A stretch of DNA of 64,000 nucleotides from Rhodanobacter sp. DHB23 (GTDB lineage: Bacteria > Pseudomonadota > Gammaproteobacteria > Xanthomonadales > Rhodanobacteraceae), in contig NZ_JACYXK010000029.1 of assembly GCF_014842975.1 (NCBI RefSeq), positions 310,001 through 374,000 of the forward strand, given 5' to 3'. The notes beneath the pieces were generated by a model, which searched no databases, had not been told where the DNA came from, and was given only the letters and a program-made list of their open reading frames with translations. The position numbers and the translations under genes were made by a program. Positions 1 through 64,000 of this stretch are shown here, one piece after another; position 1 is the first letter of the stretch, and every line of letters starts with the position of its first letter.

Positions 1-439
1 GGCACAGGCGCCCGAAGTTCACCCCGGTGATGCTGGCCAATGCCTTGATGCGGCGTTCGGTCATGCTGATGTTGATGGCGTAACCGCCGCCGCCGCAGAT
101 GCCGAGCACGCCGATGCGGTCTTCATCCACGTACGGCAGGGTGACCAGGTAATCGACGACGTGGCGGAAATCCTCCACGGCCACGGTCGGATCCTCGATA
201 TAGCGCGGCTCGCCGCCGCTCGCGCCCTGGGTGCTGCGATCGAAGGCGATGACCACGAAACCGGCCTCGGCCAGCGCCGCGCCGTAGACGTTGCCGGCGG
301 TCTGCTCCTTGCAGCTGCCGATCGGGTGGGCACTGATGATCGCGGGGTATTTCCTGCGCTCGTCGAAACCGGGCGGGAAGCGGATATCGGCGGCGATATC
401 CAACTGCATGTCGCGGTTGCGGATGTTCACGGTTTTCAT
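1..439 (-). CDS. alpha/beta hydrolase (dienelactone hydrolase-like), 3' part outside window
   Basis: Reading the minus strand from an ATG at 437-439 gives 146 codons that run off the left edge, so the C-terminal part is missing. The start is MKTVNIRNRD; the middle has the beta-strand/turn FVVIAFDRSTQGASGG and the nucleophile elbow GICGGGGY, which would put a cysteine (C115) where serine hydrolases have serine. That layout is seen in the dienelactone hydrolase/YcjY-type alpha/beta hydrolases. The Asp and His of the triad would lie outside the window. It is divergent from the LysR gene at 622, a common arrangement for a regulator and its target. Substrate unknown. Confidence 0.8.
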   Translation of the reverse strand, partial: MKTVNIRNRDMQLDIAADIRFPPGFDERRKYPAIISAHPIGSCKEQTAGNVYGAALAEAGFVVIAFDRSTQGASGGEPRYIEDPTVAVEDFRHVVDYLVTLPYVDEDRIGVLGICGGGGYAINISMTERRIKALASITGVNFGRLC

Positions 440-606
440 GGCAGTCGGTTCCTCGGGAAGTGAAGACGCAACGCGCTCAAGCACTGTGCGCTTCGAATTG
501 CGTTGGGCGATGCCCGGCGCCATGGCGGTGGACCCGTGCGGCGCATCGGTAGCTGCGGGAGGAAATGCTAGGCCGGCGATTGGTCGCCAGGAAGCCCATG
601 AACTTG

Positions 607-617
607 ACCACAGTGGT
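607..617. promoter_or_regulatory. short perfect palindrome in the hydrolase/LysR intergenic region
   Basis: ACCACAGTGGT is a perfect inverted repeat around a central A, four bases before the preferred LysR start. LysR proteins usually bind short dyads in the divergent promoter region, so this may be an autoregulatory site. The assignment is only positional. The rest of 440-621 shows no other clear element. Confidence 0.3.
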
Positions 618-621
618 AAGC

Positions 622-1572
622 ATGGATTACCAATCGTCCATGGACCCTTCCCTGCTCCCCCCGCTGGCCTGGTTCGCCCACATCGCCCGCCACCGCAGCT
701 TCACCCGCGCGGCTGCCGAGATGGGCGTGTCACGGCCCGCGCTGTCGCAGCAGTTGAAAGCGCTGGAACGGCAGCTGGGCGTGAAGCTGCTCTACCGCAC
801 CACGCGGGACATGTCGCTCACCGAGGAAGGCCAGCGCCTGTTCGACGCGATCCGCCCTTCGCTGGGTTCCATCGAGCGCGCGGTGCGCAGCCTGGGCGAG
901 ATGCGCGACGAGCCGGCCGGCCTGCTGCGCGTCAACACCGGCCGCGTGGCCGCCCGGATGGTGCTGGAACCGCACCTGGCCGAATTCCTCGGGCGCTATC
1001 CGCTGCTGCGGCTGGAGGTGGTGATGGACGACGGCATCGCCAACATCATCGCCGACGGCTGCGACGCCGGCATCCGGCTGGGCGAAAGCCTGTCCGAGCA
1101 CATGGTGGCGGTGCCGGTCACGCCGATGATGCGCATGGCCGTGGCCGGCTCGCCCGACTACCTGCGCCGCCGCGGCAAGCCCGCCACCCCGGCCGACCTG
1201 GTGCAACACGACTGCGTGGGCTACCGGCAGACTTCGAGCGGCGCGATCTACGGCTGGGAGTTCAGCGCGCCCGACGTCGACGGCCACGATTTCGCCGTGG
1301 AGCCCAGGGGCTCCTTCATCAGCAACGACGACGAGGAAATGATCCGCGCCGCGCTGCAGGGCGTGGGCCTGGTCCAGCACATGGAGCGGACGCTGCAGCC
1401 TCATCTCGACGACGGCACGCTGGTCCGCGTGCTGAAGGACTGGTGCAAGCCGTTCCCCGGCTTCTACCTGTACGTGCCGTCCAGGGAATACATGCCGTCG
1501 AAAGTCAGGGCGCTGATGGACTTCCTGGTGGAGAAGCGGGGACGGATGTCTGCGCGGCCCCGCAGGCGCTGA
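622..1572 (+). CDS. LysR-family transcriptional regulator
   Basis: About 316 residues. An N-terminal winged helix-turn-helix at residues 18-75 (SFTRAAAEMGVSRPALSQQL) is followed by a LysR substrate-binding domain with the segment RLGESLSEHMVAVPV typical of the AaeR/DmlR-like subgroup. ATG 622 was chosen because the protein then starts shortly before the HTH, as usual in the family. Upstream in-frame ATGs at 565 and 598 also exist; the one at 565 has a purine-rich stretch too close to serve as a normal ribosome site. It is divergent from the hydrolase at 1-439 and probably controls it; the inducer cannot be read from the sequence. Confidence 0.9.
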   Translation: MDYQSSMDPSLLPPLAWFAHIARHRSFTRAAAEMGVSRPALSQQLKALERQLGVKLLYRTTRDMSLTEEGQRLFDAIRPSLGSIERAVRSLGEMRDEPAGLLRVNTGRVAARMVLEPHLAEFLGRYPLLRLEVVMDDGIANIIADGCDAGIRLGESLSEHMVAVPVTPMMRMAVAGSPDYLRRRGKPATPADLVQHDCVGYRQTSSGAIYGWEFSAPDVDGHDFAVEPRGSFISNDDEEMIRAALQGVGLVQHMERTLQPHLDDGTLVRVLKDWCKPFPGFYLYVPSREYMPSKVRALMDFLVEKRGRMSARPRRR

Positions 1573-1682
1573 AGGATGCCGGCGCCAACCAGCACGGCGC
1601 ATGCGCCGCCCATGCAGTGCACTTGCCACGCCTTGCACATCCTGCGCCAGCGATACCGGCGCCCAGACCACATGCCCCATCG

Positions 1683-1728
1683 GACGGGCATACTCCCCAT
1701 CCTCATACCCACGAGCGAATCACGCATG
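1683..1728 (+). promoter_or_regulatory. promoter/leader-like block with ATG, interrupted by RAYT-flanking motif
   Basis: GACGGGCATACTCCC (1683-1697) and CCACGAGCGAATC (1709-1721) followed by an ATG at 1726 are repeated almost exactly in front of the phosphoesterase gene at 11912-11965. Here the ATG opens a frame of only eight codons, which runs straight into the RAYT-flanking motif. It looks like the 5' end of a gene whose body is gone, or a duplicated promoter. The rest of 1573-1834 holds nothing else recognised. Confidence 0.45.
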
Positions 1729-1749
1729 AAAGGGGACGGACGAGATTAA
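1729..1749 (+). repeat. left inverted motif flanking the RAYT gene
   Basis: AAAGGGGACGGACGAGATTAA lies upstream of the transposase. An inverted, slightly diverged copy overlaps the stop codon of the repaired transposase frame at 2540-2557, and a third copy is at 3889-3908. Flanking motifs of this type (GGGGACGGAGGGAATTAA-like) accompany IS200/RAYT genes in many gammaproteobacteria, from general recollection rather than a search. Confidence 0.5.
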
Positions 1750-1834
1750 GAGACCGGGTTTTCAGGTGACGGCTTACCACCATCGCCCCGATCTGCTGAC
1801 TGCGTGGATGACCATCCGGCGCCAATCATGCGGC

Positions 1835-2701
1835 ATGCCTCGTCGTCCGCGCCTTCAGCTTTCGGGAACCCCTCTCCATGTCACCCAGCGTGGCGTCAAT
1901 CGCTGTGCAATCTTCGTTGACGACCTTGATCGAAACCACTTTTACGATCTGTTGCGCGAGGCCATGGCCGAGCACCTCATCGACGTGCACGCCTACGTTT
2001 TCATGGGCAACCACGTGCACCTGCTCCTGACGCCTCCGGACCGGGAAGCGCTATCCCGTGCCATGCGCAACTTCGGCCAGTGCTACGTGCAAGCCTTCAA
2101 CAAGCGTCATCGACGCTCCGGTGCGCTCTGGCAGGGGCGGTTCAAATCCTGTCTGGTCGACACCGACCGCTACCTGATGACCGTTCACCGCTACATCGAG
2201 CTCAATCCGGTGCGCGCGGCCATGGTGGCGCTTCCCGAGCAGTACCGCTGGTCAAGCGTGCATGCGAATCTTGGCTTGGGGGAAGATCCGCTGATCACGC
2301 CTCATCCCGTCTTCCTGGCGCAAGGCCATGACCCGCAGGCACGCGCAGCTGCCTACCGGACCTGGTTGCGAGAGGGCATCGGTGAAGATGAACTCCTGAA
2401 CATCCGTGCGCACCTCGAACAGGAGCGGGCGCTGGGCGACACCAAATATCCAGGCCATGATCGAAAAGACGCTGGGTCACTCTGCCAAGCTGCGTCAGCG
2501 CGGCCGGCCACGGCGACCCGCCATCGAGCCGGAAAGCGTTTAATTCCCTCCGCCCCTGAGGTATCCGTCAATACCATGCGGCTGGGCGAGCCCGGCACAC
2601 CGGCGAAGCAAGCCGCGTCACTTCCCGCTTGCCGGGGCCTGCTCCAGGTAACGGATACCCGTCGCCGACAAATTGTAGATGCGCGTCTCGAGGTAGCTTG
2701 A
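1835..2701 (+). CDS. REP-associated tyrosine transposase (RAYT, Y1_Tnp), frameshifted near 3' end
   Basis: The first about 204 residues are a normal RAYT: start MPRRPRLQLSGTPLHVTQRG, HUH-type metal site NHVHLLL (H60, H62) and the catalytic tyrosine in HRYIELNPVRA (Y120). After DTK204 the open frame continues with an unrelated tail to 2701. The +1 frame starting at 2448 reads IQAMIEKTLGHSAKLRQRGR and stops at TAA 2541-2543, which is how this family normally ends. One extra base near 2447-2449 therefore explains the tail, and the original gene was 1835-2543. The catalytic domain is intact, so activity is possible. An in-frame ATG at 1808 and the open frame from 1766 are less like the family start. 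RAYTs are thought to move REP elements, three pairs of which are in this window. Confidence 0.85.
   Translation: MPRRPRLQLSGTPLHVTQRGVNRCAIFVDDLDRNHFYDLLREAMAEHLIDVHAYVFMGNHVHLLLTPPDREALSRAMRNFGQCYVQAFNKRHRRSGALWQGRFKSCLVDTDRYLMTVHRYIELNPVRAAMVALPEQYRWSSVHANLGLGEDPLITPHPVFLAQGHDPQARAAAYRTWLREGIGEDELLNIRAHLEQERALGDTKYPGHDRKDAGSLCQAASARPATATRHRAGKRLIPSAPEVSVNTMRLGEPGTPAKQAASLPACRGLLQVTDTRRRQIVDARLEVA
2540..2557 (-). repeat. right inverted motif flanking the RAYT gene
   Basis: TTAATTCCCTCCGCCCCT is the diverged inverted counterpart of the motif at 1729-1749. Its TAA is the stop codon of the ancestral (frameshift-corrected) RAYT frame, so gene and flanking motif are fused. Confidence 0.5.
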
Positions 2702-2995
2702 ATGCTCCTCGTCGATGTCGATGACGCCATCCGCACCAGAGAGGCACGCCTGGCGACGGAGTTCGCCGCGCGCCGAGGAGAAATCCGATGGCACGAAGAA
2801 CGTCTTTTCCAGATGGACATTCAACTGCGAAACGGCAACATACGGCCTCGCGGGTGGTTGGGCCTTGAAGATGTCGATCTGGCAATCGGCCGGCCTGGGC
2901 GGATAGTGCCCATTGAGCGGGCGATGGTTGCCGATCGTCGTCGCGCACCCGGACAGGCTGGATGCGATGACGACTGCACATACCGCTGTTTTCAT
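2618..2995 (-). CDS. small lipoprotein, unknown function
   Basis: 125 residues from ATG 2993-2995. The protein opens with a lipoprotein signal peptide, MKTAVCAVVIASSLSGC, with lipobox LSGC (lipidated C17). The mature part is short, with PRPADCQIDIFKAQPP and a later ADGVIDIDEE segment; it is not a family I can name. An AGGGGA ribosome site precedes the ATG; longer open-frame starts upstream lack a signal peptide. It follows another lipoprotein gene (3064-3750) by 68 bases on the same strand, so the two may be co-transcribed. The 3' end overlaps the frameshifted tail of the RAYT on the other strand. Confidence 0.75.
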   Translation of the reverse strand: MKTAVCAVVIASSLSGCATTIGNHRPLNGHYPPRPADCQIDIFKAQPPARPYVAVSQLNVHLEKTFFVPSDFSSARGELRRQACLSGADGVIDIDEEHSSYLETRIYNLSATGIRYLEQAPASGK

Positions 2996-3063
2996 GGATT
3001 CCCCTGCATCGTTGTCCCTGCCCCACCGGGCGTCGCGCCGGGGCAGCGCCCCGGCCAGACCAG

Positions 3064-3750
3064 CTATTCGTTGCCCTTGATGCCGACGGTATGCATCGCG
3101 TGGCATTTCCCGTCATAGCAGTCGATCAACACGCCATAGGTGCCGCAAGGCGCGACGAAGGTCGAGCCGCCCTGCGACTGGACCGCACCGCAGCCCAGTT
3201 GGGACGCGATGCCTTGGGCTTGCGTCATGGCAGCCGTGTCGTCGAGGGGCGCCTGCGCGGAGGGCGCATCCGGTGATGCCGCTGCCGCGACCGTTCCTGT
3301 CGTCGGTTCGGATTGCGGCTCCGCGGGCGAGTCCATCGTCATCGCGGCGGCGCCGCCACCCTCATGGGGGCCGATGCTCTTGTCCATCTCGGCAATGATC
3401 TCGGCGTCCCAGTTCTTTTGACCCAGGATGCCAAGCAGGGACTTGGCCGTACTGACCTTGACGGCCGTCCTGCCGGGCCCCAGCGGAGACAGCCAGACCG
3501 CGGCCGATTCACCGCCCGAACCCACCACCAGGCCGATCTTGTGCGGCCGCGAGCCGTCCACGTAGTCGGTGTCGGACCTGCCGATCACGAAGCCGTTCGC
3601 CAGCAGCGCACCGACGGCTGCCTTCTGCACCCTTGCCTCGCCCTTGTTGTAGACGATGCCCGAGGCGTTGTTTGGCCGTGTAGGCGTCGCAGCGCAGCCA
3701 GCCAAGGCCAGCAGACCCATCACGAGCAAGCACTTCATGCTGTTGATCAC
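3064..3750 (-). CDS. lipoprotein, unknown function
   Basis: 228 residues if translated from the GTG at 3748-3750, which has an AGGGG ribosome site seven bases upstream; an ATG four codons later (3738) is the alternative. Lipobox LAGC gives lipidated C19. After the signal comes a conserved-looking N-terminal domain (about 25-130), then a low-complexity Ala/Pro/Ser/Thr linker (about 135-175), then a cysteine-containing C-terminus (GCGAVQSQGGSTFVAPCGTYGVLIDC). Its four C-terminal cysteines may form disulfides in the periplasm. Function unknown. Followed by the second lipoprotein gene. Confidence 0.75.
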   Translation of the reverse strand: MINSMKCLLVMGLLALAGCAATPTRPNNASGIVYNKGEARVQKAAVGALLANGFVIGRSDTDYVDGSRPHKIGLVVGSGGESAAVWLSPLGPGRTAVKVSTAKSLLGILGQKNWDAEIIAEMDKSIGPHEGGGAAAMTMDSPAEPQSEPTTGTVAAAASPDAPSAQAPLDDTAAMTQAQGIASQLGCGAVQSQGGSTFVAPCGTYGVLIDCYDGKCHAMHTVGIKGNE

Positions 3751-3888
3751 AAATCATCCCCTGTTGAATAGATGCCAATGCGTACTGGTGACACGAAATT
3801 TCAGGTCATGGTGGCGAAGGTCTTTGGACGACCCGCACATCTCAAGGAGGCCAGATCGGCCACGGCAGCCTGATGACTCGGAGGCCGA

Positions 3889-3908
3889 TTAACTCCCTCC
3901 GTCACCTT
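3889..3908 (-). repeat. third copy of the RAYT-flanking motif
   Basis: TTAACTCCCTCCGTCACCTT matches the motif at 2540-2557 and lies between the lipoprotein pair and the RHS locus. It has no transposase beside it, so it is a stray copy or marks an old end. The rest of 3751-3937 shows no gene. Confidence 0.45.
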
Positions 3909-3937
3909 ATGCGCCTTATGCGTCGCTGAATCGCTGA

Positions 3938-4489
3938 TCAGGTCGCCTTATAACCAGGACCCTTGTTCAACCTGAATGAGTATCCAGTGCGCCGCAATTG
4001 ACGTACTTCGGCGTCATGGATACGTTTAGAGGAGGCCTGAGGATCGATGACAAACTTTGACTTGTAAGACTTGCTCTGTATGAAATTGCAGACTTCCTCA
4101 TCCGTCATATAGACGGTCAGCATGCTGCCACCATGTGGCGGGAATTTTGATACGGGATCCCCTGCAAGCTCTATTGTTCCATCTGAATCAACATCGAAGT
4201 ACCGGTAAACCTCTCCATAGGGCATATCTTTATAAACAACGACACCCACCCCGTTTGGAGATATATCTTTACTCACGTACATGCTTATTTCAGCCGGACT
4301 ATCGTCCCCACCACTGTTCCCATCAATTTGAAAGTAAAGACCTTCCCGCTTTAGATCATATAGCTCATCCTCAATGGCCTGAGCCACCGCCGGCAGGAGG
4401 CTCTTCGAGTCCTTGGTAGTCTGTTGCACAGCTTGCGACTTCAGTGGCAAAGCAATCACAACCAAGAGAAGAATGGGTATAAGTTTCAT
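3938..4489 (-). CDS. small exported protein, candidate immunity protein of the RHS locus
   Basis: 183 residues from ATG 4487-4489, with ribosome site AGGTGA. Residues 1-20 (MKLIPILLLVVIALPLKSQA) form a type I signal peptide, so the protein should be periplasmic. The mature part is acidic with no recognisable family. It starts five bases after the stop of the RHS-core gene on the same strand, and both the gene and the 3' half of its neighbour are visibly AT-rich compared with the surrounding DNA. Position, size and composition are those of an immunity gene following a polymorphic toxin; a periplasmic location would suit a toxin acting on the cell envelope. No sequence match to a known immunity family is claimed. 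Confidence 0.7.
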   Translation of the reverse strand: MKLIPILLLVVIALPLKSQAVQQTTKDSKSLLPAVAQAIEDELYDLKREGLYFQIDGNSGGDDSPAEISMYVSKDISPNGVGVVVYKDMPYGEVYRYFDVDSDGTIELAGDPVSKFPPHGGSMLTVYMTDEEVCNFIQSKSYKSKFVIDPQASSKRIHDAEVRQLRRTGYSFRLNKGPGYKAT

Positions 4490-4494
4490 TGGAT

Positions 4495-5481
4495 TCACCT
4501 TGTGTTGTTTATCCAAATATATACAGTATCACCTTTATGTATTGGGCCATCTCCATTTGCCGTCGTCCTGAAGGGGCCATGTACAATCTGGTTTCCGTTT
4601 GCCCATGATGGGACATGCTGTGCAGGGCCGGCAGTTATGTCTCGCACGAAAAAGTGCCTTGATCCATTTGTCGTATCAGCGCTATGAGTCGCCTCATCAA
4701 CAGCCCCAAGAGAATCTTTGTATGCATTTACTGCAGGACCATAGCCATTAACTAAGGCTCTTTGTTCTCGTGCATCAAGAGTTCCAGAGTCTTGAAATTT
4801 AGACTTATTCTTCAAGTTGTTATAAACGTGAGCTGCATCCACCCTGGTCTTATGGAGATCATTGCCATCTGATAAGCCAGAGATTGCCTTTAGAGAAGCT
4901 GTCTCATGATATGTGACATTTGCCTCGTGATTGCTGGCTTGGTATGGGGTCTGCTTGCTTAGTGTTGTCGATGCTTTCGAATCCCCGCCACTTCCATGGT
5001 CCATCGGAGCAAATGTCGTCATTTCGACAGGATATGCCGAGTGGTAGAAATCATCTTCATCCCCAGGAGCCCTTCCTGTCGGATCGATATTTACAATCGG
5101 GTTGTTGTTCGCATACGCATACCGATTAAAGCTGTAAATGTTGCCCGCTACCGGCCCCAGCGGATCCGGACTCGGAAACCGCCCGATCGGCTGATAGTAC
5201 CGCGCCTGCATATACACCAGCCCCGTCTCCGGGTCGTTCACATGCCCGGTATACCCCGGCCCGTTCGGCGCCGCCCCCAGCGACGCGATCGAGTTGCCAT
5301 ACGGCGTGTAGTCATACCGCGCGATGACATTGCCCGACGCATCCGCCTTCACCAGCGGCGTGCCCTGCGGATCGGTGTACACATAGGTCACCGTATCCGT
5401 CTGTGCATGCGCCTGCAGCCCCAGTCCCAACCACAGGCCAAGCAGGCACAGGAAACGGATGGTGTGCCGACGGATCTTCAT
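4495..5481 (-). CDS. small exported RHS-core protein with variable C-terminal domain (candidate toxin)
   Basis: 328 residues from ATG 5479-5481, with AAGGAAGGA upstream. Residues 1-27 are a signal peptide ending AHAQ. Residues 35-135 are a complete RHS-associated core: YDYTPYG, YTGHVNDPETGLVYMQARYY, GRFPSPDPLG, NPIVNIDPTG. After the DPTG boundary (about residue 136, about nt 5075) the DNA turns AT-rich and the protein is unrelated to the core, the usual layout of polymorphic RHS toxins. The C-terminal domain (136-328) contains YHETASL (about 191) and SADTTNGSRHFF (268-278), which loosely recall the Glu and D-T-x-G-x-x-H-F pattern of SleB-type cell wall hydrolases; this is a weak, unverified likeness. 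No YD repeats precede the core; those lie in the separate upstream gene. Confidence 0.85.
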   Translation of the reverse strand: MKIRRHTIRFLCLLGLWLGLGLQAHAQTDTVTYVYTDPQGTPLVKADASGNVIARYDYTPYGNSIASLGAAPNGPGYTGHVNDPETGLVYMQARYYQPIGRFPSPDPLGPVAGNIYSFNRYAYANNNPIVNIDPTGRAPGDEDDFYHSAYPVEMTTFAPMDHGSGGDSKASTTLSKQTPYQASNHEANVTYHETASLKAISGLSDGNDLHKTRVDAAHVYNNLKNKSKFQDSGTLDAREQRALVNGYGPAVNAYKDSLGAVDEATHSADTTNGSRHFFVRDITAGPAQHVPSWANGNQIVHGPFRTTANGDGPIHKGDTVYIWINNTR

Positions 5482-5656
5482 AGTGTGTCCTTCCTTGATA
5501 GCCCTGGCCGCATCACGGACAAGCCATGGCATAGACGCAACCCGGTGCGTACCGATAGGTCCAAGCGATCAAACGCACGACGACGCGTCAGGCGCGACGC
5601 CATCGCCATCGTCATGGCCTCGTGGCCCGGGGCCGGCCGCATCCTCATCGAAGCCA

Positions 5657-8600
5657 TCACTGCCACCCGGTCCAGGGCGAACACCCACTGCTATTGCATG
5701 CCTCCACTCGGAAGGAGCGCAAGGCACCGTAGGCATAACCACCCGCCCACGTTGTGCCGGATCCCGAATACATCTGGGTGATGGTGGCGCCACTCTCTTC
5801 CTGCACCACGTATGTCGTTGCAGTGGGCTCGGCGGTCCAGGTGAGCGATGCATTGATGAACGAGTCCACGTGACTCTGGGTCACCGTGAGCGTGGGCGTT
5901 GCAGGCACCAGCACCACGGCCACCGTACCGGCACCGCTCCACGGCCCACACCCGCTCGCATTGCAGGCCTGCACCTGGTACGCATAGCTGCCATTGCCCC
6001 GCCCGCTGGTGCTCCAGCTGGTCGCACTGCTGGATTGCACGGTGCTCCAGCCCGCGCTGTTGGCGTTCTCCTGCAGGGTGTAGCTCGCAGCCGTCGCCAC
6101 GGCGCCCCAGCTCACCGTGTAGCTGCCGGTGCTGCTGCTGGCCGGCACGCTCAGGCTCGGCGCACTCGCCGGCGGCAGCAGCACGTTGGTCGTGCCGGTG
6201 CCGCTCCACGGCCCGCAGCCGCTCGCATTGCACGCCTGCACCTGGTACGCATAGGTGCCGGTGGCCTGGCCGCTGGCCGCCCAGCTCGTCGCACTGCTGG
6301 ACTGCACCGTGCTCCAGCCGCCGCTGTCGATGCTTCGCTGCAGCGTGTAGCTGGTGGCCGTGCCCACCGCACTCCAGCTCACGCTGTAGCTGCCGGTGGC
6401 ATTGCTGGCCGGCACGCTCAAGCTGGGCGCGCTGGCCGGCGGCAGCAACACCGTGGTCGTGCCGCTGCTGCTCCAGGCACTGCAGCCGCCCACGTTGCAG
6501 GCTTCCACGCGATACACGTAGCTGCCGTTGCCCTGGCCACTGGCCCCCCAGCTCGTGGCGCTGCCGTTATAGGCCGTACTCCAGGTGCTGCCCCCGTTGC
6601 TGCTCAGCTGCAGCGTGTAGCTGGTGGCCGTGCTCACCGCCCCCCAGCTCACGGTGTAGCTGCCGGTGGTGCTGCTCGCCGGGACGGTGAGGGTCGGCGC
6701 GCTGGCCGGCGGATGCGTCACCACCAGCGTGCCGCCCGTGGCCCATGCGGTACACACCGAGTTGCCGCCCGTGTCATTGCAGGCCTGCACGTGGTAGGTG
6801 TAACTGCCGTTGGCGAGTCCCGTCAGGGCCGCACTGGTCGCCGTGCCGCTGTAGACCGTCGTCCAGGTGCCGCCGCCGTTGCTGCTCTGCTGCAGCGTGT
6901 AGCCGGTCACCGGCGACGACGCCGTCCAGCCCAGCGTGGCGCTGCCCGTGCTGCTGGCCGCGGGCACGGTGAGCGTGGGCACCGGCGTGGGCACCACGCC
7001 GTAGGCCGTGTTGACGCTCACCGCCGCCGAGGTGGCGCTCCACCCGGCGGTGCCGTAGGCGTCGCTGGCTTCCACGTGATACGTGTAGCTGCCCGTGGTG
7101 GTGCCCGGGCGGCTGATCGAGGTCGCCGTGGTGTTGGTGGCGATCGTGCTCCACGCGCCGCCGTTGAGGCTTTCCTGCACGGTGTAGCCGGTGGCGCCCG
7201 TCGCCGCCGTCCAGCTCACGGTGTAGGGGCCGTTGATGGTGCCGGTGGGTACCGTGACGGCCGGGATCGCCGGCCACACCCCCAGCGTGGCCGAGCTCGT
7301 CCAGCCGCTGCAGTTGCTGCCGATGCAGGCCTCCACCCGGTAGGTGTAGCCACCGGCGGCCAGGCCGGAGACCGTGGTGCTGGTGGCGCTGCCGCCGTAC
7401 ACCGTGCTCCACGTGCTGCCGCCGTTGCTGCTCTGCTGCAGGGTGTAGCTGGTGGCCGCCAGCGCGCTGCCCCAGCTCACCGTCGAGCTGCCGGTGGTGG
7501 GATTGGTACCGAAGCCGATGGCGCCGGGCTGGCTCAGCTGCACATGGTCGTGCTGCGCGACCAGGTGGGTGCCGAGGTAGATGTAATTGCTGCTCGTGGC
7601 CGTACCCGGCGCGTACTGGTACATCAGCTGCCCGGCCTGGTCGTAGAGGTAGTACGTGGGCGAACCACTGGTCGGCTGCTTCACGACACGGCGCCCGGCG
7701 GCGTCGTAGCTGTAGCTCTCCAGCCCCGGCACGCTGGTCAACTGGTGCTTGGCATCGAACGCCAGCGTGGTGCTGTTCTGGCCGATGGTGTCGCCCTGCG
7801 CGTTGTAGGTGAAGGTGTCGATCGACGTCGCGCCCTGCGTGATGCTGCCCAGCTTGTTGGTGGCGTCGTAGTTGTAGGTCAGCGTCTGGCCCTGCGTCAG
7901 GCGCGTGCGCAGGTTGTTGACCGGGTCGTAGGTGTAGCTTTCCGGGCCGCCGGGATAGAGGTTGGCGGCGGTGGCGCTGGTCAGGCGGTTCAGGGCGTCG
8001 TAGCCGAAGCTCTTGCTGCGCAGGCCGCTGGGGTCGGTCACCGCCGTGATGTTGCCGTCGGCGTCGTAGGTGAGCGTTTCCTGCAGGTCCGCCGCGCTGC
8101 TCGTGCCATCGCTGAAGCCGCTGGTCAGCTGGCGGGTGTTCTGCGTGGCGGCGTAGGTGCGGCCATTGCCGTAGCTGAAGCCCGCGACCTGGCCGTTGGG
8201 GAAGTAGCTGGTACCGGTGGCGTAACTGCCCGCCTGCGTGGGGCGGCCCCAGGCATCGGGCGCATAGCTCACGCTTTCGCTGGTGCCCGTGCCGGCCGGA
8301 TAGGTCACCGTGGCCCGGTGGCCGTAGGCGTCGTAGCCGTAGCCGAGCGCCCAGGTGTAGCCGCTGCCGCTGACCTGCAGGCTCTCGCCCGTGAGCGACC
8401 CCAGGCTGTTGTAGGCAAAGCCCTGGGTGGCGACGCCCGAGACGGCGCTGTGTACACGGCCCATCGTGTCGTAGGTGTAGGTCGTGCTCTGCGTGCCGCT
8501 GGGCGGCACGATCGTCAGCACGCGGTTCATCGCGTCGTAGCTGCGTGCAGTCTGCGCGGCCGCCGGAACCGCGCTCTGGCTGCAGGCCGTGCCGCTGATG

Positions 8601-11600
8601 CTCTGGCCTTCCGCGCTCCAGGCCAGGTTGTTCGCGCCGTCGTAGGCCATCACCGTGCTGCCGGTCTCCGGCTCCACGGTGCGGCACAGGCGGTGGTAGC
8701 TGTCGTAGATCAGCGACTTGGTGACGCTGAGCGTGCCGGTGCCGTAGGTGCCCGACTGGGTGATCGACAGCGGGTTGCCGTACACGTCGCGGCTGATCGC
8801 CTGCGTGATGCCGGCCGGCGCCTGCACCTGGAGCGGGGTCTTGTACTCCGGTTCGTCGAACACCTGGTACGTGGTGGTGGTGACGTTGGCCTTCGGGTCG
8901 GTCACCTGTTCCTGCGCGCCGGACAGATAGGCCGTCGTCGTCGTCAGCGTGCCCAGCTCCGAGTCCTGCTGGCTCTGCGTCAGGCGGCCCAGGGCATCGT
9001 AGGTGCTGCGCGTGCCGGTGGTGATCGCCGACAGCGCCGGGCTGCCGGCGGCCGGGTAGGACGCGAAGGTGGTCAGCCCGCGCCAGTCGTAGGCGGTGGC
9101 CGTGCTGATGTCCGCGCTGCCATTCGAGGTGTCGTCCAGCACCGGACGCAACGTGGCATCGAAGTACGTGGTGTCGGTGGCGCTGCCCTGGGTGGTGGTG
9201 CGGCGCCAGTGGCCCGCCGCCACGCCCCGCTCCGCGCTGGTCACGTAGGCATACGTGAACACCTTGGGATACCACGACGCGCTGTCGATGCTGCTGTCGT
9301 AGGGGTAGGTGATCTGCGCGACCCGGCCGATGGCGTCGTAGCTGTAGCTCGTGGTGTGGCCGGACTGGTCGGTGATCGCCGTGATCTGGCCGAGGTCGTC
9401 GACGGAGAGGGTCTCGCTGGTGCTGTCCGGGTAGCCGATGGACTGCGGGATGCCGCGGTAGTAGTTGCCCAACGTGGTGGTGTGGCTGTCGCCGTCCTCG
9501 AAGCTGGCCAGCTGACCGGCACTGTTCCAGGTATAGGTCATCAGCGGCTCGCCGAAGCGGGCGCGCGCCGTCAGCTCGTCCAGGCTGTTGTAGGTGTTGC
9601 TGCTCTCCACCTCGCCCGTGCCCACGTTGGTCACGGTTTGCGGCAGGCCCAGCACCCAGAGGTTGGTGTCGTTGAGGTAGGCGGTGGTTTCCTGGATCGA
9701 CGACTGGCCGGCGATGTTGTTGGAGCGCGTCACCGTGGTCGGCTGCGCGTAGGCGTCGAACGCCGTCGCCTGCCAGGTGTAGGTCTGGCCGTCCTGCGTG
9801 GTCGTGCGCTCGCTCAACGGCGACAATTGTTCCGATTGATAGTAATTGTCGCGGTAGAGCAGATCGATGCCATAGACGCTTGGCCAAGGGCCACCTGATG
9901 CATTGGCGTAGGTGTTGGTGACCGAACGCATCAATGTTCCGCTGGCGGCGGAACCGCTGTAGTAGTTGGTATTCAGCAGTTGCCCTTCCGTCGCATCGAA
10001 GCGATTGCTGAAGGTGTAGACCGTGTCGTTGCCGCCCGGATCGGTGACGACGGTGTACACCGTCGTCGGACACGTACCGCTGCTCGCGCATGCGTCGGTC
10101 GTCCAGCTCGCATTCGCGGGCGAGTAGCTATAAGTCCAGGTCTGCGTGGGCACGCCCGCCCCCGAGATCACTTCGCTCGCAATGGCGGGTTGAACGTACC
10201 ATTCCGGCCAGATCGCCATGGCCTCCTCAAACGGCGGCGTTTCACCGCTTTGCCCCCAGCACACTTGGGGGGTATACGAACGGCCGCTCATTTTCCCCAC
10301 GAAGCCGAAAGCGCCCGTGAGCCCAGAGGGCGTCGTTATCGTACCGGAGACGGCACCCGACCCACTGACCGGGGTCGTATTGGAATAGGGAAACTGGTTG
10401 AGTGAACAGGCATTGGAAGGGAGCGTGAGATCATACGCCCCAATATTCAGGTTGTAGGACCACGCACTGCCATCGGGCAATTGAACACCGGTCAGTGTCG
10501 TGCTGTAGGTAGTCGTGCCGTAGGTATATGTCCACGTGCGCGGCGGAACATTGGATGCCTTGGCGGTAATCGTCTGGATGTTCGGCGAGCCGGACACGTA
10601 GGTGACATCCACCTCACGGCCGTCACTCGCCGTGATGCTGGAGAGATACCCCGTGGTGGGATCGTAGTGGTAGGTCAGCGTATTGCCGTAGCGATCCTGG
10701 ATCTGCGTGACATACATCAACGCATCTTCCCGAGCCAGGATGGCCAGGCCGCCTGGCCCGGCCGTCATAGGCGTAGCGCCCTGTGTTGCGGCGTTGCTTT
10801 TGGCCGATGCAGCACTCTGCGCGGAGGGATTGCCTGATGTCGCGATGATCTCGCCATCTAGAGGGAGTGGCCCCCCTGCACCGATGATCGGATACCACGG
10901 GCGATAGACAAGATGGGCGAAGGTATAGCGCGTGCCATCGGGTGCGATGGCAAGGAACCCCTCGCCCCCATCACTTGCGGTGACGCCGCACGTGATCATC
11001 CAGTTGTTTTTCGTGACAATGTTAAAGCTCATCCCGCTGATGGTCGGTGACAGCGAATTTGCGCTGTAACGGGGCATCAACGGCTGCGTGCCTTCGCCGG
11101 GCACCATCAGGTTGTAGCCATACCACCATTCATCTGCGACCCAACCTCCCTCAGCCAGCGTGGATTGAATGCCTGGTGGCGGCGCAAAATTGCTGCACCG
11201 ATTGGTTGTACCTACGGTAGGGGTAGCCCCGCCAACCCCCGTCTGCCACCCCAGAGACGTCGCTGCCAACGTTTCGATGCGGGGGATATCCAAATCCCAG
11301 TTGTCGAATGGAAAATTTGGACGAGTGACGTCGCCGGCGGAGGACCACTCAAAAAAATGCGCTGTTCGACCCACGGTGATGGTTGGGCCATTGCCGTGCA
11401 AAGTGACGTCGGTGACGTCGAACGAAAAGCTCCCGTCGTACAGGCTGATGTTTTCGCCGAAGGGATGCTCACCCAATGGGTGAATGGCTTGATCGACCTG
11501 GATCAGCTTTTGGTATTCCTGATCGGGTGTCACCGATTGGGCTCGGCACCCAGCTGACGCCACCAACAACGCCACTGCCCACAGGCAGTTCCCTTGCCAA

Positions 11601-11611
11601 CGTGCACGCAT
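5657..11611 (-). CDS. giant exported RHS/YD-repeat protein with C-terminal Fn3-like repeats
   Basis: 1984 residues from ATG 11609-11611, with AGGGGA upstream. The N-terminus has an export signal (LLVASAGCRAQ; either signal peptidase I after RAQ or a non-canonical lipobox). A conserved N-terminal region (GENISLYDGSFSFDVTDVTL) and beta-rich insert are followed by many YD-type repeats (about residues 500-1340: YTWNSAGQL, YSYDAIGRV, YGYDAYGHR, YTYDPVNNL, YSYDAAGRR). Just where the RHS core (YDYxPYG...DPxG) should come, after YIYLGTHLVAQH near residue 1355, the protein switches to seven about 85-residue Fn3-like repeats ending at the stop. The missing core is encoded by the next gene. Likely a surface or secreted shell-forming protein; role inferred only. 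Confidence 0.88.
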   Translation of the reverse strand: MRARWQGNCLWAVALLVASAGCRAQSVTPDQEYQKLIQVDQAIHPLGEHPFGENISLYDGSFSFDVTDVTLHGNGPTITVGRTAHFFEWSSAGDVTRPNFPFDNWDLDIPRIETLAATSLGWQTGVGGATPTVGTTNRCSNFAPPPGIQSTLAEGGWVADEWWYGYNLMVPGEGTQPLMPRYSANSLSPTISGMSFNIVTKNNWMITCGVTASDGGEGFLAIAPDGTRYTFAHLVYRPWYPIIGAGGPLPLDGEIIATSGNPSAQSAASAKSNAATQGATPMTAGPGGLAILAREDALMYVTQIQDRYGNTLTYHYDPTTGYLSSITASDGREVDVTYVSGSPNIQTITAKASNVPPRTWTYTYGTTTYSTTLTGVQLPDGSAWSYNLNIGAYDLTLPSNACSLNQFPYSNTTPVSGSGAVSGTITTPSGLTGAFGFVGKMSGRSYTPQVCWGQSGETPPFEEAMAIWPEWYVQPAIASEVISGAGVPTQTWTYSYSPANASWTTDACASSGTCPTTVYTVVTDPGGNDTVYTFSNRFDATEGQLLNTNYYSGSAASGTLMRSVTNTYANASGGPWPSVYGIDLLYRDNYYQSEQLSPLSERTTTQDGQTYTWQATAFDAYAQPTTVTRSNNIAGQSSIQETTAYLNDTNLWVLGLPQTVTNVGTGEVESSNTYNSLDELTARARFGEPLMTYTWNSAGQLASFEDGDSHTTTLGNYYRGIPQSIGYPDSTSETLSVDDLGQITAITDQSGHTTSYSYDAIGRVAQITYPYDSSIDSASWYPKVFTYAYVTSAERGVAAGHWRRTTTQGSATDTTYFDATLRPVLDDTSNGSADISTATAYDWRGLTTFASYPAAGSPALSAITTGTRSTYDALGRLTQSQQDSELGTLTTTTAYLSGAQEQVTDPKANVTTTTYQVFDEPEYKTPLQVQAPAGITQAISRDVYGNPLSITQSGTYGTGTLSVTKSLIYDSYHRLCRTVEPETGSTVMAYDGANNLAWSAEGQSISGTACSQSAVPAAAQTARSYDAMNRVLTIVPPSGTQSTTYTYDTMGRVHSAVSGVATQGFAYNSLGSLTGESLQVSGSGYTWALGYGYDAYGHRATVTYPAGTGTSESVSYAPDAWGRPTQAGSYATGTSYFPNGQVAGFSYGNGRTYAATQNTRQLTSGFSDGTSSAADLQETLTYDADGNITAVTDPSGLRSKSFGYDALNRLTSATAANLYPGGPESYTYDPVNNLRTRLTQGQTLTYNYDATNKLGSITQGATSIDTFTYNAQGDTIGQNSTTLAFDAKHQLTSVPGLESYSYDAAGRRVVKQPTSGSPTYYLYDQAGQLMYQYAPGTATSSNYIYLGTHLVAQHDHVQLSQPGAIGFGTNPTTGSSTVSWGSALAATSYTLQQSSNGGSTWSTVYGGSATSTTVSGLAAGGYTYRVEACIGSNCSGWTSSATLGVWPAIPAVTVPTGTINGPYTVSWTAATGATGYTVQESLNGGAWSTIATNTTATSISRPGTTTGSYTYHVEASDAYGTAGWSATSAAVSVNTAYGVVPTPVPTLTVPAASSTGSATLGWTASSPVTGYTLQQSSNGGGTWTTVYSGTATSAALTGLANGSYTYHVQACNDTGGNSVCTAWATGGTLVVTHPPASAPTLTVPASSTTGSYTVSWGAVSTATSYTLQLSSNGGSTWSTAYNGSATSWGASGQGNGSYVYRVEACNVGGCSAWSSSGTTTVLLPPASAPSLSVPASNATGSYSVSWSAVGTATSYTLQRSIDSGGWSTVQSSSATSWAASGQATGTYAYQVQACNASGCGPWSGTGTTNVLLPPASAPSLSVPASSSTGSYTVSWGAVATAASYTLQENANSAGWSTVQSSSATSWSTSGRGNGSYAYQVQACNASGCGPWSGAGTVAVVLVPATPTLTVTQSHVDSFINASLTWTAEPTATTYVVQEESGATITQMYSGSGTTWAGGYAYGALRSFRVEACNSSGCSPWTGWQ
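5660..7500 (-). repeat. tandem DNA repeats encoding seven Fn3-like modules
   Basis: Modules of about 85-90 residues follow one template: P-x-L-x-V-P...TGSYTVSW...ATSYTLQ.S...G..WST...ATSW......GSY.Y.V.ACN..GC..W. The three modules starting at about 6700, 6430 and 6170 (minus-strand order) are near-identical, with shared words such as SYTLQ, GSATSW and VLLPPASAPS. Such close copies are prone to recombination, so repeat number may vary between strains. Confidence 0.8.
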
Positions 11612-11911
11612 CCCATTGTCCCCTTCAGACCGCGCGTTGCGCGCGGTGCTTTTTTAGAAGTAGCGACACTGGGGGCGCCACGTCAACAAGCAAGTTTTTG
11701 CGACGATGCAATCTACGCCGCCTTCATTGTCATCGACCATGCCGGAGCCAATGGCCATCGCGGAATCGCATTGCGCTGACACGTGCGCAGCTGGAACCAT
11801 CGCGATGGGGAGTCGCGTTGTCAGGCATGAACAATGTGCTGGCAACGATGCGCAGCAGAGTAAATGGTCGCGGTCCATTTCGACCCGGGGTGGACCCGTT
11901 GCCACGGCAAA
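11612..11911. other. intergenic region between the RHS gene and the phosphoesterase gene
   Basis: About 300 bases between divergent genes. It contains a strong hairpin with a T-run (11629-11655) and otherwise no recognised gene; short frames here have no family likeness or ribosome site. Confidence 0.5.
11629..11655 (+). terminator. rho-independent terminator with no matching upstream gene
   Basis: ACCGCGCG (11629-11636), loop TTG, CGCGCGGT (11640-11647), then GC and six T (11650-11655): a perfect 8-bp GC stem followed by a T-run on the plus strand. The only nearby gene to its left, the RHS gene, is on the other strand and starts 18 bases away, so the terminator has no transcript to end. It may be left from a gene displaced by the RHS locus. 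Confidence 0.65.
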
Positions 11912-11962
11912 GACGGGCATACTCCCGACCTTGATATCCACGATATCCACGAGCGAATCGCC
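11912..11962 (+). promoter_or_regulatory. promoter/leader of the phosphoesterase gene
   Basis: GGCATACT (11917-11924) resembles the extended -10 seen before other genes here (a similar GGCATACT precedes the M1 peptidase near 23492). A TTGCCA lies upstream near 11899. The block is shared with 1683-1728 (two exact words of 15 and 13 bases). Confidence 0.45.
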
Positions 11963-13663
11963 ATGACCGAGAAGCTGCCGCCCGCTGTGCCCACTACCAC
12001 CACCGACGACGCGCCTGCCGATCCTTCCCGTCGCCGCTTGCTCGGTGGCATCGCGCTGGCCGGTGCCGCGTTGGCGGTGGGCGGTTGCCAGACCAATGCG
12101 CGTGGCGTCGGCACTGACACGGCGAGCGCCGACGGCGGCGCACTGGATGCCGCGCTGCGCGAGCACATCAGGCACGTGGTGGTGATCTACGCGGAGAACC
12201 GCAGCTTCAACAACCTGTTCGGCGGTTTCCCCGGGCTCGCGCAGCCGCTGTCCGCGCTGAAGCCCGGACAGTTCCAGCAGCGCGACCGCGACGGCAAATT
12301 GCTGGATACGCTGCCGCCGATCTGGCACGGCCTGGTGCCGCACAAGCAGACCCTGGACGGCCGCGAGTACCACATCGCCGAAGACGCGATCCGCGACATC
12401 GCCAACGCGCCGTTCGCGCTGCACACGCCCGAGGGCGAACCGCTGCCGCATGCGCTGGTCACGCGCGACCTGATCCACAGCTTCTACAACAACCAGCTGC
12501 AGATCAACGGCGGCCGGAACGATGGCTTCGTCGCCTGGGGCGACAGCGGCGCGCTGGTGATGGGCCACTACGCCACCGGCACGGACAACTTCGCGCTGTG
12601 GCGGCTGGCGCAGCAGTTCACGCTGTGCGACAACTTCTTCATGGGCGCCTTCGGCGGCTCCTTCCTCAACCACCAGTACCTGGTCGCCGCGCAGCCGCCG
12701 TTCTTCCCGGACGCGGACAAGACGCCGGCGCAGTTCCAGATCACGCAACTGGAAGGCGACGACCCCACGGGCACGCGCCCCAAGCTCGCCGACGATTCTC
12801 CCGCCAGCGCGATGCAGGGCCGGCCGAAGTTCGCTTCGCGCATGGCGCTCACTCCCGATTTCTGGGCGGTGAACACGATGGGCCCGCCGTATGCACCGGC
12901 TTTCACCAAGGACCCGAAGAATCCGGCGCTGGCCGACCCCGCCGACCCCAGCACGCTGCCGCCACAGGTGCATGCCAGCATCGGCGACCGCCTCAGCGCG
13001 GCGAACGTGGACTGGGCCTGGTACGGCGGCGGCTGGCAACTGGCGCTGGACGGCAAGGGCGTGCGCGGCTCGCACGACAGCTTCCCCTACGGGCCGAATT
13101 TCCAGGAACACCACCAGCCGCTCAACTACTTCCAGTCGTTCGCGCCGGGCACCACGGCACGCGCGCAGCACCTGCGCGACGGCGGCGTCGGCAGCGATGC
13201 CGCTACCAACCATTTCATCGCCGACATCGCCAATGGCACGCTGCCCACGGTGGCGTTCTACAAGCCGCAGGGTGACCTCAACATGCACGCGGGCTATTCC
13301 GACATCGCCGCTGGCGACGCGCACATCGCCAGTGTCATCGACGCGCTGCAGAAGAGCCCGCTGTGGCCGCAGACCCTGGTGGTCATCACCGTGGACGAGA
13401 ACGGCGGCTGGTGGGACCACGTGGCGCCGCCCAAGGGCGATCGCTGGGGACCGGGCACGCGCATCCCCGCGCTGGTGATCTCGCCCTACGCAAAGAAGGG
13501 TCACATCGACCACACCATCTACGACACCGGCTCGATCCAGCGCTTCCTCAACCGCCGCTTCGGGCTGGAACCGCTGCCCGGCATCGTGATGCGCGACAAG
13601 GCGATGCGCGATGCGGGCGGACCGGCGCCGGGCGACCTCACCGCCGCGTTGCACTTCGGCTAG
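11963..13663 (+). CDS. phosphoesterase-family acid phosphatase / phospholipase C-like, Tat-exported
   Basis: 566 residues from ATG 11963; an upstream in-frame ATG (11864) would bury the signal. Residues 22-42 carry a twin-arginine motif followed by a hydrophobic stretch (SRRRLLGGIALAGAALAVGG) and C42, so it may be a Tat-exported lipoprotein. The catalytic family is PF04185: VVVIYAENRSFNNLFGGFPG near 72-91 and the C-terminal VDENGGWWDHVAPPKGDRWG with SPYAKKGHIDHTIYD. Members hydrolyse phosphomonoesters (AcpA) or phospholipids; the sequence resembles the AcpA side. Likely released or anchored in the periplasm for phosphate scavenging. Confidence 0.88.
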   Translation: MTEKLPPAVPTTTTDDAPADPSRRRLLGGIALAGAALAVGGCQTNARGVGTDTASADGGALDAALREHIRHVVVIYAENRSFNNLFGGFPGLAQPLSALKPGQFQQRDRDGKLLDTLPPIWHGLVPHKQTLDGREYHIAEDAIRDIANAPFALHTPEGEPLPHALVTRDLIHSFYNNQLQINGGRNDGFVAWGDSGALVMGHYATGTDNFALWRLAQQFTLCDNFFMGAFGGSFLNHQYLVAAQPPFFPDADKTPAQFQITQLEGDDPTGTRPKLADDSPASAMQGRPKFASRMALTPDFWAVNTMGPPYAPAFTKDPKNPALADPADPSTLPPQVHASIGDRLSAANVDWAWYGGGWQLALDGKGVRGSHDSFPYGPNFQEHHQPLNYFQSFAPGTTARAQHLRDGGVGSDAATNHFIADIANGTLPTVAFYKPQGDLNMHAGYSDIAAGDAHIASVIDALQKSPLWPQTLVVITVDENGGWWDHVAPPKGDRWGPGTRIPALVISPYAKKGHIDHTIYDTGSIQRFLNRRFGLEPLPGIVMRDKAMRDAGGPAPGDLTAALHFG

Positions 13664-13672
13664 ACACAGACC

Positions 13673-13750
13673 GTAGGAGCGCACCTTGTGCGCGAATGCC
13701 TTGATGCTCGATCGGAGTCAAAAGCATTCGCGCACAAGGTGCGCTCCTAC
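13673..13750. repeat. REP pair (BIME) with GTAG heads
   Basis: GTAGGAGCGCACCTTGTGCG at 13673 is mirrored by CGCACAAGGTGCGCTCCTAC ending at 13750, with a spacer of about 35 bases. Each arm also holds an inner palindrome (GCGCACCTTGTGCGC). GTAG-headed REPs in inverted pairs are the substrates of RAYT proteins. It sits between the phosphoesterase stop and pip. Confidence 0.85.
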
Positions 13751-13766
13751 ATCGAGGAATATCACC

Positions 13767-14720
13767 ATGCGCGAGCTGTACCCCGAAATCGAGCCCTTCC
13801 GCACGCGCCGCTTCGCGGTGGATGCGCGTCACACGCTATACGTGGAAGAGTGCGGCACGCCCGGCGCATTGCCGGCGGTGTTCCTGCACGGCGGCCCTGG
13901 CGCGGGCATCGCGCCCTATCATCGCCGCTTCTTCGATCCCAGGCGCTGGCACGTGGTGCTGTTCGACCAGCGCGGCGCGGGGCAGTCCACGCCGTTCGCC
14001 GACCTCGTCGACAACACCACGGCGCACCTCGTCGCCGACATCGAGGCATTGCGCGAGGAACTCGGCATCGAACGCTGGGTAGTGTTCGGCGGCTCGTGGG
14101 GTTCCACGCTGGCGCTGGCCTACGCCGAGGCGCATCCCGAGCGCGTGCTGGGACTGGTGCTGCGCGGCATCTTCCTCGCGCGCGACGAGGAGTTGCGCTG
14201 GTTCAACGAGGCGGACGGCGGCGCGCGTTTCATCTTCCCCGAGCGCTGGGCACGCTTCCGCGATTTCATCCCGGAGGCCGAGCGCGGCGACATGATAGTG
14301 GCGTACTGGAAGCGCCTCGACGGCGACGACGAGGCACTGCGCCTCGCCGCCGCGCAGGCGTGGAGCGAGTACGAGGGCGGCAGCACCACGCTGGTCCACG
14401 ACCCGGACGCCAGCGGCGATTTCGCCGAGCCGCACAAGGCGGTGAGCCTCGCACGGCTCGAGGCGCACTACTTCCGCCACGGCATGTTCCTCGGGCCGGA
14501 CCAGCTGCTGCGCGACGTGGCGAAGATCCGCCGCATCCCCGCCACCATCGTGCACGGGCGCTACGACATCATCTGTCCGGTGAAGACGGCGCTCGACCTG
14601 CATGCGGCCTGGCCGGAGGCGGAATTGCGCATCGTGCTGGCCGGCCACAGCGCGGCCGATCCGGCCATCGTCGATGCGCTGGTGGAGGCTACCGACAAGC
14701 TGGCGGATCGTTACGGCTGA
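13767..14720 (+). CDS. pip: prolyl aminopeptidase
   Basis: 317 residues from ATG 13767, ribosome site GAGGAA. Removes N-terminal proline from peptides. Alpha/beta hydrolase fold of peptidase family S33: oxyanion motif HGGPG (41-45), FDQRGAGQS (67-74), nucleophile elbow GGSWGS (S110), then VHGRYDIICP with the acid and LAGHSA with the histidine. Length is normal. The longer upstream frame reads through the REP pair and is not a real extension. Cytoplasmic. Confidence 0.95.
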   Translation: MRELYPEIEPFRTRRFAVDARHTLYVEECGTPGALPAVFLHGGPGAGIAPYHRRFFDPRRWHVVLFDQRGAGQSTPFADLVDNTTAHLVADIEALREELGIERWVVFGGSWGSTLALAYAEAHPERVLGLVLRGIFLARDEELRWFNEADGGARFIFPERWARFRDFIPEAERGDMIVAYWKRLDGDDEALRLAAAQAWSEYEGGSTTLVHDPDASGDFAEPHKAVSLARLEAHYFRHGMFLGPDQLLRDVAKIRRIPATIVHGRYDIICPVKTALDLHAAWPEAELRIVLAGHSAADPAIVDALVEATDKLADRYG

Positions 14721-15209
14721 TGCCGCTCTTCTCCCCTCTCCCTCCGGGAGAGGGGCTGGGGGTGAGGGTTCGGTCGAAGCGTGCCGCCGACATTCTGCGC
14801 AAGTCATCACTACCTCGCTTCGCCCGAACCCTCACCCGGCTGGATTTGCGCCATCCATGGCGCTTACCCCTTCGGGGCCGGCTTCGCCGTTCCGCAGGCG
14901 CTCCGGCGCCTGCAGGTCGCCACCCTCTCCCGAAGGCCTGATTAGCGTCGAGTCTCAGCGGCAAGCCGATTTGCTCCTCCCCCTGCTTGCAGGGGGAGGT
15001 TGGGAGGGGGTGAAACCCTGCGAAAGACTCTCATGTATGGCTTTCGCAAGAACCTGACCCCACCCCAGCCCTCCCCTGCATGCAGGGGAGGGAGACCGAA
15101 CATGGCACGACTGAGACTCGACGCTAATCAGGTCCCGAAGGGAGAGGGATTCACTGGCAATGCCCACGCGAACTCGAACCTCTCGCTTCGTTGATCGATG
15201 GCGAGCAGA
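14721..15209. other. nested palindromic intergenic repeats
   Basis: No gene here. It starts with the hairpin CCCCTCTCCC-TCC-GGGAGAGGGG (14733-14755), then an inverted pair of GGGTGAGGGTTCGG-type words, and a perfect 22-base inverted repeat at 14937-14958 and 15111-15132. Inside that lie two mirror-image copies of a CCTCCCCCTGC-type hairpin (about 14974-15012 and 15056-15095). Confidence 0.7.
14937..15132. repeat. MITE-like element with 22-base perfect terminal inverted repeats
   Basis: The left end contains GATTAGCGTCGAGTCTCAG and the right end CTGAGACTCGACGCTAATC. Outside both ends are CTCTCCC-type words in mirror orientation. Inside, two hairpins are also in mirror image. It has no coding capacity. 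The arrangement suggests a small non-autonomous element or a composite of two intergenic repeats. Confidence 0.55.
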
Positions 15210-15893
15210 TCAGGCTTCCGGATTCGCCGATGGCTTCTTTCGCCGTATGCCACCCGCGCGCGCAGGTTTGCGCACAGCGACCGCACCATCGGCATCGCCG
15301 CCAGCAACCGCGCCGCCGCCAACCTGCTCCATCCACGTCAGCACGTCGGTATACGCAATGAAGTGCTGCAGGTATTCGGGCGAGACTTCGCGCATCAGCA
15401 TCATGGCGCGGTAGGTCAGCACGCTGGAGTGCAGCGGGCCGGCATCTTCGGAGAGCGAGTCCAGACACTGGCGCAGCAGGCTGTCGATGCGGATGCGGCT
15501 CCACAGTTGCTGGAACTCGTCCAGCACCGGCATCGGCGCGGTGTCGATGGCGAGTGCCTGCCCGCCGGATTCGTTGGCTTGCACCGCAGCCGCGGTTTGC
15601 GTAGCGGCATCCAGCCGCGGTGCGCTGGCGAAATACGCCATGAGTTGCTTCAGCGGACTTTCGCCGGCGCCGCGCGCCGGCTGCGCCCCGGGGGGACTGG
15701 CGAGCAGGTCGGCATAGGCATCGACCAGTTCGCGCAGGCGTGCGTCCAGCCGTTGCCGCACCGCGCCGTCGTGGCGTGCTGCACGCCGCGCCAGCGCATC
15801 CATCCATGCGAAGCGCAACGGGTCGGCGCGATCGGCGCCCTGCTGGCGCCATGCGGCGAGCCGCGCATGCGGGTCGCCCTGCTCAGCGCGCAT
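15210..15893 (-). CDS. DUF2894 family protein
   Basis: 227 residues, starting inside the preceding OmpA-like gene (11-base overlap). Recognised by the family pattern: LAAWRQQGADRADPLRFAWMDALARRA near the N-terminus and LTYRAMMLMREVSPEYLQHFIAYTDVLTWMEQ near 165-195. No signal peptide or membrane segment, so cytoplasmic; the last 25 residues are basic. Fourth gene of a minus-strand block with DUF3348, DUF802 and OmpA/MotB-like genes. Function of the family is unknown to me. Confidence 0.85.
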   Translation of the reverse strand: MRAEQGDPHARLAAWRQQGADRADPLRFAWMDALARRAARHDGAVRQRLDARLRELVDAYADLLASPPGAQPARGAGESPLKQLMAYFASAPRLDAATQTAAAVQANESGGQALAIDTAPMPVLDEFQQLWSRIRIDSLLRQCLDSLSEDAGPLHSSVLTYRAMMLMREVSPEYLQHFIAYTDVLTWMEQVGGGAVAGGDADGAVAVRKPARAGGIRRKKPSANPEA

Positions 15894-16530
15894 CGGCCTT
15901 GCCGTCGTTCTTCTGGCGCGGGACCGGGGCGATTTCCACGCGGCGGTTCTTCGCGCGGCCTGCCTCGTCGTCGTTGGAGCCTACCGGCTGCCCGGCGCCG
16001 AACGCGGCGGCGAACACCGACGATGCCGGCACGCCGTCGGCGATCAGCGCGCGGGTGACGGTGAGCGCGCGCGCCGCCGACAGCTCCCAGTTGTCGGCGA
16101 AGCGCGCGTTGGCCGCGCGCACCGGCTGGTTGTCGGTGAAGCCGCTGATCATCAGGATCTCGTCGCGCGAACGGAGGTAATCGCGCAGCGGGCCCGCGAT
16201 GCTCTGCAGCAGTTCGCGGCCCGCGGGCTGCAACTGGTCGGAGTTGAGCGCGAACAGCACGCTGCCGCTGATGCCGATGCGGCCATCGACCAGGGTCACG
16301 CGCCCGGCGGCCAGCGGCGCGGCCAGCGCCTGCTCCAGCGTCCTGAGCCGGGCGGCCTCGGCCTGGCGCTGCTTCACTTCCTGGTCCAGGCGGTGGTGCA
16401 GCAGCAGCTGCACGCCGATGACGCTGGCCAGGATCAGCACGAACACGCCGAGCAGCACCGACATCAGGTCGCCGAACGCGGCCCAGGTGGTGGCGCTGGA
16501 CTCGGCGTCGAACTCGATCTCGTCGCTCAT
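15883..16530 (-). CDS. MotB/OmpA-like membrane protein
   Basis: 215 residues from ATG 16528-16530, overlapping the DUF802 stop by four bases (translational coupling). One N-terminal membrane segment (about 16-40, WAAFGDLMSVLLGVFVLILA) carries W16 and D21 in the position of the proton-binding aspartate of MotB/ZorB-type stators. A linker is followed by an OmpA peptidoglycan-binding domain (about 85-205: SGSVLFALNSDQL, ISGFTDNQPV, NWELSAARA, GRAKNRRVEI). Predicted to anchor a MotA-like partner, encoded immediately upstream, to the cell wall. Confidence 0.88.
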   Translation of the reverse strand: MSDEIEFDAESSATTWAAFGDLMSVLLGVFVLILASVIGVQLLLHHRLDQEVKQRQAEAARLRTLEQALAAPLAAGRVTLVDGRIGISGSVLFALNSDQLQPAGRELLQSIAGPLRDYLRSRDEILMISGFTDNQPVRAANARFADNWELSAARALTVTRALIADGVPASSVFAAAFGAGQPVGSNDDEAGRAKNRRVEIAPVPRQKNDGKADAR

Positions 16531-18911
16531 GCGCTGGCGGCCCCGGCAAGCTGCTGCAGCTCGCCGATGATCTGCTTCTGCGACAGCATGCTCAGCTCGA
16601 TCACCTCGCGCGCCTGCGCCACGTAGTAGGCCAGTTGCTCGTCGCTGCGCGCCAGCGACTTGTCCAGCGCCGACTCGATGCCCTGCAGGCGGCCGTTCAG
16701 CGCCTCGGTGGACTGGCCGAACAGCTGCACCGCCGTGCCGAACGCCTCGCCCAGGCTGGCCACTTCCACCGCGCTGCCGGTGACGTGCGCGGCGGCCTCG
16801 TCGAGCTTGCCGCGCTCGTCCTCGATCTGCGCGGTGAAGCGGCTGCCGACGCGTTCCAGCAGGTCGGCCGAGGTGGACACCAGCGCGTCGATCGCGCCGC
16901 GCTGCTCGGTGGAAGCGTGGTTGACCGCGTCGAGCAGGGTTTCCAGCGTGGCCAGCAGGCGGCCGCGTTCCTCCAGCATCGCGGTGTCGCGCACCATGCT
17001 GTCGGACAGTTTCTGCCGCAGCTCGGCCACCACTTCGGCAGCGGCGCGCGGTGCCTCGGAAGCCGTGGCGACCAGCCGCGCGATCTCGGCCAGCGTGTCG
17101 CGGGCCTGCACCTGCGCCTGTTCGCTGATCGCCTGCACGGTTTCTTCCAGCGTGGCGCAGACCTGCTGCTGGTGCGCGGCGAGCTGTCCGCTGCTGTGCT
17201 CCCAGCGCTGGCCGAACTCGCCGGTCAGCGTGGCGAAGGCCTCGCGCCACTGCGCGAGGCGCTCGGCGTCGCGCGCCTGCAACGCATCCTGCAATTCGCC
17301 GTGCGAGCGCTGCAGCGACTGGATCATCGCGTCGCTGCGCTGCGCGAACGCCGCGGCGGCTTCGGTCAGCGCCTGCGCATTGCCGGCGATGCCGTCCAGC
17401 GCGCCGCCCGCCGCCGCCTGCAATTGCGTGGCGACTTCGCCGGCGGTGCGCGCCAGCGCGTCGCAGACCTGTTGCTGTTGTTGCGTCACCTGCGCGCCGT
17501 TGCGCTGCCAGCTTTCGTCGAGCGCGGCGAGCATGGCCGACAGCGACTGCGACCACTGCGCCAGGCGCTGCTCGTCGCGCGCGGCCAGCGCCGACTGCAG
17601 TTCGCCGTGCGATTGCTGCAGGCTGCCGACGAGGGCACGCGCGTGCTCGTCGAAACTGGCCGAAGCCGCCACCAGCGCCTGCTCGTTGCGCCGGGCGAGC
17701 GCGTCGTGCGCTTCATGCTGGCTCGTGAGCGCAGCGCTCCAAGCTTCGGCGGTGCGCCGGGTGTTGTCCTCCAGGCGCGCAGCCACGCCATCGACCAGCG
17801 TCGCCGAACGCTGCTCGAAGGTGGCGGCGAATTGCTGCAAGGCCTGCCGCAAGTCCTCCGCCTGCGCCGCGTTGCCGCGCTGCTGCTCGGCCACGGCCGC
17901 GCCCCAGCTTTCGCGGGCCGCGCCGGCCGCGCCCTGCACGGCGGCATCGAGGCCGTCGAGTTGCCGGCGCACGGCGTGTTCGATGGACGCGTGCAATCGA
18001 CCGGACTGTTCGGCCAGTCCCGCCATGGTGGTGTCCACCACCGGCTGCAGCGCGGCGCCCACGGCGTTGGCCTGCTGGGCGATGCCGTCGTGCAACGCCT
18101 GCTGCAGCGTCGTGGCCAGCCGGGTCCAGGCGGCTTCGGTGCGCTGGTGGAAGGCCTGCTGGTCGGCGTGCAGGCGCTCGTCCGCGGATTGCTGCCGGCG
18201 CTCCAGCGTGTCGGTCAGCATGTGCAGGCGATCCACCAGCGCCGGCATCAACGCGTTCTGTTCCTGCAGCAGGCGGAAGGTTTCGCGGCGCTGCGCCGAC
18301 GGCGAATGCTGCCCCAGGTGCATCGCGATGCCGGCGTCCAGCTGCTGCACGGCCTGCGCGCGCTCACGCCGCAGCAGCGCCGACAGCAAGCCCAGCGCCG
18401 CCGAGGTTGCCACACCCGCGATGGAAGTGCCGAAGGCGAAGCCCAGGCCCTTGACCGGCGCGGCCAGCGAACTGCGGATGGCATCCAGGTCGGTGGCGCT
18501 TTCCAGCGCGAGGCCGGTGCCGCGCAGCGTGGCCATCATGCCCAGCAGGGTGCCCAGCATGCCCAGCAGCACCAGCAGGCCCACCAGGTAGGGTGCCAGC
18601 GCCGGCGCCGGCAGGCCGACGCGTTCGCCTTCGACGCGCAGGCGCACGCTGTTGCGCAGGCCGGGATGCAGGCGGACCAGCCAGTCGCCCGGATGGGTTC
18701 CGGCCTGTTCGATGGACGGCAATGCGCGCAGCAGCGTGGCGGTGGCCTGGCCGTAGCGCAGCAGCTCGAACGAACCCGCGAGATAGCACGCGGCGATCAG
18801 GGCGGCGACGGCGAAGGCCAGCGTGTGGTTGCCGAGATAGCCGATGGCTATCCAGCCCACGACCAGCAGGCCGGCCAGGAAGACGATGGGAGCGACGAGG
18901 TTTCGGGACAT
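16527..18911 (-). CDS. MotA-like membrane protein with long helical tail (DUF802)
   Basis: 794 residues from ATG 18909-18911, six bases after the DUF3348 stop. Four membrane segments in MotA/TolQ/ExbB topology: about 5-25, 30-51, 106-128 and 157-180. The signature GMLGTLLGMMATLRGTG and VKGLGFAFGTSIAGVATSAA covers TM3-TM4. Residues 181-794 are almost entirely helical, Ala/Gln/Glu/Arg-rich and probably cytoplasmic, with two about 100-residue repeats (SLQQSHGELQSALAARDEQ near 429, SLQRSHGELQDALQARDAE near 529). Members of the MotA family form ion-driven pentamers around a MotB dimer. The very long tail is unlike flagellar MotA and resembles ZorA of Zorya phage defence. Confidence 0.88.
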   Translation of the reverse strand: MSRNLVAPIVFLAGLLVVGWIAIGYLGNHTLAFAVAALIAACYLAGSFELLRYGQATATLLRALPSIEQAGTHPGDWLVRLHPGLRNSVRLRVEGERVGLPAPALAPYLVGLLVLLGMLGTLLGMMATLRGTGLALESATDLDAIRSSLAAPVKGLGFAFGTSIAGVATSAALGLLSALLRRERAQAVQQLDAGIAMHLGQHSPSAQRRETFRLLQEQNALMPALVDRLHMLTDTLERRQQSADERLHADQQAFHQRTEAAWTRLATTLQQALHDGIAQQANAVGAALQPVVDTTMAGLAEQSGRLHASIEHAVRRQLDGLDAAVQGAAGAARESWGAAVAEQQRGNAAQAEDLRQALQQFAATFEQRSATLVDGVAARLEDNTRRTAEAWSAALTSQHEAHDALARRNEQALVAASASFDEHARALVGSLQQSHGELQSALAARDEQRLAQWSQSLSAMLAALDESWQRNGAQVTQQQQQVCDALARTAGEVATQLQAAAGGALDGIAGNAQALTEAAAAFAQRSDAMIQSLQRSHGELQDALQARDAERLAQWREAFATLTGEFGQRWEHSSGQLAAHQQQVCATLEETVQAISEQAQVQARDTLAEIARLVATASEAPRAAAEVVAELRQKLSDSMVRDTAMLEERGRLLATLETLLDAVNHASTEQRGAIDALVSTSADLLERVGSRFTAQIEDERGKLDEAAAHVTGSAVEVASLGEAFGTAVQLFGQSTEALNGRLQGIESALDKSLARSDEQLAYYVAQAREVIELSMLSQKQIIGELQQLAGAASA

Positions 18912-18917
18912 GGAGCG

Positions 18918-19739
18918 TTACCGGGTGCGCAGCGCTGCGAGCAGGCCGTCGATGGGGTGGAAGCGGACCTCCAGTTCGGCCAGCAGCGCCATGCGCATGT
19001 CCTGGCGGAACCGCGCCAGCCAGGGGCCGGCGGCAGGCGTCGCAGAGGTATCGTCAAGCGCAGAGGCTCTACTCCCCTCTCCCGCTTGCGGGAGAGGGGT
19101 CGGGGGAGAGGGCACGCTTCGCCCACGACCCCTATCCCGCCCTTCGGGCACCCTCTCCCGCAAGCGGGAGAGGGATTCATCAGGCAGCGTCTGCGTGTAT
19201 TGAAGCTTCTCGGTGTCGCGCAGGTGCTGGTAATGCAGGCCAAGCAGGCTCGGGACACGGGCCAGCAACATCAGTTCGCGCGGACTGAGCGTGGCCTCCA
19301 TCACCGCATCGACCTCGGCCAGCCGCGCCTTGGCCGGCGACTGGCGGGCCAGCGCGTCGCGCAGGCGGCCGCGCAGCAGGCCGGTGGCCGACTGCATCGC
19401 GCGCTGCACGGCCACGCAATGCTGGCGGTAGGGCTGGTAGTCGAGCGCAGGCGCGATGTCGGCATCGATGGCCTGCACCAGCGACTGGCGCACTTCCGCG
19501 CACCCGGCATCCTGCATGTCGTCGACATCCCTGTCGTCTCCGGCCCTGTCGCCCTCCGCAGCCGGCAGGTTGCCGTCCAGCGCGCGCGACAGCACCAGTG
19601 CGCGATTCCAGTCGAACCACTGCGCCAGCCGCTCGGTCAACACCGGCGGCGTGCGCGGCAGGTCGGCATCGCTGAAGCGGGCCAGCAGGCGAATGAACGC
19701 CGGGCCCAGCACGGGCGCCCGTGAGGAAGCTTTCGCCAT
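18918..19739 (-). CDS. DUF3348 family protein carrying an in-frame repeat insertion
   Basis: 273 residues from ATG 19737-19739. The family N-terminus is clear: RAPVLGPAFIRLLARFSDADLP followed by LTERLAQWFDWNRALVLSRALDG. The C-terminus ends FRQDMRMALLAELEVRFHPIDGLLAAL. Between them, residues about 189-222 (SLSRLRERVPEGRDRGRGRS... PLPQAGEGS) are the translation of an intergenic palindromic repeat. No membrane segment or signal. First gene of the four-gene block; the tight spacing implies one transcript. Function unknown. A longer upstream frame has no support. Confidence 0.85.
   Translation of the reverse strand: MAKASSRAPVLGPAFIRLLARFSDADLPRTPPVLTERLAQWFDWNRALVLSRALDGNLPAAEGDRAGDDRDVDDMQDAGCAEVRQSLVQAIDADIAPALDYQPYRQHCVAVQRAMQSATGLLRGRLRDALARQSPAKARLAEVDAVMEATLSPRELMLLARVPSLLGLHYQHLRDTEKLQYTQTLPDESLSRLRERVPEGRDRGRGRSVPSPPTPLPQAGEGSRASALDDTSATPAAGPWLARFRQDMRMALLAELEVRFHPIDGLLAALRTR
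19074..19174. repeat. CCCTCTCCCGC palindrome pair inside a coding gene
   Basis: CCCCTCTCCCGC-TT-GCGGGAGAGGGG (19074-19099) and CCCTCTCCCGC-AA-GCGGGAGAGGG (19151-19174) are members of the family also found at 14733, 26516, 48608 and 48774. Here they lie inside the DUF3348 gene without breaking its frame. Confidence 0.85.
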
Positions 19740-19913
19740 GGATCCAGACTGAAAAGGGTGCATTTTACACGGCGGCGCGAACCGGCCGCCTGTCCGGCCA
19801 TTCATGATCACCTGGCACCCGGCGCCGGGACTGCCTGCACACATGGAGATGCACGCCCGTACTTTCGGCGCCGCCGAGGCCGCCAGGCAACCGGACCGTC
19901 GCTATGGAACAGG

Positions 19914-22088
19914 TTACGACTGGGCCGGCACGACATCGCCGGCCACCACCGGCGGCGCGGGCAACGCGCGTTCGTGCTCGAGCAACCAGCGCCGGAAGCC
20001 CGCATCGTCCACCGGGCGGCAGATCAGGTAACCCTGCAGGCCATCGCAACCCAGCGCCACCAGCACCTGCCGCTGCGCCTCGGTCTCCACGCCTTCGGCC
20101 ACCGTGGCGATGCCGAGGCGATGCGCCACGTCGACGATGAAGCCGGCCAACGGGTCGGTGTCGGCGGGTGCCAGCCCGCTGACGAAGGCGCGGTCGATCT
20201 TGATGACGTCCAGCGGCAGGCGTTGCAGGTAGCTCAGCGAGGAATAGCCGACGCCGAAATCGTCCAGCGCGAGATGGAAGCCGGCGCCGACCAGGCGGCG
20301 CAGCATCGCCAGCGTGCCGTCGAAATCCTGCAGCAAGGCGCTTTCGGTCAGTTCCAGCGTCAGCCGTTCGGGCGCGATGCCGGCGCCACGCACCTGCCGC
20401 TCCAGTTGCGTGGCGAAATGCGGATGCGCCAGTTGCCACGCGCTGACATTGATCGCGAGCCGCCCGTGGAAGGCCACGCCGTCGCGCTCCCAGGCCCTGA
20501 GCCGTGCGCAGGCCTCGGTGATCACCCAGGCGCCAAGCGCGTGGATCAGGCCGGTTTCCTCGGCCAGCGGAATGAACCGGTCCGGCGACAGCTCGCCGTA
20601 CTGCGGATGGCGCCAGCGCAGCAGCGCCTCGGCACCCAGCAGGCGGCCATCACGATCCAGCTGCGGCTGGAAATGCAGGGCGAACTGCGCGTGCTCGGCG
20701 TCGCATTCCAGGGCCTCGCGCAGGCCGCGCTCCAGCAACAGGCGGGTGTCGGCTTCCCGCTGCATCGGCGCCTCGAACAGGCGCGCCATGCTGCGCCCGG
20801 CCGCCTTGGCTCGGTACAGCGCGATGTCGGCGTGGCGCAGCAGGTCGGTGACGTCGGCCTCGCCATCCGGGAACATCACCATGCCCACGCTGGCGCCCAC
20901 GGCGAGCATGCGGTCATCCACCGCCACCGGCTCGGCCAGCCGCGCGATCAACTGTTCGGCCAGCCGCTGCGCCTGCGCCCGCGCATCGGCCAGTGCGCAG
21001 GGCAGCGGCCCCAGCAACAGCACGAACTCGTCGCCGCCAAGCCGCGCCAGCAGGGACTGCGGTGGCGCGATCGCGAGCAGGCGCGCGGCGACCGCCTCCA
21101 GCAGGCGGTCGCCGACCAGGTGGCCCAGGCCGTCGTTGATGGTCTTGAAGTTGTCCAGGTCGATCAGCAGCAACGCGCCGCAACAGCCCTGCGCCCGCGC
21201 TTCGTCGCGCACGCCTTCGAGGTGTTCGAGCAGTCGGCTGCGGTTGGGCAGGCCGGTGAGGCCGTCGTGGTAGGCGAGATGCAGCAGCTTGTGTTCCGCC
21301 GCCTGGCGGGTCTGCTCCTCGATCTCCAGCCGCCGCCTGACCGACTCGAGTTGCCGCGTCTGCTGGCGCAACTGCGCCGCCAGCGACAGGCTCATCAGCA
21401 GCACGAAGGGCAGGAAGGCGAACGCATCGAGGTAGGGCGAAGGCACGCCAAGCACGTCGATGGCGATGTCGCCCCACAGCAGCGCGGCGAACTCGATGGC
21501 GAGGCAGATGCCCAGCAGCATGGCCAGCATGGCTTCGCCACGCCGCCACTGCCGCCATGCCCGGCCCAGCGCCCAGGTGAACAGCGCGTAGGTCGCGGCA
21601 TGGAACAGCCAACCCCAGGCCGACACCACGCCGTCGAGCCGGTACAGCCGCTCGCCCCAGGGCAACGTGATGCCCTGGCCGGCCCGCAGCTCGCTGAAGA
21701 ACAGCGTCGCCGGCGCGCCCAGGTTGACGCAGAAGAAGAGCAGCAACACCGCGCCCAGCACCAGCACGGTACGCCAGCCGGTGGCGTCGCCGGTGTAGCC
21801 GCGGATGAACACGACGAACGGCAGGAACGACAGCACCGCCGCGCCGATGGTCCAGCGGATCGCCGCCACGGCATCGGCCAGGTCTGCGGCATCGTTCTGG
21901 CGCACGTTGCCCAGCGCCAGCGCCGCGATCAGGAAGCACAGCAGCGCATAGGACAGGTGGATCGCGCTGCGCCGTTGCCACAGGCCGATCACCGTGTATT
22001 GCACGCCCGACGCGAAGGCAATGCCGGCGGCGGCGATCAACGCGACCGAGAAATAGCCCACCGCCGGCAAATACACCCCGTCCAGCAT
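19914..22088 (-). CDS. membrane GGDEF-EAL protein (c-di-GMP metabolism)
   Basis: 724 residues from ATG 22086-22088 (GGGGGCGGGC upstream; an ATG at 22104-22106 is an alternative). The N-terminal about 250 residues form seven or so membrane segments. A short coiled coil (RQLESVRRRLEIEEQTRQ) leads into a GGDEF domain with intact LARLGGDEFVLLL, then an EAL domain with GAEALLRWRHP, NVSAWQL, ELTES, LDDFGVGYSSLSYL and VAEGVET. Both active sites look complete, so it could make or break c-di-GMP. Divergent from another GGDEF gene at 22286 with 197 bases between. Confidence 0.92.
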   Translation of the reverse strand: MLDGVYLPAVGYFSVALIAAAGIAFASGVQYTVIGLWQRRSAIHLSYALLCFLIAALALGNVRQNDAADLADAVAAIRWTIGAAVLSFLPFVVFIRGYTGDATGWRTVLVLGAVLLLFFCVNLGAPATLFFSELRAGQGITLPWGERLYRLDGVVSAWGWLFHAATYALFTWALGRAWRQWRRGEAMLAMLLGICLAIEFAALLWGDIAIDVLGVPSPYLDAFAFLPFVLLMSLSLAAQLRQQTRQLESVRRRLEIEEQTRQAAEHKLLHLAYHDGLTGLPNRSRLLEHLEGVRDEARAQGCCGALLLIDLDNFKTINDGLGHLVGDRLLEAVAARLLAIAPPQSLLARLGGDEFVLLLGPLPCALADARAQAQRLAEQLIARLAEPVAVDDRMLAVGASVGMVMFPDGEADVTDLLRHADIALYRAKAAGRSMARLFEAPMQREADTRLLLERGLREALECDAEHAQFALHFQPQLDRDGRLLGAEALLRWRHPQYGELSPDRFIPLAEETGLIHALGAWVITEACARLRAWERDGVAFHGRLAINVSAWQLAHPHFATQLERQVRGAGIAPERLTLELTESALLQDFDGTLAMLRRLVGAGFHLALDDFGVGYSSLSYLQRLPLDVIKIDRAFVSGLAPADTDPLAGFIVDVAHRLGIATVAEGVETEAQRQVLVALGCDGLQGYLICRPVDDAGFRRWLLEHERALPAPPVVAGDVVPAQS

Positions 22089-22285
22089 GCCCGCCCCCGT
22101 TCCCATGCAGGCGCCCAGCTTGCGCCAACCCTCACCACAAGGAAAGCCGCGCGGCCTATACATTTTGCTGCTTGCATTTTGCGAAAGCGGAGATCCAGAC
22201 TGGCCACGCATTCGCGCAAGCGTTCAGGGGCGCCAGGCCGGCGATCGACCGGATTGGCGAAGGGTGGGCCTGCCGGGGGGCTGCC

Positions 22286-23455
22286 ATGTTGTCGCACCAG
22301 GCCATTCACGCGGTCGGCGCCGCGGTCTATCTCGTCTTCTGCGCGCTGTTCCTGTGGCTGCGGACCATCCCGCGCACCAATCCCGGCGCCGGATGGTGGG
22401 CGATGGCACTGCTGTTCGCCTGCGCCGGGCACGTGGACTACCTGCTGCAGCCGGTGGCCGACGCGGGGGCGCCGACCGAGGCGATCTATGCCGCGCTGAA
22501 GGTGATGGAATCGGCCTGCCTCGTCGCCGGCATGATCCGCTGCTTCCGGCTCGCGTTCGACCTGCGGTTCGTGGCGCTGGCATGGTTCGCGGTCGAGGCA
22601 TGGATCTGGCTGGGCGTGGCCTTCGGCGCCACGCCGCACTCGCGCGGGTTGACCCTGGTGGGCGTCAGCGTGCTGGTCCAGTCGGCCATCGGCTGGGTCG
22701 CCCTGCGCTTCCGCGACGAACTCGATGCCCGCTGGATGCCGGTCGCCAGCGCGGCCAGCTTCCTGCTGGCGCTGCATTGGGCGCTGGTCTACCCGGTCAT
22801 CGCGTGGGCGCCCATCTGGTCCTCGCACGGTTTCCTGCTGGGCGTGGCGCTGACGCTGGCGCAGTACTTCGCCCTGCTCGCCGCGCTGTTGCGCAGCTTC
22901 CAGCAACGCCTGCTGCTGGCCGAGTCCCACGCGCTGGACATGGCCTTCCGCGACCCGCTCACCGGCCTGAACAACCGGCGCTACATGAATTCGCTGTTCG
23001 AGAACGCGCTGCTGCTGGCCACCCGCCCGCATCACCTGGTGGCGGTGCTGTGCATCGACCTGGACGACTTCAAGTCCATCAACGACCAGGCCGGCCACCT
23101 GGCCGGCGACGAAGTGCTGAAAGTGGTGGCGGAGCGGCTCACCCATGCCACCCGCAGCACCGACATCTGCGCCCGCCTGGGCGGCGACGAATTCGTGGCG
23201 ATCTGCACCCAGCTCGATCAGGCCGAGCAGGCCCACGCCATCGCCAGGAAACTGCTGGACGCGCTGGCCGAACCCATCGTGGCCGCCGAGCGCTCGTGGG
23301 CCATGCACGCCAGCATCGGCATCAGCTTCTACCCACGGCACGGGCATACCCTGACCGAACTGCTGGGACACGCCGACCGGGCGATGTACCAGGTCAAGCA
23401 CGCGGGCAAGCACGGCTACCGGATCCACCCGGAGCAGGCCGTCGCCGAGAGCTGA
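22286..23455 (+). CDS. membrane diguanylate cyclase (GGDEF)
   Basis: 389 residues from ATG 22286, with GGGGGG five bases upstream; the upstream open frame (from 22172) adds a tail with no membrane character. About six N-terminal membrane segments (residues 8-200) precede a GGDEF domain at about 215-380: DPLTGLNNRRYMN, DLDDFKSINDQAGHLAGDEVL and CARLGGDEFVAIC. The active site is intact, so it should synthesise c-di-GMP from GTP. An RxxD product-inhibition site is not evident. Likely shares a divergent control region with the GGDEF-EAL gene. Confidence 0.92.
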   Translation: MLSHQAIHAVGAAVYLVFCALFLWLRTIPRTNPGAGWWAMALLFACAGHVDYLLQPVADAGAPTEAIYAALKVMESACLVAGMIRCFRLAFDLRFVALAWFAVEAWIWLGVAFGATPHSRGLTLVGVSVLVQSAIGWVALRFRDELDARWMPVASAASFLLALHWALVYPVIAWAPIWSSHGFLLGVALTLAQYFALLAALLRSFQQRLLLAESHALDMAFRDPLTGLNNRRYMNSLFENALLLATRPHHLVAVLCIDLDDFKSINDQAGHLAGDEVLKVVAERLTHATRSTDICARLGGDEFVAICTQLDQAEQAHAIARKLLDALAEPIVAAERSWAMHASIGISFYPRHGHTLTELLGHADRAMYQVKHAGKHGYRIHPEQAVAES

Positions 23456-23528
23456 CCGGACTTCCGCCACGGTTCGCCACCAGGAGGGCGATGGCATACT
23501 TGGCCCTTTCGGTTCCAGAGTACCCGCC

Positions 23529-25385
23529 ATGCGCCCGCTCCCCGTCCTTGCCCTGGCCGCATTCGCGCTGCCGCTGGCCGCCCACGCCAACGACCCGCAC
23601 TCCTACGCCCAGCCCGACCAGGTGGTGGTGACCCACCTCGACCTCGACCTGAAGATCGACTTCCCGCACAAGCAGCTCGACGGCGTGGCCACGCTGAAGC
23701 TGGACTGGAAGAACCCGCAGGCCCCTGCGCTGGTGCTGGACACGCGCGCCCTGTCGATCGCCTCGGTGGACGCGGTGGACGCCGACGGCAGGACACAGGT
23801 GCTGAAGTACGTACTCGCACCAGCCGACAAGGAGCTGGGCAGCAAGCTCACCATCGAGGCGCCGCGGCATCCGGCGCAGGTGCGCATCGCCTACGCCACC
23901 TCGCCCGAGGCCTCCGGCCTGCAGTGGCTGCTGCCCGCGCAGACCGCGGACAGGAAGCTGCCCTTCATGTTCTCGCAGTCCGAGTCCATCCACGCGCGCT
24001 CGTGGGTGCCGCTGCAGGATTCGCCGGCGATCCGCTTCAGCTACGACGCCCATGTCACTGCGCCGAAGGACGTGCGCGTGGTGATGAGCGCGCTGAACGA
24101 CGCGAAGCATCCGCTGGACGGCGACTTCAGCTTCGACCAGCCGCACGCGATCCCGTCCTACCTGCTCGCCATCGCCGCCGGCGACATCGCGGTGAAGGAA
24201 ACCGGGCCGCGCTCGGCGGTGTACGCCGAGCCTTCCGTGGTGGACAAGGCGGCCAGCGAGTTCGCCGACACCGAGAAGATGATCGAAACGGCGGAGTCGC
24301 TGTACGGCCCCTACCGCTGGGGCCGCTACGACCTGCTGGTGCTGCCGCCGTCCTTCCCCTTCGGCGGCATGGAAAACCCCAACATGACCTTCGCCACGCC
24401 GACGATCATCGTGGGCGACAAGAGCCTGGTCAGCGTGATCTCGCACGAGCTGGCGCACTCCTGGTCGGGCAACCTGGTGACCAATGCCGCGTGGCGCGAC
24501 GGCTGGCTCAACGAAGGCTTCACCACCTACGTGCAGGGGCGCATCACCGAGGCGCTGTACGGCAAGCGCCTGGCCGACGAGGAGGCGCTGCTCTCCGCCC
24601 GCGCGCTGCAGAAATCCATCGGCAAGATGCCCGCGAACTCGCAGAAGCTGGCGCCCGAGCCGCGCGGCGTGGACGCCGACGATGCGCTCTCCGACGTGGC
24701 CTACGACAAGGGTTCGTGGTTCCTGCGCACGCTGGAGCAGAAGTTCGGCCGCGCGGATTTCGACGCCTACCTCAAGGGCTACTTCGACCACTTCGCCTGG
24801 CACAGCATCACCACCGAGCAGATGCTGGCCTACATGAAGCCCAACCTGATCGAGAAATACCCCGGCAAGATGCGCTGGGACGAGGTGCAGGCCTGGGTGT
24901 ACGGCGCCGGCATCCCGCAGGACGCGCCACTGCCCGACTCGCCGCGCTTCGACGCCATCGACAAGGAACGCAGCGCCTTCCTCGCCGGCAGCCTGCCCGC
25001 CGCGCAACTGGACGCGAAGGACTGGAACACGCAGGAATGGATGTACTTCCTCGACCGCCTGCCCGACGCGCCCACGCTGGCGCAGGTGCAGGCCATCGAC
25101 GCCGCCTGGCACCTCACCGGCACGCACAACGCGGAGATCGGCATGCGCTGGTACGTGCACGCCATCGCCGCCGGCGACAAGGCCGTGTGGCCGGCCGCCG
25201 CCGAGCACATGACGCGCATCGGCCGCCTCTACCTCACCACGCCGGTGTACCGTGCGTTCGCGCAGACGCCGGAAGGCCTGGCTTACGCCGGGCAGGTCTA
25301 TGCCAAGGCGAAGGACGGTTATCACCCGATGACGCAGCAGGCCATCGAGCGCCTGTTCGCGAAGGCGAAGTCTGCCGCGAAGTAA
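23529..25385 (+). CDS. M1 family aminopeptidase (leukotriene A4 hydrolase-like)
   Basis: 618 residues. A signal peptide (MRPLPVLALAAFALPLAAHA) implies a periplasmic enzyme. The substrate motif FGGMENP (278-284) and zinc site HELAHSW (306-312) with the third ligand E329 in WLNEGFTTYVQG are all present, with the correct 18-residue spacing. Helical C-terminal domain follows (about 450-618). Members remove N-terminal residues from peptides. A GGCATACT -10-like element lies about 30 bases upstream. The gene is followed by an intergenic repeat and a hydrolase gene on the same strand. Confidence 0.93.
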   Translation: MRPLPVLALAAFALPLAAHANDPHSYAQPDQVVVTHLDLDLKIDFPHKQLDGVATLKLDWKNPQAPALVLDTRALSIASVDAVDADGRTQVLKYVLAPADKELGSKLTIEAPRHPAQVRIAYATSPEASGLQWLLPAQTADRKLPFMFSQSESIHARSWVPLQDSPAIRFSYDAHVTAPKDVRVVMSALNDAKHPLDGDFSFDQPHAIPSYLLAIAAGDIAVKETGPRSAVYAEPSVVDKAASEFADTEKMIETAESLYGPYRWGRYDLLVLPPSFPFGGMENPNMTFATPTIIVGDKSLVSVISHELAHSWSGNLVTNAAWRDGWLNEGFTTYVQGRITEALYGKRLADEEALLSARALQKSIGKMPANSQKLAPEPRGVDADDALSDVAYDKGSWFLRTLEQKFGRADFDAYLKGYFDHFAWHSITTEQMLAYMKPNLIEKYPGKMRWDEVQAWVYGAGIPQDAPLPDSPRFDAIDKERSAFLAGSLPAAQLDAKDWNTQEWMYFLDRLPDAPTLAQVQAIDAAWHLTGTHNAEIGMRWYVHAIAAGDKAVWPAAAEHMTRIGRLYLTTPVYRAFAQTPEGLAYAGQVYAKAKDGYHPMTQQAIERLFAKAKSAAK

Positions 25386-25395
25386 CGCTCTTCAA

Positions 25396-25494
25396 CCTCC
25401 TCCCCATGCTGGCAGGGGGAGGCCGGGAGGGGGTGCTTCGATGCCGCAAAGAGCAACCCCACCCCAACCCTCCCCTGCACGCAGGGGAGGGAGC
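25396..25494. repeat. two inverted CCTCCCC-type hairpins
   Basis: CCTCCTCCCCATGCTGGCAG with its arm AGGGGGAGG, then a mirror-image ACCCTCCCCTGCACGCAGGG copy, separated by about 30 bases. Same family as 14974-15095. It fills the gap between the M1 peptidase and the hydrolase. Confidence 0.65.
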
Positions 25495-25517
25495 TCAATC
25501 ACCACGAGATTCAACCG

Positions 25518-26504
25518 ATGCCCAACACCGACACCTCCACCCGCCCGCTCTGGAAGCGCATGCTCGTCCGCCGGCTGAAGTTCCTCGCCATCGTGGTGGT
25601 GGTGCTGGGCGTGCTGCTGGGCGGCAGCTACCTGTTCGCGCCGCAGTGGCTGCTCAACGCCAACTACGCGCGCGAGGCGATGGCCGCGCAGCTGGACAAG
25701 AAGTCGGTGCAGGCCGGCGATACCCGCTGGTCGTACTACGAGGGCGGCAGCGGCCCCACCATCGTGCTGCTGCACGGCTTCGCCGACAGCAAGAACGTCT
25801 GGCTGGACGTGGCCAAGCAGCTCACGCCGCACTTCCACCTCGTCATCCCCGACCTGCCGGGTTGGGGCGAGTCGTCGCGCGACATGGACGCCAGCTACAA
25901 CATCGACGCGCAGGCCGCACGCCTGCAGGCCTTCGTGCAGACGCTGGGCCTCGGCCGCTTCCTGCTGGTGGGCCATTCGATGGGCGGCGCGATCGCCGGC
26001 ACCTACGCCGCCGAACACCCCGAGCACGTGAGCGGGCTGGCGCTGATGGACAGCTTCGGGCTGAAGTTCAACGAAAACGCCTTTGCGCGCGAATCGCTGG
26101 CCGGCAAGGATCCCCTCGCGTTCTCCGACGCCGCCGGCTTCTGGCGCGCCACCGACCTCGTGCTGGCCAAGCGCCCCGAGATCCCCGGCCGCTTCGTCGA
26201 CGTGCTGGTGGCGAACAACGTGAAGGACCACGCCTTCATGGCCAAGGTATTCGACGAATTGCGCGAACCCTCGCAATACCTCGCCGTGCAGAACCGGCTC
26301 GGCCAGCTCACCATGCCGGTGCTGGGCCTGTGGTGCAACGGCGACAAGGTGATCGACATCTCCGCGATGGACAGCCTGCGCAACGGCCTCGTCCACGCCT
26401 CGGGCATCAGCGCCAGCACCCTGATCGGTTGCGGCCACATGCCGCAGATGGAGAAGCCCGGGGAAACCGCGCAGATCCTCACCGCGTTCGCGCTGTCGCA
26501 CTGA
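25518..26504 (+). CDS. membrane-anchored alpha/beta hydrolase
   Basis: 328 residues. An uncleaved N-terminal membrane helix (about 20-42, FLAIVVVVLGVLLGGSYLF) anchors a hydrolase domain with HGFADS (86-91) as oxyanion motif, nucleophile GHSMGG (S154), the acid near WCNGDKVIDIS and the histidine in GCGHMPQME. It resembles the lipase/esterase and MhpC-type branch; substrate unknown. It is convergent with the ICMT-like gene, with a hairpin between. Confidence 0.88.
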   Translation: MPNTDTSTRPLWKRMLVRRLKFLAIVVVVLGVLLGGSYLFAPQWLLNANYAREAMAAQLDKKSVQAGDTRWSYYEGGSGPTIVLLHGFADSKNVWLDVAKQLTPHFHLVIPDLPGWGESSRDMDASYNIDAQAARLQAFVQTLGLGRFLLVGHSMGGAIAGTYAAEHPEHVSGLALMDSFGLKFNENAFARESLAGKDPLAFSDAAGFWRATDLVLAKRPEIPGRFVDVLVANNVKDHAFMAKVFDELREPSQYLAVQNRLGQLTMPVLGLWCNGDKVIDISAMDSLRNGLVHASGISASTLIGCGHMPQMEKPGETAQILTAFALSH

Positions 26505-26515
26505 GCGCGCGTGTT

Positions 26516-26558
26516 CCCCTCTCCCGCTTGCGGGAGAGGGGCTGGGGAGAGGGGCTTT
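26516..26558. terminator. palindromic repeat, possible terminator between convergent genes
   Basis: CCCCTCTCCCGC-TT-GCGGGAGAGGGG (26516-26541) is a perfect 12-bp stem; 15 bases later GGGGCTTTTTG gives a short T-run on the plus strand. It belongs to the repeat family seen elsewhere and may act as terminator for the hydrolase gene. Confidence 0.5.
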
Positions 26559-26580
26559 TTGCTCCGCCCTCGCAAGCCCC

Positions 26581-27168
26581 CTACAGCACGCCGGGAATCA
26601 ACGCCTTGGTACGCCGCATGTACTCCACATAGGCGGCGCCGAACTGCTCGCGCATCCAGCTTTCCTCGTGGCGCAGCTTGTAGGCGAACGAGGCGAAGAC
26701 CAGCGCCAGCGCGACCAGCCCGCGCCATTCGCCGATCACCAGCGCACTGCCCAGCACGCCCGACAACATGCCGGTGTAGATCGGGTGGCGCACCCAGCGG
26801 TACGGCCCCGCGGTCACCAGCTCGTGGCCCTGCTTGAGCTGCACCGTGGCACTCCAGTTGCGCCCCAGCGCCACGCGCGCCCAGCAGGCGAACGCCAGGC
26901 TCAGCAGCAACACGGCCAGCCCGATGCACGGCCATGCGACACCATGCGGCAGGAAACGCTGCACCAGCCATGGCCATAGCCGCCACGTCGCCCGGCTGAA
27001 CAGCAGCACGTAGGCCACCACCAGCGGCACGCGATAGGTCAGGAACGAAGCCCAGCCGTCCACCCGCGCCGCGGCCTTGTTGCCGAACGCGCTGACGAAC
27101 CAGTACAGCAGCCACGCAACCCAGATGACGAGGACGGCGAGATCGGTGTAATTCTCGAAGGACGACAT
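26581..27168 (-). CDS. isoprenylcysteine carboxyl methyltransferase-like membrane protein
   Basis: 195 residues from ATG 27166-27168 (a start at 27201 adds 11 residues). Five or so membrane helices; the C-terminal signature GPYRWVRHPIYTGM followed by a hydrophobic helix and Y.EYMRR is that of the ICMT/PEMT fold, which methylates lipids or protein termini with SAM. Bacterial members often have unknown substrates. Confidence 0.85.
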   Translation of the reverse strand: MSSFENYTDLAVLVIWVAWLLYWFVSAFGNKAAARVDGWASFLTYRVPLVVAYVLLFSRATWRLWPWLVQRFLPHGVAWPCIGLAVLLLSLAFACWARVALGRNWSATVQLKQGHELVTAGPYRWVRHPIYTGMLSGVLGSALVIGEWRGLVALALVFASFAYKLRHEESWMREQFGAAYVEYMRRTKALIPGVL

Positions 27169-27313
27169 GGCGGCAGCCTGCGGAAAAGATGGACCAAGCA
27201 TGCGCCGCGACTACGCCCCGATCGAGTGACGGTTGTCAGATCATGCACGTGAGCTCTTCGAGTCGACCCGTTGCACCAACTTCCCGTCAAACCCCTTGAT
27301 GACGCAATCGGCA

Positions 27314-28048
27314 TCAACCAGCAGGCTTGAATGAAACAAGCTCCTCGGTATAACGCTGCGAAAGCACGTCATCGGCATTGTAGTATTCCTCCACCGACTT
27401 CACGAAACGCTTGTCGGCGGGGACATACCAGAATGCCTTGTAAAGCCGGCCACTGACTGTTCGCGGGTCAATGCGGCCAGCCTGCGACACTGCCGTTACA
27501 CCTTCCGCAGTAGCCACCGTCCTGGTTCCGCCGACTGCGGCACGCGCCATCACTGCCGTCCATTGACCCTCGGCCTCGATCTTGACGGCCTTGAATTTTC
27601 CAGCGGGCACTTGGACATCTTCCCAACCCTTCACCGTATAGGTTTCATTGAAGGTTTCACTGGAGTGCGATTTATTGCTCGGTGGATTTGTTTCGGTATA
27701 GCCGACTTCCCACTTCTTGCCCGTTTTCAACGGAAAATCCAGCGGCTGATTCACCACCGTCTGCTTGCCGTCGACATCACGGGAACGACTCCAGTCCAGC
27801 CCATACGTACGCTCGGTGGGAGACTGCGTCGAATCCTGCTGCTTCGTACCGACCAGGATGCGATCACCCTCGATTCGTTCAAGGGTGGACACCGTGACCT
27901 TGTTATCCCACCCCCTGCTGCCCGCTTGCCTCGTATTGGAATAGACCCAGGTGTCTCCGGGCTTCAATTGAGGGGCATCGATTGTCTGCGCACAAATCGA
28001 GTTGCAGCACACGGCAAAACCCGCCAGCAGCAGCAAGCGCCTGGACAT
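27314..28048 (-). CDS. exported protein of unknown function
   Basis: 244 residues. ATG 28046-28048 was chosen because AGGGGA lies six bases before it; in-frame ATGs at 28052-28054 and further upstream lack that spacing. Residues 1-20 (MSRRLLLLAGFAVCCNSICA) are a signal peptide. The mature protein starts with LKPGDTWVYSNT and has repeated beta-strand patterns with KGWEDVQVPAGKFKAVKIEAEG, a pattern common to periplasmic DUF3108-like or beta-barrel-type lipid carriers. Family not assigned. No operon partner. Confidence 0.75.
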   Translation of the reverse strand: MSRRLLLLAGFAVCCNSICAQTIDAPQLKPGDTWVYSNTRQAGSRGWDNKVTVSTLERIEGDRILVGTKQQDSTQSPTERTYGLDWSRSRDVDGKQTVVNQPLDFPLKTGKKWEVGYTETNPPSNKSHSSETFNETYTVKGWEDVQVPAGKFKAVKIEAEGQWTAVMARAAVGGTRTVATAEGVTAVSQAGRIDPRTVSGRLYKAFWYVPADKRFVKSVEEYYNADDVLSQRYTEELVSFKPAG

Positions 28049-28176
28049 CAACATTCCCCTGAAAGTGAGCATGCCCGGAAGTCTACGCGAGGCAGGTTGC
28101 CTGTAAAGACTCGAGCCCAATTGCGCAATCGAAATTATTTGCGCAACGACTCCGCTTTCGTCGGATTATCTGCTGA

Positions 28177-28947
28177 TCAATCCGCCACGTCGGCAATCAG
28201 CCGATCCAGCTCTGCCTTCAGCGTGGCACCGTTGACGCGCAGCCAGTCGCGCTGCTCCCGCCACTCGGGCATCAATTGCCCCACCTGCGCCCAGAAGCGC
28301 GGCGCGTGGCTGCGCACCTTGAGGTGGCAGAGTTCGTGCACCAGCACGTAGCGCAGCGCGGTGGGCGGCGCCAGCGCCAGCGCGAGGTCGAGGTTGATGC
28401 GGTCGCGGGTGTCGAGGCTGCCCCACAGGCTCTTCATCGGCCGCACTTTCAGCGCGGTTGGGGCGAGGCCGAGTTGCGGCACGTAGAACGCCAGCCAGCG
28501 CGAGACGTCGCGGCGGATCAGCGTTTCGAAATGCGAAGCCAGCAGGCCGCGCGCCACCGGCAAGGCGCGCGTGTGCGGGCGCGGGATCACCAGGGTGATG
28601 CCAGCGGCATGTGCCTCGATCTTCGGATAGGCGCCATCGGCCCAGTCCAGCGCGGCCACCTCGCCGCGCAGCGGCAGCGTGGTGGCATGGCCCACGCGCA
28701 GCGGCGGCAGCGGCTTCACGATCAGGTTCAGCTCGTCGAGCTTCTGCTCCAGCCAGTCGGCGTGGTGGCGCAGGAAGGCGCTGACCTGCGCGGGATGCGT
28801 GCCGTCGGGATAGGTCACCCGCGCGCCCCTGGCCGAGACGGTGAGGCGCAGGCGCCGCGCACGCGGATGGGCGGCCTTGAGCACGCGGATGGTGTTGCCG
28901 CCTGCGGTCGCCAGTTCCAGCCAGTCGCCTTCGAGATGCTGCGCCAT
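28177..28947 (-). CDS. YgjP-like (M48/DUF45) metallopeptidase
   Basis: 256 residues from ATG 28945-28947. The C-terminal zinc site is HELCH (204-208) with a third ligand H214 in RSHAPRFW, and the preceding RPMKSLWGSLDTRDRINLDLAL is the family core. No signal peptide, so cytoplasmic. Proteins of this family are often encoded near nucleic-acid or repair genes; rdgC follows upstream on the same strand. Confidence 0.88.
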   Translation of the reverse strand: MAQHLEGDWLELATAGGNTIRVLKAAHPRARRLRLTVSARGARVTYPDGTHPAQVSAFLRHHADWLEQKLDELNLIVKPLPPLRVGHATTLPLRGEVAALDWADGAYPKIEAHAAGITLVIPRPHTRALPVARGLLASHFETLIRRDVSRWLAFYVPQLGLAPTALKVRPMKSLWGSLDTRDRINLDLALALAPPTALRYVLVHELCHLKVRSHAPRFWAQVGQLMPEWREQRDWLRVNGATLKAELDRLIADVAD

Positions 28948-29076
28948 GATCCTGCTGCCTGCACGGCCGGGCGCGGCCGACCTGGCCGGCCCGGACGGAC
29001 AGTATGCGGCGAGGACTACGCCCCGGCGCAAGGGCCGTGGGTCATGCCCCCTGCAAACCCTTGCCCTGGGCCAATC

Positions 29077-29994
29077 TCACGCGTCAGCGGGACGCGGCAG
29101 GCCGAACCATTCCTCGAGTTTGGCCAGCAACCGCTCCAGTTCCAGGGTTAGCAGGACGAAGCCGGCGTCGGCCTCGGCGGCCGCATCCTCGTGGCCATCG
29201 CCCATCTCGTCCAGCACCACGTCGAGGAATTTCAGCTTGCGCACGATCAGGTCCTCGCCCAGCACGAAACTCATGCGGTCGTCGAACACCAGGCCGAGCT
29301 GGAACACCTGCTTGCCGTTGCGCAGGTGCTCCTTCACCTCCTCCGCATCGAGGTCCTGGCGGCGGCACTTGGCGATCGCGCCGGTGGCGGTGGCGGGGTC
29401 ACGCAGTTCCACTTCGTCGCCCAGCGCGAGGCCGGCGGGCAGCGTGCCGTTGGCGAGCCAGTCGGTCATCAGCACGCGCGGGCCTTCCTCCGGCGCCAGC
29501 GGCACGGCGGGGAAGCTGCCCAGCGCCTCGCGGATCTGGCTGAGCGCGTTCTCGGCGCTCTTGCGGCTGGAGGTGTCCAGCACCAGCCAGCCATGCTGCG
29601 TGTCCACGTAGGCGGAAAGCCGCGAGCTGCGCACGAAGGCGCGCGGCAGCAGTTCGGTGAGCAGGTCTTCCTTCAGGCGCTTGCGCTCGCGCCCGCCCAC
29701 CTTGCGGCCTTCCTCCTCGGCGATCTTGCGCACCTTGCGCTGCAGCTCGTCGTTGACCACCGCGGCAGGCAGCAGCTTGTCCTCGCCGCCCACGGTGAGC
29801 CAGGTGCAGTGCTTCACCACGTGGGTGAGCGCGGCCTCGTCGCCGCGGCCGACCGGCGGCACGAAGCCCTTGGTGAACATCTCCAGCGGGCCGCAGGGGC
29901 GCAGGCGATGCTCGCCCAGCGCCTCGTCGAGGCGCTTCAGGTCGTCGGCGACGGCGGGGGAAAAACGGAACAGGGTGAGGTTGCGGAAGAACAT
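29077..29994 (-). CDS. rdgC: recombination-associated protein RdgC
   Basis: 305 residues from ATG 29992-29994; the longer frame reads into a repeat. The typical start MFFRNLTLFRF, the segment CGPLEMFTKGFVPPVGRGDEA and the central VNDELQRKVRKIAEEEGRKV are diagnostic. RdgC forms a ring-shaped dimer on duplex DNA and modulates RecA. Normal length. No operon partner is obvious; a CGTCAT...ATGACG repeat lies upstream. Confidence 0.95.
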   Translation of the reverse strand: MFFRNLTLFRFSPAVADDLKRLDEALGEHRLRPCGPLEMFTKGFVPPVGRGDEAALTHVVKHCTWLTVGGEDKLLPAAVVNDELQRKVRKIAEEEGRKVGGRERKRLKEDLLTELLPRAFVRSSRLSAYVDTQHGWLVLDTSSRKSAENALSQIREALGSFPAVPLAPEEGPRVLMTDWLANGTLPAGLALGDEVELRDPATATGAIAKCRRQDLDAEEVKEHLRNGKQVFQLGLVFDDRMSFVLGEDLIVRKLKFLDVVLDEMGDGHEDAAAEADAGFVLLTLELERLLAKLEEWFGLPRPADA

Positions 29995-30055
29995 CGGGTA
30001 TCCATGCAGATGCGAAGGCCGCCTTGCGGCGGCCACGTTCCGAACCTGGCGACGA

Positions 30056-30126
30056 CGTCATTCCCACGCAAGCGGGAATCCATTCTCGGGCTGCCCGAAT
30101 GGATGCCCGCCTTCGCGGGCATGACG
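30056..30126. repeat. CGTCAT...ATGACG nested palindromic repeat
   Basis: Outer arms CGTCAT (30056) and ATGACG (30121), an inner hairpin TTCCCACGCAAGCGGGAA and a second GCCCGCCTTCGCGGGC, plus a central pair ATTC...GAAT. This repeat type is widespread in proteobacterial intergenic DNA. It sits between tyrB and rdgC. Confidence 0.75.
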
Positions 30127-30172
30127 CCTCGGAGAACCCAGGCTCGGAGTATGGGGCGCGTCGCGACCAGTC

Positions 30173-31375
30173 TCAGCGGCAGACGGCCGCGACCGCCCTG
30201 GTCACGTAGTCGATATTGCCGGTGTTGAGCGCGGCCACGCAAATGCGTCCGCTGGAAAGCGCGTAGATCGCGAACTCCTCGCGCAGGCGATCCACCTGGG
30301 CCTTGCTCAGGCCCGAGTAGGAGAACATGCCGGCCTGCCGGTTGATGAAGCCGAAGTCCGGCGCCCCCAACGCGGCGAGCTTGTCCACGAAGGCCGCGCG
30401 CATGGTGTGGATGCGGCCGCGCATCCCGCCCAGCTCCTGCTCCCACAGTGCGCGCAGTTCGGCGCTGTCCAGCACGCCGGCCACCAGCTTGCCGCCGTGC
30501 GTGGCGGGGCTGGAATAGTTGGCGCGGATGGTGGTCTTGATGTTCGACAGCAGGCGCGCGGCCTCGTCGCGGTCGGCGCCGACGAAGCTCAGCGCGCCCA
30601 CGCGCTCGCCGTACAGCGAGAACGACTTGGAGTAGGAGTTCGCCACCACGAAGGCGGGGATGCCCGAGTCGGCCAGCAGGCGTATCGCAAGCGCGTCGTC
30701 GGTCGAGTTCCTGTCGAAGCCCTGGTAGGCCATGTCCACGAAGGGCAGCAGGCCGCGGTCCTTCAGCAGCGCCACCACCTGCGCCCATTGCGCGGCGTCC
30801 AGGTCCACGCCGGTGGGGTTGTGGCAGCAGGCGTGCAGCAGCACCACGGTGCCGGGCTCCAGCTTGCCGAGGTCTTCCAGCATGCCGGCGAAGTCGAGGC
30901 CGTGGCTGGCGTCGTCGTAATAGCGGTAGTCGATGAGCTGGAAGCCGGCGGTGCGGAACACCACGTGGTGGTTGCCCCAGCTCGGGTTGCTGATCGCCAG
31001 CTTCGCCTGGTCGCCCAGCACCTTCTTGAGCAGGTCCGCGCCCACGCGCAGCGCGCCGCTGCCGCCGATGGTCTGCGCGGTGGCCACGCGGCCCGCCTCG
31101 AGGATGGCTGCGCCCGCGCCGAACAGCAGGTTCTGCGTGGCGCGGTTGTACGCCGGCAGGCCGTCGATCGGCAGGTAGCTGCGCGGCTGGTCGTCGCGCG
31201 CCAGCGCCTGTTCCACCTGGCGCACGGCATCCAGCACCGGCACCTTGCCCTGCTCGTCCACGTAGATGCCCACGCCGAGGTTCACCTTCTCCTTGCGCGG
31301 ATCGGCGTTGTAGGTTTCGGTGAGGCCGAGGATGGGGTCGCCCGGCGCCATGGTTACGGAAGCAAAGATGGACAC
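30173..31375 (-). CDS. tyrB: aromatic amino acid aminotransferase
   Basis: 400 residues if started at GTG 31373-31375, which gives M-SIFASVTMAPGDPILGL, the normal family beginning; the ATG at 31415-31417 would add 14 residues and overlap a palindrome. Fold type I PLP enzyme: HNPTG (185-189), D214, and the PLP-binding lysine in NSYSKSFSLYGERVG (K250). Interconverts aromatic or dicarboxylic amino acids and 2-oxo acids. aspC-like activity is also possible. Same strand as ttcA, 63 bases downstream. Confidence 0.92.
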   Translation of the reverse strand: MSIFASVTMAPGDPILGLTETYNADPRKEKVNLGVGIYVDEQGKVPVLDAVRQVEQALARDDQPRSYLPIDGLPAYNRATQNLLFGAGAAILEAGRVATAQTIGGSGALRVGADLLKKVLGDQAKLAISNPSWGNHHVVFRTAGFQLIDYRYYDDASHGLDFAGMLEDLGKLEPGTVVLLHACCHNPTGVDLDAAQWAQVVALLKDRGLLPFVDMAYQGFDRNSTDDALAIRLLADSGIPAFVVANSYSKSFSLYGERVGALSFVGADRDEAARLLSNIKTTIRANYSSPATHGGKLVAGVLDSAELRALWEQELGGMRGRIHTMRAAFVDKLAALGAPDFGFINRQAGMFSYSGLSKAQVDRLREEFAIYALSSGRICVAALNTGNIDYVTRAVAAVCR

Positions 31376-31403
31376 GTGATTTCTCGCTGCTGTGCAAATG
31401 GAA

Positions 31404-31419
31404 GTATGGACGTCCATAC
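31404..31419. promoter_or_regulatory. perfect 16-bp palindrome upstream of tyrB
   Basis: GTATGGACGTCCATAC is a perfect 16-base dyad with a GGACGTCC core. It lies 28 bases before the tyrB GTG and just after the ttcA stop, the position of an operator. The core differs from the MetJ box AGACGTCT at its two outer bases. The regulator is unknown. Confidence 0.5.
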
Positions 31420-31438
31420 GGATGAACGCCCAATGATG

Positions 31439-32257
31439 TCAGATTTCGCCGCCGCCTGCGCCGAGACCCTCGAAATCGAACAGTTTCCGGTCGGCCAGCT
31501 GCGAGGGCGCCACGTTGCCCAGCGCGCGGAACATCGTCTCGCTGCGCCCGGGGTAATCGCGCTCCCATTCGTCCAGCATGCGCCGCACCTGCTTGCGCTG
31601 CAGGTTTTCCTGCGAGCCGCACAGGTTGCACGGGATGATCGGGAATTCGCGCAGCGCGGCGTATTCGGCGATCTCGCCCTCGCGGCAGTACGCCAGCGGG
31701 CGGATCACCACGTGGCGGCCGTCGTCCGAACGCAGCTTGGGCGGCATCGCCTTCAGGCTGGCCTGGTGGAACAGGTTGAGGAAGAAGGTGGCGAGGATGT
31801 CGTCGCGGTGGTGGCCCAGCGCGATCTTGGTCACGCCGTTCGCCGCCGCCCACGTGTACAGCGAGCCGCGGCGCAGGCGCGAGCACAGGCTGCACATGGT
31901 CTTGCCGGCGGGGATCACCCGGGTCACCGTGCTGTAGGTGTCCTGCTCGATGATGTGGAACGGCACGCCGCGCGCACGCAGGTATTCCGGCAGCACGTGC
32001 TCGGGGAAGCCCGGCTGCTTCTGGTCCAGGTTCACCGCGACCAGCTCGAAGCGCACCGGCGCCCTGGCCTGCAGCTGCAGCAGCATGTCCAGCAAAGTGT
32101 AGGAATCCTTGCCGCCGGACAGGCACACCATCACCTTGTCGCCGTCCTCGATCATGCGGAAATCCGTGATCGCCTTGCCGGTGAGGTGGCGCAGCCGCGT
32201 GGCGAGGCGTTCGACCTCGGCGACGGGCGTGGCGGCGGATTCGGGCAGCGCGGACAT
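31439..32257 (-). CDS. ttcA: tRNA 2-thiocytidine synthetase TtcA
   Basis: 272 residues from ATG 32255-32257 (an ATG at 32264-32266 adds three residues). PP-loop SGGKDS (47-52) binds ATP; C122-x-x-C125 and C210-x-x-C213 would bind the Fe-S cluster. Thiolates C32 in some tRNAs. The spacing and motifs [18 protein letters not shown] are as expected. Cytoplasmic. It precedes tyrB on the same strand. Confidence 0.95.
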
Positions 32258-32357
32258 GGCGGGCATCGGGACGGCAGGATGCCCATTGTACCTGCCCGTC
32301 CGGGCCGCATCCGGCGGCGCTACACTAGCGGGCATCATCCGCACCGCCGCGCCCGCC

Positions 32358-32564
32358 ATGCAGGTCCAGGATCAAGCCGAAACCGTCCAGCTGCTCGCCG
32401 AGCTCCGCCAGGAGCACCGCGACCTCGACTTCGCGATCGGCCAGCTGGCCGTCGCGATCGGCCGCGACGAGCTGCAGCTCACCCGCCTCAAGAAGCGCAA
32501 GCTGCTGCTGAAGGACCACATCGCGCGCCTGGAAAGCAAGCTGATCCCCGACCTCGACGCATGA
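32358..32564 (+). CDS. DUF465 (YdcH-like) small coiled-coil protein
   Basis: 68 residues from ATG 32358. Nearly all helical, with [18 protein letters not shown] and the conserved [17 protein letters not shown]. Small proteins of this family have no assigned function. A TACACT -10-like sequence at 32321-32326 is about 30 bases upstream. The TGA stop overlaps the ATG of the next gene (ATGA), so the two are coupled. Confidence 0.85.
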
Positions 32565-33175
32565 CGACCTTCGCCGAGCCCGCCCTGCTGCGCGACGAGC
32601 ACGTCGCGCTGGAACCGCTCACCCTGGACCACGTCGCCGCGCTGGAAGCGGCTGCCGCCGACGGCGAGCTATGGAAGCTCTGGTACACCAGCGCGCCCGC
32701 CCCCGGCGAAGCCCGCGCCTACGTGGAAAAAGCGCTCGCCGGCCAGCGCGACGGCGGCATGCTGCCGTTCGCGGTGCGCGAGCTGGGCAGCGGCGAGATC
32801 GTCGGCACCACCCGCTACTACGACATCACGCCCGAGTTGCCGCGGCTGGCCATCGGCTACACGTGGTACGCCAGGCGCTGGCAGAAGAGCCACCTCAACA
32901 CCGCCTGCAAGCGCCTGCTGTTCGCGCACGCCTTCGACACGCTGCGCTGCGTGGCCGTGGTGCTGCACACCGATCACCGCAACCTCGACTCGCAGCGCGC
33001 CATCGAACGCCTGGGCGCCCACCGCGACGGGGTGCTGCGCAACGACAAGCGCCGCCCCGACGGCAGCCTGCGCGACACGGTCTGCTATTCGATCCTCGAC
33101 CGGGAGTGGCCGGATGTCGGCCAATGGCTGCAACTGCGGCTGTCCCGGCTCGCCGGAGCGCGCTCGCGCGAATAA
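32561..33175 (+). CDS. GNAT-family N-acetyltransferase
   Basis: 204 residues from ATG 32561, overlapping the YdcH-like gene by four bases. Family features: LEPLTLDHVAALEAAAADGELWKLWYT at the start, GTTRYYDI, IGYTWYARRWQKSHLN, and the C-terminal NLDSQRAIERLGAHRDGVLR. Resembles the RimJ/RimL branch that acetylates N-termini or small amines. Substrate not determined. Convergent with the GH13 gene. Confidence 0.92.
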   Translation: MTTFAEPALLRDEHVALEPLTLDHVAALEAAAADGELWKLWYTSAPAPGEARAYVEKALAGQRDGGMLPFAVRELGSGEIVGTTRYYDITPELPRLAIGYTWYARRWQKSHLNTACKRLLFAHAFDTLRCVAVVLHTDHRNLDSQRAIERLGAHRDGVLRNDKRRPDGSLRDTVCYSILDREWPDVGQWLQLRLSRLAGARSRE

Positions 33176-33211
33176 CCCGGCGCGCGCCGCCCTGGAGCCG
33201 GCGCGGGAAGC

Positions 33212-34828
33212 TCAGGCCATGCGCGCGAACAAGCTGCCATTGGCGGGCAGGTGCAGGCGCCCACCGTCCAGCGTCCCGGACACCAGGCCATGGCCCTGCA
33301 GCGGTCGCAACGCCCCCGCCAGCGGCAACGCACACTCCACGGCGGCCGCGGAAAGATTGAACACCGCCAGCACCCGCTCGCCATCCAGCTCGCGCACGAA
33401 GGCAAGCACCGGCTCCGGCGTATCGAGGAAGCGGATGTCGCCATGGCGCAACGCAGGCTGCCCGCGCCGCCAGTGCATGAAGCGGCGGTAGCCGCTGAGC
33501 GCGGAGCCGGGATCGACCTGCTGGCGCGCCACGTTCAGCACGCCGTGCTCGGGCGGCACCGGCAGCCACGGCGTGGCGTCGCTGAAGCCGGCATGCTCGC
33601 CGTCCTCCCACGGCATCGGCGTGCGGCAGCCGTCGCGCCCCTTGAATTCGGGCCAGAACGTGATGCCGTAGGGATCGCGCAATGCCTCGTAGGGCAGCTC
33701 CGCTTCGGTGAGGCCCAGCTCCTCGCCCTGGTAGACGCACACCGAGCCGCGCAGCGAACAGACCATCGCGGTGAGCTGGTTTGCCATCGCCGCGGAAGCG
33801 TGGCCATTGCCCCAGCGGCTGAGCACGCGCTCCACGTCGTGGTTGGAGATCGCCCAGCACGGCCAGCCTTCGGTCATCTTCGCCTCCAGCGCGCGCACGG
33901 TGTCGCGGATGTAGGCGGCGCTGAAGTCGCGGGTGAGCAGCTCGAAGCTGTAGCCCATGTGCAGGCGCTGGCCGCTGGTGTATTCGGCCATCGTCGCCAG
34001 CGAATCCTCGGAGGAGATCTCGCCCAGCGTGGCGATGCTGGGATAGCGGTCCATCAGCGCGCGCAGGTCCTGCAGGAACGCGAGGTTCTCCGGCTGCGTG
34101 TTGTTGTGGAAGTGGTACTGGAACGCATAGGGATTGTCCGCGCTGAAACCGCGGCCGGTGCGCATGGCCTTCGGCTTGGCCGGGTTGTCGCGCAGCTGCG
34201 CGTCGTGGAAGCAGAAGTTGATCGAGTCCAGCCGGAAGCCGTCCACGCCGCGATCCAGCCAGAAGCGCAGGTTGTCCAGCACCGCGGCGCGCACGGCCGG
34301 GTTGTGGAAATCGAGGTCGGGCTGGCTGGCGAGGAAGTTGTGCAGGTAGTACTGGCCGCGCCGCGGCTCCCACTGCCACGCGCTGCCACCGAAGATCGAC
34401 AGCCAGTTGTTGGGCGGCGTACCGTCCTCGTTCGCGTCGGCCCACACGTACCAGTCGGCCCTGGGGTTGTCGCGCCCCTGCTTGCTTTCCCTGAACCACG
34501 CATGTTCGTCCGAGGTGTGGCTGAGCACCTGGTCGATCATCACCTTGAGGCCGCGCGCATGCGCCGCGGCCAGCAGGCGGTCGAAGTCGGCCAGCGTGCC
34601 GAACAGCGGGTCGACGTCGCAAGGATCTGCGATGTCGTAGCCGAAATCCGCCATCGGCGAGCGAAAGAACGGCGCGATCCAGATCGCGTCCACGCCAAGG
34701 CCCGCCACGTAGTCGAGCCGCTCGATGATGCCCGGCAGGTCGCCCACGCCGTCGCCGTTGGTGTCGAGGAAACTGCGCGGGTAGATCTGGTAGATGACGG
34801 CGCCGCGCCACCAGGGTGTGTCGGTCAT
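33212..34828 (-). CDS. cytoplasmic GH13 alpha-glucosidase
   Basis: 538 residues, no signal peptide. TIM barrel start WWRGAVIYQIYPRSFLDTNG, then ADFGYDIADPCDVDPLFG. Catalytic residues: nucleophile D201 in GFRLDSINF, acid E270 in ATLGEISSED and D331 in ISNHDVERV. Strongly resembles the GH13 alpha-glucosidase/glucosyltransferases of Xanthomonas. It would split imported maltose or short maltodextrins to glucose. It is divergent from the TonB receptor gene, and the shared 430-base intergenic region contains two inverted operator-like sites. Confidence 0.93.
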   Translation of the reverse strand: MTDTPWWRGAVIYQIYPRSFLDTNGDGVGDLPGIIERLDYVAGLGVDAIWIAPFFRSPMADFGYDIADPCDVDPLFGTLADFDRLLAAAHARGLKVMIDQVLSHTSDEHAWFRESKQGRDNPRADWYVWADANEDGTPPNNWLSIFGGSAWQWEPRRGQYYLHNFLASQPDLDFHNPAVRAAVLDNLRFWLDRGVDGFRLDSINFCFHDAQLRDNPAKPKAMRTGRGFSADNPYAFQYHFHNNTQPENLAFLQDLRALMDRYPSIATLGEISSEDSLATMAEYTSGQRLHMGYSFELLTRDFSAAYIRDTVRALEAKMTEGWPCWAISNHDVERVLSRWGNGHASAAMANQLTAMVCSLRGSVCVYQGEELGLTEAELPYEALRDPYGITFWPEFKGRDGCRTPMPWEDGEHAGFSDATPWLPVPPEHGVLNVARQQVDPGSALSGYRRFMHWRRGQPALRHGDIRFLDTPEPVLAFVRELDGERVLAVFNLSAAAVECALPLAGALRPLQGHGLVSGTLDGGRLHLPANGSLFARMA

Positions 34829-34916
34829 TAGCTGTGCCCCATGACGCGAGGCAGACGCCCCGGTCGTCGAATGGCGATCAGCTTAGTGGCAGGCCATGCG
34901 CACCCTGCACAGTGCT

Positions 34917-34931
34917 GCATACGTATTCATG
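34917..34931. promoter_or_regulatory. operator-like site, left copy
   Basis: GCATACGTATTCATG contains the CG-centred palindrome ATACGTAT and is the exact reverse complement of 35094-35108. CG-centred dyads of this type are typical LacI-family operators, and a LacI-family gene lies at 51782-52846. Confidence 0.55.
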
Positions 34932-35093
34932 GATGCTGCAGTCGCGTAACCAGGCAAATGAAATAGACGTCCAAACGATTTTAAGCCGGCGATTCGTGCA
35001 TGCCGGAATGCAGGAACGGCGCGGGCTGGAAGGCGATCGATCGATTCCGCACAAGCGCGATGTTGCGCCGCGACGAAGACGCTCCCGTCGCAT

Positions 35094-35108
35094 CATGAAT
35101 ACGTATGC
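35094..35108. promoter_or_regulatory. operator-like site, right copy
   Basis: CATGAATACGTATGC, inverted exact copy of 34917-34931, about 30 bases before the -10-like TAACAT of the TonB receptor gene, a position that would cover the -35 region. Confidence 0.55.
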
Positions 35109-35259
35109 ACGGATCGCTCGCACGGAAAACGCCGCCCTAACATGCAATCACGCGACGGGGGCACGTGGGCGAAAGCCTTTCTCCGATGGACACCATCGAT
35201 GGATTCGCCAGACGGTACGCGCGACAACGACAACGACCATTTTCGTGGGGAGACGAGAC

Positions 35260-38202
35260 ATGTTGATGAAACACAAGCTGCTGGCCATGGCGATCGCGAC
35301 GGCCTGCTTCGGCGCATGCGCCGTGGCCAACGCCGCCACCGCACCGGCCGCACAGACGCAGGACACGCAGACGTCGCAAGGCACCGCCACCACCAGCACC
35401 GACGCCACCTCCGCCCAGAACAAGAAGGACAAGGAGAAGGCGAAGCAGATGCAGGCCGTGCAGGTGAACGGCTTCGTCAGCAGCATCGAGAACTCCACCG
35501 CGCTGAAGAAGAACGCCGACACCATCGTCGAGGCGGTCTCGGCCGAGCAGGTCGGCAAGCTGCCCGGCGCCTCCATCGCCGACGCGCTGGGCCGCCTGCC
35601 GGGCATCTCCGCGCAGGATGTGGATGGCCGCCCGCAGGTGCTGAACATCCACGGCCTCGGCCCCGACTTCTCCACCGTGCTGGTCAACGGCGGCCAACAG
35701 GTCAGCACGAACAACAACCGCGACGTGGCGCTCGACCAGTACCCGTCGAGCTGGTTCGACAACGTGGTGGTGCACCTCTCGCCCGAGGCCGACCTGGTCG
35801 GCCAGGGCATGGCCGGCACCACCGACATGCACACCATCCGCCCGCTGGACAAGAGCGGCCCCGAGGCGGCGGTGAACGCCAAGTACATCTGGAACAGCAT
35901 GTCCCAGCTGTCCCCCGGCGAGGGCACCGGCGTCAGCAACAAGGGCTACAACGTCAACGGCGTGTGGGTCGACCAGTTCGCCGACCACACCTTCGGCGTG
36001 ACGCTGGGCGTGGACCTGGAGAACAACCCGACGCAGATCGAGCACCAGGCGCCGTGGGGCTACCTGGCCGACAGCAACGGCGACCAGGTGATCGGCGGCT
36101 CGAAGAACTACGGCATCACCGACTCGATGAAGCGCAACGGCCTGCTGGCCACCTTCGAGTGGCGGCCGAACGAGCACTACACCAGCACGCTCGACCTCAC
36201 CTACGACAACTTCAAGGAAACCCAGGTGGCCAAGGGCATGGAGCTGCCGTTCCTGTGGGGCAACGGCGCGATCCAGCCCGGCCCGACCCTGGTGCCCGGC
36301 AATGTCGAGAACGGCTTCGTGCAGAGCGGCACCTACCAGAACATCAACCCGGTGATCCGCAACGACTTCAACAGCACCACCGCCCGCGTCTACAACTTCA
36401 ACTGGGACAACAAGTTCACGATCAACGAAGACTGGTCGATCGACGCCAACGCCAATTACTCGCGCGCCACCCGCCAGGACGTGAACCTGGAAAGCTATTC
36501 GGGCACCGGCTACTACGACGCGGCGACCGGCACGCGCGGCCAGCCCGGCAGCTTCGACTTCGCCGAGATGCCCGATGGCATGCTCTACGCCGTCCCTTCG
36601 CTCAACTACACCCAGGGCGTGGTGCTGACCGACCCGCAGGCCTGGGGCTCGGGCAGCAACCTGGTGCAGGCGGGCTTCATCAATGCGCCGCACACCGTGG
36701 ACTGGCTGGCCAACTTCCGCGTCGCGGTGGAACGCGACTTCGACAGCGGCCTGTTCTCCAGCATCAAGTTCGGCCTGTCCGATACCACCCGCACCAAGAC
36801 CTATGACATCACCCAGGATTTCCTGACCCTGGGCGGCGGCACCCTGAGCGGTGGCAACGCGGTGATGACGGCACCGTTCGGCGGCAGCACCTGCAGCCCG
36901 CTGGCGTGGATGGGCATGGGTTCGGAGGAGTGCTACAACCCGTTCAGCCTGATCGACAACGGCACCCTGGTGGAAGTCCCCACCTTCCAGTCATCGCTGC
37001 CGCTGCCGCCGAACTGGCGCGTGCATGAGCGCGACCTCAACCCCTACCTGCAGTTCAACCTCGACACCAACCTGGGCGCCGTCACCCTGCGCGGCAACTT
37101 CGGCATCCAGGTGGACCACACCAACCAGACCTCGGATGGCGCGCGCGTGGCGCCCGGCAGCTCGCTTACCGGCGGCCAGACCCAGCTGATCCCGGTGACC
37201 GGCGGCACCAGCTACACCCGCTACCTGCCCAGCGCCAACCTGATCTTCGGCTTCACCGACAACGACGACCTGCGTGTCAGCGCTGCCCGCACCATGGCCC
37301 AGCCGCGCATGGACCAGATGAACGCCAGCCAGAGCGTGAGCGGCAACATCACGAACCTGGCCTCCACCAACCCGAACCAGGCGTTCTTCAGCTCCAACGG
37401 CGGCAATGCCGCGCTGCTGCCGACCATGGCCGACAACTACAACATCAGCTACGAGCACTACTTCTCGGGCCCGATCACCGGCGGCTACCAGTGCAACGAC
37501 GCCGACTCGAAGAGCTCCGACCTGTGCCGCAACGGCGGTGGCGGCGGCTACTTCGCGGTATCGGCCTACTTCCTGAGCTTGCACGACTACATCGACCCGA
37601 ACGCGTCCTACCTGTACGACTTCAGCGCGTTCATCCCGAACTACCTGACTTCGGCGCAGCAGGCCCAGCTCGGCACACCGTACGGCATCGTCTCCGGCCC
37701 GACCAACGACGGCCACGGCTACATCCGCGGCGAAGAGGTCACCCTGAACCTGCCGTTCAACCTGCTCACCCCGGTGCTCGACGGCTTCGGCACCATCCTG
37801 ACCGGCACCCACAACGACAGCTCGCTGGTGTACGGCGACAATCCCTCGCCGATCACCGTGCCGGGCCTGTCGAAGTGGGTGGCCCACGGCACGCTGTATT
37901 ACCAGCACAACGGCTTCGAGGCGCGTGTCAGCGACGACTACACCTCCAGCTTCCTGGGCGAGGTGTCGGGCATCAGCGCCTCGCGCATCGAGCAGACGCT
38001 GAAGGGCGGCAGCACCTACGACGCGCAGGTGAGCTACACGTTCAGCAGCGGCACCTTCAAGGGCCTGACCCTGATCGCGACGGGCTCCAACCTGTCGAAC
38101 AAGATCTTCTCCACCTACCAGAACAACGATCCGCGCCAGGTGCTGATCTGGGAACGCTACGGCCGCACCTACACGCTGGGCGCCTCGTACAAGTTCCAGT
38201 AA
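35260..38202 (+). CDS. TonB-dependent receptor (maltodextrin-type)
   Basis: 980 residues. ATG 35260 has GGGGAGA upstream and yields a signal peptide MLMKHKLLAMAIATACFGACAVANA; the longer frame from 34816 is read through the promoter. A low-complexity Thr/Gln/Ala/Lys segment (27-65) with VQVNGFVSS precedes the plug domain (about 75-200: KLPGASIADALGRLPGIS, VDGRPQVLNIHGLGPDFSTVLVNGG). The remainder is a 22-strand-type barrel ending TLGASYKFQ, with the terminal aromatic position (F979-Q980). Outer membrane. Neighbouring glucosidases imply import of starch-derived oligosaccharides. Confidence 0.93.
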   Translation: MLMKHKLLAMAIATACFGACAVANAATAPAAQTQDTQTSQGTATTSTDATSAQNKKDKEKAKQMQAVQVNGFVSSIENSTALKKNADTIVEAVSAEQVGKLPGASIADALGRLPGISAQDVDGRPQVLNIHGLGPDFSTVLVNGGQQVSTNNNRDVALDQYPSSWFDNVVVHLSPEADLVGQGMAGTTDMHTIRPLDKSGPEAAVNAKYIWNSMSQLSPGEGTGVSNKGYNVNGVWVDQFADHTFGVTLGVDLENNPTQIEHQAPWGYLADSNGDQVIGGSKNYGITDSMKRNGLLATFEWRPNEHYTSTLDLTYDNFKETQVAKGMELPFLWGNGAIQPGPTLVPGNVENGFVQSGTYQNINPVIRNDFNSTTARVYNFNWDNKFTINEDWSIDANANYSRATRQDVNLESYSGTGYYDAATGTRGQPGSFDFAEMPDGMLYAVPSLNYTQGVVLTDPQAWGSGSNLVQAGFINAPHTVDWLANFRVAVERDFDSGLFSSIKFGLSDTTRTKTYDITQDFLTLGGGTLSGGNAVMTAPFGGSTCSPLAWMGMGSEECYNPFSLIDNGTLVEVPTFQSSLPLPPNWRVHERDLNPYLQFNLDTNLGAVTLRGNFGIQVDHTNQTSDGARVAPGSSLTGGQTQLIPVTGGTSYTRYLPSANLIFGFTDNDDLRVSAARTMAQPRMDQMNASQSVSGNITNLASTNPNQAFFSSNGGNAALLPTMADNYNISYEHYFSGPITGGYQCNDADSKSSDLCRNGGGGGYFAVSAYFLSLHDYIDPNASYLYDFSAFIPNYLTSAQQAQLGTPYGIVSGPTNDGHGYIRGEEVTLNLPFNLLTPVLDGFGTILTGTHNDSSLVYGDNPSPITVPGLSKWVAHGTLYYQHNGFEARVSDDYTSSFLGEVSGISASRIEQTLKGGSTYDAQVSYTFSSGTFKGLTLIATGSNLSNKIFSTYQNNDPRQVLIWERYGRTYTLGASYKFQ

Positions 38203-38236
38203 GCGGCAACGCACCAGAACCGCGTGACTCCCCGTG

Positions 38237-38270
38237 CCCCGCTGCGTGCAAACCAGCGGGGACTTTTTTT
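38237..38270 (+). terminator. rho-independent terminator of the TonB receptor gene
   Basis: CCCCGCTG (38237-38244) pairs with CAGCGGGG (38254-38261) across a 9-base loop, followed by AC and seven T (38264-38270). It ends the receptor transcript before the halogenase gene, so the latter needs its own promoter or read-through. Confidence 0.9.
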
Positions 38271-38333
38271 CCGCGGGGTCGATACGCGCAAAGAGGTTCC
38301 ACGGAGGGTGACGGGATCGACTAGGGTGACGAG

Positions 38334-39851
38334 ATGAGTGATACGCGCATTCGACGCCTGGTGATCGTGGGCGGTGGCACCGCCGGCTGGCTGACCGCGG
38401 CCCTGCTGGCCCGCGCGCTCGGATCGCAGCTGGAGATCCGGCTGGTGGAATCGGCCGAGATCGGCACCGTCGGCGTCGGCGAGGCAACGATCCCGCAGAT
38501 CCTGCATGTCAACCGTTTCCTCGGCCTCGACGAGGACGACATGCTGCGTGCCGTGCACGGCACCTTCAAGCTCGGCGTGCAGCTCAACGACTTCGGACGG
38601 CTGGGCGACTCCTACCTCCATGCCTTCGGCGACCTGGGCCTGCCGCTGGGCCTGACGCCATTCCACCACTACTGGCTGCGCAGCCGCGGCCGGCCCGCCG
38701 CGCAGAGCCTGTGGGCCTATTCGATCAACGCGGCCGCCGCGGCCGCGAACCGCTTCGCACGGCCGGACTCGGCGTCCGGCAATCCGCTTACCAGCATCCG
38801 CTACGCCTATCATTTCGACGCTTCGCTGTACGGCCAGTACCTGCGCGAGCACATCAAGCCCGGCGCCGTGCAACGCATCGAGGGCAAGGTGGTCGACGTG
38901 CGCCTGCACGCCGAGGACGGCCATATCGAATCGCTGCTGCTGGAGGGCGGCACGACGGTCGAGGGCGACTTCTTCATCGATTGCTCCGGCTTCCGCGGCC
39001 TGCTGATCGAAGGCACGCTGAAGACCGGCTACGAGAACTGGCAACACTGGCTGCCCTGCGACCGCGCGCTGGCGGTGGGCAGCGCGCCGGGCGGACCGAT
39101 GAGGCCCTACACCCAGGCCAGTGCGCGCACCGCGGGCTGGCAATGGCGCATCCCGCTGCAGCACCGCACCGGCAACGGCCACGTGTACTGCAGCCGCTTC
39201 GTCAGTGACGACGAGGCCGCCGCGCAGCTGCTGGCGAACCTGGAGACCGAGCCACTGGGCGACCCCCGGCCGCTGCGCTTCGTCACCGGCATGCGCAGGC
39301 TGGCATGGAACCGCAATTGCCTCGCATTGGGACTCGCCGCCGGCTTCATGGAACCGCTGGAATCGACCAGCATCCACTTGGTGCAGTCGGGCGTGAACCG
39401 CCTGCTGGCGATGTTCCCCGACCGTCATTGCGATACGAAACTGGCGGACGAGTACAACCGCCAGACCCGTTTCGAATACGAGCGTGTGCGCGACTTCCTG
39501 ATCCTGCACTACAAGGCCACCGAACGCACCGACACGCCGTTCTGGCGGCAGTGCGGCGCGATGGAGGTGCCGCCGGAACTGGCGCGCCGCATCGAGCTGT
39601 TCCGGCGCACCAGCATGATCTTCCGCGAAGCCGACGAGCTGTTCGCCGAGACGGGTTGGCTGCAGGTGTTGCTGGGCCAGCACATCGAGCCTGCGCGCCA
39701 TCACCCGCTGGCCGACGAGCTGGACGAGCGGCAGCTCGACCAATTCCTCGCCGACATCCGCACCGTGGTCGGCCGCACTGCAGACAGGCTGCCGCCGCAC
39801 CACGAGTTCGTGGCGCGCCACTGCAGCACGCCGACGCCCGTCGAGGCCTGA
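38334..39851 (+). CDS. flavin-dependent tryptophan halogenase homologue
   Basis: 505 residues, ribosome site AGGGTGACGAG. FAD-binding motif GGGTAGWL (13-20), the active-site lysine in FKLGVQ (K79, same position as PrnA) and the halogenase signature GWQWRIP (268-274) are all present, as is the LESTSIHLVQSG end of the flavin domain. Homologues beside TonB receptors occur in many Xanthomonas and Caulobacter polysaccharide loci; some, in Xanthomonas campestris, brominate free indoles in vitro. The natural substrate in a glucan locus is unknown. The enzyme needs FADH2 from a reductase that is not encoded here. Confidence 0.9.
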   Translation: MSDTRIRRLVIVGGGTAGWLTAALLARALGSQLEIRLVESAEIGTVGVGEATIPQILHVNRFLGLDEDDMLRAVHGTFKLGVQLNDFGRLGDSYLHAFGDLGLPLGLTPFHHYWLRSRGRPAAQSLWAYSINAAAAAANRFARPDSASGNPLTSIRYAYHFDASLYGQYLREHIKPGAVQRIEGKVVDVRLHAEDGHIESLLLEGGTTVEGDFFIDCSGFRGLLIEGTLKTGYENWQHWLPCDRALAVGSAPGGPMRPYTQASARTAGWQWRIPLQHRTGNGHVYCSRFVSDDEAAAQLLANLETEPLGDPRPLRFVTGMRRLAWNRNCLALGLAAGFMEPLESTSIHLVQSGVNRLLAMFPDRHCDTKLADEYNRQTRFEYERVRDFLILHYKATERTDTPFWRQCGAMEVPPELARRIELFRRTSMIFREADELFAETGWLQVLLGQHIEPARHHPLADELDERQLDQFLADIRTVVGRTADRLPPHHEFVARHCSTPTPVEA

Positions 39852-39886
39852 CCGATGCAGGCTGCAATTTCCCCGCAGGAGTCCTC

Positions 39887-41452
39887 ATGAAATTTCCCCG
39901 CCGCCTCGCCCTCCTGCTGTCGGTCGCGCTGCTGCCGCCGACGCTGGCCGCCACGCCGGCCGCCACCGGAAAGGCCGCGCAGGCACCCTCCGACACGTAC
40001 TACGAGATCTTCGTGCGCAGCTGGTACGACACCAACGGCGACGGCATCGGCGACCTCAACGGCGTCACCGCCAAACTCGATTACCTGAAGTCGCTGGGCG
40101 TGGACGGCATCTGGCTGATGCCGGTCAACCCCTCGCCCAGCTACCACGGCTACGACATCACCGACTACGAGGCGATCAACCCGCAGTACGGCACGATGGC
40201 CGACTTCGAACGGCTGCTGCAGGAGGCGCACAAGCGCGGCATCAAGGTGGTGCTGGACCTGGTGATCAACCACACCAGCGACCAGTCGCCATGGTTCAAG
40301 GCCGCGCAGGACCCGCACAGCCCCTACCGCGCCTGGTACGAATGGGCCACGCCGGCCACCGACCTCAAGCAGATCAGCGCCACCGGCGGTGCGCTCTGGC
40401 ACGCGGCGGCGGGCGGACAGCCGGCTTCAGGACAACATTACCTCGGCGTGTTCACGGCCGAGATGCCCGACCTCAACTACGACAATCCCGCCGTGCGTGC
40501 GGAGATGGTGAAGGTGGGCCGCTTCTGGCTGGACAAGGGCGTGGACGGCTTCCGCCTCGACGCCGCACAGCACATCTACGACGACAGCGAAAGCGATATG
40601 GACAGCCCGGTCGCGCTGCAGAAGAACCTGGCGTGGTGGCACGAGTTCCACCAGGGCATCGCCGCGTCGAACCCGCATGCGTGGCTGGTGGGCGAAGTGG
40701 CGCGGCACAATGAAGACGAGCTGCCGCCGTGGATGGCCTCGCTGGACGCAGTGTTCAACTTCCCGCTCGCCACGCGGCTGATCGACAGTGCCGCGCAGGA
40801 GCGCGACCGCGACATCGGCGCCACGCTGGAACGCATGTACGACGCCTTCCGCGCCGCCGCGCATGGCCGCTTCGACGACGCGCCCTTCCTGTCGAACCAC
40901 GACCAGGAACGCGTGATGAGCCAGCTCGACGGCAATCCGCAGCACATGCGCACCGCCGCCGCGATGCTGCTCACCCTGCCCGGCCATCCCTTCGTCTACT
41001 ACGGCGAGGAACTGGGCATGCGCGGCGAGAAGCCCGACGAACACCTGCGCGAACCGATGCGCTGGTACCGCGCCGGCAAGGGTCCGGGCGAGACCACCTG
41101 GGAAGGCTGGAGCGCGGGCGACGGCGCCGCCGTGTCGGTCGAGGCCGAGCAGGCCGATCCGCACTCGCTGCTCAACTGGTACCGCATGCTGATCCAGTGG
41201 CGCCGCGACGTCCCCGCGCTGCGCGAAGGCGCGCTGCACAACTGGCGCGACGCCGGCGAACACGTCGCCGCATGGGAGCTGGACGACGCACAGGGCGACG
41301 TGCTGGTGCTGCACAACCTCTCCGGCGAGCCGCAATCGGTGGCCCTGCCCGCGCAACGCTTCCGCACCCTGCTCAGGCACAGCCTGCCCGGCACCACCCT
41401 CGCCGACGGCGAGCTGCAACTGCCCGCCTACGGCAGCGCGATCATGAAGTGA
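39887..41452 (+). CDS. secreted GH13 alpha-amylase-family glycosidase
   Basis: 521 residues from ATG 39887, ribosome site AGGAG. Signal peptide MKFPRRLALLLSVALLPPTLA. GH13 motifs: DLVINHTSD (124-132), GFRLDAAQH (D225), LVGEVAR (E270) and LSNHDQERV (D339). Only 36 bases after the halogenase stop, so likely co-transcribed. Domain layout A-B-C is that of oligo-1,6-glucosidase/alpha-amylase types. It should cut alpha-glucans or dextrins in the periplasm or outside. Confidence 0.93.
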   Translation: MKFPRRLALLLSVALLPPTLAATPAATGKAAQAPSDTYYEIFVRSWYDTNGDGIGDLNGVTAKLDYLKSLGVDGIWLMPVNPSPSYHGYDITDYEAINPQYGTMADFERLLQEAHKRGIKVVLDLVINHTSDQSPWFKAAQDPHSPYRAWYEWATPATDLKQISATGGALWHAAAGGQPASGQHYLGVFTAEMPDLNYDNPAVRAEMVKVGRFWLDKGVDGFRLDAAQHIYDDSESDMDSPVALQKNLAWWHEFHQGIAASNPHAWLVGEVARHNEDELPPWMASLDAVFNFPLATRLIDSAAQERDRDIGATLERMYDAFRAAAHGRFDDAPFLSNHDQERVMSQLDGNPQHMRTAAAMLLTLPGHPFVYYGEELGMRGEKPDEHLREPMRWYRAGKGPGETTWEGWSAGDGAAVSVEAEQADPHSLLNWYRMLIQWRRDVPALREGALHNWRDAGEHVAAWELDDAQGDVLVLHNLSGEPQSVALPAQRFRTLLRHSLPGTTLADGELQLPAYGSAIMK

Positions 41453-41462
41453 CGCCATGCGC

Positions 41463-41542
41463 GTAGAAGCGCACCCCTGTGCGCGATTGCCCTGATGCTT
41501 CGATCAGAGCCAAGAGCATTCGCGCACAGGGTGCGCTCCTAC
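41463..41542. repeat. REP pair (BIME)
   Basis: GTAGAAGCGCACCCCTGTGC at 41463 and its near-mirror GCACAGGGTGCGCTCCTAC ending at 41542; same family as 13673-13750 and 60887-60963. It lies between the GH13 and GH31 genes and would form a hairpin in a joint transcript. Confidence 0.85.
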
Positions 41543-41574
41543 GGCAAAACCTTTCCACCATCCGGAGCCGCACG

Positions 41575-44001
41575 ATGACGACACCGAAACTGCACACGCT
41601 CGCACTCACCGTGATGCTTGGCCTGGGCCTTGCGCCCGTTGCGCGTGCCGACTTTTACGAGCCCCTGCCGCCCAGGCCCGTGCACGTCGATGCGAATGGC
41701 ATGGCCTGGACCATGGCCTTCACTGGCCCCCATGCTGCCGAGGTGCCGGTAGCCATCCATCTCGACGACGACGGCATCCTGCACGTGCAATACGGCACGG
41801 CGGCGGCCACGCCCGCCCTGGTGCTCGATCCCGCCTACAAGCCGACGCATGCATCGGTGAAAGTGTCCGAGACGGACGACACCGTGACGATGAGCTCCGA
41901 CCGGCTCACCGCGACATGGAACAAGCAGAAGGCCACGCTGCGCGTGGACGACGCCAATGGGCACCCATTGCTGACGCTTCATCCGCTCGGCGCGGCGATC
42001 GGCAAGGTCTCGCTGATGCACGCCAGCGACGACCCGATGTACGGCATCGGCGGCTACGACGCTTTCGAGAAGAACACCAGCGCCGGCCTGCTGCGCAAGG
42101 GCAGGCAGGTGGCGAAGGCCGGCGAGCAGGGCCACCCCGGCGCGCCCTTCGTGTGGAGTACCGCGGGCTATGGCGTGCTGTTCGCCAGTGACCGGAACGT
42201 GGACTTCGACGAGACCCTGCCGACCGGCCATCCCGATGCCGACCCGCACCTCGCGCGCCTCGACATTGCCGAGGAAACCATCGGAAGACCGGCGAATCCT
42301 TCGATGGATTTCTACATCCTTGTCGGCACGCCGCCGCAATTGATGGGCGAACTCGCCGACCTCAGCGGCCACGCACAGCTGTTCCCGAAGTGGGCCAACG
42401 GCTTCATCAACAGCCAGTGGGGCATCGACGAAAAGGAATTCCGCGACATCGTCGCCGCCTACCGCGCCAGGCACATCCCCATCGACGCCTTCACCTTCGA
42501 CTTCGACTGGAAGGACTGGGGCAAGGACTGGGGCGAGTATCGCTGGAACGCCGCGAAATTCCCCGACGGCCCCACCGGCAAGCTCAAGGCCGACATGGAT
42601 GCACTGGGCATCCACATGACCGGCATCATGAAGCCGCGCGTGCACGTGGATACCGAGGAAGGCCGCTACGCCACCGCGCACGACCTCTGGCTGCCCGGCG
42701 AGAAGGCCAGCCCCGACTACTTCTCGCACCTGCCGGTGAAGGACATCGACTTCGACAAGCCGGAGGCGCGCGCGTGGTGGTTCAACCCGGACCTGCAGCA
42801 CAGCTTCGACACCGGCATCGTCGGCTTCTGGAACGACGAGGCCGACACCACCAAGAGCAACACGCAGTTCCTCAACATGCAGCGCGCCACCTACGACGGC
42901 CAGCGCGCACACTCGAAGCTGCGCGTGTGGTCGATCAACCGCAACTTCTGGCTGGGTTCGCAACGCTACGCCTACGGCCTGTGGTCGGGTGACATCCCCA
43001 CCGGCTGGGCCAGCATGGCCGGCCAGCGCGAGCGCATGCTCAGCGCCATCGACACGGGCGTGACGCAATGGGGCATGGACGGCGGCGGCTTCCATGGCCA
43101 TCCCTCGGACGAGAACTATGCGCGCTGGATCGAGTTCGCCGCGTTCGTGCCGATCTTCCGCGTGCACGGCGACGACAACGAGAAGCGCCAGCCGTGGCGC
43201 TACGGCCCGGTGGCCGAAGCCGCGGCCGCCAAGGCGATCCGCCTGCGCTACAGCCTGTTGCCCTACATCTACGCCTACCAGCATCGCGCCAGCACGCAGG
43301 GCCTGGGCCTGGTGCAGCCGCTGGCCTTCGCGTGGCCGGACGACGCGAAGCTGCGCAACGACGTCGATGCCTGGCTGTTCGGCGACTGGCTGCTGGTGTC
43401 GCCGGTGGTCGCGCAAGGCCAGACCAGCAAGCAGGTCTACCTGCCCGCGGGCACGTGGACGGACTGGTCCAGCGGCAAGACCTGGCAGGGCGGCCAGACC
43501 ATCACCGTCGCCACGGACGCGAAGCAGTGGGACGACATCCCGCTGTTCATCCGCGAGGGCGCGATCATCCCCACCCAGGCGGTGATGGACTGGACCACCG
43601 AGCACCCGGTGACGACCGTGGACGTGGACGTGTTCCCGTCCGCGCAGGCCACCCACTTCGACTATTACGACGACGACGGCGCGAGCTACGACTATGCGCA
43701 GGGCGCGTACTTCCTGCAGCGCCTCGCCACGCAGCGCGCGGGCGACACGGTGAGCTTCAGCACCGCGGCGGCCGAGGGCAGCTACCACCCCGCGCTGCAC
43801 GGCTATCTGGTGCGCGTGCACGGCCTTGCCGCCGCCGCCGTGGATGGCCCGCTGCAGTACTACGCCACGCCCGCCGCGCTCGAAGCCGCCGGCGGCGAGG
43901 GCTGGAGCACGGGCAGCGACCGCTACGGCACGTTCACCGTGCTCAAGCTCGATGCGGGCGCGGCACGCAACGTGACGCTGCACGCGGGCCCCGCGCACTG
44001 A
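41575..44001 (+). CDS. GH31 alpha-glucosidase, exported
   Basis: 808 residues from ATG 41575 (GGAG upstream); the longer frame passes through the REP pair. Signal peptide MTTPKLHTLALTVMLGLGLAPVARA. GH31 signatures: N-terminal beta domain, SQWGIDEKEFRD, FDFDWKDWGKDWG, nucleophile D421 in GFWNDEADT and the later HGDDNEKRQPWRYG and a C-terminal beta-sheet region with VDVFPSAQATHFDYYDDDG. Should release glucose from the non-reducing end of alpha-glucans. Periplasmic. Activity on xylosides cannot be excluded from sequence alone. Confidence 0.93.
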   Translation: MTTPKLHTLALTVMLGLGLAPVARADFYEPLPPRPVHVDANGMAWTMAFTGPHAAEVPVAIHLDDDGILHVQYGTAAATPALVLDPAYKPTHASVKVSETDDTVTMSSDRLTATWNKQKATLRVDDANGHPLLTLHPLGAAIGKVSLMHASDDPMYGIGGYDAFEKNTSAGLLRKGRQVAKAGEQGHPGAPFVWSTAGYGVLFASDRNVDFDETLPTGHPDADPHLARLDIAEETIGRPANPSMDFYILVGTPPQLMGELADLSGHAQLFPKWANGFINSQWGIDEKEFRDIVAAYRARHIPIDAFTFDFDWKDWGKDWGEYRWNAAKFPDGPTGKLKADMDALGIHMTGIMKPRVHVDTEEGRYATAHDLWLPGEKASPDYFSHLPVKDIDFDKPEARAWWFNPDLQHSFDTGIVGFWNDEADTTKSNTQFLNMQRATYDGQRAHSKLRVWSINRNFWLGSQRYAYGLWSGDIPTGWASMAGQRERMLSAIDTGVTQWGMDGGGFHGHPSDENYARWIEFAAFVPIFRVHGDDNEKRQPWRYGPVAEAAAAKAIRLRYSLLPYIYAYQHRASTQGLGLVQPLAFAWPDDAKLRNDVDAWLFGDWLLVSPVVAQGQTSKQVYLPAGTWTDWSSGKTWQGGQTITVATDAKQWDDIPLFIREGAIIPTQAVMDWTTEHPVTTVDVDVFPSAQATHFDYYDDDGASYDYAQGAYFLQRLATQRAGDTVSFSTAAAEGSYHPALHGYLVRVHGLAAAAVDGPLQYYATPAALEAAGGEGWSTGSDRYGTFTVLKLDAGAARNVTLHAGPAH

Positions 44002-46182
<2,181 letters not shown>

Positions 46183-46188
46183 GGCACG

Positions 46189-46219
46189 CGCCCCGTCCGC
46201 CTGTCCGGCGGATGGGGCG
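46189..46219. terminator. strong stem-loop after the GH13 gene, no T-run
   Basis: CGCCCCGTCCGCC (46189-46201) pairs with GGCGGATGGGGCG (46207-46219) with a five-base loop and one G-U pair. It lies just downstream of the GH13 stop; without a T-tract it may be a weak terminator or an mRNA end stabiliser. Confidence 0.5.
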
Positions 46220-46418
46220 TATTCATCGGGAAGGCAGGCCTCTCCGGTCCCGCATGCGCGTAGACTGGCTGCCGGCTGCGCGCATCGCGGCGGCAAGGGT
46301 TGCCTGCCAGCCGGATGGAGGGAAACGACTGCGACAGCGACGGCTCGATCCGCACTCCACGACACACCCGCGGTTCGGCAAGATGGTGCCGGCGTCCCAC
46401 AGTTCACGGATATATCGC

Positions 46419-48602
46419 ATGAGTATTTTCAGCAGCGTGATGATGGCCTTGACCGCCGGCGCCCACGGGCCGATGTGGCACGACAGCCTGCAGTGGCGCA
46501 ACCAGACGGCCAGCATCGAGATGCAGGCCGGCGGCGGCTTCCTGCTGCATGCGGCGCACGACACGCGCCGGATCCCCGCGCCGCCGTACGCGGTGCAGAC
46601 CGCCAGCCCGCTGTTCGACGGCCTGTACGCGATGGCGCAGGACGACCTGCGGCAGGATTCCGTCAACGCGATCCGCGACGGCGCCTACGACCACGACCAG
46701 CCGATCCCCTGTGATTGCTTCGCCACCGGCGAGAAGTGGCCCTATGTGTGGACGCGCGACCTGTCGTTCTCGGTGGACCTCGGCCTGTGGCGCTACGACG
46801 CCGCGCGCTCGCGCAACGGCCTGCGCTTCAAGCTCTCCGGCATCCGCGCGAACGATGTGCCGAAAGACCCTGCCCTCGAAGGACCCGTCGTCATGCAGGA
46901 CACCGGCTCGGGCGGCAGCTGGCCGGTGAGCACGGACCGCGTGGCATGGTTCCTCGCCGCGCGCCACCTGCTCGACGACGGCACCTTCGCCAGCGACACC
47001 TGGCAGGCGCTCACCAACACGCTGGCGCAGGACCGCCAGTACGTGTTCGACGCAGACATGGGCCTGTACCGCGGCGAGACCTCCTTCCTCGACTGGCGCG
47101 AGCAGAGCTATCCCGCGTGGACGCAGGACGACGTGGTGTTCATCGCGCAATCGTTCGCGCTGTCCACCAACGTGCTGCACTACCAGGCGCTGCAGCTCGC
47201 CGCCCGCCTGGCGGGGGAGCGCCACGACGCGCGCGCGGCCGACTACCAGGCACAGGCCGATGCACTGAAGGCCGCGATCAACGCGCATTTCTGGCGCGCC
47301 GACCGCGGCATGTACATGAGCTACATCGGCGGCGACGGCGCGCCCTTCGACACCTACGACCTGCTCGGCATCGCGCTGGCCATCGACAGCGGCGTGGCCG
47401 ACGGCGACCGCGCGCGGCAGGCGCTGGCGAACTACCCGGCATGGCCCGCCGGCAGCCCGGTGATCTGGCCCGAGCGCACCGACCAGCCGATCTACCACAA
47501 CCGCGCGATCTGGCCGTTCGTGAGCGCCTACGCGCTGCGCGCCGCGCGCAAGCTCAACGACCCGGAGCACATCGCGTTCGAGATCGCCTCGGTGATGCGC
47601 GGCGCCGCGCTGGCCGGCTCCAACATGGAGAACTACGAGCTGACCACCGAAGCCCCGCACGTGGACGACGGCAGGCTCAGCGGCCCGGTGGTGGATTCGC
47701 CGCGCCAGCTGTGGTCGGTGGCCGCCTACCTCGCGGTGGTGGGCGAGGGCGTGTTCGGCCTCGAGAACGATGGCAGCATCCAGCCCAAGCTGCCCGTGTC
47801 GCTGGTGCCCATGCTGTTCGGCAAGAAGGACTCGATCAGCCTGCAGCTGCCCGGCAGGCGCATCACCCTGAAGCTCCCGAAGAAGCTGGACGGCAACCTG
47901 CTGGTGGCCGGCGACACCGCGCAACGCGGCGACGAGAGCGTGGTGCAGCTGATGGCGATCAAGGTGCCCGTGCTGGGCGTGCGCAGCACGGTGCCGCCGT
48001 TCGCGCCGTCGGCGCCCGCGGCGCCGCAGGTGACGCGCGACGGCGCGGACTGGCAGGTGCGCAGCGCGGCGCCCGGCGTGCTCTACCTCAACGGCAAGCC
48101 GGTGGGGCCCATCGAGGGCAAGCTCGCGGTTCCCGCGACGGACGCGCTGCAATGCTTCAGCCTCACGCAGACCGGCGCCGGCGGGCTGGAGTCGCTGCAC
48201 GGCCCGTCGCAGTGCGAGGGTCCGTTCGTCCGCGTCGATGGCGCATGGCCGCGCGCGTGGGTCGCGCCCGCCGCCGGCAACTACCAGGTGGCGCTGGACT
48301 ATCGCAACGACCACGGCCCGATCAACACCGGCATCACCGCCGCGGTGAAGATGCTCGCGATCCGCTGCGATGGCGGCGCGGAGCAACGCGTACCCGTGGT
48401 GATGCCGCACAGCGTGGGCGAGGAGCTCTCCACCACCGCGCGATTCACCGCCGATGCAGGCGCGCATTGCAGCTTCGCGCTGGACGACGGCTTCAACATG
48501 AGCTACCTCGCGCACAACGCGCATTACACCGGCGGCACGGGCGGCAGCGCCCCGTTGAACGATGCCGACGTCGGCGCGCTGCGCATCGTGCCGCTGCCCT
48601 GA
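46419..48602 (+). CDS. six-hairpin (alpha/alpha) glycosidase, uncertain family
   Basis: 727 residues from ATG 46419, weak ribosome site. The fold is recognised from GEKWPYVWTRDLSFSVDLGLW (about 107), TSFLDWREQSYPAWTQDDVV and the repeated helical region typical of GH15/GH63/GH37-like (alpha/alpha)6 barrels. C-terminal beta-rich domain about 510-727. The first 17 residues could be a weak signal peptide (MSIFSSVMMALTAGAHG). Position next to GH13 and GH31 genes suggests debranching or glucoamylase-like action on starch or glycogen. I cannot assign a GH number with certainty. Confidence 0.8.
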   Translation: MSIFSSVMMALTAGAHGPMWHDSLQWRNQTASIEMQAGGGFLLHAAHDTRRIPAPPYAVQTASPLFDGLYAMAQDDLRQDSVNAIRDGAYDHDQPIPCDCFATGEKWPYVWTRDLSFSVDLGLWRYDAARSRNGLRFKLSGIRANDVPKDPALEGPVVMQDTGSGGSWPVSTDRVAWFLAARHLLDDGTFASDTWQALTNTLAQDRQYVFDADMGLYRGETSFLDWREQSYPAWTQDDVVFIAQSFALSTNVLHYQALQLAARLAGERHDARAADYQAQADALKAAINAHFWRADRGMYMSYIGGDGAPFDTYDLLGIALAIDSGVADGDRARQALANYPAWPAGSPVIWPERTDQPIYHNRAIWPFVSAYALRAARKLNDPEHIAFEIASVMRGAALAGSNMENYELTTEAPHVDDGRLSGPVVDSPRQLWSVAAYLAVVGEGVFGLENDGSIQPKLPVSLVPMLFGKKDSISLQLPGRRITLKLPKKLDGNLLVAGDTAQRGDESVVQLMAIKVPVLGVRSTVPPFAPSAPAAPQVTRDGADWQVRSAAPGVLYLNGKPVGPIEGKLAVPATDALQCFSLTQTGAGGLESLHGPSQCEGPFVRVDGAWPRAWVAPAAGNYQVALDYRNDHGPINTGITAAVKMLAIRCDGGAEQRVPVVMPHSVGEELSTTARFTADAGAHCSFALDDGFNMSYLAHNAHYTGGTGGSAPLNDADVGALRIVPLP

Positions 48603-48604
48603 CT

Positions 48605-48803
48605 ATTCCCCTCTCCCACTTGTGGGAGAGGGTGCCCGACCTGCAGGGGCAGGATGCCCCTGCGGAACAGCGAAGCTGGCCCCGCAGGGGCGAGCGGCAA
48701 GGACGGCGCGAGTAAGGGCGGGAGAGGGCCCGGGCGGAGCGCGGTGCCGAGGCAACTTCACGCCCTCTCACCCAGCCCCTCTCCCGCAAGCGGGAGAGGG
48801 GAG
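48605..48803. repeat. cluster of CCCTCTCCCGC-type palindromes
   Basis: CCCTCTCCCACTTGTGGGAG near 48608, a GC-rich palindromic middle with GCAGGGGC arms, and CCCCTCTCCCGCAAGCGGGA near 48777. It fills the gap between convergent genes. Confidence 0.75.
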
Positions 48804-48811
48804 ACGACACA

Positions 48812-51706
48812 TCAGGCGAGCGACGAATCCCGCACGCCGACGAAGTAACGCTCGGCGTCCATCACGGGTAGCGGGGTGCCGAGGACGTAGCCCTGCAGTT
48901 CGTCGCAACCCAGGCCGGCGAGGAAGGCGGCCTGCGCCTGCGTCTCCACGCCCTCGGCCGACACCAGCATGCCCAGCTGGTGGCCCAGTTCGATGATGGT
49001 CTGCACGATGGCGCCATCGTCCTCGTCGTCGGGCAGGCAGCGCACGAAACTCTGGTCGATCTTCAGCTTGTCGATCGGGAACTGCTTGAGGTACGCGAGG
49101 CTGGAATAGCCGGTGCCGAAGTCGTCCAGCGACAGCTGCACGCCCAGCGACTTGAGGCCCGCCAGCGTCGTGCGGATGCGCGCCACGTTCTCCATCAGCG
49201 CACTCTCGGTCATCTCGATGTCCAGCATCGACGCCGGCACGGCGTAGCGCTGCAGCGCCTCGGCCACCTGCGCGACCAGGTGCGGGTGCTGCACCTGCTG
49301 CGCAGAAACGTTCACCGCGATGGTGAAGCCGCGGTGGCCGCGGTCCAGCCATTCGCGCATCTGCCGCGCGGCCTGCGCGAACACCCAGCCGCCGATCTCC
49401 GGCATCAGGCCCAGCGCCTCGGCCACCGGGATGAAGCGCGCCGGCGGGACCTGCCCCAGTTCGCCGCAATTCCAGCGCAGCAGCCCCTCGTAGCCGGTCA
49501 GCGCATGATCGAGCGCGCGGTACTGCGGCTGGTAATAGAGCACCAGCTCGTCGTTGCGCAACGCGTCGCGCAGGCGACGGCCCAGGATCACGCGTTCGTC
49601 CAGCGCGCGCTTCTGCGCCACGCTGAACTCGCCGACGCGGTCGCGGCCATCGCGCTTGGCCTGCATCATCGCCGCCTCCGCCCCGCGCAGCAGCGCCGTC
49701 GGCGTGTTGCCGTGCACCGGCGCGTGGCTGATGCCGACGCTGGCGGTGAGCAGCAGGCGGTAGTCCTGGCCCTCGATGGGGCGCGCCACTTCCGCGCGCA
49801 GGCGTTCGACCAGGGCCAGCACTTCCTCGTGGCTCATGCCCGCCATCGCCATGGCGAACTTGTCGCCGGCGGTGCGCGTGACCAGCCATCGCGCGTCCAG
49901 CGTGGCGCGCAGGCGGTCGGCCACGCGGCGCAGCACGTCGTCGCCGATCACGTGACCCACCGATTCGTTGACCACCTGGAAGCGGTCGAGGCCGATCACC
50001 ACTACCCATGCCTCGCTCCACGGGTTGTCCAGCAGGCGCGCCAGCGCCTCCTCCAGCAGCGCACGGCGCGGCAGGCCCGAGACCGGATCGTGGCTGGCGG
50101 CGTGGATCAGTTTCTGCTCGACCTGGCGGCGCTCGGTGATGTCGCGCGCCACGGCATAGAGCAGGCCATCCGACGTGGCGAACGAAGTCCATTCCAGCAG
50201 GTGCTCGCTGCCGTCCTTCGCCACGCAGCAGTTGAGGAACTCGCGCGTCTGCCCCGGCTCCACCGTGGCCGGGATCACCTCCGACGACTCGTCGCCTGGC
50301 AGCGTCCGCAGGAACTGCCGGTAACCGAGCGCTTTCAATTCGTCCGTGCCGTAACCGGTGAGCCGCTGCAGGAAGGGGTTGAACTGCACCAGGTGCTCGC
50401 TGCCCGGGTCGAGGATGCAGAAGATTTCCTGCGACATCTCGAAGAAGCGGTCGCGCTCGCGCAGGCGGCCGAGCAATCGCGCGCTTTCGATGGCGATACC
50501 GGCGAGCGGGACCAGGCGGTCGATGCTCGCCAGTTCGTCCGGCCGCGGCTCGCGCGGCTCGCGGTAATACACCGCGAACGTGCCGAGTACCTCGCCGTGG
50601 CTGCCGGGTATCACCGTCGACCAGCAGGCGCGCAGACCGTGCGCCATCGCCAGCTCGCGGTAATCCGTCCAGTAGGGATGCGTGGCGATGTCCACCACCA
50701 CCACGCGCTGGCCGCTCCATGCCGCCGTGCCGCAGGAACCGCGCGCCTCGCCGATCTCCAGCCCATGCACGGCCCTGGCGTAAGCCTCCGGCAGGCTGGG
50801 CGCGGCGCCGTGCAACAGGCGCCGGCCGTCGAGCAGCAGCAGCGAGCACTGCGAACCCGGGTTCATCGCCTCGTGCTGGCGCGCGATGCGTTCGAGGCTT
50901 GCCGCCAGCGGCTGCTGCGCGACGATGTCGAGCAGGATCTCGTGCAAGCCGACGGCCATGCGCTCCTCGCGCTTGCGCGCGGTGATGTCCTGGCAGACGC
51001 CCAGCATGCGCACCGCGCGGCCGTCCGCGTCGGCCTCCACCACGCCGCGGCTGTTCAGCACGCGTTCGTCGCCATCCGGCCGCACGATGCGTTCCTCGAA
51101 CTCGAACGCGGCGCAATCGTGCAATGCCTGCCGGATGATGCCGAGCACCCGCTCGCGGTCGTCCGCATGCACCCGCGCCAGGTAGGCCTCGAAGGTGGCC
51201 TCATGCTGCGCGGGATCCACGCCATAGATGCGGTACAGCTCATCCGACCACGCGACGCGGTTGGCGGCGACATCCCAGCTCCAGTTGCCCACGTGCATCA
51301 GTTGCTGGGCCTGCTCCATCAGCCGCTGCTGCGTCTGCAGCCGCAACTCCTCGCGCTTGCGCGCGTCGATGTCCTGGAACAGCACCGTGAGCCCGTCGGG
51401 CGCGGGGTAGGCCCGGCTGGCGAACCAGCGGCCGAGCGGTGCGAACCACGCCTCGACCGTGCATGGCCGCTGCTCGGCCATGGCCCGTTCGTAGGCCTCG
51501 CGGAACGGCCTGGTGGCTTCCTCCGGGAACCCCGCCCAGGCGTACTCGCCCAGCAACTCCCCGGCGCTGCGGCCGAGGACCCTGGCGGCCGCCTCGTTGA
51601 CGTAGGTGTAGCGCCAGTCTGCGTCCAGCGCCACGTACGCTTCGGCGATGCGCTCGAAGACATGGCTGGACACGGATTCGTACTGGCGGCTCTCCATGGA
51701 TCGCAT
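48812..51706 (-). CDS. PAS-GAF-PAS-GGDEF-EAL sensor (degenerate GGDEF)
   Basis: 964 residues from ATG 51704-51706; ATG 51695-51697 is an alternative. Order of domains: PAS (about 10-115, YVALDADWRYTYVNEAAARVLG), PAS with PAC (about 125-240), GAF (about 250-400), PAS (about 405-530), GGDEF (about 545-700) and EAL (about 715-955). The cyclase signature is RTAGDKFAMAM instead of GGDEF, so cyclase activity is probably lost. The EAL domain has GYEGLLRW (EAL changed to EGL, glutamate kept), NVSAQQV, EMTESAL, LDDFGTGYSSLAYL and SAEGVET; phosphodiesterase activity is plausible. No membrane segments. Confidence 0.92.
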   Translation of the reverse strand: MRSMESRQYESVSSHVFERIAEAYVALDADWRYTYVNEAAARVLGRSAGELLGEYAWAGFPEEATRPFREAYERAMAEQRPCTVEAWFAPLGRWFASRAYPAPDGLTVLFQDIDARKREELRLQTQQRLMEQAQQLMHVGNWSWDVAANRVAWSDELYRIYGVDPAQHEATFEAYLARVHADDRERVLGIIRQALHDCAAFEFEERIVRPDGDERVLNSRGVVEADADGRAVRMLGVCQDITARKREERMAVGLHEILLDIVAQQPLAASLERIARQHEAMNPGSQCSLLLLDGRRLLHGAAPSLPEAYARAVHGLEIGEARGSCGTAAWSGQRVVVVDIATHPYWTDYRELAMAHGLRACWSTVIPGSHGEVLGTFAVYYREPREPRPDELASIDRLVPLAGIAIESARLLGRLRERDRFFEMSQEIFCILDPGSEHLVQFNPFLQRLTGYGTDELKALGYRQFLRTLPGDESSEVIPATVEPGQTREFLNCCVAKDGSEHLLEWTSFATSDGLLYAVARDITERRQVEQKLIHAASHDPVSGLPRRALLEEALARLLDNPWSEAWVVVIGLDRFQVVNESVGHVIGDDVLRRVADRLRATLDARWLVTRTAGDKFAMAMAGMSHEEVLALVERLRAEVARPIEGQDYRLLLTASVGISHAPVHGNTPTALLRGAEAAMMQAKRDGRDRVGEFSVAQKRALDERVILGRRLRDALRNDELVLYYQPQYRALDHALTGYEGLLRWNCGELGQVPPARFIPVAEALGLMPEIGGWVFAQAARQMREWLDRGHRGFTIAVNVSAQQVQHPHLVAQVAEALQRYAVPASMLDIEMTESALMENVARIRTTLAGLKSLGVQLSLDDFGTGYSSLAYLKQFPIDKLKIDQSFVRCLPDDEDDGAIVQTIIELGHQLGMLVSAEGVETQAQAAFLAGLGCDELQGYVLGTPLPVMDAERYFVGVRDSSLA

Positions 51707-51781
51707 TGCCCCTGTGCAGTGCTCCCGATGCAGGTGGTGCAGGTTATGCCAGTCCCTGCATCGCCACAACGTGAGTATCGC

Positions 51782-52846
51782 TCACGGATCGCGCAATATC
51801 TTGTGGAGCCCCGACTCCGGCTCCGGCCGCAGGCTGGATCGCCGTACCTTCAGCTGCGCCGGCAGCATCGCGCTTTCGGCGCCCTCGCCGTCGATCTGCC
51901 GCACCAGCTGCTCCACCAGCACCTCGCCGGCCTTGCCGGTGTCCTGCCGCACCGTGGTGAGCGAGGGATTGATGAAGCTGGCCATGGGGATGTCGTCGAA
52001 GCCCGCCAGCGCCACGTTGCCCGGCACCGACAGGCCGCGCTCGTTCAGCGCGCGCAGGGCGCCGATGGCGATCAGGTCGCTGGCGCCGAATATCGCGTCG
52101 AACTGCTCGCCGCGCTCGAGCAGCAGCTCGGCGGCCTCGTAACCGGCGCGCTCGGTGGTCTCGGCGTCGGCCTGCAGGGCCTCGTCCACGCGCAGGCCGC
52201 CCTCGCGCAACGCCGCCGCATAGCCGCGGTAGCGCTCGTGGAACTCGGGATAATGCGGCGTGGCGTCGCCGAGGAAGGCGATCCGCCGGCACCCCTGTTC
52301 GATCAGGTGCTGGGTGGCCAGCCGCCCGCCCGCGAAGTTGTCGCAACCGATGGAAACGCCCGGCTGGCCGGGCAGCACCGCGCCCCAGCGCACGAAGCGC
52401 GTGCCCTGCGCCACCAGCTTCTCCAGCTTGTCGCGGTGCGACTGGTAGTCGCCGTAGCCGAGCAGGATCAGGCCGTCGGCCTTCTGGCTGCCCGCGAAGT
52501 CGGCATGCCAGTCGCGCGAGAACTGCTGGAACGAGATCAGCAGGTCGTAGCCCCGCTGCGCGCTGGCACGGGTGATCGAGCCCAGCATCGACAGGAAGAA
52601 CGGGTTGATGTGCGAGTCGTCCGCGGTGGGGTCCTCGAACAGCAGCAAGGCCAGCGTGCCGGTGTGCTGGCGGCGCAGGTTGGAGGCGTTCTTGTCCACC
52701 TTGTAGTTCAGCGTGTCGGCCGCCGACTGGATGCGCAACCGCGTCTCCTCGCTCACCAGCGGACTGCCGCGCAGCGCCCGCGACACCGTGGACTGCGAGA
52801 CCCCGGCGAGGTGTGCGATGTCGAACGATGTGGCCTTTCCCTTCAT
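51782..52846 (-). CDS. LacI-family transcriptional regulator
   Basis: 354 residues from ATG 52844-52846; the longer frame has no family residues. HTH at 6-25 (TSFDIAHLAGVSQSTVSRAL), hinge helix near 45-60, and a periplasmic-binding-like domain with AGFDDIPMASFINPSLTTVRQDT. LacI proteins near glycan loci respond to mono- or disaccharides. It is a reasonable candidate to bind the inverted CG-centred sites at 34917 and 35094, although it lies about 17 kb away. Its family resembles SalR/AglR-type regulators. Confidence 0.92.
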   Translation of the reverse strand: MKGKATSFDIAHLAGVSQSTVSRALRGSPLVSEETRLRIQSAADTLNYKVDKNASNLRRQHTGTLALLLFEDPTADDSHINPFFLSMLGSITRASAQRGYDLLISFQQFSRDWHADFAGSQKADGLILLGYGDYQSHRDKLEKLVAQGTRFVRWGAVLPGQPGVSIGCDNFAGGRLATQHLIEQGCRRIAFLGDATPHYPEFHERYRGYAAALREGGLRVDEALQADAETTERAGYEAAELLLERGEQFDAIFGASDLIAIGALRALNERGLSVPGNVALAGFDDIPMASFINPSLTTVRQDTGKAGEVLVEQLVRQIDGEGAESAMLPAQLKVRRSSLRPEPESGLHKILRDP

Positions 52847-52959
52847 CCGCGACCCAAGGCTGCGTGGCGTCCCGCCATCGTAGCAGGCGACGGATTCGGC
52901 CATGGCGATGGCACGGGCACCGCGTTCCGGCGCCGCGTGCCATCCCCTAAACTCCCCGC

Positions 52960-53382
52960 ATGCTGACCATCAGCCGCACCCTTGCCCTGCCCGAATCCGA
53001 ACTGGTCGAGCGCTTCCTGCGCGCCGACGGCCCCGGCGGCCAGCACGTGAACCGCACCGAGAGCGCGGTGGAGCTGCGTTTCGACGTGGCACGCTCGCCC
53101 ACCCTGCCGGAACCGCTGCGCGAGCGCCTGCTGGCCCGCAGCGACCGCCGCCTCACCGACGACGGCGTGCTGGTGATCCAGGCGCGCCGCTTCCGCGACC
53201 AGGCCCGCAACCGCGAGGACGCGCGCGAACGGCTGGCCGAAATCGTCCGCGCCGCGCAGGTGGTGCCGAAGAAACGCGTGGCGACCAGGCCCACGCGCGC
53301 CTCGAAGGAACGCCGCCTCGCCGGCAAGCAGCAGCGCGGCAAGCTGAAACAATTGCGCGCGAAGAAGCCGGGGCACGAATGA
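52960..53382 (+). CDS. arfB: alternative ribosome-rescue factor ArfB
   Basis: 140 residues. Contains the GGQ peptidyl-tRNA hydrolysis motif (G26-G27-Q28) in DGPGGQHVNRTESAVELRF and a basic C-terminal tail (RASKERRLAGKQQRGKLKQL) that would bind the ribosomal entry channel. Rescues ribosomes stalled without a stop codon. Its TGA overlaps the ATG of the acyltransferase gene. A CTAAACT -10-like element lies near the start. Confidence 0.95.
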   Translation: MLTISRTLALPESELVERFLRADGPGGQHVNRTESAVELRFDVARSPTLPEPLRERLLARSDRRLTDDGVLVIQARRFRDQARNREDARERLAEIVRAAQVVPKKRVATRPTRASKERRLAGKQQRGKLKQLRAKKPGHE

Positions 53383-53975
53383 ACGGGACGGTCTTCACGC
53401 CAGCGCAACTGCCGCCGCACATGCCGCGCCTGCGCGACGGCTGGCGCCGCAAGCTGTGCCGCGGCGTGCTGCGCCTGTGCGGCTGGAGCCTGGTCGGCAG
53501 CTTCCCCGACGTGCCCAGGCTGGTGCTGATCGCCGCCCCCCATTCGTCATGGTGGGACGGCATCTGGGGCCTGCTGACCAAGGCCGCGATCGGCGCCGAC
53601 GTGCACTTCATGGCCAAGCGCGAACTGTTCCGCGGCCCGCTGGGCGCGCTGCTCGTCAGGCTCGGCGGCATCCCCATCGACCGCGGCGCCGCCGCGGGCA
53701 TGGTCGAGCAGATGGTCGAACGTTTCGGCCAGCAACAGACGCTGTGGCTGGGCATCGCCCCCGAAGGTACGCGCCGCCGCATGCCGCGCTGGAAAACCGG
53801 CTTCTGGCGCATCGCCCACGGCGCCGGCGTGCCGGTGTTCCCGGTCGCCTTCAACTACCCCGACAAGACCATCCAGCTCGGCCCGCTGTTCGCCACCAGC
53901 GACGACATGGACGCCGACATGGCGCGGCTGCGCGCGTTCTATGCGCCGTTCAAGGGGAAGCATCACGGGATATAG
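53379..53975 (+). CDS. PlsC-like 1-acyl-glycerol-3-phosphate acyltransferase family protein
   Basis: 198 residues, start overlapping the arfB stop by four bases. The catalytic HX4D is present as H55-S-S-W-W-D60 in IAAPHSSWWDG, with the substrate motif PEGTRR (128-133) and GFWRIAHGAGVPVFPVAF. Lacks a long membrane tail, so a short soluble-type acyltransferase; the acceptor is unknown (lysophospholipid or other alcohol). Coupling to arfB is probably fortuitous. Confidence 0.9.
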   Translation: MNGTVFTPAQLPPHMPRLRDGWRRKLCRGVLRLCGWSLVGSFPDVPRLVLIAAPHSSWWDGIWGLLTKAAIGADVHFMAKRELFRGPLGALLVRLGGIPIDRGAAAGMVEQMVERFGQQQTLWLGIAPEGTRRRMPRWKTGFWRIAHGAGVPVFPVAFNYPDKTIQLGPLFATSDDMDADMARLRAFYAPFKGKHHGI

Positions 53976-54053
53976 GGTCAGGTCGATCGCGTTGGGCAAT
54001 CGCCAGGACCGACGCCGCTTCGGATGGGCATCGAGCAAGGGGCAAGCAAGCGG

Positions 54054-55373
54054 ATGTTTGGCTACTACCTTGAATTGGCCATGCGCAGCATGAAGCGCAG
54101 CCCGGGCCTGACTGCGCTGATGATCCTGGCGATCGGCTTCGGCGTGGCGGCGTCGATGACCATGTACTCGGTATTCCGCGGCCTGTCCGCCGACCCCATC
54201 CCGTGGAAGTCGTCGCGGCTGTTCGTGCCGCAGATCGACATCTGGGGACCGGGTTTTCGTGAACCGGGTGGCGAGCCGCAGAGCGGCCTGGACTACATCG
54301 ATGCCATGGCGCTGATGCGCCGGCACCGGGCCATCCGGCAATCGGCGATCTATTCGTTGTCGTCATCAACCATGCCGGACCGCGCCACCGGCAGCGCAAG
54401 CCCGATCCCGGTTCGCGGCTATGCCGTCTACAGCGGGTTCTTTCCCATGCTGGATGTGCCCTTTCGCTACGGCGGCAGCTGGAGCGAGGAGGAAGATGCG
54501 CGCCGGGCGCCCGTGGCGGTCATCAGCGACCACCTGAATCGGCAGGTATTCGGCGGCGGCGACAACGTTGGCAAGACCATCGAAGTCGGCGGCCGCGCCT
54601 ATCGCATCGCCGGCATCCTCGCCTACTGGAACCCGCAGCCGGATTTCTTTGCGGATCTCCAGTACCGGGTCGATGCGCCGGATGTTTTCCTGCCGTTCCA
54701 GTACGTGGTCGAGACCCGCGCCATCGGCAACGCGGGGGCCAATTGCAAGAGGGACGCGGACGATCCGGGCACCGACTTCGAGGCATTGCTGCACTCGGAC
54801 TGCACGTGGATCTCCTTCATGGTCGAACTCGATGACGCCGCTGCCGCGAGGGCGTATCGCGAATACCTCGATGCCTATGCGGTCGAGCAACAAAAGGTCG
54901 GCCGCTTCAATTGGGCGCCCAACAACCGCCTGCGCGACGTGCCGGCGCTTCTCGACCATGAGCACGTGATACCCGGCACGGCCCGGGTGTCATTGCTGGT
55001 GGCGCAGGGCCTGCTGCTCGTATGCCTGGTGAACACGGTGGGGCTGCTGCTGGCCAAATTCCTCCGGCGCAGCGGCGAGATAGCCGTAAGACGTGCGCTG
55101 GGGGCGTCGCGCGCAGCCGTCTGCGCGCAATGCCTCATCGAGGCGGGCCTGATCGGCCTGGGTGGCGGCATCCTCGGGCTGCTGCTCACCATTGCGGGAG
55201 TGCATGCTGTGGGCCTGGTCATGCCGGCGCAGCTTGCCGCCCTGGCGGGCATCGACCCGGGCCTGCTTTCGTCCGCCCTGCTGCTCGCCATGGTCGCCAC
55301 CCTGCTTGCAGGCGCATACCCGGCCCATCGCGCATCGCGCGTACCTCCCGCATTGAAGCTCAAGGGACAGTGA
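54054..55373 (+). CDS. ABC transporter permease, MacB/FtsX-like
   Basis: 439 residues from ATG 54054 (ATG 54024 is an alternative). One N-terminal membrane helix (about 20-42), a large periplasmic domain (about 45-310) and three C-terminal helices ending HRASRVPPALKLKGQ. The FtsX-core sequence SGEIAVRRALGASRAAVCAQ is typical. Such proteins pair with LolD/MacB ATPases in lipoprotein or efflux systems; none is encoded in this window. The next gene starts eight bases after the stop. Confidence 0.88.
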   Translation: MFGYYLELAMRSMKRSPGLTALMILAIGFGVAASMTMYSVFRGLSADPIPWKSSRLFVPQIDIWGPGFREPGGEPQSGLDYIDAMALMRRHRAIRQSAIYSLSSSTMPDRATGSASPIPVRGYAVYSGFFPMLDVPFRYGGSWSEEEDARRAPVAVISDHLNRQVFGGGDNVGKTIEVGGRAYRIAGILAYWNPQPDFFADLQYRVDAPDVFLPFQYVVETRAIGNAGANCKRDADDPGTDFEALLHSDCTWISFMVELDDAAAARAYREYLDAYAVEQQKVGRFNWAPNNRLRDVPALLDHEHVIPGTARVSLLVAQGLLLVCLVNTVGLLLAKFLRRSGEIAVRRALGASRAAVCAQCLIEAGLIGLGGGILGLLLTIAGVHAVGLVMPAQLAALAGIDPGLLSSALLLAMVATLLAGAYPAHRASRVPPALKLKGQ

Positions 55374-55381
55374 GGGGCGCC

Positions 55382-56617
55382 GTGGATATCCACCCCATCC
55401 TCGCGGCCTTGAAGAAGCACAAGAGCGCCGCGCTCCTGATCGTGCTGCAAATCGCGCTGACGCTGGCGATCGTCGCCAATGCGTTCTTCATCATCGGCCA
55501 CAGCATCGGGCGAATGAGCCGGCCGACCGGCCTCGAGGAAGACGGCCTGATCCGTGTTGTGCAGCAATGGCCGGCAACGCCCGGCATGGACGATGCGGCT
55601 GCCATCGAGAAATTCGATGCCATGCAGCGCGCGGATCTCGAAACCTTGCGGAGTCTCCCGGACGTAGAGGACGCGGCGGCTTCCACCAGCAATCCCATAC
55701 TGAGCGGCTACGAAGCCGGCGACATCTCGCTGGACTCGGGCCGCAAGGGCAAATTCGTGCGCGCGGCCTATTACTACGGCGACGAGCGCATGCGGCCGGT
55801 CTTCGGCCTGCACCTGATCGCCGGCCGCGACTTTTACGCCAGCGAGATCCGGCACGGGCACGGTCTTCCGGGCTCGCCCGTGGTCATCGTGAGCAAGCCT
55901 GTCGCAGACCGCCTTTTTCCGGATGGCCATGCACTCGGCCAGACGGTGTACCAGGACGGCAAGCCAGCGAGGATCGTGGGCATCGTCGAACGATTGCAGA
56001 CGCCGAAAAGGGCGGACAGCGACTGGGCTTTCAACTCGGTGCTCGAGCCGTTGCGCGTGGACGATGCGTGGGCGGGCTATGTGGTGCGGGCACGACCGGG
56101 TCGCACCGCGGAGGCGATGCGCGAAATCCACGATGCCCTGTTTGCACTCAACCCGATGCGCCTCATGCCCGAACCCTATGCCGGCATCCATTCGTTCACC
56201 GAGATACGCGCCTCCGGCTATTTCCCGGATCGCGGCATGGCGCTGCTGATGGGCGCAATCTGCATCATCCTGCTGGGCGTCACGGCTGCCGGCATTGTCG
56301 GCCTGACCAGTTTCTGGGTGCTGCAGCGTTACCGGCAGATCGGGGTGAGACGGGCACTCGGCGCGCGCAAGGTGGATATCCTGCGCTATTTCCAGATCGA
56401 GAATTTCCTGATTGTCGCGGGCGGCGTGATCGTCGGCACGGCATTGGCCCTTGGCCTCAACGCATGGCTGATGGCGCAATACGAGATGACGCCCCTGCCA
56501 GTGATCTACGTGGCGTCAGGCGCGCTTGCCCTGCTTGTGCTGGGCCAGGCGGCGGCGCTGGTGCCGGCGCTGCGCGCCTCCCGCGTACCGCCAGTCGTGG
56601 CGACACGCTCAACTTGA
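55382..56617 (+). CDS. ABC transporter permease, MacB/FtsX-like, second gene
   Basis: 411 residues from GTG 55382-55384, with GAGGGG upstream; the reading frame has no better start. Same layout as its neighbour: helix about 15-38, periplasmic domain, three helices near the C-terminus (GVRRALGARKVDILRYFQIE). Together they would form a heterodimeric transmembrane unit. Without a linked ATPase or membrane-fusion gene the pair may be orphaned or use a distant ATPase. Confidence 0.88.
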   Translation: MDIHPILAALKKHKSAALLIVLQIALTLAIVANAFFIIGHSIGRMSRPTGLEEDGLIRVVQQWPATPGMDDAAAIEKFDAMQRADLETLRSLPDVEDAAASTSNPILSGYEAGDISLDSGRKGKFVRAAYYYGDERMRPVFGLHLIAGRDFYASEIRHGHGLPGSPVVIVSKPVADRLFPDGHALGQTVYQDGKPARIVGIVERLQTPKRADSDWAFNSVLEPLRVDDAWAGYVVRARPGRTAEAMREIHDALFALNPMRLMPEPYAGIHSFTEIRASGYFPDRGMALLMGAICIILLGVTAAGIVGLTSFWVLQRYRQIGVRRALGARKVDILRYFQIENFLIVAGGVIVGTALALGLNAWLMAQYEMTPLPVIYVASGALALLVLGQAAALVPALRASRVPPVVATRST

Positions 56618-56647
56618 AGGGCAAGCATCACGACGTGCAGGACACCT

Positions 56648-57697
56648 CTAGCGCCCGGAGTGCCCCGGCTCGTCGTAGTCCCGGTGCGTCAGCAATCCCG
56701 GGCGGATCAGGTCGATGAAGGCGCGCGCCTCGGCGCTGAGGAACTTGCCCTTGCGCATCACCACGCCATAGCTGCGTTGCGGGAACCAGCGCTGCATGTT
56801 GCGCACGACCAGGCGTCCGCGGTCGGCGTCGGTGATGCAGATGCCGGTGACGATGGAGATGCCCAGGCCCATCGCCACGTATTCCTTGATCACGTCCCAG
56901 CCGCCGACTTCGATGGCGACCTGGTAGGGCACCTGGTTCTGCTGGAACACCAGGTCCACCTGCCGATAGGTGGACAGCCGCTGCGGCGGCAGGATCAGGC
57001 CGTAGGGCGAGAGATCCGCCAGCGTCACCTCGGCTTTTTCCGCCAGCGGGTGGCCGGGCGGCAGGATCAGCATGGGGTCGTACTGGCGCACCGGCGCCCA
57101 CGCGATGTCGTGCGGCACATCCAGCATCGAGCCCACGGCGAAGTCGGCCTTGTCCTCGCGCAGCATCGCCATGCCGTCCTTGCCGGTGACGTTGGCGAGT
57201 TGCAGGTGCACGGCCGGGTAACGTTCGCGGTAGCGGCGCACCAGCTCCGGCAGCAGGTACTGGATGGTGGAGGTGCCAGCGGCGATGGTGAGCCTGCCGG
57301 CGGTGAGGCCTTGCACCCTGGCCTGGAAGTCGCGATCGAGATTCTCCCAGCCTTCCACCAGCGGGCGCGCCAGTTCGTACAGTGCCTCGCCCGCATCGGT
57401 GAGGTTGATGCGGCGGCGGCGGCGCTCCAGCAGGGTCGCGCCCAGTTCACGCTCCAGCGCCTGCAACTGCAGGCTCACCGACGGCTGGGACAGGTACAGC
57501 GCCTCGGCAGCACGACTCAGCGTGCCCAGCTTCACCGTGGCCACGAAGGCGCGCAGCTGTTTGTGGCGGTTGCCCTTGTAGTAGAAACGGGCAGGCTCGC
57601 TCGCCAGACCATGCGCTTGCGTACGCTTTTTTGTTGCGCTGCGGAGCGATTTTTTGGGCGATTTCGCTGTCTTGGTCGGTGCTTTTCGTTCTGTCAT
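56648..57697 (-). CDS. LysR-family regulator beside aceB
   Basis: 349 residues from ATG 57695-57697 (a TTG at 57710-57712 would add five). A basic Lys/Thr/Arg-rich extension of about 40 residues precedes the HTH (LGTLSRAAEALYLSQPSVSL, 58-77). The substrate domain resembles the CysB/Cbl type (QLANVTGKDGMAMLREDKAD, GHPLAEKAEVTLADL). Divergent from malate synthase with 114 AT-rich bases between, so it probably regulates the glyoxylate-shunt genes. The unusual N-terminal extension is not seen in the other LysR here. Confidence 0.9.
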   Translation of the reverse strand: MTERKAPTKTAKSPKKSLRSATKKRTQAHGLASEPARFYYKGNRHKQLRAFVATVKLGTLSRAAEALYLSQPSVSLQLQALERELGATLLERRRRRINLTDAGEALYELARPLVEGWENLDRDFQARVQGLTAGRLTIAAGTSTIQYLLPELVRRYRERYPAVHLQLANVTGKDGMAMLREDKADFAVGSMLDVPHDIAWAPVRQYDPMLILPPGHPLAEKAEVTLADLSPYGLILPPQRLSTYRQVDLVFQQNQVPYQVAIEVGGWDVIKEYVAMGLGISIVTGICITDADRGRLVVRNMQRWFPQRSYGVVMRKGKFLSAEARAFIDLIRPGLLTHRDYDEPGHSGR

Positions 57698-57811
57698 GTC
57701 AATGACTTGCAATATGCATTAATATTGACAATATCAAAAATTGAAACATTTGCTTTGTCAAATTGTAAATCCATGGCCTAGCTTCGAGTCGTCCAACGAC
57801 CGGAGCCAACC
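57698..57811. promoter_or_regulatory. AT-rich divergent promoter, lysR / aceB
   Basis: 114 bases, clearly AT-rich relative to surroundings. It contains a perfect palindrome ATATTGACAATAT (57722-57734, centre A) and a TGCAATATGCA dyad just before it (57708-57718), plus a TTTGTCAAATTG segment near 57752. The clustered dyads suit a LysR control region. Confidence 0.55.
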
Positions 57812-59440
57812 ATGGCCTTGCCCCGCGAACGCCTGACCACCGAAGCCGTGCAACTGCACGGCCAGCCCAATCCCGCCCAGCAGGCGATCCTCAACCCGCA
57901 GGCGCTGGCCCTCCTCGCCGACCTGCATCGCCGCTTCGATGCCCGCCGTCGCGAACTGCTTGCCGCCCGCCGCGAGCGGCAGGCGCGCTGGGACGCCGGC
58001 GAACTGCCGGATTTCCGCGCCGACACCGCCGCGATCCGCGAATCGGAATGGACGGTGGGGCCGATCCCACCCGCGCTGCGCGACCGCCGCGTGGAGATCA
58101 CCGGGCCGGTGGAGCGCAAGATGATCATCAACGCGCTGAACTCGGGCGCGAAGGTGTTCATGGCGGACTTCGAGGACTCCTCCGCGCCCAGCCTCGCCAA
58201 CCAGCTGGACGGCCAGATCAACCTGCGCGACGCGGTGGCCGGCAAGCTCGACTACACCTCGCCCGAGGGCAAGCACTACCGCGTGGCCGACAACCCCGCG
58301 GTGCTGGTGGTGCGCCCGCGCGGCTGGCACCTGCCGGAGCGCCACATCACGGTGGACGGCGAAACCATGAGCGGGGCGCTGGTGGACTTCGGCCTGTACG
58401 CCTTCCACAACGCACGCGCCCTGCACCGCCGCGACCTCGGCCCGTACTTCTACCTGCCCAAGCTGGAATGCATGGAGGAGGCCGCGCTGTGGGATGCGGT
58501 GATGGCGCACGCGGAAACCGAACTGGACCTCCCGCCCGGCAGCATGAAGGTGACCGTGCTGATCGAAACCCTGCCCGCCGCGTTCCAGATGCACGAGATC
58601 CTGCACGCGCTGCAGTCGCGCGCCGTGGGCCTCAACTGCGGGCGCTGGGACTACATCTTCTCCTACCTGAAGACCCTGCGCGGCCACCGCGACCGCCTGC
58701 TTCCCGAACGCGGCCAGGTGCTGATGACGGTGCCCTTCCTCAAGGCGTATTCGGAGCTGCTGATCCAGACCTGCCACCGGCGCGGCGCGTTCGCGATGGG
58801 CGGCATGGCGGCGCAGATCCCGATCAAGGGCGACGAGGCCGCGAACGAGGCCGCGCTGGCCAAGGTGCGCGCCGACAAGCTGCGCGAGGTGAAGGCCGGC
58901 CACGACGGCACCTGGGTGGCGCACCCCGCGCTGGTGCCCATCGCGCAGGCGGTGTTCGACGAATACATGCCCGAGCCGAACCAGCGCGACGTGGAGCGCG
59001 ATGACGTGCGCGTGACCCGCGAGCAGTTGCTGGCGCCGTGCGTGGGCACCATCACCCGCGCCGGCTTCGACAACAACGTCGAGGTGTGCCTGCGCTACAC
59101 CGCCGCCTGGCTGGACGGCCAGGGCTGCGTGCCGATCCACCACCTGATGGAAGACGCCGCCACCGCCGAGATCGCCCGCGCGCAGTTGTGGCAGTGGCTG
59201 CATCATGCCGATGCTCCGGCCGGCGGGACGCCTGCCGGGGGTGGCCTGGAATTCCCCGATCACGCGCCGATCGACTTTGCCCTGTTCGACCACGCGCTGG
59301 CCTCGCACGCCCATCGTCTGCGCGACAGCGACGTGCCGGGCGCTGCGCGCGTGGATGCCGCCGCGCGGCTGCTGCGCGAGCTGATCCACGCCGACACGCT
59401 GGCCGATTTCCTCACCGTGCCGGCTTACGAACAGCTTTGA
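57812..59440 (+). CDS. aceB: malate synthase A
   Basis: 542 residues, ribosome site GGAG. Condenses glyoxylate with acetyl-CoA in the glyoxylate shunt. Recognised by VFMADFEDSSAPS, VVRPRGWHLPERH, MKVTVLIETLPAAFQM and LNCGRWDYIFSYLKT, all conserved in the A-type enzyme. Normal length for the A isoform. Transcribed with aceA, 138 bases downstream, with a palindromic repeat between. Confidence 0.97.
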   Translation: MALPRERLTTEAVQLHGQPNPAQQAILNPQALALLADLHRRFDARRRELLAARRERQARWDAGELPDFRADTAAIRESEWTVGPIPPALRDRRVEITGPVERKMIINALNSGAKVFMADFEDSSAPSLANQLDGQINLRDAVAGKLDYTSPEGKHYRVADNPAVLVVRPRGWHLPERHITVDGETMSGALVDFGLYAFHNARALHRRDLGPYFYLPKLECMEEAALWDAVMAHAETELDLPPGSMKVTVLIETLPAAFQMHEILHALQSRAVGLNCGRWDYIFSYLKTLRGHRDRLLPERGQVLMTVPFLKAYSELLIQTCHRRGAFAMGGMAAQIPIKGDEAANEAALAKVRADKLREVKAGHDGTWVAHPALVPIAQAVFDEYMPEPNQRDVERDDVRVTREQLLAPCVGTITRAGFDNNVEVCLRYTAAWLDGQGCVPIHHLMEDAATAEIARAQLWQWLHHADAPAGGTPAGGGLEFPDHAPIDFALFDHALASHAHRLRDSDVPGAARVDAAARLLRELIHADTLADFLTVPAYEQL

Positions 59441-59449
59441 ATCTCTTCC

Positions 59450-59563
59450 TTCTCCCCCCGGGAGAAGGTGCCCGAAGGGCGGATGAGGGTTCGGTCGTGC
59501 GCAGCACTACGCAAGCACCGGACCCTCACCCCAACCCCTCTCCCGACGGGAGAGGGGCTCAAA
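59450..59563. repeat. palindromic repeat between aceB and aceA
   Basis: TTCTCCCCCCGGGAGAAGG at the left and CCCCTCTCCCGACGGGAGAG at the right, with GAGGGTTCGG / CCGGACCCTC words between them in mirror orientation. Same family as 14733-14836. It may reduce or shape aceA expression in a joint transcript. Confidence 0.6.
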
Positions 59564-59578
59564 CCACGGAGCCACGCC

Positions 59579-60874
<1,296 letters not shown>

Positions 60875-60886
60875 GCCGTGCCACTT

Positions 60887-60963
60887 TAGGAGCGCACCCT
60901 GTGCGCGATGGCCTTGCGCCTTGATCGAAGCGCCGGGCCATCGCGCACAGGGTGCGCTCCTTA
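60887..60963. repeat. REP pair (BIME) overlapping the antiporter stop
   Basis: TAGGAGCGCACCCTGTGCGC at 60887 and its mirror CGCACAGGGTGCGCTCCTTA at 60944-60963. The last three bases are the TAA stop (minus strand) of the antiporter gene, so the repeat provides the end of that gene. Confidence 0.85.
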
Positions 60964-62754
60964 CGCCGTGCCGGTCGCCGGCGGCACCAGCGCGATCACC
61001 GTCCAACCCGGCCTGGGTTCCAGATCCCGCTTGGCCGAAGCCACGCGCAACGCGCCTTTTTCCTCCACGCCGAACAGCAGCACGCTGTCCGGACCGTACT
61101 GCGCGATGAAGTGCGACCAGTCGAACGCAGTACTCAGCCGGGTGGTCTTGATGCGCCACCCGCCCAGCAGCAACTCGGCGAAACGCGCGTGCGTCATCGA
61201 TTCGTCGAACAGCGGCGGAGCCAGCAGGCGCTCGGCCAACGCGGTGCGATCCGTGTTCTCCTCCGGCGCCAGCACGCGCAGGCGGTACACCTTGTTGCGG
61301 CCGAATTCCTGCCGGTAATGCACGCAGGCCAGCGTGTTGCGCTCGCGGTGCACGGACATCGCCAGCAGTCGGCCGATGCCGGCGAGATCGAGGTTGCGCT
61401 CGGCGTGCGGCGAGGCCGGGTTGCCGAAGAAGGTACTCAGCCCCTCCATTCGCGCCAGGCGGATGCCGTCGTGCTCGTCGTCGGCCAGCACCACGCGGAA
61501 ACCCGCTTCGTGCAGCGCCCTGCCCACGCCACGGGCCACCGCATCGGAACCGAAGATCAACACGCCGCGCGGCTCCGGTTCGGCCACGCCCAACCACAGC
61601 GCCAGCGGTCGCGCGGTGGCGCTCTGCAGAACCACCGTGCCGACGATGAGGATGAACACCAGCGGCACCAGCGCCCCTGCACCTGCCACGCCCAGCGCCT
61701 GCAGGCGTAGCGCGAACAGGGCGGAGACCGAGGCTGCCACGATGCCGCGCGGCGCCACCCAGCCGATCAGCGTGCGCTCGCGCCAACCCAGCGGGCTGCC
61801 GAGGCTGGCGATCAGCACGCTGAACGGACGCACCAGGAATTGGGCGATCAGGAAGATCACGAAGCCTTCCCAAAGCAGGTCGCCCGGCAGTGGCCATGGC
61901 AACCGTGCCGCCAGCAGGATGAAGAGCAGCGACACCAACAGCGTGGTCAGGTGCTCCTTGAAGTCGAGGATGTCGTCGACATGCACGTCGCGCATATTGC
62001 CCAGCGCAATGCCCATGATCGTCACCGTGAGCAGACCCGAATCGTGCGCAAGCCGGTTGGCGATGGTGAAGGCCAGCAGCACCGTCGCCAGCACGCCGAA
62101 ATTCTGCAGGTACTCGGGAATCGACTGGCGGCGCAGCAGCAGGCCCAGCAGCCACGCCGCCAGCGCGCCTGTCGCCGCGCCGCAGAGCACCGTGCCGAGG
62201 AACACGCTCAGCGCATGCCCCTGCTCGCGCGACACCACCACCTCGTAGACCAGCACGGCGAGCAATGCGCCCAGCGGATCGATCACGATGCCTTCCCAGC
62301 GCAAGGCGTTGGCGATGCGCGCATTCGGCCGCAACGTGCGCAGCATCGGCGCGATCACGGTGGGCCCGGTGACGCAGGTGAGCGCGCCGAACAGCAGCGC
62401 GATGGGCCAGGCCACGCCGGCCACCCAATGCGCCGCGGCGGCCAGCGACACGAGGGCGGCCAGCGCACCGTAGCTCACCAGCCCGCGCACCACGCCGCCG
62501 ATGCCGGGCAGTTCGTGGAAACGCAAGGCGAGGCTGCCTTCGAACAGGATCAGCGCCACCGCCAGCGACACCATCGGGAACAGCAATCCGCCCAGCAGCG
62601 CATCGGGTCGCAGCAGGCCGGACACAGGGCCAAGCAACAGGCCGGCGAGCAGCAGGAACACGATCGCGGGCAATTTCACCCGCCATGCCAGCCACTGGCA
62701 CAGGAAGCCGATCACCAGCATGCCGGTCAGCACCAGGCCGGGTTCGATGCTCAT
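60961..62754 (-). CDS. cation:proton antiporter (CPA1 type) with TrkA-N domain
   Basis: 597 residues from ATG 62752-62754. About 12 membrane helices (residues 5-400) with CVTGPTVIAPMLRTLRP and GWVAPRGIVAASVSALFALRL, typical of NhaP-like exchangers. A TrkA-N nucleotide-binding domain follows (about 415-530, GVLIFGSDAVARGVGRALHEAG), then a C-terminal tail (about 540-597). Exports Na+ or K+ in exchange for protons; ion specificity is not readable. The stop codon overlaps a REP. Confidence 0.9.
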   Translation of the reverse strand: MSIEPGLVLTGMLVIGFLCQWLAWRVKLPAIVFLLLAGLLLGPVSGLLRPDALLGGLLFPMVSLAVALILFEGSLALRFHELPGIGGVVRGLVSYGALAALVSLAAAAHWVAGVAWPIALLFGALTCVTGPTVIAPMLRTLRPNARIANALRWEGIVIDPLGALLAVLVYEVVVSREQGHALSVFLGTVLCGAATGALAAWLLGLLLRRQSIPEYLQNFGVLATVLLAFTIANRLAHDSGLLTVTIMGIALGNMRDVHVDDILDFKEHLTTLLVSLLFILLAARLPWPLPGDLLWEGFVIFLIAQFLVRPFSVLIASLGSPLGWRERTLIGWVAPRGIVAASVSALFALRLQALGVAGAGALVPLVFILIVGTVVLQSATARPLALWLGVAEPEPRGVLIFGSDAVARGVGRALHEAGFRVVLADDEHDGIRLARMEGLSTFFGNPASPHAERNLDLAGIGRLLAMSVHRERNTLACVHYRQEFGRNKVYRLRVLAPEENTDRTALAERLLAPPLFDESMTHARFAELLLGGWRIKTTRLSTAFDWSHFIAQYGPDSVLLFGVEEKGALRVASAKRDLEPRPGWTVIALVPPATGTA

Positions 62755-62878
62755 CGCGATCCTTGGTCCGCGTCGCCAACCGCATCGGAACACGCGGCAG
62801 CACGCTGCGTCCAGGCGATCCGTCCGGTTCCTGCCGGTCCACCCGAGCCCCAGGACTGCACGTCCGGCGTGCAGGCAG

Positions 62879-64000
62879 TCAGAAACGGCGGTACTGCAGT
62901 GCCTCCGCAAGGTGTTCGCGCTCGAGCACGCCGGCGCCACCGTCGATGTCGGCGATGGTGCGCGCCACGCGCAACACGCGGTGGTAGGCGCGCGCGGACA
63001 GGCCGAGCTTCTCCAGCGCCTGTTCGTACCAGCGACGCTCGGCCTGGCCCAAGGCGCAGTCGCGCTCCAGTTCGCGGTGGTTGATCTCCGCGTTCGGTCG
63101 ACCCGCACGCATCAGGGCATGACGCCGCGCACCGAGCACGCGGGCGCGCACCGTGGCGGAGTCCTCGTCGTGCGGGCCGCGCGACGCATCCATTTCACGC
63201 AGCGGCAGCGACGGCACCTCGACCGCGAGGTCAATGCGATCCAGCAGCGGCCCGGAAATGCGCGAGCGATAGCGCTGGATCTGCTCCGGCGTGCACTGGC
63301 AGCGCCGGCGCGTGTCGCCGGCATGGCCGCAGGGGCATGGATTCATCGCCGCCACCAGCTGGAACTGTGCGGGGAAAGTGGATTGCCGGGCCGCACGCGA
63401 CACCACGATATGGCCGGATTCCAGTGGCTCGCGCAACACCTCCAGCACGTGCCGGCTGAATTCCGGCAACTCGTCGAGGAACAACACGCCGTTGTGCGCC
63501 AGCGAAATCTCGCCCGGTCGCGGCAGCGAACCGCCGCCCACCAGCGCCACCGCCGAGGCGGTGTGATGCGGTGCGCGGAATGGCCGGCGTCGCCAGCGTG
63601 CGGGATCGGTGGGCTGGCCAGCCACCGACAGCACCGCGCAGGTTTCCAGCGCCTCGGATTCGGAAAGCGGCGGCAGGATGCCTGGCAGGCGTTCGGCCAG
63701 CATGGTCTTGCCGGTGCCCGGCGGCCCCACCAGTAGCAGGTGATGACCGCCTACGGCCGCGATTTCCAGCGCGCGGCGTGCCTGCAACTGGCCGCGCACG
63801 TCGCGCAGATCCGGACCGTCGTAAATGCCGCCTTCGGTGTCGACGCCTGTAGGCGTCGCCAGGTCCTGAGCGCCGCGCAGCCAGCCGCAGACCTCGGCCA
63901 GCGAGTCGGCCACACGCACTTCCACCTCGGAAACCAGCGCGGCCTCGGCCGCGTTCGCCCGTGGCACCACCACCTTGCGGCCACGTGCGCGTGCGCGCAG
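62879..64000 (-). CDS. comM: ComM/YifB Mg-chelatase-like AAA ATPase, 5' part outside window
   Basis: 373 codons; the frame is open to the right edge, so the N-terminal Lon-like domain is only partly present. Walker A GPPGTGKT, Walker B GVLFLDELPEF, and AMNPCPCGHAGDTRRRCQC with the zinc-type cysteines are conserved, and the C-terminal Mg-chelatase domain ends at ALQYRRF. ComM is a hexameric branch-migration helicase needed for efficient integration of DNA during natural transformation. Confidence 0.95.
   Translation of the reverse strand: MRARARGRKVVVPRANAAEAALVSEVEVRVADSLAEVCGWLRGAQDLATPTGVDTEGGIYDGPDLRDVRGQLQARRALEIAAVGGHHLLLVGPPGTGKTMLAERLPGILPPLSESEALETCAVLSVAGQPTDPARWRRRPFRAPHHTASAVALVGGGSLPRPGEISLAHNGVLFLDELPEFSRHVLEVLREPLESGHIVVSRAARQSTFPAQFQLVAAMNPCPCGHAGDTRRRCQCTPEQIQRYRSRISGPLLDRIDLAVEVPSLPLREMDASRGPHDEDSATVRARVLGARRHALMRAGRPNAEINHRELERDCALGQAERRWYEQALEKLGLSARAYHRVLRVARTIADIDGGAGVLEREHLAEALQYRRF

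Follow-up and report, generated by a model that had tools for sequence, protein, structure and literature searches.

The flagellar stator MotAB is characterised by MotA-like helices and a MotB-type membrane aspartate. It shares both with the ZorA and ZorB proteins analysed here, which differ from it by a tail of ~600 residues and by dedicated partners, the DUF3348 and DUF2894 proteins. The Zorya systems of types I and II, as described by Mariano et al. (2025, PMC11890865), likewise contain a long-tailed ZorA and a MotB/OmpA-like ZorB, which form a 5:2 assembly, and defence depends on the membrane aspartate, on the binding of peptidoglycan and on the tail. According to the same paper, type I also has ZorC and ZorD and type II has ZorE, in place of which the present locus has DUF3348 and DUF2894. 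Zorya type III was named and phage-tested in 2021 by Payne et al. (PMC8565338), who report 6,401 cases in which DUF3348 and DUF2894 genes flank zor pairs. The type III locus tested in that work, from Stenotrophomonas nitritireducens DSM 12575 (NZ_LDJG01000021.1), protected against phage when expressed from a plasmid in E. coli BL21-AI, which is not its native host (PMC8565338). The names of the accessory proteins are in conflict, as DUF3348 is ZorF and DUF2894 is ZorG in both papers (PMC8565338, PMC11890865), whereas PADLOC-DB 2.0.0 has them reversed.

Composition and assignment of the four-gene block

The window, i.e. the whole stretch of 64,000 nucleotides of Rhodanobacter sp. DHB23 DNA that was analysed, contains at positions 15210-19739 a packed block of four genes, DUF3348, zorA, zorB and DUF2894, all on the minus strand (Table 1). 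The junctions listed in the initial annotation were confirmed from the coordinates, with a gap of 6 bases between DUF3348 and zorA, an overlap of 4 bases between zorA and zorB and an overlap of 11 bases between zorB and DUF2894.

Table 1. Features of the Zorya locus and its immediate surroundings in the window
Feature	Coordinates	Strand	Description and evidence
DUF3348 gene	18918..19739	-	273 aa; Pfam PF11828 5.5e-67; PADLOC ZorG3 8.6e-73
zorA3 (DUF802 protein)	16527..18911	-	794 aa; PADLOC ZorA3 E=0, 1108 bits
zorB3 (OmpA protein)	15883..16530	-	215 aa; PADLOC ZorB3 1.7e-109; Pfam OmpA 4.7e-18
DUF2894 gene, basic C-terminal tail	15210..15893	-	227 aa; Pfam PF11445 5e-43; PADLOC ZorF3 4.6e-64
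zorA3 tail internal duplication	17247..17621	-	69-nt copies, 80% identical, 306 nt (102 codons) apart
Inverted-repeat element within DUF3348 gene	19075..19174	.	24-nt perfect arms, in frame
Alpha/beta hydrolase gene, left edge of insertion site	13686..14720	+	Pfam; site comparison
GGDEF-EAL gene, right edge of insertion site	19914..22211	-	Pfam; site comparison

All four proteins match the PADLOC models of Zorya type III, with E-values of 4.6e-64 or lower. For ZorA, the type III model gave E = 0 and 1108 bits, compared to 3.2e-10 for the best type I model, and for ZorB the corresponding values were 1.7e-109 and 4.2e-18. Pfam, PADLOC and the coordinates agree that zorAB is flanked by the DUF3348 and DUF2894 genes, as type III requires. 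Neither ZorC and ZorD of type I nor the ZorE nuclease of type II was present among the four proteins, and none of the seven neighbours in the window that were scanned had a PADLOC match at 1e-10. These matches make it very probable that the block represents a complete anti-phage operon of Zorya type III. They also bear out the initial annotation in its reading of a Zorya-like long-tailed motor. Its further proposal of an unrecognised machine of unknown role is ruled out by the same matches together with the 2021 publication and phage test of type III by Payne et al. (PMC8565338). Similarly, it was right that the accessory genes are not ZorC, ZorD or ZorE but wrong to find them puzzling, since the description of type III in that paper makes them its defining partners. 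The reading from the sequence had rediscovered a defence type already published, of which this locus is an ordinary representative.

The contig of the phage-tested S. nitritireducens system was recovered as locus L116 by a scan with a ZorB alignment. Its gene order is identical to that of the window, and its ZorA is of 798 aa, compared to 794 aa. Over the best aligned segment, identity between the two loci amounts to 83% for ZorA, 88% for ZorB, 62% for DUF3348 and 67% for DUF2894. The hosts belong to different families, Lysobacteraceae for S. nitritireducens and Rhodanobacteraceae for the window, and the DUF3348 protein of the window contains an in-frame repeat insert that the S. nitritireducens protein lacks.

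Motor subunits and accessory proteins

ZorA starts with a MotA/ExbB-like membrane part (approximately residues 1-190), followed by a cytoplasmic tail of ~600 residues with two DUF802 repeats (Pfam DUF802, 5.3e-22, two stretches). The Pfam families of the Mot proteins remained below their cut-offs, with 18.3 bits for MotA_ExbB in ZorA (cut-off 22.9) and 13.3 bits for MotB_plug in ZorB (cut-off 24), and the Mot relationship therefore rests on PADLOC and on a profile match to the PDB. When the ZorA membrane part was compared to the PDB by profile, the sole match at E 0.01 was 8vvn_C (1.7e-5), a MotA/TolQ/ExbB chain of 696 residues present in five copies in its entry; the single-sequence search of the PDB with ZorA gave no match. 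From its length, which agrees with the residues numbered in Mariano et al. (PMC11890865), we infer that 8vvn_C is the type I ZorA of Shewanella. The ZorA3 match in PADLOC and the 8vvn_C profile match agree with the earlier description of the DUF802 protein as MotA-like with a long cytoplasmic tail.

ZorB carries aspartate 21 in the motif WAAFGDLMSV, at the start of a predicted membrane helix (read by eye), and an OmpA-type putative peptidoglycan-binding domain. Two partly overlapping sets of relatives were used for comparison: a first set of 34 loci (33 from the family plus the window, out of 71 family carriers), which were compared in full, and 80 named loci, the best 80 of 589 by ZorB similarity. 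D21 is invariant in the 14 rows of the alignment, and FGDLMS is present in the ZorB proteins of 78 named loci out of 80 as well as in all 34 of the first set, the two sets sharing some genomes. The polar stretch FGTSIAG is kept in ZorA of 79 of the 80. The invariant D21, the OmpA domain and the PADLOC ZorB3 match thus confirm the MotB-like partner that had been proposed for the DUF802 protein. In NCBIfam, the only family that ZorB passes among the matches listed (25 of 39 families) is PRK09040, 'hypothetical protein', with 360 bits for a cut-off of 194.

The length of ZorA varies among relatives. A ZorA of 698 aa occurs in 23 of the 34 loci of the first set but in just 18 of the 80 named loci (sets with genomes in common), which rules out a strictly fixed tail length; of the other named loci, 10 have 754 aa, 11 have 797-801 aa, 5 have 884-885 aa and 36 lie elsewhere. 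In the alignment, the ZorA of the window includes a duplicated stretch where shorter relatives are gapped. This duplication was found by a nucleotide repeat search and was not seen in a BLASTP self-comparison of the protein. The tail lengths look stepped across the relatives.

The accessory proteins are the type-specific half of Zorya III. A profile search of the PDB with DUF3348 gave no relative at E 1, and the same search with DUF2894 gave weak helical matches only (best E 0.018); we know of no activity for either protein. The last 25 residues of DUF2894 have a net charge of at least +4 in 40 of 42 rows, compared to none of 45 rows for DUF3348, and this conserved basic tail suggests that DUF2894 may contact nucleic acid. 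The inverted-repeat element at 19075-19174, of ~100 bases, adds ~34 residues to the DUF3348 protein of the window, and the other 22 rows shown are without them. Nine matches to its arm motif were found in the window, both strands counted.

Occurrence, insertion site and descent

The order DUF3348-zorA-zorB-DUF2894 was found in all 33 carrier loci that were fetched whole and in 79 of the 80 named loci, the exception (L136) being a 3.1-kb contig without DUF3348. Among 398 genomes sampled from the phylum, DUF802 was detected in 19 and DUF3348 above its cut-off in the same 19, on the same contigs and within a few kilobases; one more genome had a sub-threshold DUF3348 match. Neither domain was found in 14 control genomes. 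DUF802 occurs in 8 of the 15 genomes of the window's genus (8 of the 12 of good quality) and DUF3348 in 71 of the 197 genomes of its family, whereas DUF3348 is present in 87 of 91 genomes of genus g28 and in 51 of 60 of genus g78. In these two genera, the occurrence is more like that of a genus-core gene than that of a patchy defence gene. A universal housekeeping locus is ruled out at the level of the phylum but not at that of some genera.

In six of the eight carriers of the genus, the operon adjoins the same alpha/beta hydrolase gene, and three of these (the window, L068 and L071) have the GGDEF-EAL gene on its other side. The two others (L067 and L069) carry the operon at another location, with a ZorA that is ~50% identical. 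Near-empty sites were identified in three non-carriers (L074, L075 and L076), in which the alignments of the two neighbours end 40 to 47 bases apart. In a fourth (L077), ~1.8 kb of different sequence (L077:8283-10103) lies between the neighbours and includes a long open frame, and the site may thus take up other genes. The remaining three of the seven non-carriers were uninformative, as G007 and G010 are without one or both neighbours and G013 has no GGDEF-EAL orthologue there. In an RpoB tree, the carriers G000, G004, G008, G009 and G012 and the non-carriers G005, G011, G013 and G014 form one set (support 97). As carriers and non-carriers at this site are mixed in this way, a single gain followed by losses explains the pattern no less well than repeated gains. 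In the window itself, perfect inverted arms of 22 nt, 152 bases apart, lie at 14937-15132 between the hydrolase gene and DUF2894 and are possibly a small mobile element.

A tree was built from the N-terminal parts of ZorA together with ZorB for 82 rows, L125, L136 and L152 being left out for a short contig or a short zorA. The window falls in a clade of six rows, which lies within a 17-row set (support 100) together with eleven Stenotrophomonas and Lysobacter rows, while 24 other Rhodanobacteraceae rows fall away from this set. The sister group of the six-row clade comprises three rows, among them the S. nitritireducens locus, with a support of 89, below the level starred by the tool; sets of 13 and 17 rows that enclose both clades have a support of 100 each. 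Holding all 30 Rhodanobacteraceae rows together was rejected by the AU test (p-AU 1.34e-72, for a group named after the tree had been seen, on a quick tree and with L145 filed under Lysobacteraceae), which rules out strict descent within host families. The window's copy is placed by this tree in a lineage common to more than one family. Transfer between families and the near-empty sites fit a defence module. One locus, L138, comes from a record titled Bacillus subtilis SK7B5, and its Zorya III groups with the Stenotrophomonas rows; this record is probably contaminated or mislabelled.

Genomic context, alternatives and possible mode of action

To the negative scan of the seven window neighbours was added a comparison of the flanks of related loci, in which at most 2 of 112 proteins matched PADLOC at 1e-10, a raw count without matched background. 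The two matches are to two families with one member each and could come from one protein. Of the 260 flank genes called, 112 were scanned; they came from 28 of the 32 loci chosen among the 80. Genes were called by simple codon composition, products longer than 900 aa were excluded, and the four genes taken per locus are not in every case immediate neighbours of the operon. The Pfam families listed for the flanks (the first 25 of 92) are ordinary ones, comprising TonB receptors, transporters and enzymes. By these counts (0 of 7 in the window and at most 2 of 112 in the relatives, without matched background), no defence island was detected. Universal conservation as a core locus, without any association with defence, had been named as the outcome that would speak against a defence machine, and here the result is mixed: the locus is not universal (19 of 398 in the phylum, 71 of 197 in the family), yet it is present in nearly all genomes of g28 and its flanks are hardly defence-like. 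For a defence system, it is unusual to be present in nearly every genome of some genera and yet to lie outside defence islands.

The same occurrence in g28 and g78, together with the scarcity of PADLOC matches and the ordinary Pfam families around the operon, is what would be expected if the module were mainly a cell-envelope device resident in Xanthomonadales and Burkholderiales, such as a sensor of envelope stress or of peptidoglycan, that also blocks phage when expressed in E. coli. We consider this device unlikely, since a close relative protects directly against phage (PMC8565338), the lineage is common to different families, and the operon is patchy in the window's genus and family, with near-empty sites. 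A broader proposal is that in parts of Xanthomonadales and Burkholderiales Zorya III might belong to the genus core as a motor that senses the envelope, located away from defence islands. It would then have a resident role in addition to phage defence, and a signalling rod that changes its length in steps as coiled-coil repeats are duplicated. This proposal is speculative and seems only slightly less doubtful. The alternatives considered in this section overlap with the Zorya type III reading, so that their probabilities and that of type III need not add up to one.

It is more improbable still that the type III copy of the window has lost its function in this genome. The repeat element inside the DUF3348 gene and the 102-codon duplication in the zorA tail could be taken as signs of decay, but none of the four reading frames is interrupted, the insert in DUF3348 keeps the frame and falls where the alignment has a gap in the other rows shown, and the ZorA of the phage-tested relative is nearly as long as that of the window. 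As to a flagellar MotAB or an ExbB/TolQ-type uptake motor, the stator-type helices and the weak MotA_ExbB and MotB_plug matches are all that recalls one; with Mot matches below cut-off against type III scores of up to 1108 bits, and with DUF3348 and DUF2894 as constant partners, this candidate is ruled out and retains almost no probability.

For a Zorya type III system, a mode of action can be proposed largely by analogy with types I and II. In the inner membrane, ZorA and ZorB would assemble in a 5:2 ratio into a stator driven by ions. When phage infection disturbs the envelope, the OmpA domain of ZorB would grip the peptidoglycan, and ion flow past D21 would turn or strain the ZorA pentamer, whose long coiled tail would convey the signal into the cytoplasm. 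We further propose that DUF3348 and DUF2894 may be soluble partners that receive the signal from the tail and act against the infection, replacing ZorC and ZorD or ZorE. The part of this scheme seen directly here consists of the four type III proteins, their fixed order, the conserved aspartate of ZorB and the FGTSIAG stretch of ZorA, and we regard the mechanism as a whole as moderately probable. A literature search found no native-host deletion study of Zorya type III. A report on the infection transcriptome of Burkholderia cenocepacia lists Zorya III among the operons in which the first one or two genes changed.
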